In this document: positions 1 to 64,000 of the stretch, in pieces
How positions within the stretch are numbered: the first letter of the stretch is position 1
How the letters are laid out: the number at the start of each line of letters is the position of its first letter
Notes under the pieces: generated by a model
Database searches by the model: none
Seen by the model: only the letters and a program-made list of their open reading frames with translations
What the model was told of the DNA's origin: nothing
Made by a program: the position numbers and the translations under genes
From: Tubulanus polymorphus
Taxonomy: Eukaryota > Nemertea > Palaeonemertea > Tubulaniformes > Tubulanidae
DNA: 64,000 bases
Assembly: GCF_964204645.1 (NCBI RefSeq)
Contig: NC_134026.1
Coordinates: 2,480,001 to 2,544,000 of the forward strand
Direction of reading: 5' to 3'

Positions 1-1199
1 CTATTATCTACTATATATTCTACGGTATCAGCCGGTCTAAATGGCCAGGGTGGGAATGTATATCTCTACAAACAGAATATAATATAAATATAAATATAAT
101 ATAAATCATTAAATTGAACTGCTAATGATTAAAATGGTAAAGCACATTAGATAGAAATTCACCTCAATTCCATATAAAGGAGATACAGTGGTTGGAATAT
201 ATGGTATGGTTACGGCGAACTTGGCGCATTGACCTTTCTGAACATTACCGATGACTCGAATGTTTGATGGCGGACCATCTTCAGCGAATAACTGACGAAG
301 TGGTTCTAAAGCTGGTAAGTTCGTATCGCCTTCCCAATACTGGAAATCTGTAAATGCAATGTATATAAAGAATGAAAAAGGGCTCAGAGTCATTTTGTAG
401 TATATAAGATTTGCGCATCAAAACATTTTCTTACTTGATATACAGCCAGTGTAGTTTGAATGGGATGATTTCAAAATGCCGTACATATTCTCAGAAGTGA
501 GGCGATAACCACCAATAAATAACTTTTTAGCCGTTAGAAGAAACGGACCTGATAACAACTGTTTTTTCTCTTCCTTATCATCAACCTAAAGATTAATAAT
601 AAATGATATCGTGATCTATTCGATCAAAGCCAAGAATAAGCAATACTCAATTTATAAATATGAATTGACTATTAATAATTCTGTACTAACAGTAAATGTA
701 ATCCAATTTTTAACTCTGCTGTACGACACTTTATGTCTGTGTCCATCATTGAACGAGCCTTTTACACTCAATCTATCTGTAAATTCAAACGGCAACAAAA
801 TGATAATATGTATGCATACTCATGATTGAAATTGAATATTTTCAGTGTACTTACAGAAGTTTCCAGCTCCAAGAAATATTTTTGCAGAAATACCACCATA
901 ACTATCAATGTATAAAGCTAAATACGTTTTCGCTCGCCTGAAAAAGGTTTAATTTAATCATGTTTAAAACTAACTTATATTCTATAAAACGTATTCAATG
1001 TAAAATGTTCCACACAAAAAATAATCAGCAGATATTACGTACCCATGACCTGAACCTTCCACAACCACGAGATAAGGCTCCATGTAGCCTGATGTTTCCG
1101 AAGAGAAAGCAAACTTCATTGACTCTCCCAAATCATTAGCACCGGTTCGTGGAAGATTTAATGAAACAGTTGAATATCCATCAAACAACGCAGCAGTTT
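1..1199 (-). CDS. axo: Axotactin-like exons 23-28: LamG6 and following segment, to window edge
   Basis: Exons 1,043-1,199; 855-937; 691-776; 435-585; 163-347; 1-65 (incomplete). LamG6 reads FDGYSTVSLNLP, FAFSSETSGY, FNDGHRHKVSYS, KKLFIGGYRL and SNYTGCISS. Exon 691-776 is short; it was found because exon 855-937 and exon 435-585 do not join in phase without it, and it supplies the missing W-H-x-V-like strand. The two leftmost exons encode a segment (EPLRQLFAEDGPPSN, GQCAKFAVTIPYIP) that I do not assign to a domain. No transmembrane helix is visible yet, so secreted versus anchored is open. Confidence 0.82.
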
Positions 1200-4100
1200 C
1201 TAAAATGATAAATCATTGATAATTTTCATCTTTCCCTATGTGAATTCACAGGATCAAGATAAGCTTTATTTAGCAAAATTCTCCCATAAGAATTGCAGTT
1301 CCCAAGTAGTAATTTGATAACTGAATACAGAATGAATTGCCGGGTGCAGATGACTTTGCAAGTCCAAGAGTAGCCTAGCTTCTAAATCTCAATAGAACTG
1401 TTTGTATCGAATTCATCACATACATGCTTTCACTTCTTATCATGAACACACATCAAATAATGTTTTAATTCCGTTATACAGGGGAAAATTACCAACTTGC
1501 AAACTTGACATCAAAAAGATTTTCACATATTCAGTGATTCAAATGGGGAATATTGTGTTAGACATCCACACAAAACAGAAAATTGGTTAGTAACAGCTGA
1601 AAGTCTGATGAACTGGAAAAAAGATTTTTCTAGAAGAAATCAAATCTAAAACAAACATTGTTTGGTCATCTTAGTAGAACTGATTTTCTTCGGAGACAAC
1701 CAAATTTGGATGTAAAACTACTGGAAGGATTCAAGGTTGTTAGGTAAATTACTACAACTTTTCTACAACTGACACCAAATGGGGTGCATTACATACAACA
1801 ATAATACCTAAATCTTCCTCACTGAACATCCTTCCTGTGCCAGTTTTGCAACACTACGGACACCCACTATTCTAGTGCCCTAATGTCTTACCCATTTTTT
1901 AAAAGTAGCAATTCCGATATGATCAATAAGTAGTGATGGCATAGTATAGTGAAACTATGTCAGATTTAAGCTCTTTAATAATCAAGGGGTTGAAACCTTT
2001 TTTCTCAATGCAAAAAATAAATAGCTAGAACTAGAACAATGCCCGACCCCTAAGAGGCTTTTTAATGAATTTATTGACTGGAGATGTTCAGAGGAAAAAA
2101 TTGGTCAACAGAATGTTAGCATGCAGAAATTTCTTACCTCGGAAGACCTTAACTGTTTTTAGGAAAGTTTAGGGAAGAGACGAACGACAAAGTGTTAGAA
2201 CACACATACCCCTTAAACATATCAACTGATTTTACATGCATGTACATGTTTCCTGTCTGAGATTGACTACCAAGAAATTTTCTAAATTAAAAGTTTTGTT
2301 TGACGACAATAACTCAAATTGACTCAACACAGATCTTCCAAAAATGAATACAGACACGTATCAGCAAAATGAGTTGACAATGATATTGTAAAATTCGCAA
2401 AAGATACCAGATATGAACAGGCATCTTTCAATAAGCTATGAATATTTTTGCTGAGCAGAAAATATTATACGGTAACTTAATCTAACATTTCAGAACTACT
2501 GCATTTGACTACTAAATCAATAGTGTATAGTTTCATGTATCTACAGAAATCAGAAATTCTCTTCAATGCGATGATCAAACTATTAGTTAAAAATCGGAAG
2601 CATTAGAAATACATGTATTAGCAGCCAGTAAACAATATGATATATACACAAATTAGAACAACACTATAATAGTTTTGTTATTACGAAAAAGGAAATAATA
2701 TCCACAGGAGTGTTCATTAGGTTTTTTCTGTAGTCGTCTAAGATTTTAAGTGCACCCAATTTTCAATGGTTTTAGGATCACTGTAGGATCAAAAGAATCA
2801 GCACCCTGTGCTGTATGATTTGAAGTGATTTGTGGAAAGGAGTGGCAAATAATTAGATATAATTTCGTTTTATAACTTACCAGCATCACATAATTTGCCA
2901 ATATAACTAGTGCCTGTACAGTTACACTGATAACGTCCTAACCATTTCTCCGTGCACACTGACCCGTGTTTACACGGTTTAAAATCACAACCCGATACAC
3001 AGGTAGGATGTGTCCCTGTATGAAAACAAACGAAAAATACATTAAATTCACTACACTATGACATATATTGTATACAATTCTATTGAAAGAAATCAGACTT
3101 AAGAAACCGCTAAAATAGACAATACTAATTCCCATATGTTGGAAACTTAAATCGTACTTACCATTCTTTGGGTGTGCTTTCGATGATAGGTTAAATACTT
3201 GACTGCCGAGTTTAAAACCTCGGATACATCCGATAAACTGAGGAATACTCGTTAAATATGTCTTCGGGACTCCACCCAGATAGACGCGAAACCCGGGTTT
3301 AAACGGCTCTGATGTCCTCGGTGGAATCACCGTTTCTGAAAAGAAAGAGAAAATGTTGCGTTGTATATTTTCTAGTAACCTTTTGTCGATTCTTGCACAA
3401 GTTCTTATTGAAATTTACCTTCATGTATGAATGGTTTACTGGAGTAAGCGATTAATCTCAGTCTTCTAACTCCCATTTCTAATCGATAACTATTCGCGTA
3501 TATATCTAACCAATCCCAGTGCTGGGTTATCACGAGCTGCTTCCAGGTCCCGTCATCTAAACCTAATCGAGATGAAAATCAGTATCAGTTTATATTTCTT
3601 AGCAGCCTATACTTCTTTTCGGATGAAGGATTTACATACCCATGATAGGAATGTTCTTTTCATGAATTCGTATTCCCACATTATACGTATACCGCAGTGT
3701 CGTCCCTCGAATTATTGTCAACTGCATGAAATTGTTTAATTCGTCATGGGCATAAAATAGAAGACCGTTTTTATGATATGTTCGGAAGCTGATCGTGATA
3801 TCTTTCTGAATCAGTTTGTTATACATCTGATCAAACTCATAAGCCAGATATGCTCCTTGCTTTAAGAATGTCACCATATCTTGGTCAATATCTGGAAGAC
3901 GAACCATTTATATCCATGAATATTTCTATTAATACCCATATCAAAAGGCATTACATTGTTAGTACTATGTTTATACTGGATCCCTTCTTATTCTTAGGCA
4001 CAATCTATAGTGTGTCAGTCAATTCCAACATTTCTAATTTTCACCCATCAATAAACTTACTTGTTTCACATTTTTCACCATAATGTGAAGCTGGTTTGGC

Positions 4101-7100
4101 ACATATACATTTGAACGAGTTCCAATATTCGACACAACGTCCTCCATATTTACAAGGGTTTGGTTTACACCACGGATAACAACCTTTACCAACACCAGTG
4201 GAACTACAAAAATATTTCAAGGTAATCATATTCTACTTCAATAAGAGCAACAGCATAGAATTAGCTAACATAAGTTATGTTCAAACTATTCATGCTCTGT
4301 GGTCAGATCATCCTCCCCCGGCAGGGATTCGAACCTGATGGCATCGAGATTGCCACAGCACGAAACCCTGCCATAATCGACCGTGTGCGCAGATACATGC
4401 GCAGTTCAGATGATGTGATTTTTAGCCAATCAGAAATCCCGTTTTATTTTATCCCGGGTTTTCCCATTTATAGCTCTTCCTTGAAATTTGCCTCAACGAT
4501 TATACAACGAGCAATCTGATTGGTGCCGCCAGTTTTCGTTCGGAAAGCTGCGCATGTACCTGCGCACCCGGTCTACTGATGCAGGGGTTCGTGCCGTGGC
4601 TGAGTGTAGCGATGCCATCAGGTTCGAGTCCCAGCAGAGGGAGGATGTGGTCAGATAGGATGTAACTTACTTTATTGTAACATATTCAGATAATGGCGCT
4701 TCTACACCATTATACTCAAACGTTCTAAAACAACCCTCAAAACTTGGATCTCTGAAATAGAAATGAGTTGTCATTAGAAAGATAAATATAAGTCACTCTT
4801 TACTATAGATTCTTTCATTTCATAAAAAACTTACTCCCTAGATCCACCTAAAGTCATCTTCGTTTTATATTTGACCATCTTCTCATCTTTGACTAGATCT
4901 CGCAGTTCCGATTGTAAACCAAATACAGCGCGTAGCTGGAACTGATCATACTGCAACGCCACCTGATGCCAAACTTCATCATTCAAAGACTGATGAGATT
5001 TTAGGAAGATTTGGTGTCTCTTAGCAGACGTGGTGAAGTTAAACAATACGGTAGTTTCTGCAAATTTAGAAACATTTATAGAAAGCTTTATTCAGTAAAT
5101 CGAAATGTATTCATTAAGAGCGCTTTGTGGTAAAAACATACCATTGAAGACTTTGATAGTTAAATCATCTTTTCCTTGTCTTTGTTTGACTAAGGTACAG
5201 TGCGTTTTAGTTGTGCGAAACCAGAAAGACAGATCACCTCTCGACCAACCAGGAATTACCAGAAAAGTAGAATCTTTTCCGAAAGCCACTTCATTTTTGT
5301 CATTTTTCGCTGAATTTGGATATAAAAACTTGTGCAAAGTGACATGTTCATGTTCATGACAATAGAATTTCTATTTCATTAAAATAAGAAACTGGTATCT
5401 GCACTTACAAGTTCCATAACACTTTAAAGGACCCAATGTAACATCAGCAACACCAGGCCCGTCCTGTATGAAAATCATTTCTGTCACTGGAACTTGGGAC
5501 TTGTCTTTAAACGTACCAAAATCGGTCATCCACTTTCTATAACCTATTAAACACATCAGAAAATCCATTAAAATTATTTTCATCACACCCAAAAAAATAT
5601 ACTTCATTGTTATATGAAAATGCAGCTAACCCGCATCACAACTGCAAGTATGACCATGCACACAGCTGTAGTTACTATGACAGCCACACTGTCCATTATT
5701 CTTAGCACCGAGTGCGCTGTACATGTTACCAGAAGCCGATACCATCCACGTCATATGACCAAGCCTAGAAAAAAAGTGATAACTTATTAGACTTCAGGAA
5801 GCCAGATTTACTGTAGTTAGATATCAATTACAATATGCAATCTTCTTTTAATTACCTGATTGGTGCTTTCCAGCATTTGTACGTTATATTTTGCTCACAG
5901 CCTTTTGACGAATTCGATAACATATTCAACATCTCCAAATCCATATCCCTGAAGTCACAAGAGTTTATATCAACTGATTTACTTCATATGAAGGAATAAC
6001 ATTAATTGTGAGGAATCAAAAAGAGCATTTTCTGTAATACATTACCTGTAATCTATAATTTTCTTAATGTTAGGTAATTTTGGACTGCGGACTGTGGTAC
6101 GTTTATAAAGATTATGATCCACGGATGTCATTGCGTACGATCCAAATTTCCCTCTTGTCACACCCATCTCGCATTGCACATAGCTTGGTTTAAGTGGACC
6201 ATTTCCATCCAAATCTATTCGCCTGATACTACTCGTTCTCATACCCGACAAGTAATACTCCTCGCAAGATTTCATGTATTTTGCTAAAATGTAAGATGAT
6301 TGAATTCAAATAATTCGCTTAACAGTTATCAATAATGCAAAGCTTAAACAGTCATCAATGCAAAGCTATGTAGTTCACAAATTGTATTGTACTGGTGAAT
6401 TGTTATACGCTCATGTGTTTGAAATAACTTACAAAAGTGACAAGCTGTTCCTTCATAACCAGTATCACCGCAGTCACAATGTATTTCATACCAGTCTGAT
6501 AAACAAGTCGAACCGTGTTGACATTGACTAGAATGTTCACAATAATCCCGCAAGTTACAATTATCTAATATCACATCTTTTACTGATGTATGCACAATCT
6601 CACGCATTTCTAACAGTTTTCCATCAAGTTTGATGCCACGAATACAACCAACAAATGATGCTGAAACATAAGCAATTTGAATAGCGTTCATTCGTTTTTC
6701 AGAATAATGTTTATATCTTCTCTAGATCATCTTGTGACCAACATAGAATAGAAATCTTACTTTTATTTCCATCTGGGTCTGACCCGAGATAGAATTCGCC
6801 TTCAGTTTCAAGTAGAATGAAATCGTTTAGATTTCGACGTTCTGGAGTGTAGTCGACTTCCACAGCTAAGTGTCTACAAAACAGTAGAATATTGACAAGC
6901 TGTTCAATGTAAGCAAAAACGTGGTTTAGCTTTTAAGGTACATACATGAAGAAGTAAAAAGAATTTCGAATCGTAGTTACATAACACTTCAGTCTCTTAG
7001 ATTATAATGAAATATGAGAAATCGTAAACAGCTCATTTTCAAGTGACATTTTTGTCTGGTTTAACCAGTGTTTGTTCAGTAATTGAACAAAAAGTTAAGA

Positions 7101-10100
7101 CTCTCAACTCAAACAGGAATTCAATGGATGCACATCATATACAATTATATTTAAAAAATCCCAACCATTCAATCATTGCCGAAAGTCTGAGTAAGTATTC
7201 TTAAGTCTAGATTAGAAGTTCTTAGTGTCCCAGGGAAATTATATGGACATTAGTTCTCAAATAACAGATCTTGTTTTTTGCCTCAATCAAGAGATGTTTT
7301 GATTCTTACACTGATGAGAAATCCAGTTTAACTCGGTGCCATTTGTTATCTGAAACATTCTTAGAACTAGAAACCGTTTGACTGATGATTCCGTCCGTTT
7401 TATAAGGCACAACCTGTACCAAAATACGTCCTTTCGATAAAACAATCTGAAATTAAAAATTCACGTGTTTAAACCATTTCGTAAACCATTTCAGGCTTTT
7501 GAAATGAACGGTTTGCATAAGAACAAGTCAAGTTACCTCAACATATCCGTGATGTCTGCGATTTCCGATTATCTTAGACATAAGAAGAAGACCGTTCCGT
7601 CGAATGGTACGAAACTGAAATTCCACTATCAGGCCGTGAAGCATTGCTGTTGGTAAGGTCATTATCGCCCCTTGTTGAGTGAATGATGCCGATATTTCAT
7701 CAGGGGTAGAGCAGTATCTTTTTATTGCTTTTCCGTGATATTGAGCCATTTTTCGACGCAGAATCAATTCTTCTAGTACAGACTGATGATTGAAGTAAAT
7801 ATTTCTCAGGCAGCCGACGAAATTCAGACGAGTTTTGAGGCCTGCTGAAATGATTCGATTCTAAACAATGGAGCAATTTGTATGAAGCAAGTGCTATATT
7901 TTCATATTACAAGCAGCAATTAGCATAATATATAAGGGAATATTATCGTCATTTGAGATGACTTTTAAATGATAGAGCGAAGTTAGAGACACAGATTGAT
8001 ATTCAATTTACATAAAGACAGTTTAAAAACAAATTATACATTCGAAATACATGGAATTTATTGCAGATCCTTAAATTTCACAAACGTAACAGGAAATTTC
8101 CATTCAAGTAACACGAGATTAAAGCAGTTAAAGTATAGTCCATAACCAAGTGAGAACCACTTCTCATTAACCATAATGACCAACCCAACCATGAAAGAAG
8201 AAAATACACCAAAAAGTTTCAAAATATTCAAAACACCAAAATCAGTTTGAAAGTATGATAGTCATACTTGCAATCTTCTCATTTAAATATCCATCTGCTT
8301 GAATGAATGAAGCGTTTAATGAAAACAAATACCTCACAATTAACATAATTAACGAACGTGTAAGCTACCGAAGCCTTTAATCTAAACATTTATTTATTCA
8401 TGAAAGCATCCGACATTGTGTTTAAAGCCAACAGGTGAATTACCTACCTCGAAATAATCGAAACAGCGATATAAGTTAGCGACTTCTAGTAAATACTAAC
8501 CTGGCTCTGGATGAGGTTTGCGTAGTCGGTCTCCACCACCGATGTAAATGATTGGGTTTAAATAAAGGTGTCTGTAACGTCCGGTGGAGATCATACGATT
8601 TCTCTTATCATCCAATATAGCATCGACAGTCTTATCATTGTGAACTATGGTCAAATTATGCCATCTGAAAAATGAGATTTACAAAATCTTAAAGGATAGA
8701 AAAACAGAGTTCGAGAACAAAGCTATTGCCGACAATCATTTCCTTCATGTAGCACAATAAACTCAGCTTTTACAAGAACAACGAAATCAATCAGTCGATC
8801 TGTTAAAGTAACACAAGGCGCAATTTGATATTTCTAGGAATTCAGTAAATTTCACTTACTGATTATTATCGACATTCATCCCCATTTTGGTCGAAACTTC
8901 TTTATCAGCGAACGCGACGGAAACGTGCACCTGACCGTCCTGAATCGATAACGCGATATGGTTGTGTATGGGATAAGAGTCGCCGGCGTAGAATAGGACT
9001 CCGTTCGGATGTCGCGTGCGGAACTGCATCGTGATTCTCGTCTGCGGAGAATGAGCTTGTTCGTGCGAGGCGTAAATATCGTACGATATCCAATCATAAC
9101 CTTGCAGAGTTATAGTCGTCGCTCCTATAGAAATAATACAGAAATCATCAGAACCAATTCCTCAGCTTTCGGTAAATACCGTACTTAATTATCTGAGCAC
9201 CCCTTCTTATCACTATAATGAATATTTACCAGCTTTTTCGCAGCGGTTTCCTTCTCTGTCCGTACCCAAACAATCGCAGAAGAATCGAGTGTATTCATTA
9301 ATGCACTGACCTCCGGCTAGACAAGGATTATGACGACATTGACTTATACACCCAGACTGAACCCCTGAAATGTTAAAGCTTCTATTTCTTAAAAAAGACT
9401 TTTAAAAGACTTAAGAAACACCGCAGTAAGAGATTGCAAGAAATATTGTAGTTTTTTAGGATGGAACACTTCCTTACAAATTTGATAGGAAACACAACAG
9501 GGCGGGGCCAGTAAAGACTAATCCCACCAGTGCAACTCTGCTCAAAATATATACTATCAAAAGGACTCAATTATCTTAAGGATGCAACCGTTATTATCAA
9601 TATATAATCAATTACTAATAGTGGCATCATTAGAGTTGGCAAACATGGAGCTTACTAGAGTGGGCAAACATGGATCTTACTAGAGTGGGCAAACATGGAG
9701 CTCACTGAAAGATTTTCTATCATGTTTCAGCAGCTGAGATATTAGCGATGGTCAATAAATGCAGTTACCTTTTTTCGAACGATATGGTATAACCTGAATA
9801 GATTCGATATTCATTCCGAATTTGATGTTGTCAAGACAACCGACTAGCGTTTTCGTCGTGAGAAGAGGCCTCGGGCGTTCGGATACTGAAAAAATAAAAA
9901 ACAAATCCGCCGTAAATGATACAGATAACGGAGAGGCGAGCGCCGGGTTCGATTGTTTCCTTAATGGCTCAAATGAGGCACTTAAGAATATATTATCAGA
10001 AACAATGTTAATGACCCCAAAATAACACACAGGTTTCACTGCGTTGGAGTTGTTTTCATTGAACCTTTTCCCACAGACCCAATATACCTATGATTACATA

Positions 10101-13100
10101 TATACTGCTTATTATCATGTCAATCAGACACACGTAAAAATAAACTACAGTGCACATGACATAATAATAATTATTCACATATTATTTTGGTTAGTAAAAA
10201 GCTTTAGTCACCAAAACCTGCATGTTGGTAGATTGCTTTCAAAACATGAATTTCATAAGTCCGTCACCCATATATTTCCTTTTTATATAATCATTAGTGC
10301 TGGTTTATTAGGTACATTTTGGCAGTCGTTGCATATTTTCAGTCCGATCATTTCACTCAGTAGAGTTTGAATCATCGGAAATAAACTTATTTCAATTGTG
10401 GAGTCTCAAAATTCACACCGACAACTGTCACCGTGGAATTGGGTCCAATAGCTTTTTTGAAATCACAATATAACAGACCATGGAGTCAGCATGAAACCCA
10501 CCATGTGCAATATCTTAAAATTGTTGAAGGTAATTTTTGATATTTTCAAAACCGTGGATGGATTTGGTATTCGAGTTTTCATCATCAAACTGCGTTGCTA
10601 ATCCAGGCTATTTTGGAATTTTTTCCGTTATCACGCTATTACATTAATGGCAATTCCCGCAGCAAAGCCTAACATACATCCCCATATTTCTATTGGTTGA
10701 GGCCACTTTAATTTCCCGCGAGGAAGAAAACATTAGATAACTTCATATTCAAAAAGACACACAAGGGACATGTCTTCATAAACTGCACATATTTAACTAT
10801 AGATCATTTTCATTTACATAACAACCTAATTACATGCAATATACTCAGAAATAGTTTTTGATAGAGCTTTCTATATACAAAAGCAGTGGTTGTTCAATAC
10901 AGTTAGATTAATACTTTATTTCATAAACGCGAAGCAGGTTTTTATTATGGCTTTTTTTCAATGTATATATTTGAGCTCATATTGAAAATGTTACATTATC
11001 GAAGCCATTTAGATAATGAAGCTAGGTCGATCCGGTGAGTTGTTGCTAAGCGAGATGCAAAGTTATGAATTTTTTTTTAAATTTCACTGCAATTTTTAAG
11101 GTTTGAGTCTGGTCGCTGAAAGCTATGAATATATTTTCTTTAACAAAAAAAATCGATTGATTTGTTGATACAGACATAGACAGCAGCCGTGACAGATTTG
11201 TTCACAATAGTGGTTTGGATCTATAGCCGCATTACCCTCGGCAGAATTGATCGTAAAAAACATCATTAAAATAAACCACATTTCTGCGTAAATCATCCAC
11301 GTGATATTAACGTGGACAGGATTTTGAAAAACGGTCGAATTGATGCGCAGAATAGCGAAAATGTTAGGTGCATTTCTTTTCCAGCAACCAGACCCAAAAA
11401 GCGAGCGAGCTTGCTGCTTTATCAAATATTACATACCATTGTAGACAACGTTTGGATCAAAATCTAAACAAAAGCATCATAAGAAAAAACTAGAAATCAG
11501 TAATCGAAAACAGATATATACGGCCGGATTCTGAGATTAAACATGCATTCAACTGATTACGGCAGTTTTCAGTTTTTCGAAGCAACACACAAGTCAGTTA
11601 CTGAATTTGCGCGTTATTCATGAAATGATTAAGTATAGCTACAAAAATATCATGAATCGTATGCGATAAAATGTATGAAACAATCATTAAAATATACAAA
11701 ATCTTAGAAATTTAATTGGCTGCAAAATAAGCACATAGAAACCTCTCCAAAAAAAAGACAAAAATAAGTATTAGATGAATAGAGTTCAAAGCATGATCCA
11801 ATAACTAAACTGATGAGGGTAACCCTTTTCTAACCCACCCACGCTCACGTCTCCTTTACTTTAGCACTGAACAGACTTGGCACATGTTACTAGGACTGGT
11901 GTCAAAATGTCATATTCAAATTGCGAAATGTTTTCGTAAGTAAATAATAAGAAATGTTTGTCAGATCGGGTATATTTGAACAGTGTCGGTTAACGACACG
12001 TTTAGTTCACGTTACAAATGTCCAAATCCTGCAAAACAAATATCATAATATTTGCTTTAATAGCACAAAAATGGATAACTTTCAGTCATGTCCTAAAAGC
12101 TTTGTCGACTTTGATTGATGAAATACCTATACCGTTAGGATATAAACATTTTGCATTTCTTTGCTTTTACTCAAAAAAAGTTTCAGTTGAATTTGTTGAA
12201 ATATCAGTGTTACGTGCCCTCATCAGCTCGTTATTGATATTAGACTTAAAACACCATTTTCAATTCCTAAAACCGAGAAAGATCGCTGTTTGTAACTGTT
12301 TGATTAGTAATGGTGTACTAATTGTGACTGTGTGTACGCTGGTTTAAATATGGGATTCTAAACTATTTCATTATTGTTAATCATGCAAACAAACGTTTAC
12401 AATTTGACGACTAATTTCTGTTATTCATGGTGAATGTTCTAAGCATGCTATCTCGAGGTTTCATTCAAGTTTTATCGATATGGAATTTCACAATTTTGCA
12501 GTTATCCAAATATCATATAATAATCTATTCTATATGTAGATACTTAGATAATCTTTTTAATGAAATCCTAAAAAATACAATTCTAAGGATGGTTTTGCGG
12601 TGCATGAAATTTCTGAAATTTGCGGGGGTGCGCAACTACGAGAAAGGAGGAAAAAATCACGAGAACGAAAATTTGGTCGAGGATTTTCAGCGTGAGATAC
12701 GAACATATGACACAAATCAATTAGAATTCAATTAACCAATTATGATGAATATAGCAGTAGAATATTAATATTGATAGCGATATTTGATGATTTAAACGAA
12801 ATACACCCTCGCACAAAATTGAAGGCATTTAGGAAAAGATGATGATAATATACACGAATAACGCATGCTACAAAGTTTTTGACTACTACGAATGTTGATA
12901 ATACACACTTTCTTTGTCAATAATAGCCAGCTCTTCTTCTGTAATATGTAAAACAATACCAAAAGATATACATATATAATGATGATGATGATGATGATAA
13001 TAATAATGATAACAAAATGTCAGCCAAAATTCCTATCAATTTAGCCGTGAAAATTTCAAAATGCTGTCAGCGAGCTAAATGCATATTGTGTGATGAATTA

Positions 13101-16100
13101 CCTACGATTGTAAACAAAAAACAAAATGCACAATAATGGAAATATATCATAAAGTACCAGAAACGGTTTATCGAGTCAAATTTTGATTGGATGGTTGGAA
13201 ATTTTGATGCAATGAAATTTACGAAATTAACTTCCAATCTTATGATTTTTTTTGTATTTGTAGACAAATGGTGAACGCATCTGTAACTAAAAAGCGCCAC
13301 AAGACACACTGGATTTTCTGACGATAGGTCGGGGTTTCTACGCGAGGTAAAACACTACTGATGATCTGATCATATTTCAAAAAGGATGAACCTTAGATTT
13401 TTGTCGATATTTCTAGAGATATGCATGCCTTATATCCTTGTATCAGCCTGTATCATTATTCTGCTATTCAATGTTCTAGAAAATGCTCTTCGATGCAATG
13501 AACGAATAATCATGCAAAATGTGATCAAATCTCAGACAGACAAAATCGGTTATGAACAATGCTTATTGCTGTGCCATGAAATGGTAAAATGAAAACTTAT
13601 GAAAATATTTCTAAAAATCACAAAGTTTAGTCGATTTTCCAATACTTCTAATGCGTCGAGAGGGACGAACAGAACTTACCGTCAAAGCCACCCATCAAGG
13701 CTTGAGAAACGACTGGTTTATTGGTCAGTATGTTTAACGCACCACCACGTACGTAGGCACTCAGAATCTTCGACACGTGTACGCCGTCCAGAAAAACGGA
13801 TAGGTTACCGCTTTGAGGATCCTTCGAGATAAGTACCTCGTGCCATTCATCCTTATTCAAACCTATTGAAAAAAGAATACAACCATCAATGGTTTAACCG
13901 CGAAACATTGTAAAAAATAAATCGATATATAATCAACTGTCGGTTTGGCTCATCATCCGATGGTTTACCTAGTTTTCTGATGATGGATTAACTTTGCTGG
14001 GTAATTAATTGTCAATTTTGTATGCAATATGTGGATACATGAAATTTACCGGTTGTAGCATGCTTGGAGGTTAAGCAAGATTCAGTATTGAATGAAATGT
14101 CAGGACAATTTTTTGCACAAAATTTTTAACATTAAGGATGATACAGCAGTGTTGATAGAACGTGTTTAATCAGCGAGTATCATAATTAACAAATTCATCG
14201 CTTCGCTAATTGAACTGTCAATACTGAAATCGCGCAGGAAACCAACCCTTAGTGCTCATCATTACAGCAATACGACACCTTCATATCGGATAGTGACTGT
14301 CAATATATCGTATAACTCACTATATACAAGCATGCTTAGCTATTGAACATAACTGTTCGAACGATGACTTAATTATCAAAAACAAGCCATCTGACAAAAT
14401 AACTGTAGCTATCATTATATAAATGCAACAATTAATGCTACGCTGTAAAAACATTATAAATCATCTTAGTGCATTCCACAACCGAGTATAATGAATTAAT
14501 TCTATGTATATCAAAAAATACAAATGGGTATGTACTGGGTCCTGATGTACCGGTAAGTGTTTTTGGCCCACACATCGCAAATTGGGTCCGTGCCAAAACA
14601 TCGGCCCAGGCCCGAGTCAATTTTCAGCACCAGTCAAATTATTGCGTGTGAATTGCAACTGGTTCCGGAAGTGACTCACTTCGCTTTGTCAAGGCATTGT
14701 TTAGTATCAAGCGAGTGGTTTATGTGTGAATGCACCCTCTAATTCAGGTACCGGCCAAATTTCACTCCATGTCTGATCCATGCCAAATCATCTCCGTGTG
14801 ATCGCGGCTATGGTTGAGGAAGAAAACCATTTTGCTCAATTTTTGGAAATGATGGATGCATGTTATGGGTGCATAGCATGTTACGAGTAAAAATTGTATA
14901 ATCGTCATACCCATTATGAGAGACATGTAACAAATTACTGGCGACCAGTCATAATAATCAAGCGCCAGAAAGAAGACAATAAAGATAACAAAATTATCCC
15001 CGATCTCAGCGGCATCAGTACCAGACCCCTCATCTCTTATCTGAGAGCTGTTCGGTTATGAGTCTAGCGGGAATTACGAACTGAACTGTGGATTGCGGTA
15101 ATCCATCATTACTAGCAGCGACGCGTGAACGAAATTCCACTACAGGCCCGAGAGTGCGTAACTAAACGCGCGGGAAACTCGCAACAATGGCATTCCTGAG
15201 TCATACTACGACAATGTAGATAAACATCGTAATTTGATTCAGTTCTATGATTCAGATGTGTCGTTTGTCTTATACCAGAACAGTGTCGTCGTCGTCGCTT
15301 GTCACCAAACCCTGTCCGCGATTAATAGCACCGTATATCAGAAAGTGCACCACTCGCTGAATATATCCAGGCAAGTGTGCCTAGTAACCATGGTGATATC
15401 ATCATCAGCAGTCTGTACTGTTAATTTTGTCACATTTTCAGCTTCCTAATCCTGACAACGTCGGAAATCTTTAAGATAACGACCTAAAGGCTTAAACACC
15501 ATCAAAAACTTAACAATGAGTGACATAAATGGGCTACCGGCAATGCTTCTGTGACAAGCGAGGATTCTACAATGATCCGCTAGGTGTCACTAGTGGTTAC
15601 TGGGTTAATTACCGTACTTTGATTTCTTCTATATTTCAATTAAATTCGAATCAACTTTTCTCATCAGTAAATCAATTTTCAGTGAAATCTATACCATACA
15701 CTGAGTGGGAACTTACCAATGGCTTGTTTGTTAATTTTCGGTTTCAGAAGCCTAAAACTCATTATTCTAATTTCATTGAACACGAACGAATAATGCAGTG
15801 TTGTGCGCCATCTGGTGAGTTACCCCATTGAATTTGTATCTAAGAACTAGCGTGATGGTAAGGTATGGTTTTCCCAGGCCACTGTCCCCACGGGACTCGA
15901 TATACTCACACGAACTCACACACATGAAACAGGTTCGTGGTGAATGCAATAATGACGTTTATCACGTCGTAGATATACGCACGAGACGACCATTAGCCGG
16001 TGATTTACCGCCGAATAACAGGTCGTTACTGCTTACGACGTCGTCGTCACTTTTACCTTTTCCTACTCTGAGTGCGTCTTCGTACTGTTGGAACGCGTGC

Positions 16101-16420
16101 AGAATCTGTAATTCTCCGCCGCGTAAACTGACGTGCATGAAGTACTGCGGTATCGGCGTGTTCATCGTGTCGCGTAAACTGTGATGTAACAGAACGGCGT
16201 TCGCTTTCCACGTACGGAATCGAAACGACACGACCTGCACGTCGTATTCGCTCCATTCCGGATAGTACTGGATGTACGTGTTGTTGCCGCCTAAAAACGT
16301 GAAGCCATTGATCGGCTCCGAGTGGATCAAAACGGCGAGCACGAGGAATCCAACCAACGGAATCGTTTTCAATAGTTTATCCGGGTAATAACCGACCTGT
16401 AACAAAATATATCCATTCAT
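1..16420 (-). CDS. axo: Axotactin/CASPR-like LamG-EGF protein, partial (3' end off left edge)
   Basis: Large extracellular or membrane protein of the neurexin superfamily. I resolved 28 minus-strand exons with GT-AG borders and fully consistent phases, coding for about 1,569 aa before the window edge. Order: signal-like core (about residues 20-35), LamG1 (40-237), EGF1 (240-282), LamG2 (285-450), LamG3 (470-650), EGF2 (645-687), fibrinogen-like domain (690-890), LamG4 (895-1045), EGF3 (1047-1092), LamG5 (1095-1282), EGF4 (1284-1327), LamG6 (1330-1486), then about 80 more residues. The LamG-LamG-EGF-fibrinogen-LamG-EGF-LamG core is that of CASPR/neurexin IV, but no discoidin domain precedes it; instead there is an extra LamG-EGF, and an extra EGF-LamG follows. 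This suggests axotactin, a glia-derived axonal protein in Drosophila. Start: an in-frame ATG at 16,418-16,420. An acceptor-like site at 16,397-16,398 means the true first exon could lie further upstream. The blocks below give exon coordinates. Confidence 0.85.
1200..2880. other. 1.7-kb intron of the axotactin-like gene
   Basis: Lies between the EGF4 and LamG6 exons. It is AT-rich and multiply stopped in all frames. I see no exon-like segment and no clear repeat. Confidence 0.7.
2881..3891 (-). CDS. axo: Axotactin-like exons 19-22: LamG5 and EGF4
   Basis: Exons 3,640-3,891; 3,419-3,562; 3,162-3,335; 2,881-3,015. LamG5 shows ITISFRTYHKNGLLFYA, a degenerate W-K-Q-L in place of W-H-x-V, and the closing FIGCIRGFKLG. 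EGF4 is a single phase-1 exon (CDFKPCKHGSVC, then CNCTGTSYIGKLC). All joins keep frame. Confidence 0.87.
4061..5309 (-). CDS. axo: Axotactin-like exons 15-18: LamG4 and EGF3
   Basis: Exons 5,142-5,309; 4,835-5,057; 4,671-4,751; 4,061-4,203. LamG4 contains SRGDLSFWFRTTKTH, WHQVALQYD and the closing FEGCFRTFEYNG. EGF3 is one exon with CKPNPCKYGGRC and KCICAKPASHYGEKC. The intron between the last two exons holds an inverted-repeat element with a target-site duplication, listed separately. Confidence 0.87.
4299..4656. mobile_element. Inverted-repeat (MITE-like) element with 10-bp target-site duplication
   Basis: A perfect 10-bp direct repeat, GTGGTCAGAT, sits at 4,299-4,308 and 4,647-4,656. Between them is a 337-bp element starting ATCCTCC and ending GGAGGAT, with terminal inverted repeats of about 100 bp (about 4,310-4,407 and 4,543-4,646). 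Each arm contains a T-loop-like GGTTCGAATCC or GGTTCGAGTCC, matching the Pol III B box, and the right arm also has an A-box-like TGGCTGAG at about 4,598-4,605. Long inverted repeats with 9-10 bp duplications fit Mutator-type elements. A tRNA-derived SINE folded back on itself is an alternative. No transposase is present. It lies in an intron. Confidence 0.8.
5409..6283 (-). CDS. axo: Axotactin-like exons 11-14: fibrinogen-like domain
   Basis: Exons 6,046-6,283; 5,856-5,948; 5,631-5,764; 5,409-5,543. The start (SCEEYYLSGM, then DLDGNGPLKPSYVQCEM) is the beginning of the fibrinogen C-like domain seen in CASPR proteins, with cysteines and the 'D-G-x-G-P' signature. A cysteine-rich stretch follows (QCGCHSNYSC, HTCSCDA) and then a W-x-D-F-G element with LGPLKCYGTC. 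This domain directly follows EGF2, as in CASPR/neurexin IV, and argues against a classical alpha-neurexin. Confidence 0.85.
6433..9124 (-). CDS. axo: Axotactin-like exons 5-10: LamG2, LamG3, EGF2
   Basis: Exons 8,860-9,124; 8,501-8,664; 7,537-7,844; 7,310-7,446; 6,761-6,873; 6,433-6,660. LamG2 shows MQFRTRHPNGVLFYAG and WHNLTIVHN and ends with FVGCLRNIYF. LamG3 shows VEFQFRTIRRNGLLL and WHRVKLDFS and ends with FVGCIRGIKL. EGF2 follows (NLRDYCEHSSQC then HCDCGDTGYEG). Exon 7,537-7,844 joins the end of LamG2 to the start of LamG3. Its acceptor is a CAGCAG tandem site. The introns at 7,845-8,500 and 6,874-7,309 hold nothing I recognise. Confidence 0.88.
9230..9885 (-). CDS. axo: Axotactin-like exons 3-4: end of LamG1 and EGF1
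   Basis: Exon 9,769-9,885 gives the C-terminal LamG strand with the conserved V-G-C-L-D-N-I motif. Exon 9,230-9,364 is one EGF module on a single exon with six cysteines (C-x3-C-x4-C pattern, then C-x-C near the end). Both exons are phase 1 to phase 1, the usual arrangement for shuffled extracellular modules. The 404-bp intron between them carries a 25-bp minisatellite. Confidence 0.87.
9631..9705. repeat. 25-bp minisatellite, three copies
   Basis: Copies at 9,631-9,655, 9,656-9,680 and 9,681-9,705 share TAGAG(T/G)GGCAAACATGGA with one to three differences. Located in the intron between LamG1 and EGF1. Confidence 0.9.
9886..13679. other. 3.8-kb intron of the axotactin-like gene
   Basis: Lies between the second and third LamG1 exons. 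It holds several ORFs of 60-109 codons on both strands, none with a recognisable domain, splice context or codon pattern like the neighbouring exons. A short GAT/AAT-type microsatellite lies at about 12,979-13,010. I find nothing else supportable. Confidence 0.65.
12979..13010. repeat. GAT/AAT microsatellite
   Basis: Tandem GAT units grading into AAT units, within the long LamG1 intron. Confidence 0.85.
13680..16420 (-). CDS. axo: Axotactin-like exons 1-2: signal sequence and LamG1 (first two thirds)
   Basis: Exon 16,009-16,420 (or from 16,396 if the acceptor there is used) encodes a hydrophobic stretch IPLVGFLVLAVLI followed by the first LamG strands, including FRFRTWKANAVLLHHS. It ends in phase 1 at a GTAAAT donor. 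Exon 13,680-13,862 continues LNKDEWHEVLIS and LSVFLDG, the usual LamG 'W-H-x-V' and 'V-x-L-D-G' signatures. The joined frame reads through without a stop. The rest of LamG1 is in exon 9,769-9,885. Confidence 0.85.
13863..16008. other. 2.1-kb intron of the axotactin-like gene
   Basis: Separates the first two coding exons. ORFs here are short, and those overlapping 15,828-16,184 on plus are shadows of the minus-strand exon. No exon or defined repeat was seen. Confidence 0.65.
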
Positions 16421-16624
16421 TAATATAAACAGATTAGAGACAAATTCATGAAGTTTAAAGGAGATCAGAATGGCATGGACCCGGCACCAGTTGTAGTCAC
16501 GGTTTAGATTTTAGACCTATCGAAGACCATCTTAGTTCTATAGCCAAGCTGATAACTTAAGATCAACCTAAGACCATCTCGGTCCTTTAACCAATCTAAT
16601 AATTCAATGCTTATCTTGAGATTC

Positions 16625-16711
16625 AAGACCACTTTTGGATTTAAGCCATCACATTGCAACCGGACTTAGAAGCCAGTTCTGTAGTAAAGCCATAAGTGCA
16701 AAAGTGGTCTT
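16625..16711. repeat. Short inverted repeat (13-bp perfect arms)
   Basis: AAGACCACTTTTG at 16,625-16,637 is perfectly inverted at 16,699-16,711. The surrounding 16.5-16.75 kb repeats AAGACCAT-type words, so this may be the core of a decayed palindromic element just upstream of the axotactin-like first exon. Confidence 0.6.
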
Positions 16712-18221
16712 AACAGCCGGTTTTAAATCTTGGTTTCAAGCTGGTAGATCAGCAGCAATAGAACTTAGTTGGTCTTTGACTAGTTTAATTTCTAGGCGAA
16801 ATAACAACTTGTCCAAACTACATCAAACTAATGGATCACTAAAAAAACCTTCTCAAAATCAATCCAGTAATGTATTAATTCCATGGGTGATACATCTGCT
16901 TAATATATCTTTGATGATACGTACCAGCATTTTGTTATGTCACATTTTCCTGATGCATGAGTTTCCAGTGAGATAGACGCACAGAAAACATTGTTATTCT
17001 ACATCACAATCTTCCATCTTTTCATAACTCCTACAAATCAATAGACGATAATCCTGATTATGCTAATAAAACAATAGAACCGATCTCTTCTAATCATGTA
17101 TGCCTCGTAGTACCGACAGATTAACACTTTCTCAATTTGAATTTGGACAAAAACCGCTCCAAAAATTCACAAACTTAGCAAACGTTCTCAGATCTGCAAT
17201 TGTCTAATGATTACTGCAGATTTTCAGCAAATCATTATATACGGTTTCGAGCGATTGTGGGAAGGAGAAATAAAGACCACATCAAATAATAAAACATATC
17301 ATCCTGAGATGTGTGTGCTGAAGTGATAACAGATTATTTGCTGAAAGCGTTGGTGGACAGGAACAGCAACACGTAGCCACGAAAACACCAAATATTTCCT
17401 ATTCCACGTAATATTTATCGAACTGCTGCTCTTAAATATTTGTTTACATCAATAGAGGAAATGTGGGCCACTTCATATTCGTAAAAAGTTCTCGATAAAA
17501 AACTTAAGACTTCGTATGTATTTGGAACATAAAGGAAATGACGAAACAAATTGAGAAAGCTGTTTTAGTACGATAACGATTTTATCGCAGTGTTTAATCA
17601 GTCAGTCGGTCTTGGCTGCTGGCTTCGAATTATCGCATATGTTCATAATATAGATTTAAGGTAATATTTCATACAGAACAAGTGATTAACGCATGTGCGA
17701 ATGAACAAATAAAATCATTTTATCAATAACGATTGACCATGATAATTATATAAAACTGTGTTACGCTATTGTACCTGGAACGGGCCAAATTTGGAAGGAG
17801 CCTAGTCAATGTCCGTTCACGTTGCTAAATTGGTTACAGATAGGTATCCCTGGCCCCACATGTCACAATGAGTATTTCAACCTGAGATTTATATCTAAAT
17901 GATAGATTTATAAGTCCCTATCTGTTATCTATTTAACAAATCTTGAGAGAATGTCGTTAATCATCTGGACACATAAATCTATGGTAAATTCTAGGACATT
18001 TTCAAAACAATTGAAACTGAGCAACACACGCACTATTCTAAGACTAATTGGTTATACATTAATTTTCAGGCAATATAGAAATTATATGAAATTTGAAAAC
18101 TATATTAATCAGCTTGATGAAAAATTGGTGACAACTTTATTACAATTGAATTCATACCGTGGACCGCACCAGGAACTGGTTTCTGTCCGCACATGTACAT
18201 ACACGATATAGTCGTTTGGTC

Positions 18222-18295
18222 TAAAATGGAATGGACAAATTTGGAACAGACTTTTCGCTAGTGTCTTAAGACTTGGTCCATTCCAAAATGGATGC
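18222..18295. repeat. Imperfect inverted repeat
   Basis: TGGAATGGACAAA near 18,228 is matched by TTGGTCCATTCCA near 18,275 on the opposite strand, giving a decayed palindrome. Low information; possibly a MITE remnant. Confidence 0.45.
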
Positions 18296-19685
18296 ATCTA
18301 ACAAGAAATTCCATAAATTCATGAGTTCACCTTAGTTAAATCCAAATAAATGTCACCAGTACCGTACGCAGATAACATGAACAATCACGAGAGTGCATAT
18401 TTTTTTTCAACGCGAAACATTAATTTTACATATAATGTGTCACATGAAGAGCTATCCTAATATAGACACAGTCATGAAATACCAGGCCAGCTTTACGAGT
18501 ATGAATATTGTCACCGTACGTCATCGGTTGAAAAGGAGCTGTTTTAAAGACAGCGATAAAATGAACATGTGGCTGTGTCAGTGACAACGTTATTGGTTTC
18601 CCCAACGTCAAGTAATAATGACAGGCGGTAAACATGATAAAACTGAAATTTATTCGAAATTTTTTATGAAATCAGTTCTACCAGATATCGTACTCCGTAT
18701 ATAATAGCTTTTTTATGATTTCATTCTATATGTGTCAATTATAAACGTATCAACGACACTGAACAATATCACGCAAGAAAAAATACCCCTGCAATCTTTT
18801 GAAAACAACTGACCAATTCAGTTCCATGTGATTTGAATCTAACAGTTAATGTATCGACATATTGAACTAACAGTTAAATTTAACGATAACTCTCATGACC
18901 AAAACCTTGAAAAACTCAAAAAAAATCTCATTCGAGATTCAGGAGGTAAAACACTAAATGATAATCAGATATATAACATAGAAGTAATTACAACCAATAG
19001 ATATAAATATAGAGTTAATTGTGGACACGTTACCTGTTCAAGATGCTCTTAAGCTATTAAGCTGGCTATGGTTATAAAAGTAATCAATCCACCAGGCACC
19101 AATAAAACGCTCTAATCCTTCTCTTGATTAATCGTTTATTAAAGCTCACATATACATCCACTACTAATGCTTTTAATTCAGGTTACTTTACCCTTGGTTA
19201 CTGTATGAAGTAAGAGTATAAACGTTCCCCATCACTAGTTGCCAAACAATCACCACGACATTCGATTTTCGAGTTTGTCGTACCCTAGGCCAGAATATGT
19301 GGTATTAAACGTTTAAACTTTGTCTCCAATCAATCTGAAATAAAGGCTCTGATAATAGCCATAAGGCACGGAACTTTCATTGCAAGAATTTGAAATCCAA
19401 GTGAATTCTTGAAAACTGAATGAGATTGCAATAGCTGGTTAACCATGGGAACCGTGAGTGTTTAATCTGTTAATCGGGTTTATTGAGGTGTTAACAACTT
19501 GCTAAATACTTTCTCTAATGTTACATCATAAATACAAATAGCCAAAGTGAACACTCTAATGAATTCAACCTGGGCGCTATAATTGGAAAATGTCATAAAG
19601 CAGAATCTGAAACCTATCAAACTTAAACGGAACATCAAAATCAAATTTGCACCGATGACTATTGAGTTATTGTTCAGGGAATGTC

Positions 19686-19748
19686 ACCCTCTCCCGCTCC
19701 CGCTCCCCACCCCCTTCCCCATCCCCCTCCTCTCTCCCTCCCTCCCTC
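19686..19748. repeat. Polypyrimidine tract
   Basis: Almost uninterrupted C/T run (CCCTCTCCCGCTCCC type, ending in CTCCC repeats) on the plus strand. Confidence 0.85.
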
Positions 19749-20175
19749 AGTTCAAATACTATATTTTACTAGCAGAGATTCTGCATAAATGTCAAGACAC
19801 TTGCTTTGATCGCGCAAATTGTTCAATTTGCAACGAATAAATAAAATGTCAAAGAATCAACTGCTTCATTCTTAAGAATAAAGGTTACATTCTATAAATA
19901 TCTAGTGTTTTCTTGTTTGTTTTCTATGTGTGGGATGAAGGTCTTATCGTGAAGAAACATCTTCGAAATCCATTCATAACAACAAAAATCCAGCCAGGGA
20001 CTGATGAAAGTGAACTCACATTTAACATTGATATTTCCCATTTCTCTGTACGTAATTTAGATATATAAATGTTGTCGACTATGATTAACGCATCATTACC
20101 TAATACAGCGATTATAGTCTCAATGAGCTGGAAATTCATTTAGATAATGAAAGAACGACGCCGGCGATCTCACAT

Positions 20176-20178
<3 letters not shown>

Positions 20179-20211
<33 letters not shown>
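20179..20211. repeat. (TC)n microsatellite
   Basis: About 16 uninterrupted TC dinucleotides. Confidence 0.95.
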
Positions 20212-20213
<2 letters not shown>

Positions 20214-22476
20214 CGAGTTCTGACCGATCGAGCAGTAAATTGATGGTAGAGATGCTTACATACATGCGCAATTCATGGATGGATGATGAAAGTATCCTGA
20301 TAGGATTATGACCGGCGAACCACTCCTCAGTTTGATCACTGCCGCTCTTATACATATATGGTATAAGCAGCAGATGTGATAGAGCTGTCTACACCATCTG
20401 ATCCAGCAATTATTATTCCATAGTTATATACTAGCATATAGTATACCAGGGATCTGTCCTAGGTCCCAGGGCCCGGCGGTTTCTGCAGTATCGCAATCAA
20501 CGAGCCCCGATAAAAAATGACGGGTCATCCAGTTCACCGAGGGATCTGACCGAACCAGCAATTTATATTCCCAATAAACAAACATTTCCTGACAATAAAT
20601 GACATCACAAAAAAGGCTCACACTCCAGCATATATATATATGTAGCTTATATTGACAACTATTGTGCGCGATGAAATGGAATGTTTTTATCGTAGAAATC
20701 TCTGCACTCGTATTTCCATTCAAATTCAAAACCCAAGAACACCTGTTTTTATCTGTTGAATAATTCATAACACTGAAACATAGCCATACATAACAACGGC
20801 CGAAAATATTAGTTATGATAACCGGAGATGAGTGTGTAAAACTAATTCCATGTGTATGAAATAACTAGATAGAATACCACCAAAATATCACATATAATCA
20901 AATTAATTAGCCAATCATAATAAACTATTATACAGTCTACTACAGTACATAGCACAAGTATTTGAACAGTAATTGGGGTAATTGATGTTGCCAAATATGT
21001 AAAACCTAATTATCAGTCAAGGATATACGAGTAGTTTAGTTGTGAATCATGCGCAGGCTTATCCATGAAAATGTCAAGGTACATGAAGAAATTGAAGCGT
21101 TGAGAGATATTGCCAGTTTCTGGTAAATGATGGAAGCGGGTCTGCATCCATTTTGTGCATTAAAACTCCAACTGGATCCCGGTGGCTATGATTGGTATCA
21201 ACCGTGGACTTTATTTTTAGGTACCAAATATCAACAGAAGCTGTCTTAAGTGATGAGTGCAGTGATGTAGTGGCACGTGTCGAATGAACCGTGAACAATA
21301 AACAGAGACAATGCTGCTACGGCTCTTAAAGTTACCAAAGATGCCGTAAGAAGATTGCATCTGAAATGAATTAAACCCTACTTCTGCATTCAACCGACGA
21401 CTGAGTCAAAGTGGACGGATTTAGATATGTAAGGCAAACTAGCGTCAGAGTCGATGCAAAATGAGCAAGGTCGACGTGTTTTCTACCGGAATAATTCGCC
21501 ATCGAGAGAAAATCGATAAAAACGATGTCGCAGAATGACACGAGAGAAAGTTGACAACAAGGGTACACGCAAACTCTTAGATAGAAAACATGATTCAGCG
21601 TTTTACAACATCCGATAAATTAACAGTTCACCAAGGATACAAATATATTCTGTTGTCACCTCAGATTTATTCCAATTTACTGAATAATCAGAAATTATCA
21701 AAAATCAAAATCTTAAGACAAAATTCTAAAATATATTTCTTACCTTATTTCCTCAATACCTTATTTCCTCAATCTATGTCAATGATTAAGTTGCTCTAGG
21801 AATGATACTATATGAATGACTGCTTTGATCCGATGTATGTTTTAAAGTACCTTCGCACCCCCGGTAGTCAATGAACGAGCATAGAAGAGCTTCTGGTCAT
21901 TCGATTAAAAAATCGAACCATTCAAGAAACCCGGTCAACGGAAATGAAGAACGATCTAAGAATATTGCGGCTGGACATGCCGTTCATCAAGCACTATTCA
22001 CGTCTGGTCCGAACAATGGAAACTATGGCTATAGTAAAACTACGTCGTTAAGACTCTTCCTTTAAGAGGCCATGAAAAAATTCATTTCATCAATGAATTT
22101 TATCAGAAAGGTCACACATCCTGTGAATAATGTTAAATAGGATCATGATTCAAACGATCGTGTATATGACATTATTTTTAAGAGCTGTTTTTTATTCTAT
22201 TCAAATATCACTTCTATAAAACCAAATATAGTTTTTCAGAGCTTCTGCGATAATTTCAAGACGTCCCAAGTTTGCAAGATATCTAAGTCTATAACTCGCA
22301 GCCTAAGATTATGTTATTATGGTAAATATTAGGAAGTCGTTTTGTAGACCATATTTAGAGAAATCAAGATAATTTCGATGGTATCATATATACGAAATAT
22401 ATACAGGTTTACAGACATTATAACAATGTAAATTCACTGGCAATTCTGTACCATCTTACACGCGAACGCTAATAAC

Positions 22477-22490
22477 GTTACCATGGAAAC
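22477..22490. promoter_or_regulatory. Candidate RFX X-box
   Basis: GTTACCATGGAAAC fits the palindromic X-box form GTTNCCATGGNAAC bound by RFX-family factors, which often act on ciliary and sensory-neuron genes. It lies in the gene-poor stretch about 6 kb upstream of the axotactin-like N-terminal exon. Whether it is used is unknown. Confidence 0.4.
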
Positions 22491-25400
22491 AACATCAGTA
22501 CCGATGATGCCAGACATACTGTCTGTACAAGGTGATGGGAGACGGTGGTACCTCGGAAAGTGGTGCTTGCCGAGCTTACAAGACTGATAACATGTCTAGT
22601 CGGGGTAAAGCGCGTTAAAGTCTATTCCTGAACGGAGACGAATGTTTAGTAAATAAGACAATTCTCTAGAGAAGGCATTAAGCAGTTTATCGCTATTAGT
22701 CGCCTTTACAATTTGTTTCATCTTTTCATCGGTCTCCGGTCTTGAAAGAAGTAGAAAAAATGTGGTAGTCAACACGTCTCTGGTATTATCATGCACTGGT
22801 ATGTGCTCCTCATAAACTGTAATTATGATAATATCAATTGAACTCATCATTTTACCATTATGCTAAATCATAATAACAGGAAGCGTGACAACATGTGGCG
22901 CCGAATGGAAGCTTTTTCCTGCATTTAGTTTTTAGCGTTCTCGTGATAAAAGACGATTGTTTGATTAGTATCGATATGTATTGATTGGATCTCAGCGGGA
23001 AGTCGATTTACTTAGACGTCTTCAAACAAGTGAACATAATTACTAATTAGATAACTGTAATCAATTCAGCTATTTAACGAGATAAAACCCAGGAAGCTGT
23101 TATCGACAATTAGAAAAATTATAGAGCCAGCTTGATAGGATAGCACGGCTTCGTCAGATCAGGTAAAAATAGCCGCCAAACTTCCGAAGCGTTCTAAGAC
23201 TCCCGTGGTTAACTGACCGATTGTGGACACCTGTCAGTGATGGAGATAGAAACGGCAACAATTCAACGATTCTTTGCCTAACTGTTCACTCCTATGAAAA
23301 TATCAAATTCCTAATCCCTTCACGTTAACACCCAGGTGATCAATAAGTTGTCATGTTAAACACACTGATCAGGATTAACGAATTAACCATATATAGATAG
23401 TATTATGTAATACAATTGGGAAGTGTCACATTTTCTTTTTACCTGGACAATTCACAAATTAGATTCCTCAAATGACTAGTGCTTTAAACCATGCTTTGAC
23501 ACTATACTAACAAATTGTGAAAAATGATCTTCTTTCCAAACTCAGGGTATTATAAGAATAATATTATATAACTACGCCGGTGATGGGTCTATAAATCCTA
23601 TTATGATACAATATTTTCTTAGCAAACAACAGAAAACTGTACATTGATTAGACAAGAACAAATGTGCCCAGATCTTGAAATACACTTCATATGCACTTCG
23701 CGCCTTCTAAAAATGTCTTAGAATTAATTTCCTTGTTTCGAAGTCATAATAAAACAGGGAGAAGTCAATTATGCGAAGGAAAATGAATTTGAATTGGAGA
23801 ACTCGAGTCAATCGGAGGACACTCGCGAAATACTGGTTGTCATGGACGGACATGTTTTCCTGTTTTCCCACCGACTCAAAATGTCTCATATCAAATACAC
23901 TTTGCAAGTAATATTTACACTCTGTATCACTTTATGTCAACGTTAAGAGGGAACAAAATGACTCTTGTATAAAACCGCATCAATCTTTAAGTGGATATAT
24001 TGCCCTAAATCTTCGCGGAATATGTCACTCTCAAAATCACGAGAATTGAAAGACGTGAGTTTTCGCTCTTTATGCGAGCGACCTCGGCCAAGTGAGTCTG
24101 TTCATATTCAGAATTCAGAATCTCAAATATCTGGCTTCAAATGCCGGAGTCTAGAATTGCATGCATAGCGATCATTTATCAAATCCATCCACTGAGACAA
24201 TGGATCTACATGACAATAACAAGGTGAACAGTAGCCACAAGATGAAGTACAGTTGCGTAATATTGAGGAAGAAATCAGAACTACGTCACCAGTACTGACG
24301 AGGCATGTATCTCTATATTAACCATAATGATTTATCAATATTGCTCGTTATAAGAAGACGATGGTTTCATATAGACTAATAGATCATGTACACCGTCTAA
24401 CTTCAGGTCCAAAATGCCCATCTTTCTAAGACAATGTCTAGCAACACGACATCGAAATACAGACATTCTGTGAGGCATATGAATTTCTAAATTGATATAA
24501 ATGATGCAATTTGAATGAATTGATACATCTACTTAGTAAGTAGAGCAATATAGCAATAGATAGAGTACTGTAACTTCTTAAAGATACTAGTTCCCACGTG
24601 TTTTAACAATGCTGTTTGTTTCTCACGTAAAGATCTTTCAACTCTCAACATTTGAAAACCGTGTTCAAAAGCTGCTCTCAAACGCTGGCATTATCTGATC
24701 TTTTGACTCATACATTACTAAACCGCTCAAAAGACTTTCTCTATCCAGATATTTTTGGCCACGCCGAGTAAAAATCCACTACTGTTCAGAATGTTAAGAG
24801 ATTTGTTTCACCAACCACCACACCACAAGAGTCAGGGCAAAAACAAAGAAGAATTCTATGAAAGATGTGTTTTTTCTTTGTAGTAGGAGAGTTTAACCGC
24901 TGTATGTGTGAACAGAATGATAAGATATAGAACTGATATTCAATCCATAAAACCATCTTCCTTTCATGTGCACAGATAAATAACATCAAATGAAATACAT
25001 GCCATGTCTTCAATAAACGTAAAAGAGTTTTATGATGCTTTTCAATATTTATCGTATCTCTGAGTTGAGGTTGATATCTAGTCTCGCAATTTATTTTTCA
25101 CCAAAAATGATACATAAGTAAAATGAAACTCACTTCTGTTCAAAGGCAATTCAGACAAATCTTCCGAATTTCACCTTTTACGGAACAAGTGCTTCAAACT
25201 ACACTGAGCTGTCTCAGTAATTATGGTTATCCAACAAAACTTAATTGGCTTCGCTTGTAAGCTGGGTATCACATCAGCTATATACTATATCATAGATATA
25301 TCTGCTAAAACCAGTTTGAAAAATCAAGTCAGGTAAAACCATCTGTTCCTATTACAATGCACGATATTATTAACATAGCACAATAAAACAGAACTGTGCT

Positions 25401-28400
25401 AAAAATGTACATAACGTATTCGTATATGAATATATGTGATAAAACAGTTACAACTATATATGAGGAATGATTGATCACTGATTTATTCCAAAATTCAAAA
25501 CATAGTCATCTAGATTGATTATTTTGTCAACAAGCGGCAAGCAGCAAAAAACGTTTTATATATTTTTTGTGGAAACAAGTTCTATATAATATGTATGTAC
25601 ATGGGGACTGCAGAAATCAAAGCTATTCATAAAGTCTGATTTAATAGCAATAATTGGTCTGAAAATGTAGAACATGCTCGTTGGCCTTTCAATATAAAAC
25701 AGGTAATGAAATATCGAGTTTGCACTTAAAAAATATACCGAGTATTCGTTCATACCCCGAATGGCAAGTTGTTCTAAATCAAGAGACGTCCGCATAAAAT
25801 TAGGATTAAAACTGAACTGGTACATTTTTATATGATTTATCGCTATTTGAGTTCACGACGTGTAAACAGATTGCGCGATGGTCGAGATGAAATCTCTCCG
25901 TTAAATAAATTCCACTTCCGCGGCTTCTGAAGATTTTATGTAATTATACACAGCGATGCATCTGTCAATGCTCGGTTATTAATACTAACGATTCGAAAGC
26001 GTCGACAAAGTTTGAAGTTTATCCGGCCACGAGGCAAATCACGACCCAAACAATCCGAACATCTGCCGCGCCAAACAGAGCAAACTGCCCTCGATACATT
26101 TAAATTTAGAGATGATTTTTTTTCTTCATTTTCCACGCGTGTTGAATGACGTTTTAATAAGTGCAGGACTAGACGCGCAATAATATCTGAAGATTTTCAA
26201 AAATGTTCAGGCGAAACATCAACAAACATTTCCCACATCATTTCTCTCATAAGAGTTGCCAAGTCTTCCTTCCCCCATGTGCTTATAACCTGGTAATACA
26301 CAGAGCGCAAGTTGTAACAACCTGTTTACATCAGCAGCTATTGCGGGTAACACTCAAAAATACTTCATAAACCGTCATCATAAAAACATCTCTGGTAAAC
26401 GTATGATATTTGGTATCATCAATATGTAGCTATCGTTAGAAAACTCATGAATCGACTTAATCCAACTTCATCACCGACTAATATAGAAATCAACATTACC
26501 TCACATTTTCTCATCCATCACTGAATTCTCCGACAAACTTGGCAAATAATGATCTCGATAGGAAATGGGGTGAATGAACTTCTCAGGGAGCCCCAGGTGT
26601 TAAATCAAGACTTTTATGGGACAGCGCCTGAATAAACAAGTCAACATTATCTACTTCACACTAGGCTCTTCTTCACTTTATCATTAAATAGATAGATAAT
26701 GAAGTGAAAAGAGAAAGTGAAGACCAGCATTAATAAAAGACAACAGGTTTTCTATAATGGCGCTTCTGTTCCTACACATGACCACACAATAGAAGGGGTG
26801 GTTCCTAGATTTATTACGGGAGTGATGAAACTGCAGGGTCGTATTGTTTGCTCGTTGATTCCGGCACATGTTAGCGGTCTCAGCATTGTCTATACAGGTG
26901 ACTGTCAATTTTCCACATCAAATCACTATTGAGCCAGGAGGGAGAATAGCAGTTAACCTAATCTAATCTGATCCAGACGACCATCTTTTCAATATTCAAA
27001 TTAATTCGCAATTTCTCATATTAGATGAATCTTGGAGTATATAATCATCTCGACTCCGAGATTAAACGCAAACGAACTGGATTTCAACGATGGATAAAAA
27101 TGGCCCCGATCGATATACACCAATTACAGCAGCTGCAAATCGAAGACATTTGACGCTTAGAAACCTCGTTTTAAAAGTCTCCACTCAAACCGACACAATA
27201 CAACTAATTATTGATTATCAAACAACTGATGTAAACCTTTATCTTCTGATAAGAATCTCATATTACCCGATATATTAGTCACCCATTTATCAATCTAAAA
27301 TCAAGAGCATGGTTTGTTGGGTTTTAATATCATGATAGAAACCTCGATCGACGGTTCAGCTTTGTGCGGTTTGTTTGAGTTTCTATCATGACACAAAGAC
27401 CTATTGCGTAAAACACGCACACCAATAATTAGCAATTTCTGATAACGAGGAGTTTGAAAATATAATAACATTCGTAGAACCATACAGAGACAGGGGCTCT
27501 TCTCATTCGAGTGTCGCCGGTATAACATCCACCTATGGCAAGTGAGGGAATTGATGTTATCCAAGGTAGCTATGAACGTAAACAAGCTGATCAATAAAAT
27601 GCTGCAAACGTAGAATAATCTCAGTGACAGGCACTCCTATTACACGCTCATATATGGTGATATGTACTAGAAATCTGAATATCATCAATGGACTGAAATG
27701 AAATCAGTGCAAGTGACAGCATGAAAATGTTAGATTATCATGGCACATTTAAGTATCCTGCAGTTCATAAAGAAGGAGTCCCAAACCCCAGAACACAACA
27801 CAAGGCATAACTGTAGCGGGTACTCAATTTCCATGAGGATGCGATATTGATTCAAAGATTGAAAATATTCTTGCAGGTCATTGCTTGAAGATAAGGGTGA
27901 ATTTCATGACCTTCATTTATTTGAATCAATTGAAAACTACAAAAAACAAAACATGAATGATAACAGGCCATTTGTACGAGATTGACCAAATCATGGACTA
28001 GAACAGCAGGTGAATCTGTCAACATCAAAACTAGATAAAAGCACTGCAGGGTGTCTACCAAGTATCAGACAGCCAGACACAGGCAATCAGAGGATTAACT
28101 CGGTTTTACATAATCTAATTTGATTTAAGAGATTATGGATAATCTAATTTGTTTTATAGGATTATACTGTTTGATGCCTGCTTCAGGATATTCACCGTGC
28201 CCAAAATTGAAGAGATTGTCCAGTTCCGACTTAGCATCATCAGTGAAATAGATATCTAATGAAATGTCACAGTTCAGACCTACTGTCAGAAATTAAACAA
28301 GAATTTGAGAATCCTTACATAAGGAAATCTGAACTTTTCTTACCTCAATATCCCTAGAAAGTGCCTCATAATAATTCCACAATAATTAGGGTAGTTTACG

Positions 28401-30229
28401 ACATTTGACAGTACTTTCACTGTGCAAGCATTTCAGTACTGAATGCGTGTTGTGTTATGACAGTCTGGTGGTCAAAGAGTCATTGATAGTTCACCACTAA
28501 TGAAGGTGTCAATCGTCAGACAAATATAATATAATGTACTGACCGGTGGACAAGTCAACCGGATTAAGAAATCTGTGGAACTTTGACGTATGAATAACAA
28601 ACATTAAACTGCGAAAAATAGTTAATTTGCAGAAAGGTAAACCATAAAATCTGATTATATAAAACCAGTCTATTGAAACAATACATATCAGCTGAAGATC
28701 ATGTTAAGTTCAAGTGACCACAATTTTATATACCATTTTAATAATTGATACTTGAACTCGATGAAACCATTCAGACTTGAGCTGCGTCGTCGAAATTACG
28801 AAATTGTGTGAATTTACATCGTATTACTTATACCAGAAATGTCATCTTTTTTCTAAGTCAAACATATTTCCCGTAATGATATAATCATGTCATTTACTAA
28901 ACAAATTATTGTATATTACTGAAATTGTACTCGTCTCTGCACTGTTCAAATAATCATTCATTACCTAAAGTGCCACTTCATCTACTATATAACCGTCATT
29001 AACTATGATTCAATGTCTCAATAATGTTTTTTTTTTGTCCTCCATATCTTACGATGTTTGGCAACAATAAATGACTAACGAAAAATGACTAAAACTTATC
29101 CTGATTCAACCGCGAGTTTAAAGTTCGATGCACACTCATCAAAATTACATTCTAGAAGCTCCTCCAAATAGAAATAAACTTTTTAAATAAAACTTTGAAT
29201 TAAAATTTCACATCCTTCTTCAGCGAAAACCTTAAAAACGTTCGAAACAATTTGAGAATATCGATTTGTGTTAATGTGCAGAAACATGAAATCATTATCG
29301 AATTACATGATACCGTATCACACTGATAAGCTTACCGTTTTCCGTTTCAAAATAAATGACATCTGACAATTAACGTATAATCCAAACTGCTACAATTGTT
29401 TCAATAGGGTAACCACACGAAAAATGTTACAAACACTGGCAATTAAGTCAGTTCGGTAGAATAAATCCTGTTTATTTTGGTTTCGGAATTGAAACGTTTC
29501 GCTTAGCGATGAAAATTCCCTATGGTTATGACGCGACGACAAATCGACTCAATGAATGCAGAGTCCTGGCGTGCGCACGAATCAATGAGGACAACACGAC
29601 TATGAGTAGAGGGGAGATAGGTGCTGCTAGCTGGCTGCTCTTATCTATCCACATATCACAATATTTCTGTTCTTTTCCTCGATAACTTCGGCTTTAAAAA
29701 CCAACAAAGTTTTTATTCTCGTATTATTTGAAAACCTGAATAGTTGAATAGTTCTGCACATAAAACTGTGACCTATACCAGAAACGTACTGTTTTTGTAC
29801 ATCATTTTTTATATCGCAGAGCCTTAAAGTACCCGGGTATGCGCGCTAGCGCGACAATACAAACCATACTCGATTGAATATGCTTTTTGAAAGAGAAAAA
29901 AAATAGTGAGCAAATTCGTCATTACCTTTTATTTGATACAAGTTATACACAAGCACTTTTGCTAATATTCCAATTCAACCCATAGAGGGGGAGAATCTAC
30001 AACGAACAAACGGTAAAACACCTGTCTTAAAATGTGAATCTTAAAAGATACTCATCTACAAACACCGCAGGTGATCATCTTAGAGAAAACCATCGGAAGT
30101 GTTGTTTAAGTTATGTTTATGCAGCTGCAATTAGTATTAGTTACTTTTAAACGTTTATTTCATTCTTCTAATGAATGTTTTTCGATGCATATGAATCATA
30201 TAGGCATGATGCGCACCACAGTTAGAAAT

Positions 30230-30500
30230 GTAAGGGTGGATTTGAAATTTCGAATGTGCCCTCCTAAGTGTTTAGAAATTTTTCTTTCTAATAAAATTCT
30301 AAAAATACCAAAAATGAATCCAAATGGGCCCAAATAAGGGTCCTTTTTGTCCGAAGTTTTCTGTGGGAGGGCCACCAGAACCCCGACTAATGTTTCTCTT
30401 TGCAGCCCTCTTTGCCAAATCTACCCTATTCAAATAAAGTACCCATTCTTTTTTTCAGGTCCACTCCCTTCCTAGATCTGCCGTTGAAATGCATGGGTTT
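30230..30500. repeat. Relic repeat, family also present at 40.1-40.3 kb
   Basis: The piece at about 30,354-30,386 (GAAGTTTTCTGTGGGAGG then GCCACCAGAACCCC) resembles about 40,236-40,268 (AAGTTTTTTGGGGGAGG then CCCACCAAACAC). The latter lies inside a defined inverted-repeat element, so this is probably an older degenerate copy. No coding capacity. Confidence 0.5.
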
Positions 30501-31404
30501 CTTGAAAAGATTAACCCGCAAAATTTGATTAACAATTTTAGAAACAAAGTAAAGATGAAAAGGAAATGTCAGATATTATCAGATGAACTATTGAGATGGC
30601 CTTGTTATTTCACGTTCAATTGATTCTTTCCTCTCATAAAAAACGTCTTTGATGTTATTTTTATATTTTTATGGTCAATGGTAACTTTACACGCACTCAA
30701 CTCGACTAACGATGAAAAATAAAAGTTCGCGCGAATAGCGGAGAGAGCAACTTTGACATTTTGAACAAGTTCAAATAAGTGCAAATACACGTACATATAC
30801 TGTGTTATCTGGAGAGGGATGTCCAGTGATAAAGGGACCTATTGAATGACATTCGAACAAATATATGATCCTCAAATCATTAACAATCTAAACATATTTC
30901 ATTATTGAATATCATAAACATCGGAAACCATTCTTGACTGCAAACTATCTACAGTTAATGAATTAAAACTCTGTTCAAAACTGTCCAAAAAATCAATTTT
31001 CTATCGCTACTCACCAACTCACAATATTAGCTCAAACTGGCTCAAACTGGCACAAACTTACTCCAAATAAACATTACATATTTCAGACGATGAAATGATT
31101 GCCTGGGCTCTGAACATTTTCTGTTGAAATATCATTTTGACCCCTGATAATTATCATAAATGTGTTAATTGCCGAATGCTGATTGGGTTGATAGATGTTT
31201 AAATGCTGTTGTTGACATTTTATTGACCGTTTTTATCGTAATTACAGCAACTGATTCTATCTAATTTTCACACTTATTATTCATTATCACCGCAACAATT
31301 AACGTCTCGGTTTCCATATAATCTCATAATGAGATTAAAAACTACTTTTTATCAACAAATTATTGACATTTATGACATGTAAATCTGAGCACAAAATGAA
31401 ACGG

Positions 31405-31655
31405 GCCCAAAACTAAGGTCTGAGGGAGGGTTGCACCCCCAATATAGGGCACATCATATAATCAAAAGGGCACGCCGAAAGAAAGCTTATCCGAAAACAT
31501 TAACTCATTTTTAGTAGAGAACAAGCTTATGAATTCAAACCTTTTTAGGTATCAGTTTAATACTTTTCATATTCCCGTGATATCTAAGGGCAACTTAACA
31601 TTCTTAGGGGTTGCACACCTCCTGCACCCTGGATCCACCCCTATATAGGACTGAT
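31405..31655. repeat. Possible relic of the same G-rich repeat type
   Basis: GAGGGAGGGTTGCACCCCC and GGATCCACCCC motifs flank an AT-rich core, similar in style to the 30.3- and 40.1-kb copies. Similarity is too weak by eye to be certain. Confidence 0.3.
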
Positions 31656-33329
31656 AGTTACAGACAACGAAAAATTATTGGGTTATTTTCATTGAAATGA
31701 ATAAACGATTGCTCAAGTGCAGGTGGTGGGTATATACATAATACGTGCACAAAATGTGTCAAATCGTACTTTAGTTTATTTGTTTTCTAATTAGAGCTGT
31801 AGAGTAAAGGCAGTCAATAACTACCAAGTATAACAAAGCGGTCTTCTACTTTCGACAAGTATTTGCGTAAATATGTGAATATACGTTTTAGCTGCGCGCG
31901 AAAAACTTGTAGAATAATAATAGATTTAATAATGCACTATTTTACGAATCTTTAATCCAGAAAACAGTTTTTCAGGAAAATGTTTTTGTTTCGATTTTAG
32001 CTTTTAAACTCGGTACTATATCATTCCCACTTCTTAATTGATTTACTGGAAGAAAAACATAATTTTCTGACCAAATCTGGAAAAAAGAACAAGCTATTCT
32101 TCGTTCGCTGCTTTACAATCATCTACGCGCCCGTTATAAAAAACCTATTGTAAAATCTATTTATACATTTCAACACCAGGTGATTTTTTTTCATAGCCAA
32201 ATTGTTGACCCCTGACAGCTGTCGTACTATGAATATCCTATTGAGCGGCACATTTACCTTTCCTAAAAGACTGGTCGAGTATAAATACGGACTTAAGTCA
32301 GCTTTTTCTTTCGAACACAATCCTGAATGAATAGAAATTATGAATATGTCGACAAATTCATTAAATTATCGCCTTAAAAGAATTTTTTAAGCCATAAAAA
32401 ATAATTCATGCGTGATATATTAGAAAAGTTTTAACAATAGAACAGGAAAATGATGCTAACAACTTATCAGAACAAGAAATAATGGAAATATATATTACCC
32501 GCATAATTCAAAGTGGAAGCATCCTTCATAAATAATTCAAGTATTTGACAAAAAAATTCCATCGATTGTCAGCAATAACAAATGAATATTGGATTATGAT
32601 GTAATACTTGTAAGAGGTACCATATGCTCTAATGCATGTGTAATCATCTAAATCTATAAAATCCTTATCAAATGCAAAACAAAATATTTATCCAATCTTA
32701 TACACTGACTAAATAAATATAATAGCTTAATGATTGTACTGACCATTGTAAATAAAGAATTCATAAGCGGAATCAATAACTCCGAAATTGTTCATTGACT
32801 TTTCAAATAGGCCTAATCAAACAAATTAAAATAAATAATAAATATTTTGTTCAATGAGTGAAGTTTAAATAAACATTTCAAGTATAGACGGGCAGGCTTC
32901 AACTGGTCTGTATATCAGATGGTTAACATTGGTGATCCTTTTTCATATCTAGAAATACCAGTATACATTTTGTAACAATTCATTCCCGAGAATGTTTTCA
33001 CTGTTTTCTTCAAATAATTCTTTTAACAGGAAAAAAATACGAAATCGTTGGCTATGAAAATTGAGAAACTAGGGACCTCTTCTATAGTCCTCTTTAGTAG
33101 TTGAGCCTCTATTTTCTCAATTTTTCTAACATTTTTAGCGTGTTGTAGGGCCTTTAGAAATTGAGAGACGGAGTTGACGTAGTTGTAGGTGGGCCAGGCG
33201 AATACCGGTGTGAAAGATTGGGACTTGGAAACTGATTGTCACGTCACGCGCGTTTAGCATACTTACACGAGTTAAAACCATCCAAGCGTAGCATACACAC
33301 ACACGTGTCGCTTCGCGTGGATCGCGCCA

Positions 33330-33480
33330 TGCGCAACGACCTTGCAATGAATGCACGCCTACGCTTGCCACAGTAAGCAAAATTGGAAGCCTCCCGCAAT
33401 GAGTATCCACTTACCGCAGTAAACATCACATATGGAGCCTTCCCGATATGGCTTTACGCTTGCCGCAACAAGCTTTCCTA
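33330..33480. repeat. Degenerate tandem repeat in 3' flank of regucalcin A
   Basis: Words like CTTGCCACAGTAAGCA and GGAAGCCTCCCGCAA recur two to three times in diverged form. The same words appear at about 35,930-36,040, the equivalent position 3' of regucalcin B, so the regucalcin duplication carried this flank with it. Confidence 0.65.
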
Positions 33481-33755
33481 CACTTACACCTTATAGAAAA
33501 ACGAATGCACAAAATACCTATAGAAATAAATAACAAAGACATTGTATGAGTACAAATAAAAATATCACTTTTATTATCATATAAATTTGTTATACAACAA
33601 GATTCATTTTGGCTTCGCTTTTTACAATAAGCTTGACTATATTGAACTCATTATTGCCTAGAACTATCCTGGATAGTATGAATATCCATATAAAATAACA
33701 GTAGATTAAAAGAACATATCATGCATTGATTCTACCAGGTTCACGAGACAAAATA

Positions 33756-35597
33756 TCAACCTTCATATATATTAGGTTTAAAACCATGCACTCCCAGACC
33801 AGTAATTTTAAATAAAGAACCAGCTAATGGATCTGTCTTTTTAAATTCCTCCTCAGTATATCCCAATCTAGAAGAGGTAACAAAAAGTTCATCGTAATTG
33901 GGACCACCGAAACAGCATGAAGATGTTCTCTTAGCCGGTATTTTCACAGTACGCAAAAGCTTGCCTAAAAATAATAACGTTTACTGGTACATACTTAGAA
34001 CAACAACTTTTTGGGTGTTTAATTGTAGACAAGATAATGAAATTATTTTCAATTTCCAATACAAGCGGAAATCAAGTCATGTTGTGCAGATACTACTGAA
34101 TGCGACAGATTTTATAAAAGTTTTACCTGATTTAGGATCAAACCTAGCAACTTGACCTCCGTAGTAACAAGCAATCCATAGCATTCCTTCGTTATCGATA
34201 CACATTCCGTCAGCTGCACCCATATAGTCATCAGAACCTTCTTTCGGAAATTCAATGATGCAACGTTTGTTACCTGTAACGAAAATGCGTAACGTTCGAC
34301 ACAATTCTTGCTCAATATGTCATATTTGTCAAGTTGCATAAAGCCGAAAAAGGACTAAAATCTGAAGACTGTTGATAACTCGTTTGCTGCTACCGTATTT
34401 GTCCCAGTTACAACTATGAGATGTCTTGCAGTTGGCAATAGGGCTATTACATATTCAAAATTTGACCTACGAGATTACCATTGAGAATTTTGCAAAGAAC
34501 TAAGAAAAATAATATACCGCCCACATTGGTGCAAAACGATTTTGGCGGTATAGAGAGTATGGCAGTATATCGGGGTTGTTTTACTGTGTATTTGTATAGA
34601 GATGTACATTGAAGAAACCTGGCAGTAGGCGGGGGTGCCTGGGGGTAAATGGAAGGGCGGTTTATCGGGGTTGACTGTATGTCATTCCGATCGCCAGTGC
34701 AAATATCAAACTAGAAGGTTCAGCAATAAAATAGCAATAATGTGTAGTGGCAATGGTGGCTGAATCAGTACTATGGAGGTAAGTGGTAGTTGGCAGTGAA
34801 TGTGTTACTTTGTAAGATGCAACTGAGTGTAGTAAGGGTCTTCAACTTACTCGCTACGCCTGTTTCTTTATCATAATCAAAGGCATAAACTCGGGAGGGA
34901 ATACTATCGATAAAATAAAGAATCTTATCATCAAGACTCCACGCGAGACCATTCGAAATTGAGACTTTATCGGTAAACTGTGTAACCTTCTTGTCTTTAT
35001 CAATGCAATAGAGAGAACCTTGTTCTTCTTCAAAATCAGTAGGATTTCTTCCAAACGTCCCTGAAGAAAATGAATGATGAAATCGGAAGTCGTAAATCTT
35101 GTGAAAAACAATCTAATATCATTTAGCTCGATTTTTAAAGGGATTTTGTACCTGCCCAGATACGACCAGAAGAGTCACATTTAGCGTCGTTGAATATTGT
35201 ATTTTGACCTTCTTCAACTGAAGCTATCACAGAATAATCATCAGGATTGTTCCAATCAAACTGAATCACTGATTGACCCAAACTCGCCACAAATCCACCT
35301 TCCTTCCTCGGCAGAATGAATGAGGTATTAGAATCTACAAGTCAATCATAAGTTAAATTGAGCAAAATCACCTCCTAGTAGAAGACAATCTCATAAATTG
35401 GTCATTTCATTAAAATACTTACTACCAATAGTAATTTTTTCAGTGATATTTGAGTGATAATTCCACCGAAATATTCTATCGACATCCGCCCATATGTTAA
35501 CAAAATAAAGTGTCTGAGTCAATTCATCCCAATGAGGTCCTTCTCCAATTGCAGAAGCTATGTTCTTAAGAACGCAAGTCATTTTTGTTTCCGACAT
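33756..35597 (-). CDS. RGN: Regucalcin/SMP30, copy A
   Basis: SMP-30/gluconolactonase-family beta-propeller, 307 aa (human regucalcin is 299). Family members are cytosolic metal-dependent lactonases and calcium-binding proteins. Exons: 35,423-35,597; 35,152-35,334; 34,851-35,060; 34,127-34,273; 33,756-33,964, all phase 1, with ATG at 35,595 and TGA at 33,756. Predicted metal ligands are present: Glu in GEGPHWD, Asn in SISNGLAWS, Asp in ADGMCID. The segment read as N-x-R-F-N-D in most relatives is N-T-I-F-N-D here, so the arginine at human position 101 is replaced by Ile. A minus-strand AATAAA lies at 33,570-33,575. The gene is tandem with copy B, 634 bp away. Intron 3 (34,274-34,850) carries transposon ends. 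Confidence 0.95.
34510..34680. repeat. pogo/Tigger-like terminal sequences in regucalcin A intron
   Basis: GGTTTATCGGGGTTGACTG at 34,660-34,678 and a diverged direct copy near 34,565-34,587 (TATATCGGGGTTG, then TTTTACTG) resemble right ends of CAGT...-type elements. TATACCGCCC at about 34,513 resembles the opposite internal arm. It looks like a broken or nested non-autonomous element. Confidence 0.45.
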
Positions 35598-36231
35598 GGT
35601 CTTCTGTAGCAGTTTACACAGTTAAACATGAACCATAGACTTCAACAAAATCAGTTAATAGATTCTTATGTCGGCGGCATATAATGTAAAATCATATAGA
35701 TAGAGTGGTAAAAAAGTAGTTCATTCTAATGATTTAGGCCTAAGGCACTTTTTACTTTGAAAACAAAAGTAGGAGAGATGTCATCTTATCTTACGAGAAA
35801 CAGGTCATACAAGATTAAGTAATCAAAATACCAGTCTGAATTCCATACCAGACCATTTACGGGTTCCTATCAAAAACTGTACATCTTACGTTAGAAATAA
35901 ATAAAAATACGAGCCATTACTACGACCTTGAAATGAACGCGCATACACTTGCCACAGTAAGCATAAGCGGGAGCCACCCGCTACTAATGGCCACTATCCG
36001 CAGTAAGCACGTCAACGAGGAGCACTACCGATTCGGCTATTTCACTCTTCACCTAGCATTAACTGAGATTAGTAGAAATTCATAGACCTTTAAAAATAAA
36101 CAACAAGCATTACTTTTGTACAACATTTATATAAATTTGCATTAAAACAATATTCTGACAGTTTAGCTTCTCACTGTAATTGTAAACCATTGATACATCA
36201 TGTTTATTGATTCGCCGTAAGAGACAAAATA

Positions 36232-37680
<1,449 letters not shown>

Positions 37681-38992
37681 GGTCTTTTGCAGCAGCAGTT
37701 CACGCAGTTAAACTACAACAAACCAGAAGACAGATATCTGACTGTATATGCATACAATGTAAAATCATATCAAAGCAGTATAAAGTAGGTCATAGCCTTT
37801 TCCCTTTGATAACAACAGTATTAAAGTAAGGATCCAGTAACAATAACCCTTGGAGTAATCATTCAAATGATTTTACGAATAATCTTTTTACGATAAATAG
37901 GTCTCTTATCGTTGTATAATTTACTGCTGCACGCGATTATGAATATGACGTATTTTAAGAGGCTTAATAATAATATGCAGGATCAGCTGTGTCCATATGA
38001 GTTAAACTGCAAGTCATATACGAAAGGTCCTTCGTATCTGATGTCACAACAAACAGGTTTACGCTAGCGGCCCAATATCAATATATACTATAGTTATCGT
38101 TAGTTGTTTTCCTGCTGAGATCATTTTCTACCGTCATGTGATGAAGCCTAATCTCAGCACAACCCACTACTAATATAGTATCTACTATAACGCCTAGCCA
38201 AGTCATAGAAAGTTAGATTACATCTATATCTAACATTGTAAAATCCATGTTAATGCGACAGACCTAGTCATGGGTGCAATACTTTAATTTAATGAGGTTA
38301 TGTTAAATGTTGAGTACCCTTGATTCGATTCAGTGTAACACTGTAACATTTGGAAGTATCACAAAATACTCACATTCACAGTCGATACCAGACTAAATGA
38401 TCAATAAAAAAGGTTGGATTGACTTGACTTTTGTCAGTGCTTGGCTGTATTTATAGCCTGTGCAAAAAAACATGATTATCACACAATAGACAGTTATTTG
38501 GCAGGTTAGTTCTCTTTACCACAATCTATATCGAATAACCTAATTTAGAATTGTGTATTCTGTTCATAGTTGAATTATGGCTATGCGTAGTTTTTAGAAT
38601 GTTCTTGTACACTGACTGACTATCTCATACTAACTAAGGTACTATAGGAAGCCATGTACTTCAGTAGTTGTTTTGCGAACAACTGCTAGGCTTCATACTA
38701 CACAGCACTTGTATTCCCAAAGCCCAATATTTTGGGGTATAAGTGCAGATCCGCACCTCTCCGCGTAAACGGTTCAATCAATTAGGCCTACATTAAATAT
38801 CATTGTTTCAATGTCATCAGCAATTCAGTACATTGCCATTGGTTAACTTAAAGATATCTTCACTAGAGAGAGTAGAAAGATTTAGCCTGGATTCTGTCAT
38901 TCAGCAGATTGCGTCAATCACGAGAGGTGCGGATCTGCACTTTTACCATATTTTGTTATCTTGTAGGGACCTCAAACATTGCAGTGAAGATA
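37681..38992. promoter_or_regulatory. Divergent intergenic region between regucalcin B and C
   Basis: 1.3 kb between the start codons of two divergently transcribed regucalcin genes; it must hold both promoters. I see no clear TATA box that I would defend. It contains a 21-bp perfect inverted repeat (listed separately) near the copy C start. Confidence 0.55.
38741..38942. repeat. 21-bp perfect inverted repeat upstream of regucalcin C
   Basis: The 21 bases at 38,741-38,761 (beginning AAGTGCAGATCCGC) recur as the exact reverse complement at 38,922-38,942. The second arm ends 51 bp before the copy C ATG. It could be the ends of a small mobile element or a transcript hairpin. Confidence 0.85.
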
Positions 38993-40701
38993 ATGGCATC
39001 ACCAAAAATCGATGTTATCGTGAGGAATGCAGCCACTGGAACAGGGGAAGGTCCATATTGGGACAATGAAAGTAAAACACTCTACCATATAGACCTCGTA
39101 GCTGGAGATGCTCATCGTTGGAATTCATTAACTAACGAAAATGAGGTCATCTCTGTTAGTGGTGAGTACAACAACCATTGTCACCCTTGAAAATGCAGTT
39201 CCGCACAATACTGACTGTGGCTCTAGTGACATTGCTCAAGTTTCTCTATCCGTAGATCGCCACTTAACATTTTTGATTCCAAGAAAAAGCGGAGGATTCA
39301 TCGCTGGAAAAAAACAAAGCTTGATTCACTTCGACTGGGAAAATCCGTCCGAACAAACAATACTGGCTGAAGTTGAAGAGGGAATGAACACTCGATGGAA
39401 TGATGGAAAATGTGATACATCCGGCCGTCTGTGGGCTGGTGAGCAGTTACAATATTACCAAATACTAAATCATGAAGGATGAAATTAATTTCTCAAACCG
39501 TTGATCATTTCAGGGACAATGTGTGTTGAAATTGGTACTGTAGTACCAGTTGGAGGGTTAGGTTCATTGTATAGTATGGATTTAGATGGAACAGTAAAGA
39601 AACATGCCGATAAGTTTAGTATCTCTAACGGATTAGCTTGGTCTCTTGATGATACCGTCATGTATTTTGCGGATAGTATGCACAGATGTGTATACGCATT
39701 CGACTATGATAAAAACACAGGTTTAGTCAGTAAGTATTCATTATTATAGCAGCACAGATTTTATTGCCAAATTTTCTGATTCCAATGATGTGCGAAAATA
39801 TTTTTTTCAGCAAATCAAAGAGTAAGTGTAAAGTACCCGGATGACAAGCTGTATGGAGTTCCTGACGGGATGTGTTCCGATACGGAAGGAAAACTTTGGG
39901 TAGCTTGCTATGATGGCGATAGAATTGTCAGATTTGACCCGGAAACTGGTAAGTCTATAGGCCTATACATTGGCTACCGGTAAACAGTGGAACCTCGTTA
40001 CAACGAACTTCAAGGGAACAGAAAATCTGTTGGTTATAACCAATAGTATGTTATATCCATAGGCGTCCCCAAGGGGGGTGCGGGGTAGCGGACGCACCCC
40101 CTTTTCGAGATAGCTAACTTCTTAAGTTACTATGTAATCAATGTTCAAGATTTTTCTTGACAATTTGACTAGTCTTATACCTCTAAATAATTCATTTAGA
40201 GCCTGGAAAACGTCTCTAAAGCCTCCAATTTTCAAAAAGTTTTTTGGGGGAGGCCCACCAAACACTAGACATTGTGCTTGGATGCTGGATTGATGCTAAT
40301 TCGAACCCCCTATGAAAATTCCTGGGGACGCCTATGATATCCAGTATCAAATCATTAAAATTTTCCTTTGGGATGAAATTTTAGGTTTGCAATAACTGAT
40401 AAATCAATTTATCCGAGGTCGAGGTTCTAATGAGGTTCCACTGTAGGCTACTTAAGATAAAAAAGTGAATTAAAAGAGTTCGATGATTTCAGGCAAGATT
40501 ATACAAGAATTACAAGTTCCCGTGAAAAATCCAACATCTTGCTGTTTCGGAGGGGAAAATCAAGATGAACTTTTTATCACATCATCCAGAACTGGATATA
40601 CCGATGAAGAACTACGAACGAAAGACCCATTAGCTGGTTCCGTATTCAAAGTAACCGGACTCGGATTTAAAGGACCAGAAAATATCAAATTTCATGGATA
40701 A
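38993..40701 (+). CDS. RGN: Regucalcin/SMP30, copy C
   Basis: SMP-30 family protein, 304 aa. Exons: 38,993-39,161; 39,256-39,438; 39,514-39,729; 39,811-39,948; 40,493-40,701, the same five-exon phase-1 layout as A and [25 protein letters not shown] and PDGMCSD supply the expected ligand residues. Exon 4 is three codons shorter than in A/B. Exons 2-3 and their intron are almost identical to copy D, whereas exons 4-5 have diverged. Intron 4 is enlarged to 544 bp by nested mobile elements. A poly(A) signal candidate AATAAA lies at 41,090. Confidence 0.95.
39985..40443. mobile_element. CAGTGGAACCTC-type (pogo/Tigger-like) non-autonomous element, interrupted
   Basis: CAGTGGAACCTCGTTA at 39,985 is inverted as TAATGAGGTTCCACTG ending at 40,443, followed by TA, the expected target duplication (left copy decayed to AA). 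No transposase is present. A second element (40,059-40,335) is inserted inside it. Confidence 0.7.
40059..40335. mobile_element. Inverted-repeat element nested in the preceding one
   Basis: ATAGGCGTCCCCA at 40,059 is perfectly inverted as TGGGGACGCCTAT ending at 40,335. ATATCC flanks both sides (40,053-40,058 and 40,337-40,342, with one extra G at 40,336). The interior is G/C-rich near the ends and AT-rich in the middle, non-coding, and related to the relic at 30.3 kb. Confidence 0.7.
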
Positions 40702-41705
40702 CTCTTGTTGTATCAGTATTTATTTGAAATGAGGGCCTACGTTATTTACATTACCTAAGCTTATATCTAAGTAATTGAAATCAATTATCATAAAAGCCTG
40801 ATCATTTATTTGTACTGCCACTGGATGAATCAGACATAATAATGCAATGCAATATTGCCCAGAATCCAGTTTAACGAAAAGGATTTAGCCTATTCGGTGA
40901 AATTAATTAAATTTTTCCATTGATTCAGATTTAATTTCAGAGATCGACCTTGAAACTGGACCGCCTAAATAATTCAAAGTAGTCTAAAAGTGTCATCGTA
41001 TTCATCCTCTCACTGGCTTATATGTATGTCAACATTTGTACTAATAATTATCATAAAAAACTGCATGATAAATGTTTTTAATAAATCACATTTAACTTAC
41101 TCTGTTAGTTAGTTTGTTATCCTCTCTTTCTGGTTCAGAGTATTTTGGCATAGATTTTCCATACTTTTTTGTTCTTTGCCTGACGACAACATTCTATTTT
41201 CCCACCAAGGTTGGTTGAATGTGACTTCATGAATGTCGATATTTTATTTTCTCAACGTTTACAGGAACAGCAACGAAATGTCTACACGTCGAGATTCTTT
41301 TGAATTTGCCTCCATATTCCGTGTTAGCCGGTGCATGTGATACGGAAGTTACACACTCCTTTCAGAGAGAGAGTAGCTCAAAAAACTGAAGGTTTGACCA
41401 CCTTTTGATTCTCCTTCCCGCTTAACACAGGCTTTATTGGTCGACGGCATCTCTTGTCTTATAACTATTGATTCATTTAATGCAGCTAAATGATTAATAC
41501 GAGTCATAAATACGCTTTAATCTTCAAAGAATATCGTGTTATTTTATAGTAGATGGCAGCACTATATGGTAAAGTGCAATTATTCGGGCTTTAGATGGAA
41601 CCCGGCGCGTCTCACATTTGCTACTTGACATAGTTACACAATCCTCCAGTGAGAGATACTGAGAAAAGCTTTAAGTCGGTCTCACATAATATCTTTCAGC
41701 TGAAA
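40702..41705. other. Spacer between regucalcin C and D
   Basis: Holds the copy C 3' untranslated region (AATAAA at 41,090-41,095) and the copy D promoter. I see no gene or clear repeat. Confidence 0.6.
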
Positions 41706-42937
<1,232 letters not shown>

Positions 42938-43347
42938 AATACACTAGTTCAGTAAATGTGACCCTGTGATATGTTGCAGACTGGAAAAAGAAAAAATAAA
43001 TAAACATTGAAATTATACGATGATAAGTATATATATTTTATAAAACAAGACTCCAGTAAGATACGTAGACATCATGAACACATTAATGTATACAAAATAA
43101 TCTATTTACAACAGTGATGATAAAACATGATTATCTGGTGCTATATTGTTTCAAATTAATCCACATTTTTTCCAATATTGTTATTAGAAACCCAGATTTC
43201 AGAATAGCTTGTAATACAGGATGGTGTTCCGTGAAAAGGTCTGGTTTTGAAACATTATGAAACCGAAGAACTTTTGAAATGGGATCCAGATCAGTACTTT
43301 TCTGTATCAAATAAATAAATAATCGTGTAGATAATTTTTGTTCATTC
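42938..43347. other. Convergent spacer, regucalcin D / HDAC 3' ends
   Basis: 410 bp containing both 3' untranslated regions. AATAAATAAA at 42,995-43,004 is the likely regucalcin D poly(A) signal. Confidence 0.7.
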
Positions 43348-46300
43348 TTAGTGTTCCATCTTTTCCTCAGTTGTTTCTTCAGTTGGCTGAGCTGGTGTTT
43401 CAGTCTTTTCAGCAGGAGATTCAGTCTGGGGTTTTTCTGCGGTTTTTTCGCTGTTAGAAATATTTAAAAAATTTCGATAAGACAGAATTCTAAATTATCA
43501 ACAGCTCGCTTTAATCAGGCAATTTTTCATTGACTTACACTTTTTCTGCCTCTTTAGGACTTTCTGCTGGTTCTTGTTTCGGTTCTTTGACGGGAGCTTC
43601 TTTGTTAGCATCACCTGAAGATTCCGGCACTGCAGCTGTCGCCGCTGGTTCTTCTTTTTTATCAACATTTTCTTCAGTCTTGACGCGTTTTCTCTTGAAA
43701 CTCTGTCGATCTTTCTTCGTTTCATCGTCTTCGCTGTCAGAGAATTCCATGTCTCCAGTAATCCGTTTGTCACTTGCACGAACTGAAAGTGAAGTGAACC
43801 AATGCGACGTTCATATAATTGCTCTAAATAATAACTTTCTAACAATCTCCTTATACAGGGTCCCTTCAGATCGGTCATTTTTGGATAACTGAAGCTTTCA
43901 AGGAATTTTAAAGAAGAAAACTTCATATTTCAAGGAAGTATCTACATCACTTCTTCACAAATCGGTAATGCTTATCTCGGTAAACCGTTAATGCTGTGGT
44001 TTTATGAACAAATTTTCATCCTTTTCTAACAATCTCCTTATACAGGGTCCCTTCAGGATCAGTCATTCTTGGATATCCAGAGAAAATTTCATATTTCAAG
44101 GAAACCACTGCATCACTTATACATCCCAATTACTGTAGACTCCTCCCAAATCGGTACTGTTAATCTCAGTAAACCATTAATGCTGCGGTTAACTAATTCG
44201 GTATCCGCATACCGTAATAGGGTAAAAACAAAATCCAGGTCCCAGTTTAGGCATTGTATAATGTGAAACTTCTAAAATATATTTTGCCTATCGGTATTTC
44301 GATTTTTAAAGGAGTTTCTTACATTTTGCTCAAATCGAAGGAGTTTCAAGCACCTTTCTAAAGTATTTTCCATGCAGATGGAAGTTTTTAAGGAATCAAG
44401 GAGTTGAAGGGAGCCTGCTTATAGTAAATTATGATAGGGCATAAGGTAATTGAAAACTTACTAGAAATGCGTTCATCTGGATTCTCTTTGTCTTCCTCTT
44501 CACTTTCATCATTGATTCCATCTTCTGGTATAGCTATAACAAATATAAAATCGAACTCTAACCAATCTTCAAAGAAATAACAATCGATTCAATACAGCAT
44601 GAAATTAAAACATAATCTATTTACCAGTCATTTGAACTCCTGGTGCATGAGGAAGCATTCGCAGATTTTCAAACAATCTTGTTCTGTAAATAAATACCAC
44701 AATTTCACTTACTTTTCACTCACCCAACCTGAATTGGTGGTCATATTTTTCATCATTACTCACTTGATCTTATCCAGATACTCTGGTGTGTTCTGATTAG
44801 CCATATTTGATGGACTGATATGAAGTTTAAAATCGGGACCATAGTACTCGAAATAATCATTGTAAGGCAGTTCTGAAATGGATAAAGATAAAATTCTTTT
44901 TAGTCAATCTAAATAGTTTCCTTTTTTTGGTTGAACTTAATAATGCCAGTCACTTACCATTAGCGATTTCAACTCCTAGAGCTAATGATGTTTCGTACGT
45001 CCAACATCTAGCAACGTTACGTATGGTATAACCTCCACCACCTAGTAACAATAATGGCAGGTTGTATTTCTTCACGAATTCCAAACATTTGCCATGACCT
45101 TTCAGAGTCAGATTGAAACAACCGAGTCGATCTCCAGATAGAGAATCAGCTCCACATTGTAAGACTACTGCGCTAGGCTGATATGTCTCCATTACTTTGG
45201 TCATTACCTACAAAACAAATGTTCAAATATTCACCGCTGAATTCTCAAGGGAACCTTAGCTGGTTAGTTTCCAATATTTAAAGCTTACCGGTGCAAATAT
45301 AGATTCATAGGAGTCGTCGTCGATTCCATCTCGAAGTGGGAAATTCACGGCATAATATTTCCCTTTTCCAGCGCCTATATCCTAAAAATATCAAACAAAT
45401 TAAGAATTTTTTCCCAGCAATCATGAGACGAGCTTATTCTTCAAACGACGACGAATCGTGAAGTACAGTTACCTTGAGATCTCCTGTTCCCGGGAAATAC
45501 TCTCCGTACTTATGAAAAGAAACGGTCATAACGCGATCGGTCGTGTAAAACGCTTCTTCAACACCATCACCGTGATGAATATCAATATCTATATACAATA
45601 CTCTCTGATGATATCTAGAAAAAACATGCGAGAAGCAAGATCAGTCAGTCTGTCGAGACGTTTAGTGTCACTTTTTACTGCCCCCAGCTTTGCCTTCAAT
45701 GCATTTCATCTTGTCAGCCATAACATATTTTGTCTGAACTGTCTCATTAGAAGATTTATCACATAAAATTTAATCATTAAATACAACATTTTTGAAAATC
45801 TTTCAAAATGTTCAACAAACTTAATAAATAGAAAGCAGCTGATGAAGCTGGGAAACCGATTTCTAACTTACTTCAGTAATTCCAGAATCGCGAGAACGAT
45901 GTCATTGACATAGCAGAATCCAGACGCCTCTGATTTCTTAGCATGATGAAGACCACCGCCCCAATTTACGGCGATATCTGCAGCTTGTTTATTCAGTTTC
46001 ACGGCACCAGCTTTAATCGGAATTAATCTAATTAATATCTCGAATGAGCAAATCATCATTTACGATAACACAACCTGATTACGTACCAACTGATCCTCCA
46101 GTAGATAGCTGACAAAATTCATACATTCCATCAAACACTGGACAATCTTCTCCAACATTAACTGATGAAGTAAAGAAAATACAGCTATCATTAATCAGTA
46201 GCTTAATAATAAATAGCAAATTTATCTTTCTAAAAACATATTGACTATGTATTGTATAGACAGACAAAGCACTCCTAATGAGAATATTGCTCTCAAATCA

Positions 46301-47204
46301 GATAGAGACAAATACTGGTAGATGAATGAAATTCAAACTCACAGCGTTGCATTTGTTTATTGTATTCGGACATGTTATCTGGTCTGATGCTGCGTAGAAA
46401 TTTAATATAATCATCGCTATGAAACTTAGTCATCTCTTCTTGAGTCGCCTTGTGTGGGCGCTAAAAATGAGAGAAAAATTATCACATAACGGACAAAAAA
46501 AAATTCAGATTGTTCTTTTAACAGCAGCGCAAAATCAGAGCAGATTTCTGAGAAACTTACGTAAATTTCCATCTTTCTGTAAAGTCCATAATTCAAGAGA
46601 AGATTATGAGTCATGCGTATTCTGTGTGGTTTCATCGGATGGCCTTGTCCATAATAGTAATTTCCGATGTCACCTTAGATTAGAGCAAAATAAAAATATT
46701 TGAATAAGATTTTCTGGATTTAGATAAGGCCCTATATTACATAAATACCGACAACCTAATTAAAAAAACATGTTATAAAGAAGTGTATAAAATTTTAAGA
46801 GAACAATAAGATTTCTAACTTCTGGTACATAAAAGTGTTCAACTAAATGGGCTACCATACAATCAGGATTCGTATGCGAATGCACAGCTATATTCTACGG
46901 TGGCCTGTTATTGATAAAACCACGACGTTGCACATGAAAAAAATAAAAGTTTATTTTTACAAGCAAATCAGAAGGAATAGAATAGAAAAAGTTCACAAAA
47001 TATCGCGCATCCGAAGGATTCTCGGATTCACCTTCCGATGGACCGTAATTCTCACTCAAAAACAATGCTTAATTCGACAAATTTGTATCCAGTCGCTAGC
47101 CTAGAACGATATCTTCATTACTAAATCAGATTTGGATAAAAGTAGAGCTTACCATCGTAATAATAACAGATTTTCTTCTTGCTGTGAGGAGCCTGCGTCG
47201 CCAT
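43348..47204 (-). CDS. HDAC1: Class I histone deacetylase (HDAC1/2)
   Basis: Nuclear zinc-dependent lysine deacetylase, the catalytic subunit of Sin3, NuRD and CoREST complexes. 522 aa (human HDAC1 482, HDAC2 488). Exons: 47,153-47,204; 46,561-46,673; 46,343-46,460; 46,087-46,161; 45,872-46,010; 45,473-45,614; 45,289-45,381; 44,958-45,207; 44,764-44,872; 44,625-44,683; 44,462-44,533; 43,539-43,782; 43,348-43,450. Active-site motifs: [42 protein letters not shown] and [28 protein letters not shown] near the N-terminus matches the class I signature. The C-terminal tail is rich in Glu, Lys and Pro, with an FSDSEDDE acidic cluster like the CK2-type sites of HDAC1/2, followed by a basic KRKRVKTEE. 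The tail is longer than in vertebrates. As an invertebrate it probably has one HDAC1/2 gene, so it stands for both. Confidence 0.96.
43836..44190. repeat. Tandem duplication of about 188 bp in an HDAC intron
   Basis: About 43,836-44,001 and 44,023-44,190 both start TTTCTAACAATCTCC, share TTATACAGGGTCCCTTCAG and end with AATGCTG(T/C)GGTT, with moderate divergence and small indels between. Located between the two exons that encode the acidic tail. Confidence 0.8.
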
Positions 47205-48057
47205 CCTTTCTGATTTGGGCAAAGAACAGGTGGCGGCACCGTACGGTACAACGATTGCAGTACAGCGACTGTCGGGACTAATAGAAATCCGTGACCACTA
47301 TTCAAAATACACGAAGACAATGTAGTGCAGTTAGTCTTCAAGCTTACTTCGCTCATACTCATAGATTTCTATAGCGAAATGTAATCAGAGTTCAAAAGAA
47401 ACTAATAACAAATAAAAAGCCGAAAATAAAAAGAAAATTGAATTTTTTATTTAAATGATGTTGATTGATTGCACAGGCTTTCTGCTTGAGACAAAGATAA
47501 TATAATATCAACAGGCAATTTTAAAACAACTAGTGGAAGGGTAAATGTGTTTCCATATCTGCTTTCAGACTTTTTAGTACAAAAAATAGTATATAATTAC
47601 ATTACTGAAAATATTGACATAAAACAATGCGCGTACAGGTAGGCTACCTGATGAAACCACCCTCTAGATAACCAACACCTTGGAATTAAGGTTAAAGCCG
47701 TAATTTTTTGCCCTTCATTTAAAAATAACAATGCTTTCAAGTAAAGACGATTGAAATAATATGTTCATCTCTAGAATATTTCCAAACTTATAGACAAATG
47801 ATATGTTTAATATTTCATTAAAATGAGATTACGGTACATGTATCTTATAATTCTTACAAACTCGGCACAAAATTTATTATCCATGCAGTTATTAAACTAA
47901 ACGAATAGTCTTATCATTTGGTGAACAAACTGAAAGCTTTTATGCGGTTCTCTTTTTTTTATGGTAAACACTGTACCAAATATCATTCGTTTGAACAATT
48001 CGGTCCAAATGTTCGCATAACAGCAGACATGAGAAAGTCTTAACACAGAAACAAAAT

Positions 48058-48123
48058 AAATGGCTAGTTTTCTGTATGTAAATGGTTAATTTCTCGTATG
48101 TAAATGGTTAGTTTTCCGTATGG
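48058..48123. repeat. 22-bp minisatellite, three copies
   Basis: Three contiguous 22-bp units of the form AAATGGTTAGTTTTCCGTAT plus two bases, at 48,058, 48,080 and 48,102. Confidence 0.85.
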
Positions 48124-49099
48124 TGACAACTGAATGAAACCTATACAGCATATCAAATCACCGGGAGTTGAAAAACTTAAATTAAAAACTAAAAATTCTA
48201 AATTTGATTTCACAGTGATAGTTTTCTGAGATTCGACAAAATATTTCCAAAAAGTAATACCTTACTTGTAATAACAAAAATAAAAGTGCAGGTGACCACC
48301 AGCTGTACGAGTGCTACTCATGAAATATCTAACAATATCGTTAAGTGTGTCAGTTTACACGACTATACCTCTCAAACGAATAGCAACTGTAAGTTTGGAA
48401 ACTTTAAAATATAAAATGAAACTCCCTGAATTGAGGCTCTAGATCTGCTGAGGGAGAGGTCGAAAAGAGACAGTTTGTCATATACAATACAAATCTATAA
48501 ACACCATAACATTGTAAACGCTATACAAGCAAAATGAATTAAAGCAAAGCATATTATAAGTCATGGATGCGAATACAATATTTGTCAGCAGCAGTACAAA
48601 TAATCAATAAATAATAAACAACATTCGTGTTCTAAAATACACAGGTTAATTAATTAAATAGTCAAACCTCATTGAAATGAACCTTGTAGGCAGCAGTCAA
48701 AGTCATTGTACTAAAATACGAGGTCTTATAATTTCTAAATATGGATAAAAATGAATATCTCGACCTAGACATCAGGAAATCTTCGTACTAAAGATTTTTG
48801 TATTTAGAGCAAATGCATTGATGAGGTTTGACAGCATAGAGTGGTGAAAATATAAATGATATTCTGATCCAACATGTTCGTGATAAAATGTAGGATTTGA
48901 TCAATTTTGCATATCATTCTGAAATTCAAAAACGGCCCAACAAAAACTGAAATGAATCGACTACTTTTATATAACTCAGAATATTAAGACTGCCCTGTAT
49001 GAGGGATAGAAATATAATGACATGTGTAAATAGTACATGTCCACAACCGTGGGGTTTTTTCAGTAAATTTACAAATTTTCAGATAAATGCCAGTTCTCT

Positions 49100-49125
49100 T
49101 TGAGAGAGAGAGAGAAAGAGAGGGA
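49100..49125. repeat. (AG)n-rich microsatellite
   Basis: GAGAGAGAGAGAAAGAGAGG run with one interruption. Confidence 0.85.
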
Positions 49126-50319
49126 ACAGGAGACAATAAAACGGTCATACTGTTATTTACAAACCATCCTTCTATATGTACAACTATTCCGGACCAGACA
49201 AACGCATTCAGATTTACAATTAATGACGACTACTTCAGCATTTGAGCAAATGAACTCAAACGTAGTAGATTTTTAACCACAGTTCTTATGCAAAAGCATA
49301 TTGCCTATACAAATAACTAAAGAAAGTTGAACACTAAGCTGGTAGTTAATGACTGTTGTTGTCAATGAATACTTTCATTTCCTTTACAGAAGAAATGTAT
49401 TTGTACGGCATGTGTTCAAATGCACAAGCGATCATCAGAACCGAGATTAATCTCGTTATTCATATTTTCCTATTTAAGTTTACATGCTTTTGAATTTCCT
49501 ATTCGAAGCAATTTATCATAACAAAAATCTCTACAAGATAAATAATGACTCAAAAATACCATTACATGAATTCACATAATCAATTTAACCACGTAATTAT
49601 TGGCATTATTTATCATAATTGTTCATTTAAGCATCTCGCATCTTTATACATCGCGCATGCATTAAAAATCTCAAAATACATTGATGAAAAATGTACACCA
49701 AAATTCCTCATTCCTATAATGTTACAAATAATGATTAATACCGGTATGATATTATAGTTATACCGTATACGGATTGATTCTCTCATTTCTGACAGCTTCT
49801 CACCAGTTCATATAAGGGCTATACTTCTCTCATTTAACACCGCTTCCTCATAATGGTAATAAGACAAAATATCGAAGACGTTTCTTCCTTTTCAAGCGCA
49901 CGAAAAAAACGATCTATCGTTCCAACAAACGTTTTCGAATAAAAAAGCATCAGCCACAACACACTGAATGATTGTAGAAACACAAGAAATGCTAGCAAGA
50001 TTATGTTACCCTCAAACATTCTTGTGCATAGAATTCTTCATTTGAGCTAATGTTCCGCCCCTGATACCGCGTTCACACTTACTGGCATTATATACAACAT
50101 TGGGATTATGAGACCTTGTCTACGTTCAAAAAGTTATTTAAAACTTCATTTAAAAGTTATGCCGCACCAGAAATGAAAACCATAGTTTTTAGGGACAGAT
50201 GAAAATGTAACGGGTTAATAGGCAAACTTAGTGACTTGATCGTAATTCAAAATGAAATATTCAGGAGCCGTATAATATCATACAATAGTGTTTTTCCTCC
50301 TTTTCTAGGCAGTCGTTAA

Positions 50320-53300
50320 CTATACAAAAGTATAGTGATTCTCGATAGCTCTGCCCTGTAGAGCTTGAGCCTGTTCGCGAGTCATATTTTCTAAAGATTC
50401 TGTTCTCATTCGTACGGAGCCACCGACTGTCCACACAGTTCCCACTGCGCTTTCACCACCGCTGGAATTAGTCGATCCCGTATTATGACTGTGCGGACTA
50501 CGAGGACGTTCGGCAGCCACGACGTAATCCATCAACGTAACGTCTGAAACGCCGCCCGATTCAAGCGGAATCGGATGAGTACGGAAATGTTCGAGCATAT
50601 CGAATATCGTTTGAAACCACAAGTGTTGAACTCGACACTGTCCTTCGCTATTGATCGTCATACGGAGATGCTGAAACACCGTTAAAAATATCATCGTGTA
50701 AAAATCTAAATCATATAAACATGAAAGAAATTAATGATTCACATTTAGTTCATTCAAGCTGCAAACTATTGATAAGTAACAAAATACACTTTTTGATATC
50801 TCAAATCATTTAGCCACCCTCTCTTGACGCCTATAGTAAGAATGCTGGTATAGCCACCTATAAGTGTCTACGTTTACGAGCAAATGATCACAGCCATGAA
50901 ATGAGTGAATTCGTAGAAAACACAGCAGGAACGGTTTAGGAATAGGAACTAATGAACTTGCCCTACACCGAGGAAATAGTTGGGTTGTATGATGAACGAG
51001 TTGTGGGCTTTTCTCTAACCCTGACTTACCTTAGCTCGACCCTGGAAGTTGAATGTGAGTACGTATTCGCCTTTCCTGGTTTCGCTTTGTCGAATGAGGA
51101 AGATACCGTGACCCGAAACGCCCTGTAACAACACAAACGTCGCAGCATCCATTCTCGATAACGTTCCATGAAACCACGGATAATCTCTTAACAACTGATC
51201 CATATTGACCTCGGCACCAGCTGTTATTCCGTGATCACCTGTGTGAAATAATTACAACACTTCAATACAAACACACAGTCTCACAGGAGCTTTAGTTTAA
51301 CTGCTCCATCAAAAAGACTTAGCATTCGATTCATGCATCTAGTTCCCAGCATTAAGTATTGAGGTACTGGCCACAAACCATCAATTACAATATGTAGCGA
51401 AAATTTGTTAATTTTCAGGGAAAATTCAACTGGATTATTAGTTTCCCAATTCCGAATGAAGTCAAGCCTACTTAATCCAGATCAGTTTGATCCAGGCCTT
51501 GATTCAATATGTTTATCATTTAAGGTTCACATACATAACTATATTGTCAACTAATATTCTCAGATTTCTCATTAATCATCACATCAGTCCCGAATTATCA
51601 GATTTAAAACAGGTTCTACAGTACGGTCGATCAAACAAGTCATCAAATAGATTCAGCTAGACTATCCCATTCAGTATTTCATTTACGCATCATTTGTATG
51701 ACGTACACGTACTTTGAAATAACAAGAAATAGATAGCGAAGAATAAATCAACAAATACCTGCTCCAATTCGAGGTGAACCTGCATCACTACTCGGACTTG
51801 CAGACAATCGATGTGTCGAAGCTAATCCGGCACTGGAACCAGTACGCATGATCGAACTAAGCGGTCTAGTAGGGGTACGTGGAGGTAACTCGGGTGGATG
51901 CTCACTGCTACTCAAACTGTTCTGAGACAATCGATTCTGAGATGATAAAACCGCCGATTCCATTTCTAAACGAGAGGAATCGCCAGATCTGAGGTATTGC
52001 ATTCAATGTATAAATCTTGATATGATTGCAATAAGATCAAGTACATGCTGGTTCTTACAAATCAGGAGCTATTACAATTTCCCCATATTTTTCTGACACT
52101 AGACCAAAAATTCCCTGAATGAAGTACAAGATATCCACAGCATGGGCTGTTTCTTATCACTTGTCACCATCAAGAACAACGCGACACCAAAAATTTCAAT
52201 TTTTCAATGTCTTTTCATGATTTTTTCAAGAAAAACTCCCAATGAATTTCCCAATGTGTAAGGACCAGAATGAGATAAGAACCCTGTATACAAGATGAAC
52301 ATACCTGCACCCTTCGGTGGCAAAGCAACAGATAGAGCACCTTGTGTTTTGCTAGCCATAGTAGCTGCACCGGGCGACCCTGTTACTGTAGGAGGACTAT
52401 AAAGAGATCCCTAAATGATTATCGTCATTATACACTCTATTCACAGCTCAATAAATGAAGGACTATTTACCAAGTAACTCGAGTTCTAGGTCTAATGCAA
52501 GCCTTTATCACAGCGAGCCAAGATTTCAACTCTTTCACATTCGGAGTTTCAAATATATATTCCACGTTATTCTCAGCCTGTGAAAGTGAATAAAACAATT
52601 TGAACAAAAAGCTTTGACGCCAGTTTAATTCGCACCAGTTCAATCCAGATTTTAATCTTATTTGAATGTCTTTTACAACAGGTCACATAAGTATCCATAA
52701 AATATGATGTTAAAATCCAGATTTAACATCATTCCAAATGATCCGAATGAAGCAGGTACTACAAAAAACTGCTATATATCATGAACTTTGGAAATACAGC
52801 TGTAACCACACTGACTGTACGGGCTCTACCGCGCAGCAGTTTTAGAGGGTAAATATTTTGAATAATAGAAAATCCTTACCCGGATAACAAAAGAATGTTC
52901 TCTATCAGGCATTTCTAGTGCAGTTGTCTCGCGAACTTCCGTGATTAGGTAACAAAACACACCACCTTTCGGTTTCAAACTCTAGAACACAGAAATATTC
53001 AATAATGAAAGAAAAAAACTAAAAGAACATTACAATTAAACTAAACCTCATGTAAGTTGGATGAACTTCCTAGAGGAATAGGTTCTGTCTACCCTTTATT
53101 CAAAATCACAGCACTTTCGTAGTCCAAATAATTGTTGGTGTATCAAAACCACTAGCCGGTTTTGTGTATTGAAGAATTACTTGCCTTGATTGGAGTATAA
53201 TATTCCAACATGAAACCGGCCGTTGTTTTAATCAGGCTCAATTTCGTTTTTTCCCAATGCGTTTTTCCTGTCTGATCCTCCCCGATCAACTGATGAACGA

Positions 53301-54003
53301 CGCTCTCTTTCAACACTTCCACGATCATTTTACGTATTTTAGATTTTTCCAGCTTGTCTTTGCCGCCTAAACCGAGATATCTACGCCGCGAATAGTTCAT
53401 ACTCGAATCCGACGCCAGTTCGACTTCGTCGGAGTTTTGTTTGTTAAAAAGTCCGCGCACGCTGCCTTTGAAACTTCGAAACGACCACTTGCGTAAACGA
53501 AACGGTTTATGTTTCGAGGCCTGTTCTCGTTCGCAATAGTCGTGTTCGCAGTCGTCGAATGTGATATCTTTCATCGACGAGTTTCTCATACTGGAAGGCA
53601 TCGTCGCCGGTCGCGACGCCGTATTCTGAAGTTGGTGGTCACCGTTTCGTAAAATCTGCGGTTTCGGCGGAAAATACGGTTCGAACATTTTAACGAGGGG
53701 TCGGTCGCCTTGGTCATTCGGAGTAGCGTGACAATATTCGTATTCTAGAATCTCTTCTTCTAGTAGGCGAGCGTGTTTAGTGTCGATGTGTTGAAAGAAA
53801 TAATGTCGAAATAACTGCTCGAAGTAACGCATGTATCTTCGACCGATTCCCGATTCGTCCAAGGTCGCGTTTTCTTGTATGAATTTGTTAAATCCGCTGA
53901 CGCACTCGAGCGCTAACGTCAAAGCTTGCTGTTCACAAAATTCAGTCCAGTCGACACCGCTGCTGCTACTAGTACTAGCTGCATCTCCATTCATAGCAGC
54001 CAT
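50320..54003 (-). CDS. SH2B: SH2B/Lnk-family adaptor protein
   Basis: Adaptor that links receptor tyrosine kinases (insulin receptor, JAK-coupled receptors) to downstream signalling at the membrane. About 628 aa. Exons: 53,185-54,003; 52,880-52,981; 52,471-52,577; 52,305-52,396; 51,759-51,965; 51,030-51,238; 50,320-50,670. N-terminal dimerisation (phenylalanine-zipper) region about 14-70 ([30 protein letters not shown]); split PH domain about 236-342 ([20 protein letters not shown] is highly typical); Ser/Pro-rich linker with [12 protein letters not shown] about 343-440; SH2 about 463-560 with WFHGTLSR and FLIRQSE, whose Arg would bind phosphotyrosine; the C-terminal IENHYTF matches the conserved tyrosine motif of SH2B1/SH2B2. 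Intron 1 starts with GC (ATCAAG|GCAAGT). An acceptor precedes the ATG, so a non-coding first exon lies upstream. Confidence 0.95.
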
Positions 54004-54972
54004 ATTCCTAAAACAATCAAAACTATTATAGATAATACGATTAGAAATGCGACCAGGGCCTAGTTTTACAAAAATAAGTTGGAAATATTTCATGTCTATG
54101 ATGGGTCCTCCTTATTACCGAGATGACGTAATTTACCGAGATGACATGAAATATAGCATATTTATTTACTCCTTATCGATTGTAACACTTGAAATCATGT
54201 TAAAGGGTAATAAGGAGGACCGTCTATGATTATGAACCACAAATGTCAATCTCATTCAATGTAACCAGGATCGGTTGTTGTTGAGAAAAAATGCACTTAC
54301 AACACTTTTTTGGTTGTTTTAATATCCTGAGCATGAGATTGATGGATGATCTACACGGCTACAACATTATATCGGATGATTACTAAAGGAGGACGGCACA
54401 CCGAATTGAGAACACGTCTTTGACAGTTGTAAATAAATTGAGATTGAATTGATTGTGTAGTAGGGATGGGCAAAAAGAATATAAAGTTGATGATACGATT
54501 AAAACAGCAGAACGATTACGTTTTCAAATGATGAAATATTGAAGACAAGTTACCTGCCTGATAAGTCAAGGGCAAGAGTAATAAATCACGATTGTAGTAA
54601 GTGTAAATGCGAATAAATTAAATCAGAATGAATGAACGCGCAGTGACTTCCATTTCCATGGCTCAATCAGATTGCGCAAATTTCGTTTCGTCTGTCGATG
54701 TTTAGCATTGTAGCAACAACACCAGCCCTGCACTTTTTGGTAGGTTCGAATCCCACTCACTCCACGCATTATTGGGGTTTTGTTGGCGGTTAGAGTGCAT
54801 GAAATGGTATAAGTGCTAAAATTCAAAAAGATTCAAATTTGTACCAAATACCATATCATATGCCATTGCAATGGCAATGCCAATGCCAGGTTTTCAACCG
54901 ACGGTGCAGGTTTGCACAACGGGCCAATATTCAATCCGCGTTTTACAGCGTACCGACGAGTAAAATGATAAA
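54004..54972. promoter_or_regulatory. Divergent region between SH2B and APPBP2
   Basis: 969 bp between start codons of divergent genes. It should contain the non-coding first exon of SH2B (an acceptor sits at 54,009-54,010) and the APPBP2 promoter. A small inverted-repeat element occupies 54,094-54,230. A T-loop-like GGTTCGAATCCC occurs at 54,743, but no tRNA can be folded around it. Confidence 0.6.
54094..54230. mobile_element. 119-bp MITE with 9-bp target-site duplication
   Basis: GTCTATGAT flanks the element exactly (54,094-54,102 and 54,222-54,230). Its ends carry a 16-bp perfect inverted repeat, GGTCCTCCTTATTACC at 54,104-54,119 and its complement at 54,206-54,221. The interior repeats TACCGAGATGAC twice. 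A 9-bp duplication with G-rich ends fits Mutator or Merlin superfamilies. No coding capacity. Confidence 0.85.
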
Positions 54973-57900
54973 ATGGCTTCCGCATTAGAATGGGTTCCCG
55001 ATTCGCTGTATAATACTGCCATTTCAACTGTTGTCGCTCACTATGCCAAGTTCAGAAAGGAGTTGAGGACATTGCCAGAAAATGTACAATTCGATATTTT
55101 CTACAAGGTCAGTCTTGTTTTCGATATTCACCCAGATATTTATTGATTTTCATTTCGTTACGTGTAACGTAAGCGAAACCAAGATTGATTTGTATTGAAT
55201 TGAATTGTTATTTTATTTACATTTTGTTTATACGTGTTATTTTTTCAGTTGTACAATAAGGGTAGACTATGTCAGCTGGGTATGGAGTTCTCCGAACTGG
55301 ACACATTTGCCAGAGTGCTTAAGGTTAATGATAAAAGGTAACAATGTCATCCAAACAAACATTCTTTCTTTACTTTCTGTCGTCAGCTGGCAGCCTCAAT
55401 TTGTTGATGAATTATACAGTTTTTGGGTGTGTGTGCAAAAAATAGATATAGATATTTCGATGACCATTATTCTCCATCTATTCTATCATTTGACTCATAG
55501 CTAACCCTGTTAAGGTTAAGGCTACAATTCAAGTTAAATAGTTGGTGGTTGTATATACATCTTACATGCCGCTTGTGTCAATAGTTACAGCGCTCACCAC
55601 CAGACACCAATGACAGAAAACTTGTTATCGTTTGACAAGAATCGCCTTGATCAGCAATGAGTCTCCAAGACTCACAGCAAAAAAGTTGTAAATGTAGATG
55701 ACAGTGGATAGAGTTAAATACCCATCGCATGTTGACTCTGAATTTCAGTGAATTTAGGATTGTGATGAATATCGATTATGAAGAATTGTTATTTTTCAGG
55801 GATTTGCTTCACCATTGTTTCCAAGCATTAATGGATCATATGGATCACGGAGTTGAAGTATCAACTTGCTTATCAGATTCTTATTCTCAACACTGCTGTG
55901 TGACTGATATTAAAAACAGACCTTCACTAGATAAAGCCATACAACTCGGTTTTATGCTCGGTAATTACGCTATGTTAATTTGATCAATCTGTAATGTAAT
56001 GCATTTAATTCAATTTGGATTCAAATTTGAAGTTTTTGAAATGTTTTTAATGCTGAATGGGGTCAAATATTTTTATCAACCCGCCTCAATTCAATGATTC
56101 TCTGCTATATTTGACTATAAAAGTTGCAATCATTTCCTCCTAAAGCGAAATTATAACTCACAACTTTGTAAATGTATTTCAATCACAGCTGATAAGTTGG
56201 ATGATTTTATATTGAAGGTGGTTTTCTCAGCGATGCTGGCTGGAATTATGAAGCCGAGAGTGTAATGCATTCTTGTCTACAGATTTGTAAACAAGTCAAT
56301 GAAGCTGAATATTGGTATAAAGCGTTTGAATGTTGTGTGAGGTATGTATGAGTGATTGTCAATGTCATCTAGTTACACAGTTAGGTATCATCCCGGACTA
56401 ACGCGCCGTATTTGTGCATCAAAAAATGATTTTAAGTTTCCATACTTGGGCCAGTTGCTCAAAGGTTGTTTAGAGTTAACCAGTGGATTGTTGACATAGT
56501 GACAATTGAAAGTTCATTGTTACTATGGTATTTATCCACTGGTTATCTTTAACCAACTTTTGAGCAACTGGGCCCTGATTTTAAATCCGCAAATGCCGAA
56601 TAATTACTAATTAATCAATCGGTGAAACACGTTATCTATGTATTTCAGATTGATGCATGTTCGTAATTTTAATTGTAAGTTCAGCGAGGCCGATGAAAGT
56701 TACGCGGAAGGGATTCGATTTCTTAATCGACTGAAAGATAAAGGTTTTACCGTGAACAAAGCGAATTTATACTCGGAGCGTTGCGCGTTCCTATTTGCCA
56801 AAAGTCAGTATGATGAGGTATGTAAAGATTGTAGTAGTACAATCTATAGACAATCAGTATTAAATCAATAACACCATTTTTTCATACGTTCATATCAACT
56901 GTAAGATTCGAATTGCGGCGTCAGGTTCCTACTAAACCCTGCCGAAGCCGAATACAGTAAACCTCGCCTAACTCTGACATACTGAGACAGGCAAAATTGG
57001 TCCGAAGTCTGAGTTAAGGATAGAAAGATATGTTAGGAAGTTACGAGTCTGGGTATATCCGAGTAAATTGATGTTTACTGTATAAATTCTGGTTCATTGA
57101 TCATGCTTTCAGGCATACAGATATTGCTGTTTCGCATTAAAAGAACTGACCGATGTGCTTCCATCAAAGGTATGAGATGCTGTTCAAAATTTCTGTTTAT
57201 TTTCTGATGAATGAATGAAATGAATATCCGATTATTTTCATTTTATTCAGACTCAGATCGATGTTTTTCGTCAATGTGGTAAAGTAAGTTCTGTTCGCTA
57301 TAAATTCATAAATGATTATTATACAAAATGTTCATTCATAGACCGCGTGAATAAATGCTTATTTCATTCTTCAGGTATGTGTGGTAAAACGACATTTCAA
57401 GAAGGCTGAATTGTTGATTCGACATGCTGTACAAATAGCCAGGTAAAACCCTGTCCCAGTAACATAGTCATGTGAAGTTTATCCAGCTTTCGTCATCAGA
57501 AATGTTTGTCTTTCTTTCCAGAGAAAAATTTGGTCCAAAGCACCATAAATATGCGGATACGTTATTAGATTATGGGTTTTATTTGCTCAATGTTGACTCG
57601 ATAACAAAAGCCGTAAAAGTTTATCAGGTAGCATGAATTTTAAGTTAATGAGTTTTGCGGTTGAATTGCTATGTTATTTCACTCATGCACATTCAAAGTT
57701 CAAAATTCAACCTTTATACTTGTTTTAGAATTGAATGAATTGTCATCCCTCACCTTTCCAGATGGCTCTAGCTATTCGACAAGGTGTTTTTGGTGGAAAT
57801 AATCTCCTCGTAGCCATGGCTCATGAAGATTTGGCTTATTCTTCCTACGTTAGCGAATACAGTTCGGGGAGATTTTCTGATGCGCGGTAATTACTGTCGC

Positions 57901-59049
57901 AAATAATTAGAAATCTTAAGTAGTATCATAAAGCTTTGTGTAAAAATAAATGATACCCGATTTTATCTTCAGAGAGCATGCGGAAAGAGCTATTGAAATC
58001 ATCTTGCACATACTACCCGAAGATCACCTTTTATCCGCCTCTTCGAAACGTGTTAAAGGTAAAAAATACCCGTAAGAAATCCTAATTTATCGAAAGAATC
58101 AACTTTAATTATATTGCAATTGTAATTTCAGCTCTGATTTTGGAAGAGGTCGCCATTGATAGCACGAACAAAGAATTGGAAGATAGTCTACTACACGAGG
58201 CCCAGGATTTACATCTGGCATCTCTCGCTTTAGCGAAGAAAGCTTTTGGAGAGAATAACGTTCAAACTGCCAAACACTACGGCAATCTAGGTCGGCTTTA
58301 TCAATCGATGCATAGATATAAGGTAAGGTAAATTAAGATCAACCAAAAACGGAAATTTGATTCACATTTCCCGTCTTAATATCGTTTTAATTACATGCTT
58401 TTTAGGAAGCCGAAACTATGCATCTAAAAGCAATAGAAATCAAGGAAAATTTACTTGGTAAAGAGGATTATGAGGTGGCTCTCTCGGTCGGTCATCTCGC
58501 ATCTTTATATAACTACGACATACGCAATTATGTCGAAGCTGAAAAATTATACCTTCGATCAATAAGTATCGGTACGTTTGAGTTTGTTGAAATAACAGGG
58601 TTCTCCAAAGTGTTAGAAGAATTTGGTAGTTAACTTTTCATGATAATTTTAAATAAAGTGCTTAAGAAGTGCTTATTTCTGACTTTTGGTGACAAAAGTA
58701 CTTGCATTTGCCTCAGCTTTACTACGATGAATCGTGACAGGCAAATTGTAGAGTAATTATGTTGGTGAAAACAATCACAACGTTTGTTTGTTTATTAATT
58801 TCAGGAAAAAAACTGTTCGGTCCCGGTTATAGCGGATTGGAATACGACTATCGCGGACTGTTGCGTTTATATCACAGCATCGAAGACAATCAAAAAGCTA
58901 TGGAATATACTGTGATACTGCATCAATGGAATCAACTAAGAGACAGGAACAATCTAGAAAACTCAAAACCTCTCGAATTAGAATCAACGATCATCGACAA
59001 TTTAAGCGAAGTGATCGATACTTTTTTTGTGATGGAACCGGTTTCTTGA
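54973..59049 (+). CDS. APPBP2: Amyloid protein-binding protein 2 (APPBP2/PAT1-like)
   Basis: TPR-repeat protein; in mammals it is associated with microtubules and APP trafficking and is a substrate-recognition subunit for cullin-2 ubiquitin ligases. 584 aa (human 585). Exons: 54,973-55,107; 55,249-55,337; 55,800-55,960; 56,218-56,341; 56,649-56,817; 57,113-57,169; 57,251-57,283; 57,375-57,442; 57,522-57,627; 57,762-57,886; 57,973-58,058; 58,132-58,322; 58,406-58,571; 58,805-59,049. The opening MASALEWVPDSLYNTAIS and LPENVQFDIFYKLY are typical of the family. Successive helical repeats follow (ADESYAEGIRFLNRLK, AKHYGNLGRLYQSMHRYKEA, ALSVGHLASLYNYD). The seventh exon is a 33-nt microexon (TQIDVFRQCGK). 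An AATAAA lies at 59,724. Confidence 0.97.
56448..56575. mobile_element. Palindromic MITE-like element in APPBP2 intron
   Basis: GGGCCAGTTGCTCAAAGG at 56,448 pairs with CTTTTGAGCAACTGGGCCC ending at 56,575. Inner arms also pair (TTAACCAGTGGAT with ATCCACTGGTTA), so nearly the whole 128 bp can fold into one hairpin. I could not identify a clean target-site duplication. Confidence 0.75.
56955..57080. mobile_element. pogo/Tigger-like MITE in APPBP2 intron
   Basis: CAGTAAACCTCG at 56,955 and its inverse ATGTTTACTG ending at 57,080 form short terminal inverted repeats, flanked on both sides by TA, the target of pogo/Tc1-mariner elements. The interior has GAGTTAAGGA and GGTCCGAAGTC motifs and no coding capacity. 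Confidence 0.7.
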
Positions 59050-60188
59050 GAGATATGGGAATCTATCTCGTGTTAAGTCTTTCGTTGATGGTGCATATGG
59101 AATCTATTGTATATTATTTATTAAGAGGTGGTGAAATCTATGTGGATGAATGGAAGTACCGCTTGTGCTTAGGAGTCAATTGTATAATTACTTATGATTA
59201 TGGAAATTAAGCGCTCTTACATTAACAAGTTCAGTTAATTCTTTGTACTGCGATAGTTCATTATATTAATGAATGATATTGTGTAAATTTTCTTATAATG
59301 GAACTAGCTTAAATCAAGTCTCAGGTTCAGATAAAAGGGAAAGAAGTTAAGTTAAAAATACATGTACTTACACGGTGTATTGTGGAGTGGTGTTTTGATT
59401 GTTATGCGATGCTGTCGTACTCGAGAAATACTTTGTGTTTTCTTTCACTCGGTGAAAGCAACCGAGGCTAACAGTAAAATGTTTGAACGTCAACTCTGGT
59501 GCCAAATTATAACGATTTTGTGTACAACATTGAATGATGCGATGAATGTATTGAATTAATGTGTGTAGAATCATTATTCATATGTATATTAGATACACTC
59601 ATCTCCATGTTTGTGAAGTTGATTGACTTAAGCTTAATGTGTTTACTATACATGTATACATATTTGATCTGTGCTAAGATATGCAGACGCATGTATATAT
59701 TGTACAAACTGCTTTCAGAGAGGAATAAACTCCCTCATACAATTCCACTACGGTGTACATTATACATAGGACTTACACATTGAATGTCTGTTTTAAAGGC
59801 TTATTATCGTGTGAATGTATTGCAATGTATATAAAAGTCTATTGGCTAATTAAATTAAAGCAAAACTGTATGTTAATATAAAAATCTTTCTGTTCATGTT
59901 GAATGTAGTCCAACGGATATACGAGGTGCGGGATAAAAGACCAGTTGCTGAGTTGAGACAAGTTCCAGTCGACCTAATATATACTAAGTGATCGCTTCAT
60001 TCTATGAGTTGTACAACAGATGCGATGTAAAAACGGGTCATCAGATATGGGGTGAAGAAGTAACCATCCAAGTCTTGTCAAGTCCGACAAATGTGAATAA
60101 TACGTGAAGATCTGGGGTTCTGTCCTCGAGGGGGGAAACTTCAATAGAAAGTAAAACAACAGATTCCATGTTACTTAAACTAAAATAT
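59050..60188. other. Convergent spacer, APPBP2 / SRR1 3' ends
   Basis: Mostly APPBP2 3' untranslated region (AATAAA candidate at 59,724-59,729). ORFs here lack any recognisable protein signature. Confidence 0.65.
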
Positions 60189-61639
60189 CTATTGTCGGCT
60201 TGTATCTTTACATCTAATGATCTCTACATCATCTTCATACACAGGAATATCGCAATTATTCCAAAACTGTTCATTTATATCTTCACTTGATACAGAGAAT
60301 GTCTGAATGGAAGTGTTACAAAACATACTTTCAATATCAGCGGATACACTAATCGGGTGTTCGCACAATCGAGGCAGTATCTTGTATTATACATTAAGGA
60401 ACAAACGAGAAGTTTGTTATAATGAAATTGTACTCAGAAAAATAACATTGACAAGGATACATTATTAATATATTTGTACTGGGTTTCCATTACTTTGTCG
60501 AGTAATCTGGAAATATGAAGACAGCTTCAGCCATAAAATAATCTATAAAGCTCATAGTTTCAGGTAATGAATTGAGAGACTAGATACAAATGAACTGCGG
60601 GTAAGATTTCAGATTTCTAATTGGTTTTACTCACCTGGATTTCATTTCACTAAAACTATTACCGATAATTGATATTTCTTGGAGTTTTTCACGAGACCAG
60701 TTCGCCCATAGTAAATTATTGTACAAAGCCTTTCCACAATGAGGCATATAAAACACAGTTGGTCCAGATACCAAATGCTTCCCTTCCTTAGAAATATGTA
60801 AAAACAAATAATAAATTGTGTCATGTTCCCTGTTATATTTACTTTTAAAGAAAAGCACAAAGGCCTACGTACTTCATTCTTGTCCTCGATGGAAAATTCT
60901 ATTTCTTTCAGGATGTTCAGCTCATTTGAAGTAAACATAGGGTCGAAGCATACACAATTTGATTTTGGAATCTGAAGAAAATGCATCAGAATAAATTTCA
61001 TTCATAAGGAAACTTAACTCAATTGGAAGTTGTTAAGAAGTCTTGAATGAAGGTATCTACCTGCAGTTTTTCTGTGATAAGATATAAAACCATCAATTGG
61101 TATCTGGCAGTGATACATGTAACAAATTGCCCTAAACCATAACAGACAATTTTCAGTTTGTGACATTCCCCTGGTCTCCAACATCGCAATTCACCTGAAA
61201 CAAAAAACAATACAGATGATTTATATTCAATTTCTAAGACCAATGAATTTGACAATTTGTCTTATTTTTACCTGCAATGGATTCCGCAATATCAATGACT
61301 GATGGCTCATTTCTACAAAAACAGAAATATATAATTCATTGTGTATCAAATACCAACACTAGGCTGATAAAGGTGAAAACGAAACAAAAATGGTGACAAG
61401 AGGGATAGAGTCTATAAGAATTGCCAATTGGACATGCTTAAGGTTAAAAGTGGATAATGACATTGACACTGACAGACTGTTTTGGTATCTAACCTTATTG
61501 CTCGAAAACGATGCTCGATATCTGAATAACTAACTACACCAGCAGTTAATGGGTCTGATTTTAAATCTGAGATAGTTGTGCATCTTTGATCCCTCTTGTT
61601 CTTCTTATGTTTAACAACTTTAAACTCCGATTCCAGCAT
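60189..61639 (-). CDS. SRRD: SRR1-domain protein (SRRD-like)
   Basis: SRR1-like protein; the plant namesake acts in phytochrome/clock signalling, while animal homologues are linked to heme and circadian control, with the molecular activity unknown. Exons: 61,494-61,639; 61,272-61,312; 61,061-61,194; 60,873-60,971; 60,635-60,786; 60,189-60,348. This chain is in frame and gives about 243 aa. Typical motifs: [13 protein letters not shown] at the N-terminus, [50 protein letters not shown] and, near the end, [12 protein letters not shown] (family F-N-D-T-S-x-H-x-F). Oddity: relatives have about 30 more residues between IGNSF and this motif. A candidate exon at 60,494-60,579 would supply them but is one base out of phase. 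Confidence 0.82.
60494..60579 (-). pseudogene. Candidate SRR1 exon, off by one base
   Basis: After CTAG it reads [20 protein letters not shown] then FIFPDYST and ends at a GTAATG donor in phase 2, which fits the last exon exactly. The acceptor side gives phase 0 where the previous exon ends in phase 2. It has the helical character expected at this place in SRR1 proteins. It could be a real exon with a sequence error, a decayed exon, or chance. Confidence 0.35.
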
Positions 61640-61844
61640 GATTTTTTTAAGTTTTGACAGTCGAAAAACAAAATTGTAGGGTGACGACTGTACTAATTCA
61701 TGCAAAATTTAAGTTCGAATCCCACTACTATAACCGTGTCCTCACTCGCCAGAGTTGGTACCCTCACTCACCAGAGGTAGTTCTGGGAATATATCGTAAA
61801 AGGTTAAGGAACTGTCATTAATTAGTCTGATTATAGGTACGAAC
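61640..61844. promoter_or_regulatory. Short bidirectional promoter, SRR1 / MMAB
   Basis: Only 205 bp separate the SRR1 start codon (minus) and the MMAB start codon (plus), so both promoters and 5' leaders share this segment. It includes an imperfect direct repeat (CCTCACTCGCCAGAG and CCTCACTCACCAGAG) at about 61,740-61,775. I see no TATA box. Confidence 0.7.
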
Positions 61845-63228
61845 ATGCTTGCCCTACGAAATTTAAGACAGTTTATTCCCGTCCGACATATTTATATTTC
61901 AAGGTATTGTGTGAGTGTGATATGAAGAACAATGCGCATTTTAGAGCGATATAATCAAACAAGTCCAATTCCAATAGCCGATTATATTCACCATTTTTGT
62001 AAATGTCAAAAGAAAAATTTCTATTGTAGAATTTCTGCCGCTGCAAACGTGAAAATGCCAAAAATATACACTAAAACTGGTGATAAAGGTAAGAAAATGA
62101 CGATGAAGTACCAGGGAAGTTAGCTTAGGGCTTGCTTCCATCTTGTCCTGACACATTGCCATCGCATATTGGTGTTGAATCCAATTTTTTTCGTTTCAGG
62201 TTCTTCATCTTTGTTCACCGGTGAAAGAAGGGCTAAAGATGATTTGATATTTGAAGCCTTAGGAACCAATGATGAATTGAGTTCTGCTATTGGTTTTGCT
62301 GGAGAGTTATGTTCAGACGCCGGACACCAGGATTCTGTGAACACACAATTAGAAATGGTCCGAATCTTAGGCATAAATATTTTCTACCTTTAATTTTGTG
62401 AAAATCTCGAAATTTAGAATATTCGATTTGGACATCCTGAAATTTTCCCTTCAGATTCAATCAGTTTTGCAAGACATTGGATCCCATATTGCGACCCCGA
62501 AATCTTCTGCTCGCGAGTCACACTTAAGTACATTGCATTTCAATCGAAATCTGACAAGTTTTGTCTATTTTTTGTTGATCCTCTTATTGCTGTGAAATTC
62601 GATTTCTTTTCTAGAGAAAACGCACTTTAATCCGGAAAATATTAAAGATTTAGAAACTTGGATTGATGAATACACGGAAAAACTGCCACCTCTGAAAAAC
62701 TTCATATTACCAGTAGGTATTTAAATGGTTGCTTTGAATATGACAGTGACAGTAATGAAAATCATCTTGAAAATCATGATTGAATAATTGTTCAATGAAT
62801 TCATGTTCACAGTCTGGAGGTAAAGCCAGTGCTGCGCTACATGTCGCTCGTGGAGTTTGTAGAAGAACAGAAAGAAGGTAAATAAGACTCCTTCAGCTCT
62901 CCCTGTCACACAGTTTACTTACTAATGGCTTTCACCATTTTTCGAGACTTCAGAAATTTCTCTCTTCTTTTCCAGAGTTGTGCCTTTGTCAAAAATGGAT
63001 GAAATGGATTCTGCTCCGGTTAAATATCTGAATAGGTAAATTGGATCTGAACGAAAAACAGTCATTTTCATGATTTCATTTAAACAATATCTACGTATAT
63101 TTTTCAGATTGAGCGACTATTTATTTACTTTAGCGAGATACTTAGCCATGAAAGAAGGTAAACAAGAGAAGATTTATCGTCGGGTTCATCCGGAACAAAC
63201 AGAAAATACAACAGAAGCAGCTACTTGA
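61845..63228 (+). CDS. MMAB: Mitochondrial cob(I)alamin adenosyltransferase (MMAB)
   Basis: Transfers the adenosyl group of ATP to cob(I)alamin to make adenosylcobalamin for methylmalonyl-CoA mutase in mitochondria. 230 aa (human 250). Exons: 61,845-61,903; 62,030-62,088; 62,200-62,357; 62,455-62,527; 62,615-62,712; 62,813-62,877; 62,976-63,035; 63,108-63,228. The first exon gives [20 protein letters not shown], an Arg-rich, acid-free mitochondrial presequence. PduO-type motifs: [20 protein letters not shown] (ATP site), [11 protein letters not shown], and [13 protein letters not shown] with the catalytic arginine/glutamate cluster, then [14 protein letters not shown]. The third exon uses an unusual GTCCGA donor but joins in frame. 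AATAAA lies at 63,441-63,446. Divergent from SRR1, convergent with the EF-hand gene. Confidence 0.96.
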
Positions 63229-63496
63229 TTAATACAACAAATTCATTTATTTGATAACTCTATTTGAATAAGATGAATTTCTGATTCATTGAGTTTTACT
63301 TCAAATAGATTGGCATACAACATATACCTTGTATTTCTAGTCTTTCAAACAGATTTTATCCCCTATTTGCTTTGAATATTGTTACAGCGCTCGTTGCTAG
63401 CACTTTTTGATCTGATGAAGCTTATTTTTGTAAATTGGAAAATAAACAAATGCTTTTAGTACATTCAAATACTACTCGATTCGGATTTGCTCTTGT

Positions 63497-63845
63497 TTAA
63501 GCATCTGATGAGTTCGGTGAATTTTCTTCGGAGACTTTGGTCTGTTCATCTTTCCTTTCTTCCGACATACAGGCAATAAATTCTGAAACAGTTGAAATCG
63601 AGCCTCATTGACTGAAGGGAAGAAACGACAGTTAGACACCCAATTTGAAAACATCGCAAATCGAATGATATGATAGTCGCCGCTGATGGAGAGAGACGAT
63701 GAACTGAAGCTACAGTGCCTGACGCAACATTCATGCATTACCCCCCAGGATAGATTTGATACATGTATCATTCACGTCCGGCACCTACCTTCGAAGTCAA
63801 TTCTACCGTCACCATCGATATCAACTTCAGCGATCATTTCGTCCA
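63497..63845 (-). CDS. EF-hand calcium-binding protein, last two exons (partial)
   Basis: Exons 63,789-63,845 and 63,497-63,582, joined in phase 1, read DEMIAEVDIDGDGRIDFE then EFIACMSEE, followed by a short acidic/polar tail ending NSSDA. The loop D-I-D-G-D-G-R-I-D-F-E-E is a canonical calcium-binding EF-hand, and the position near the C-terminus matches EF-hand 4 of the calmodulin/troponin C group. The tail of about 20 residues after the EF-hand is longer than in calmodulin, so this is a calmodulin-like protein rather than calmodulin. The N-terminal part lies beyond the right edge. Confidence 0.85.
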
Positions 63846-64000
63846 CTAAAAAATGAATCGTCTAGTTAAGCCCCTTGTGTAGAAAATGGTCCAAAACATG
63901 AATTCGGCTTAAAAAGTTTGTATGATCAAATCATTCCTTGAGATTTTCAGCAACTTCGGGCCTCTAACGTTTCGATAAAATGCTGAGCTTTCGAACTTTT

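Follow-up and report, generated by a model that had tools for sequence, protein, structure and literature searches.

An inverted-repeat element between exons of an EGF/laminin-G gene

The window analysed here, i.e. the whole stretch of 64,000 nucleotides (C2:2480001-2544000) within a 267.8-Mb assembly which, judging from its genes, is that of an animal, contains a single copy of a 339-bp element, situated between minus-strand exons that encode EGF and laminin-G domains. These exons lie at window positions 2870-6500 (Pfam EGF 7e-9, Laminin_G_2 1e-5). The element, its flanks and the motifs in its arms are as follows (window coordinates, strand, description):

4300..4308, no strand: left target-site duplication TGGTCAGAT, an exact repeat of 4648-4656
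4309..4647, plus strand: complete non-autonomous TIR element (MITE/foldback), 339 bp, its ends set by 40 near-identical copies and by target duplications
4309..4404, no strand: left (L-type) terminal inverted arm, without an A-box-like motif
4325..4335, minus strand: B-box-like GGTTCGAATCC in the left arm, reading leftward out of the element
4405..4547, no strand: AT-rich non-coding centre, diagnostic of the 339-bp subfamily by a 35-bp probe
4548..4647, no strand: right (R-type) terminal inverted arm
4592..4638, plus strand: tRNA-Ser(AGA)-like stretch comprising acceptor/A-box TGCCGTGGCTGAGTG, GCGATG..CCAT and T-arm CAGGTTCGA.., as placed by aligning the subfamily consensus with genomic tRNA-Ser
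4620..4630, plus strand: B-box-like GGTTCGAGTCC in the right arm, reading rightward out of the element
4648..4656, no strand: right target-site duplication TGGTCAGAT, an exact repeat of 4300-4308

The element begins with CATCCTCC and ends with GGAGGATG, and its arms, of approximately 96-100 bp and some 81% complementary, stand on either side of a 143-bp centre. Inverted arms of about 100 bp had already been described in a reading of this DNA made from its sequence only, and are borne out here; the same sequence-only reading spoke of a perfect hairpin, which at this level of complementarity is an overstatement. Its exact 10-bp target duplication, GTGGTCAGAT (4299-4308/4647-4656), stands as a duplication but is better read as the 9-bp TGGTCAGAT, because the tenth base is the terminal G of the element and other copies end ...GGAGGATG with duplications of 8 or 9 bp. 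The predicted RNA fold of the element reaches -174 kcal/mol, compared with -99 kcal/mol (sd 5) for shuffled sequences (z -13.9). No sizeable open frame occurs in the 339 bp, and the repeats found in the element are inverted, with no direct repeats among them.

Copy number, age and size variants of the family

The element is a non-autonomous DNA transposon with terminal inverted repeats and, by its structure, a MITE, being short and non-coding and present in numerous copies that have the same ends and target duplications of fixed length, with an empty site provided by a nested copy (below). With the element as query, 40 copies among 2,017 candidates were scored as full-length, with 98-100% identity; exact target duplications flank 31 of the 40, measuring 9 bp in 22 cases and 8 bp in nine. 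Uniqueness is ruled out by approximately 1,967 genomic matches to the left-end pattern CATCCTCCCNNGGCAGGGATTCGAACC at ≤2 mismatches, against none for the reversed-pattern control. Since the 35-bp centre probe gives about 350 genomic matches at ≤3 mismatches (control 0) as compared with these ~1,967 left-type ends, the 339-bp form is a subfamily within a larger family.

The consensus of 38 ungapped copies is identical to five of them, and mean divergence is 0.53%, a value biased low in that the 38 are the best matches; the window copy differs from this consensus at four positions. As five sampled copies equal the consensus, the transposition burst is clearly recent. In a nested pair of copies (L060/L061) the inner one lies between two GCCACAAT (an 8-bp duplication), and joining its flanks with a single GCCACAAT restores unbroken host-element sequence as found in other copies. 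This empty site is direct evidence of precise insertion with an 8-bp duplication.

Variants were sampled at 30 loci chosen by the end pattern, taken first in contig order rather than by whole-element similarity. They fall into size classes with common outer ends (98, 110, 177, 244, 311-345, 416 and 1,353 bp), with target duplications readable in many, not all, of them. A partner end is present for 28 of the 30 sampled ends, and 27 of the 28 paired elements combine one L-type with one R-type arm; the subfamilies therefore descend from a single asymmetric ancestor. No coding interior was recognised in the long variant L066, the longest frame of which has no Pfam match.

Two further loci show related or similar structures. 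At L107:1500-1740 (close to 20623636 on C6), a terminal repeat has become a short tandem array: the outer half of an arm (TGGCAGAGTCTCGCGATGTCATCAGGTTCGAATCCC...GAGGAA), lacking the CATCC end, is repeated five times in units of approximately 51 bp. At L051:741-807, a 67-bp near-perfect palindrome has a mir-4662-like score on each strand that stays below the gathering score (E about 1e-8) and is probably another small MITE.

The serine-tRNA-like stretch and the promoter boxes

Read outward, the right arm aligns with a tRNA-Ser(AGA) of the same genome (reference loci L123/L124) as TGCCGTGGCTGAGTG--TA--GCGATG----------CCAT---------------CAGGTTCGAATCCCTGCCGA, the segments missing from the arm being those of the D-loop, the anticodon-loop and the variable-arm. 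An R-arm consensus, formed as the majority of 14 R ends, is identical to the tRNA at 44 of 46 aligned bases, with one inserted C (counted from the alignment). This consensus scores 25.35 and the right arm of the 339-bp subfamily 20.95 in an alignment that allows gaps at lenient costs, the costs being the same for the shuffles. Against the value of the R-arm consensus, dinucleotide shuffles averaged 11.8 with a maximum of 20.85; none of 5,000 reached either value, and 1,269 other window segments scored ≤14.75. Within a panel of seven tRNA sequences, which does not cover all isoacceptors, other tRNAs scored about 11-17, the runner-up being the other serine tRNA (17.2). The match of the left arm is weaker (17.6, equalled by 20 of 5,000 shuffles), because the A-box part of this arm is altered. 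The presence in the arms of a degenerate tRNA-Ser remnant, duplicated in inverted orientation, is thus, as a deduction from alignment, well supported, and better so than the sequence-only reading could show.

A chance resemblance, in which an ordinary MITE terminal repeat happens to carry a B-box consensus, is improbable, although three observations would agree with it. Neither ARAGORN nor Rfam (cut-off E ≤ 10) recognises a tRNA in the window element, in the consensus or at 18 loci that hold variant copies; conservation of the B box does not exceed that of positions 28-38 in the terminal repeat; and the spacing of the A and B boxes is abnormal. Against coincidence stand two tRNA-Ser blocks that are collinear and correctly ordered, the failure of every shuffle and every other window segment to score as high, and the clear lead of Ser(AGA) over the other tRNAs tested. 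Classification of the element itself as a tRNA gene or SINE was rejected on the negative ARAGORN and Rfam results. A second, inner tRNA-like unit per arm (GGTCTAGTG...GGGGTTCG) was also discarded, its self-alignment being no better than background.

B-box-like motifs in both arms and an A-box-like motif in the right arm were located as the sequence-only reading had described them. The A-box-like TGGCTGAG is confined to the right arm, on the plus strand, and like both B boxes reads outward; in this arm the A and B boxes start 25 bp apart, compared with 43-53 bp in tRNA genes of the same genome. Each B box is situated 17-27 bp from the nearer end, within the part common to all size variants, and by virtue of this closeness to the transposon end the tRNA T-arm/B-box is now conserved as part of the TIR. 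In unselected ends its conservation is 94%, as compared with 95% at positions 28-38 and 86-91% at positions 1-16, and selective conservation of the B box was accordingly discarded as not distinctive. With neighbouring positions similarly conserved, an end recognised by transposase explains the B-box conservation as well as a Pol III role does.

These features also bear on the origin of the paired arms. A tRNA-derived stretch in both arms, inverted, would fit two head-to-head tRNA-derived SINE copies mobilised or retrotransposed as a unit, and tRNA-derived SINEs share with the element their tRNA-like A and B boxes; nevertheless this origin, the second idea of the sequence-only reading, is very improbable. 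Nearly all ends are paired, almost always as one L and one R arm, and the duplications are fixed at 8-9 bp, unlike the variable, LINE-like duplications of SINEs. The ends (GGAGGATG) have no 3' tail, the tRNA portion is truncated, without an Rfam tRNA match, and the A-B spacing departs from that of tRNA genes as given above. Moreover, no abundant tRNA-Ser-like SINE was apparent, a search with the tRNA-Ser 5' half returning only 40 matches.

Pol III transcription from both ends into a hairpin, as the sequence-only reading proposed, is contradicted by the arrangement of the boxes. With the two B boxes facing outward, any transcript made by Pol III would exit the element, and transcription driven by the arms into the hairpin is excluded by orientation, provided that these boxes are the promoters. 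The strong fold and the presence of the box motifs are what a Pol III-driven hairpin RNA locus has in its favour; set against the outward B boxes, the left arm without an A box, the short A-B distance and the plus-strand T4 runs in the element centre, it is scarcely credible. Efficient Pol III transcription of the element is likewise unlikely, judging from these motifs. Such activity would be weak or absent and, if any, would start inside the right arm and proceed outward into flanking DNA, where the first T4 outside the window copy lies 215 bp away on the right (96 bp on the left). Hairpin RNA would require read-through of a host transcript, with the element between exons of the minus-strand EGF/laminin-G gene.

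Relation to known elements and candidate transposases

Small-RNA genes have served as raw material for SINEs and for a few LTR elements, i.e. Cassandra, Helenus and Ajax (PMC10886601). Helenus, an LTR TRIM with tRNA-like LTRs that include tRNA-Ser types in rust fungi (PMC10886601), is by analogy the nearest counterpart of the present element. Helenus TRIMs and Cassandra (with 5S rRNA in its LTRs) resemble it in being non-autonomous and in holding small-RNA-gene sequence within their terminal repeats; they are, however, LTR retrotransposons with direct repeats, a PBS and a PPT, whereas the element described here is a DNA transposon whose repeats are inverted. Inverted ends built from a tRNA gene appear to be unusual. 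In the open-access papers searched, we found no DNA transposon whose terminal repeats derive from a tRNA; Repbase reports and most subscription journals fall outside that scope, so that this is weak evidence.

We suggest tentatively, at slightly less than even odds, that the TIRs are a captured serine-tRNA remnant which the transposase binds or tolerates, that each copy scatters two outward B-box sites which TFIIIC might bind, and that the family is a DNA-transposon counterpart of Helenus. If true, DNA transposons would join the elements derived from small-RNA genes through a cut-and-paste family whose inverted repeats come from a tRNA, and, with some 2,000 B-box-like sites across one genome, TFIIIC binding at dispersed MITE ends would become testable.

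With regard to the transposase, members of the Mutator (MULE) superfamily generate target duplications of 8-10 bp, mostly 9 bp, and Merlin (IS1016-type) elements generate duplications of 8-9 bp and are likewise accompanied by MITEs. Genome-wide searches returned 56 MULE (PF10551) and 43 Merlin-type (PF12762) matches. The 9- and 8-bp duplications counted among the 40 copies have MULE-type lengths, and in one MULE family whose ends were readable, one copy is flanked by a 9-bp duplication and another by an 8-bp one, the mixture seen also in the MITE family. The element further resembles MULE MITEs and foldback elements in being short and non-coding, with long inverted arms, 8-9(-10)-bp duplications, high copy number and internal size classes with common ends; it differs from them in its CATCCTCC ends and in the tRNA-Ser-derived stretch within its terminal repeat, and no autonomous MULE with such ends was identified. 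A MULE transposase is probably to be favoured over Merlin, the assignment to Mutator being made from duplication length only.

Mobilisation of the same MITE by a Merlin (IS1016-type) transposase is unlikely, albeit less remote than the readings dismissed above. Its 8-9-bp duplications, its known association with non-autonomous MITE copies and the Merlin-type matches in this genome are all compatible with the element; the Merlin copy with readable ends, however, has an 8-bp duplication and termini GGCCCAAGTG, and in the MITE family 9 bp predominates. Both the MULE and the Merlin ends that could be read here differ from CATCCTCC. As for an autonomous partner, none of the 3-kb loci around the 10 top MULE (PF10551) and the 10 top Merlin (PF12762) matches carries the end motif within 1.5 kb of the match, and a pattern for the same ends with a different interior occurs at 13 places, of which those with readable structure are more short variants.

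Taken as a whole, we therefore read the element, with a probability of roughly 0.75, as a young member of a high-copy MITE/foldback family that has arms derived from tRNA-Ser(AGA), that would be mobilised by a Mutator-like transposase, and that has little or no Pol III activity. A Mutator-like (MULE) transposase would cut and paste the element in trans, recognising the terminal ~40 bp, and each arm would have arisen from a serine tRNA gene of the AGA type by loss of the D-loop, anticodon-loop and variable-arm segments. This comes close to the better of the two ideas in the sequence-only reading, a Mutator-type MITE with a captured tRNA fragment: the MITE anatomy, 8-9-bp duplications, copy number, empty site and tRNA-Ser(AGA) match all agree with it, with Mutator entering through the length of the duplication.

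Among the transposase matches themselves, two 2.65-kb MULE copies (L088 and L089; C5:10706212 and C7:13341325) are 99.7% alike, have 444-aa open frames and arrays of 16-bp subterminal repeats (CACTAGTCCGGGGGTC), are flanked by 9- and 8-bp target duplications, and look recently active. Four of the Merlin-type transposase matches (L092, L093, L096 and L097) lie beside long tandem arrays with units of approximately 50 bp.
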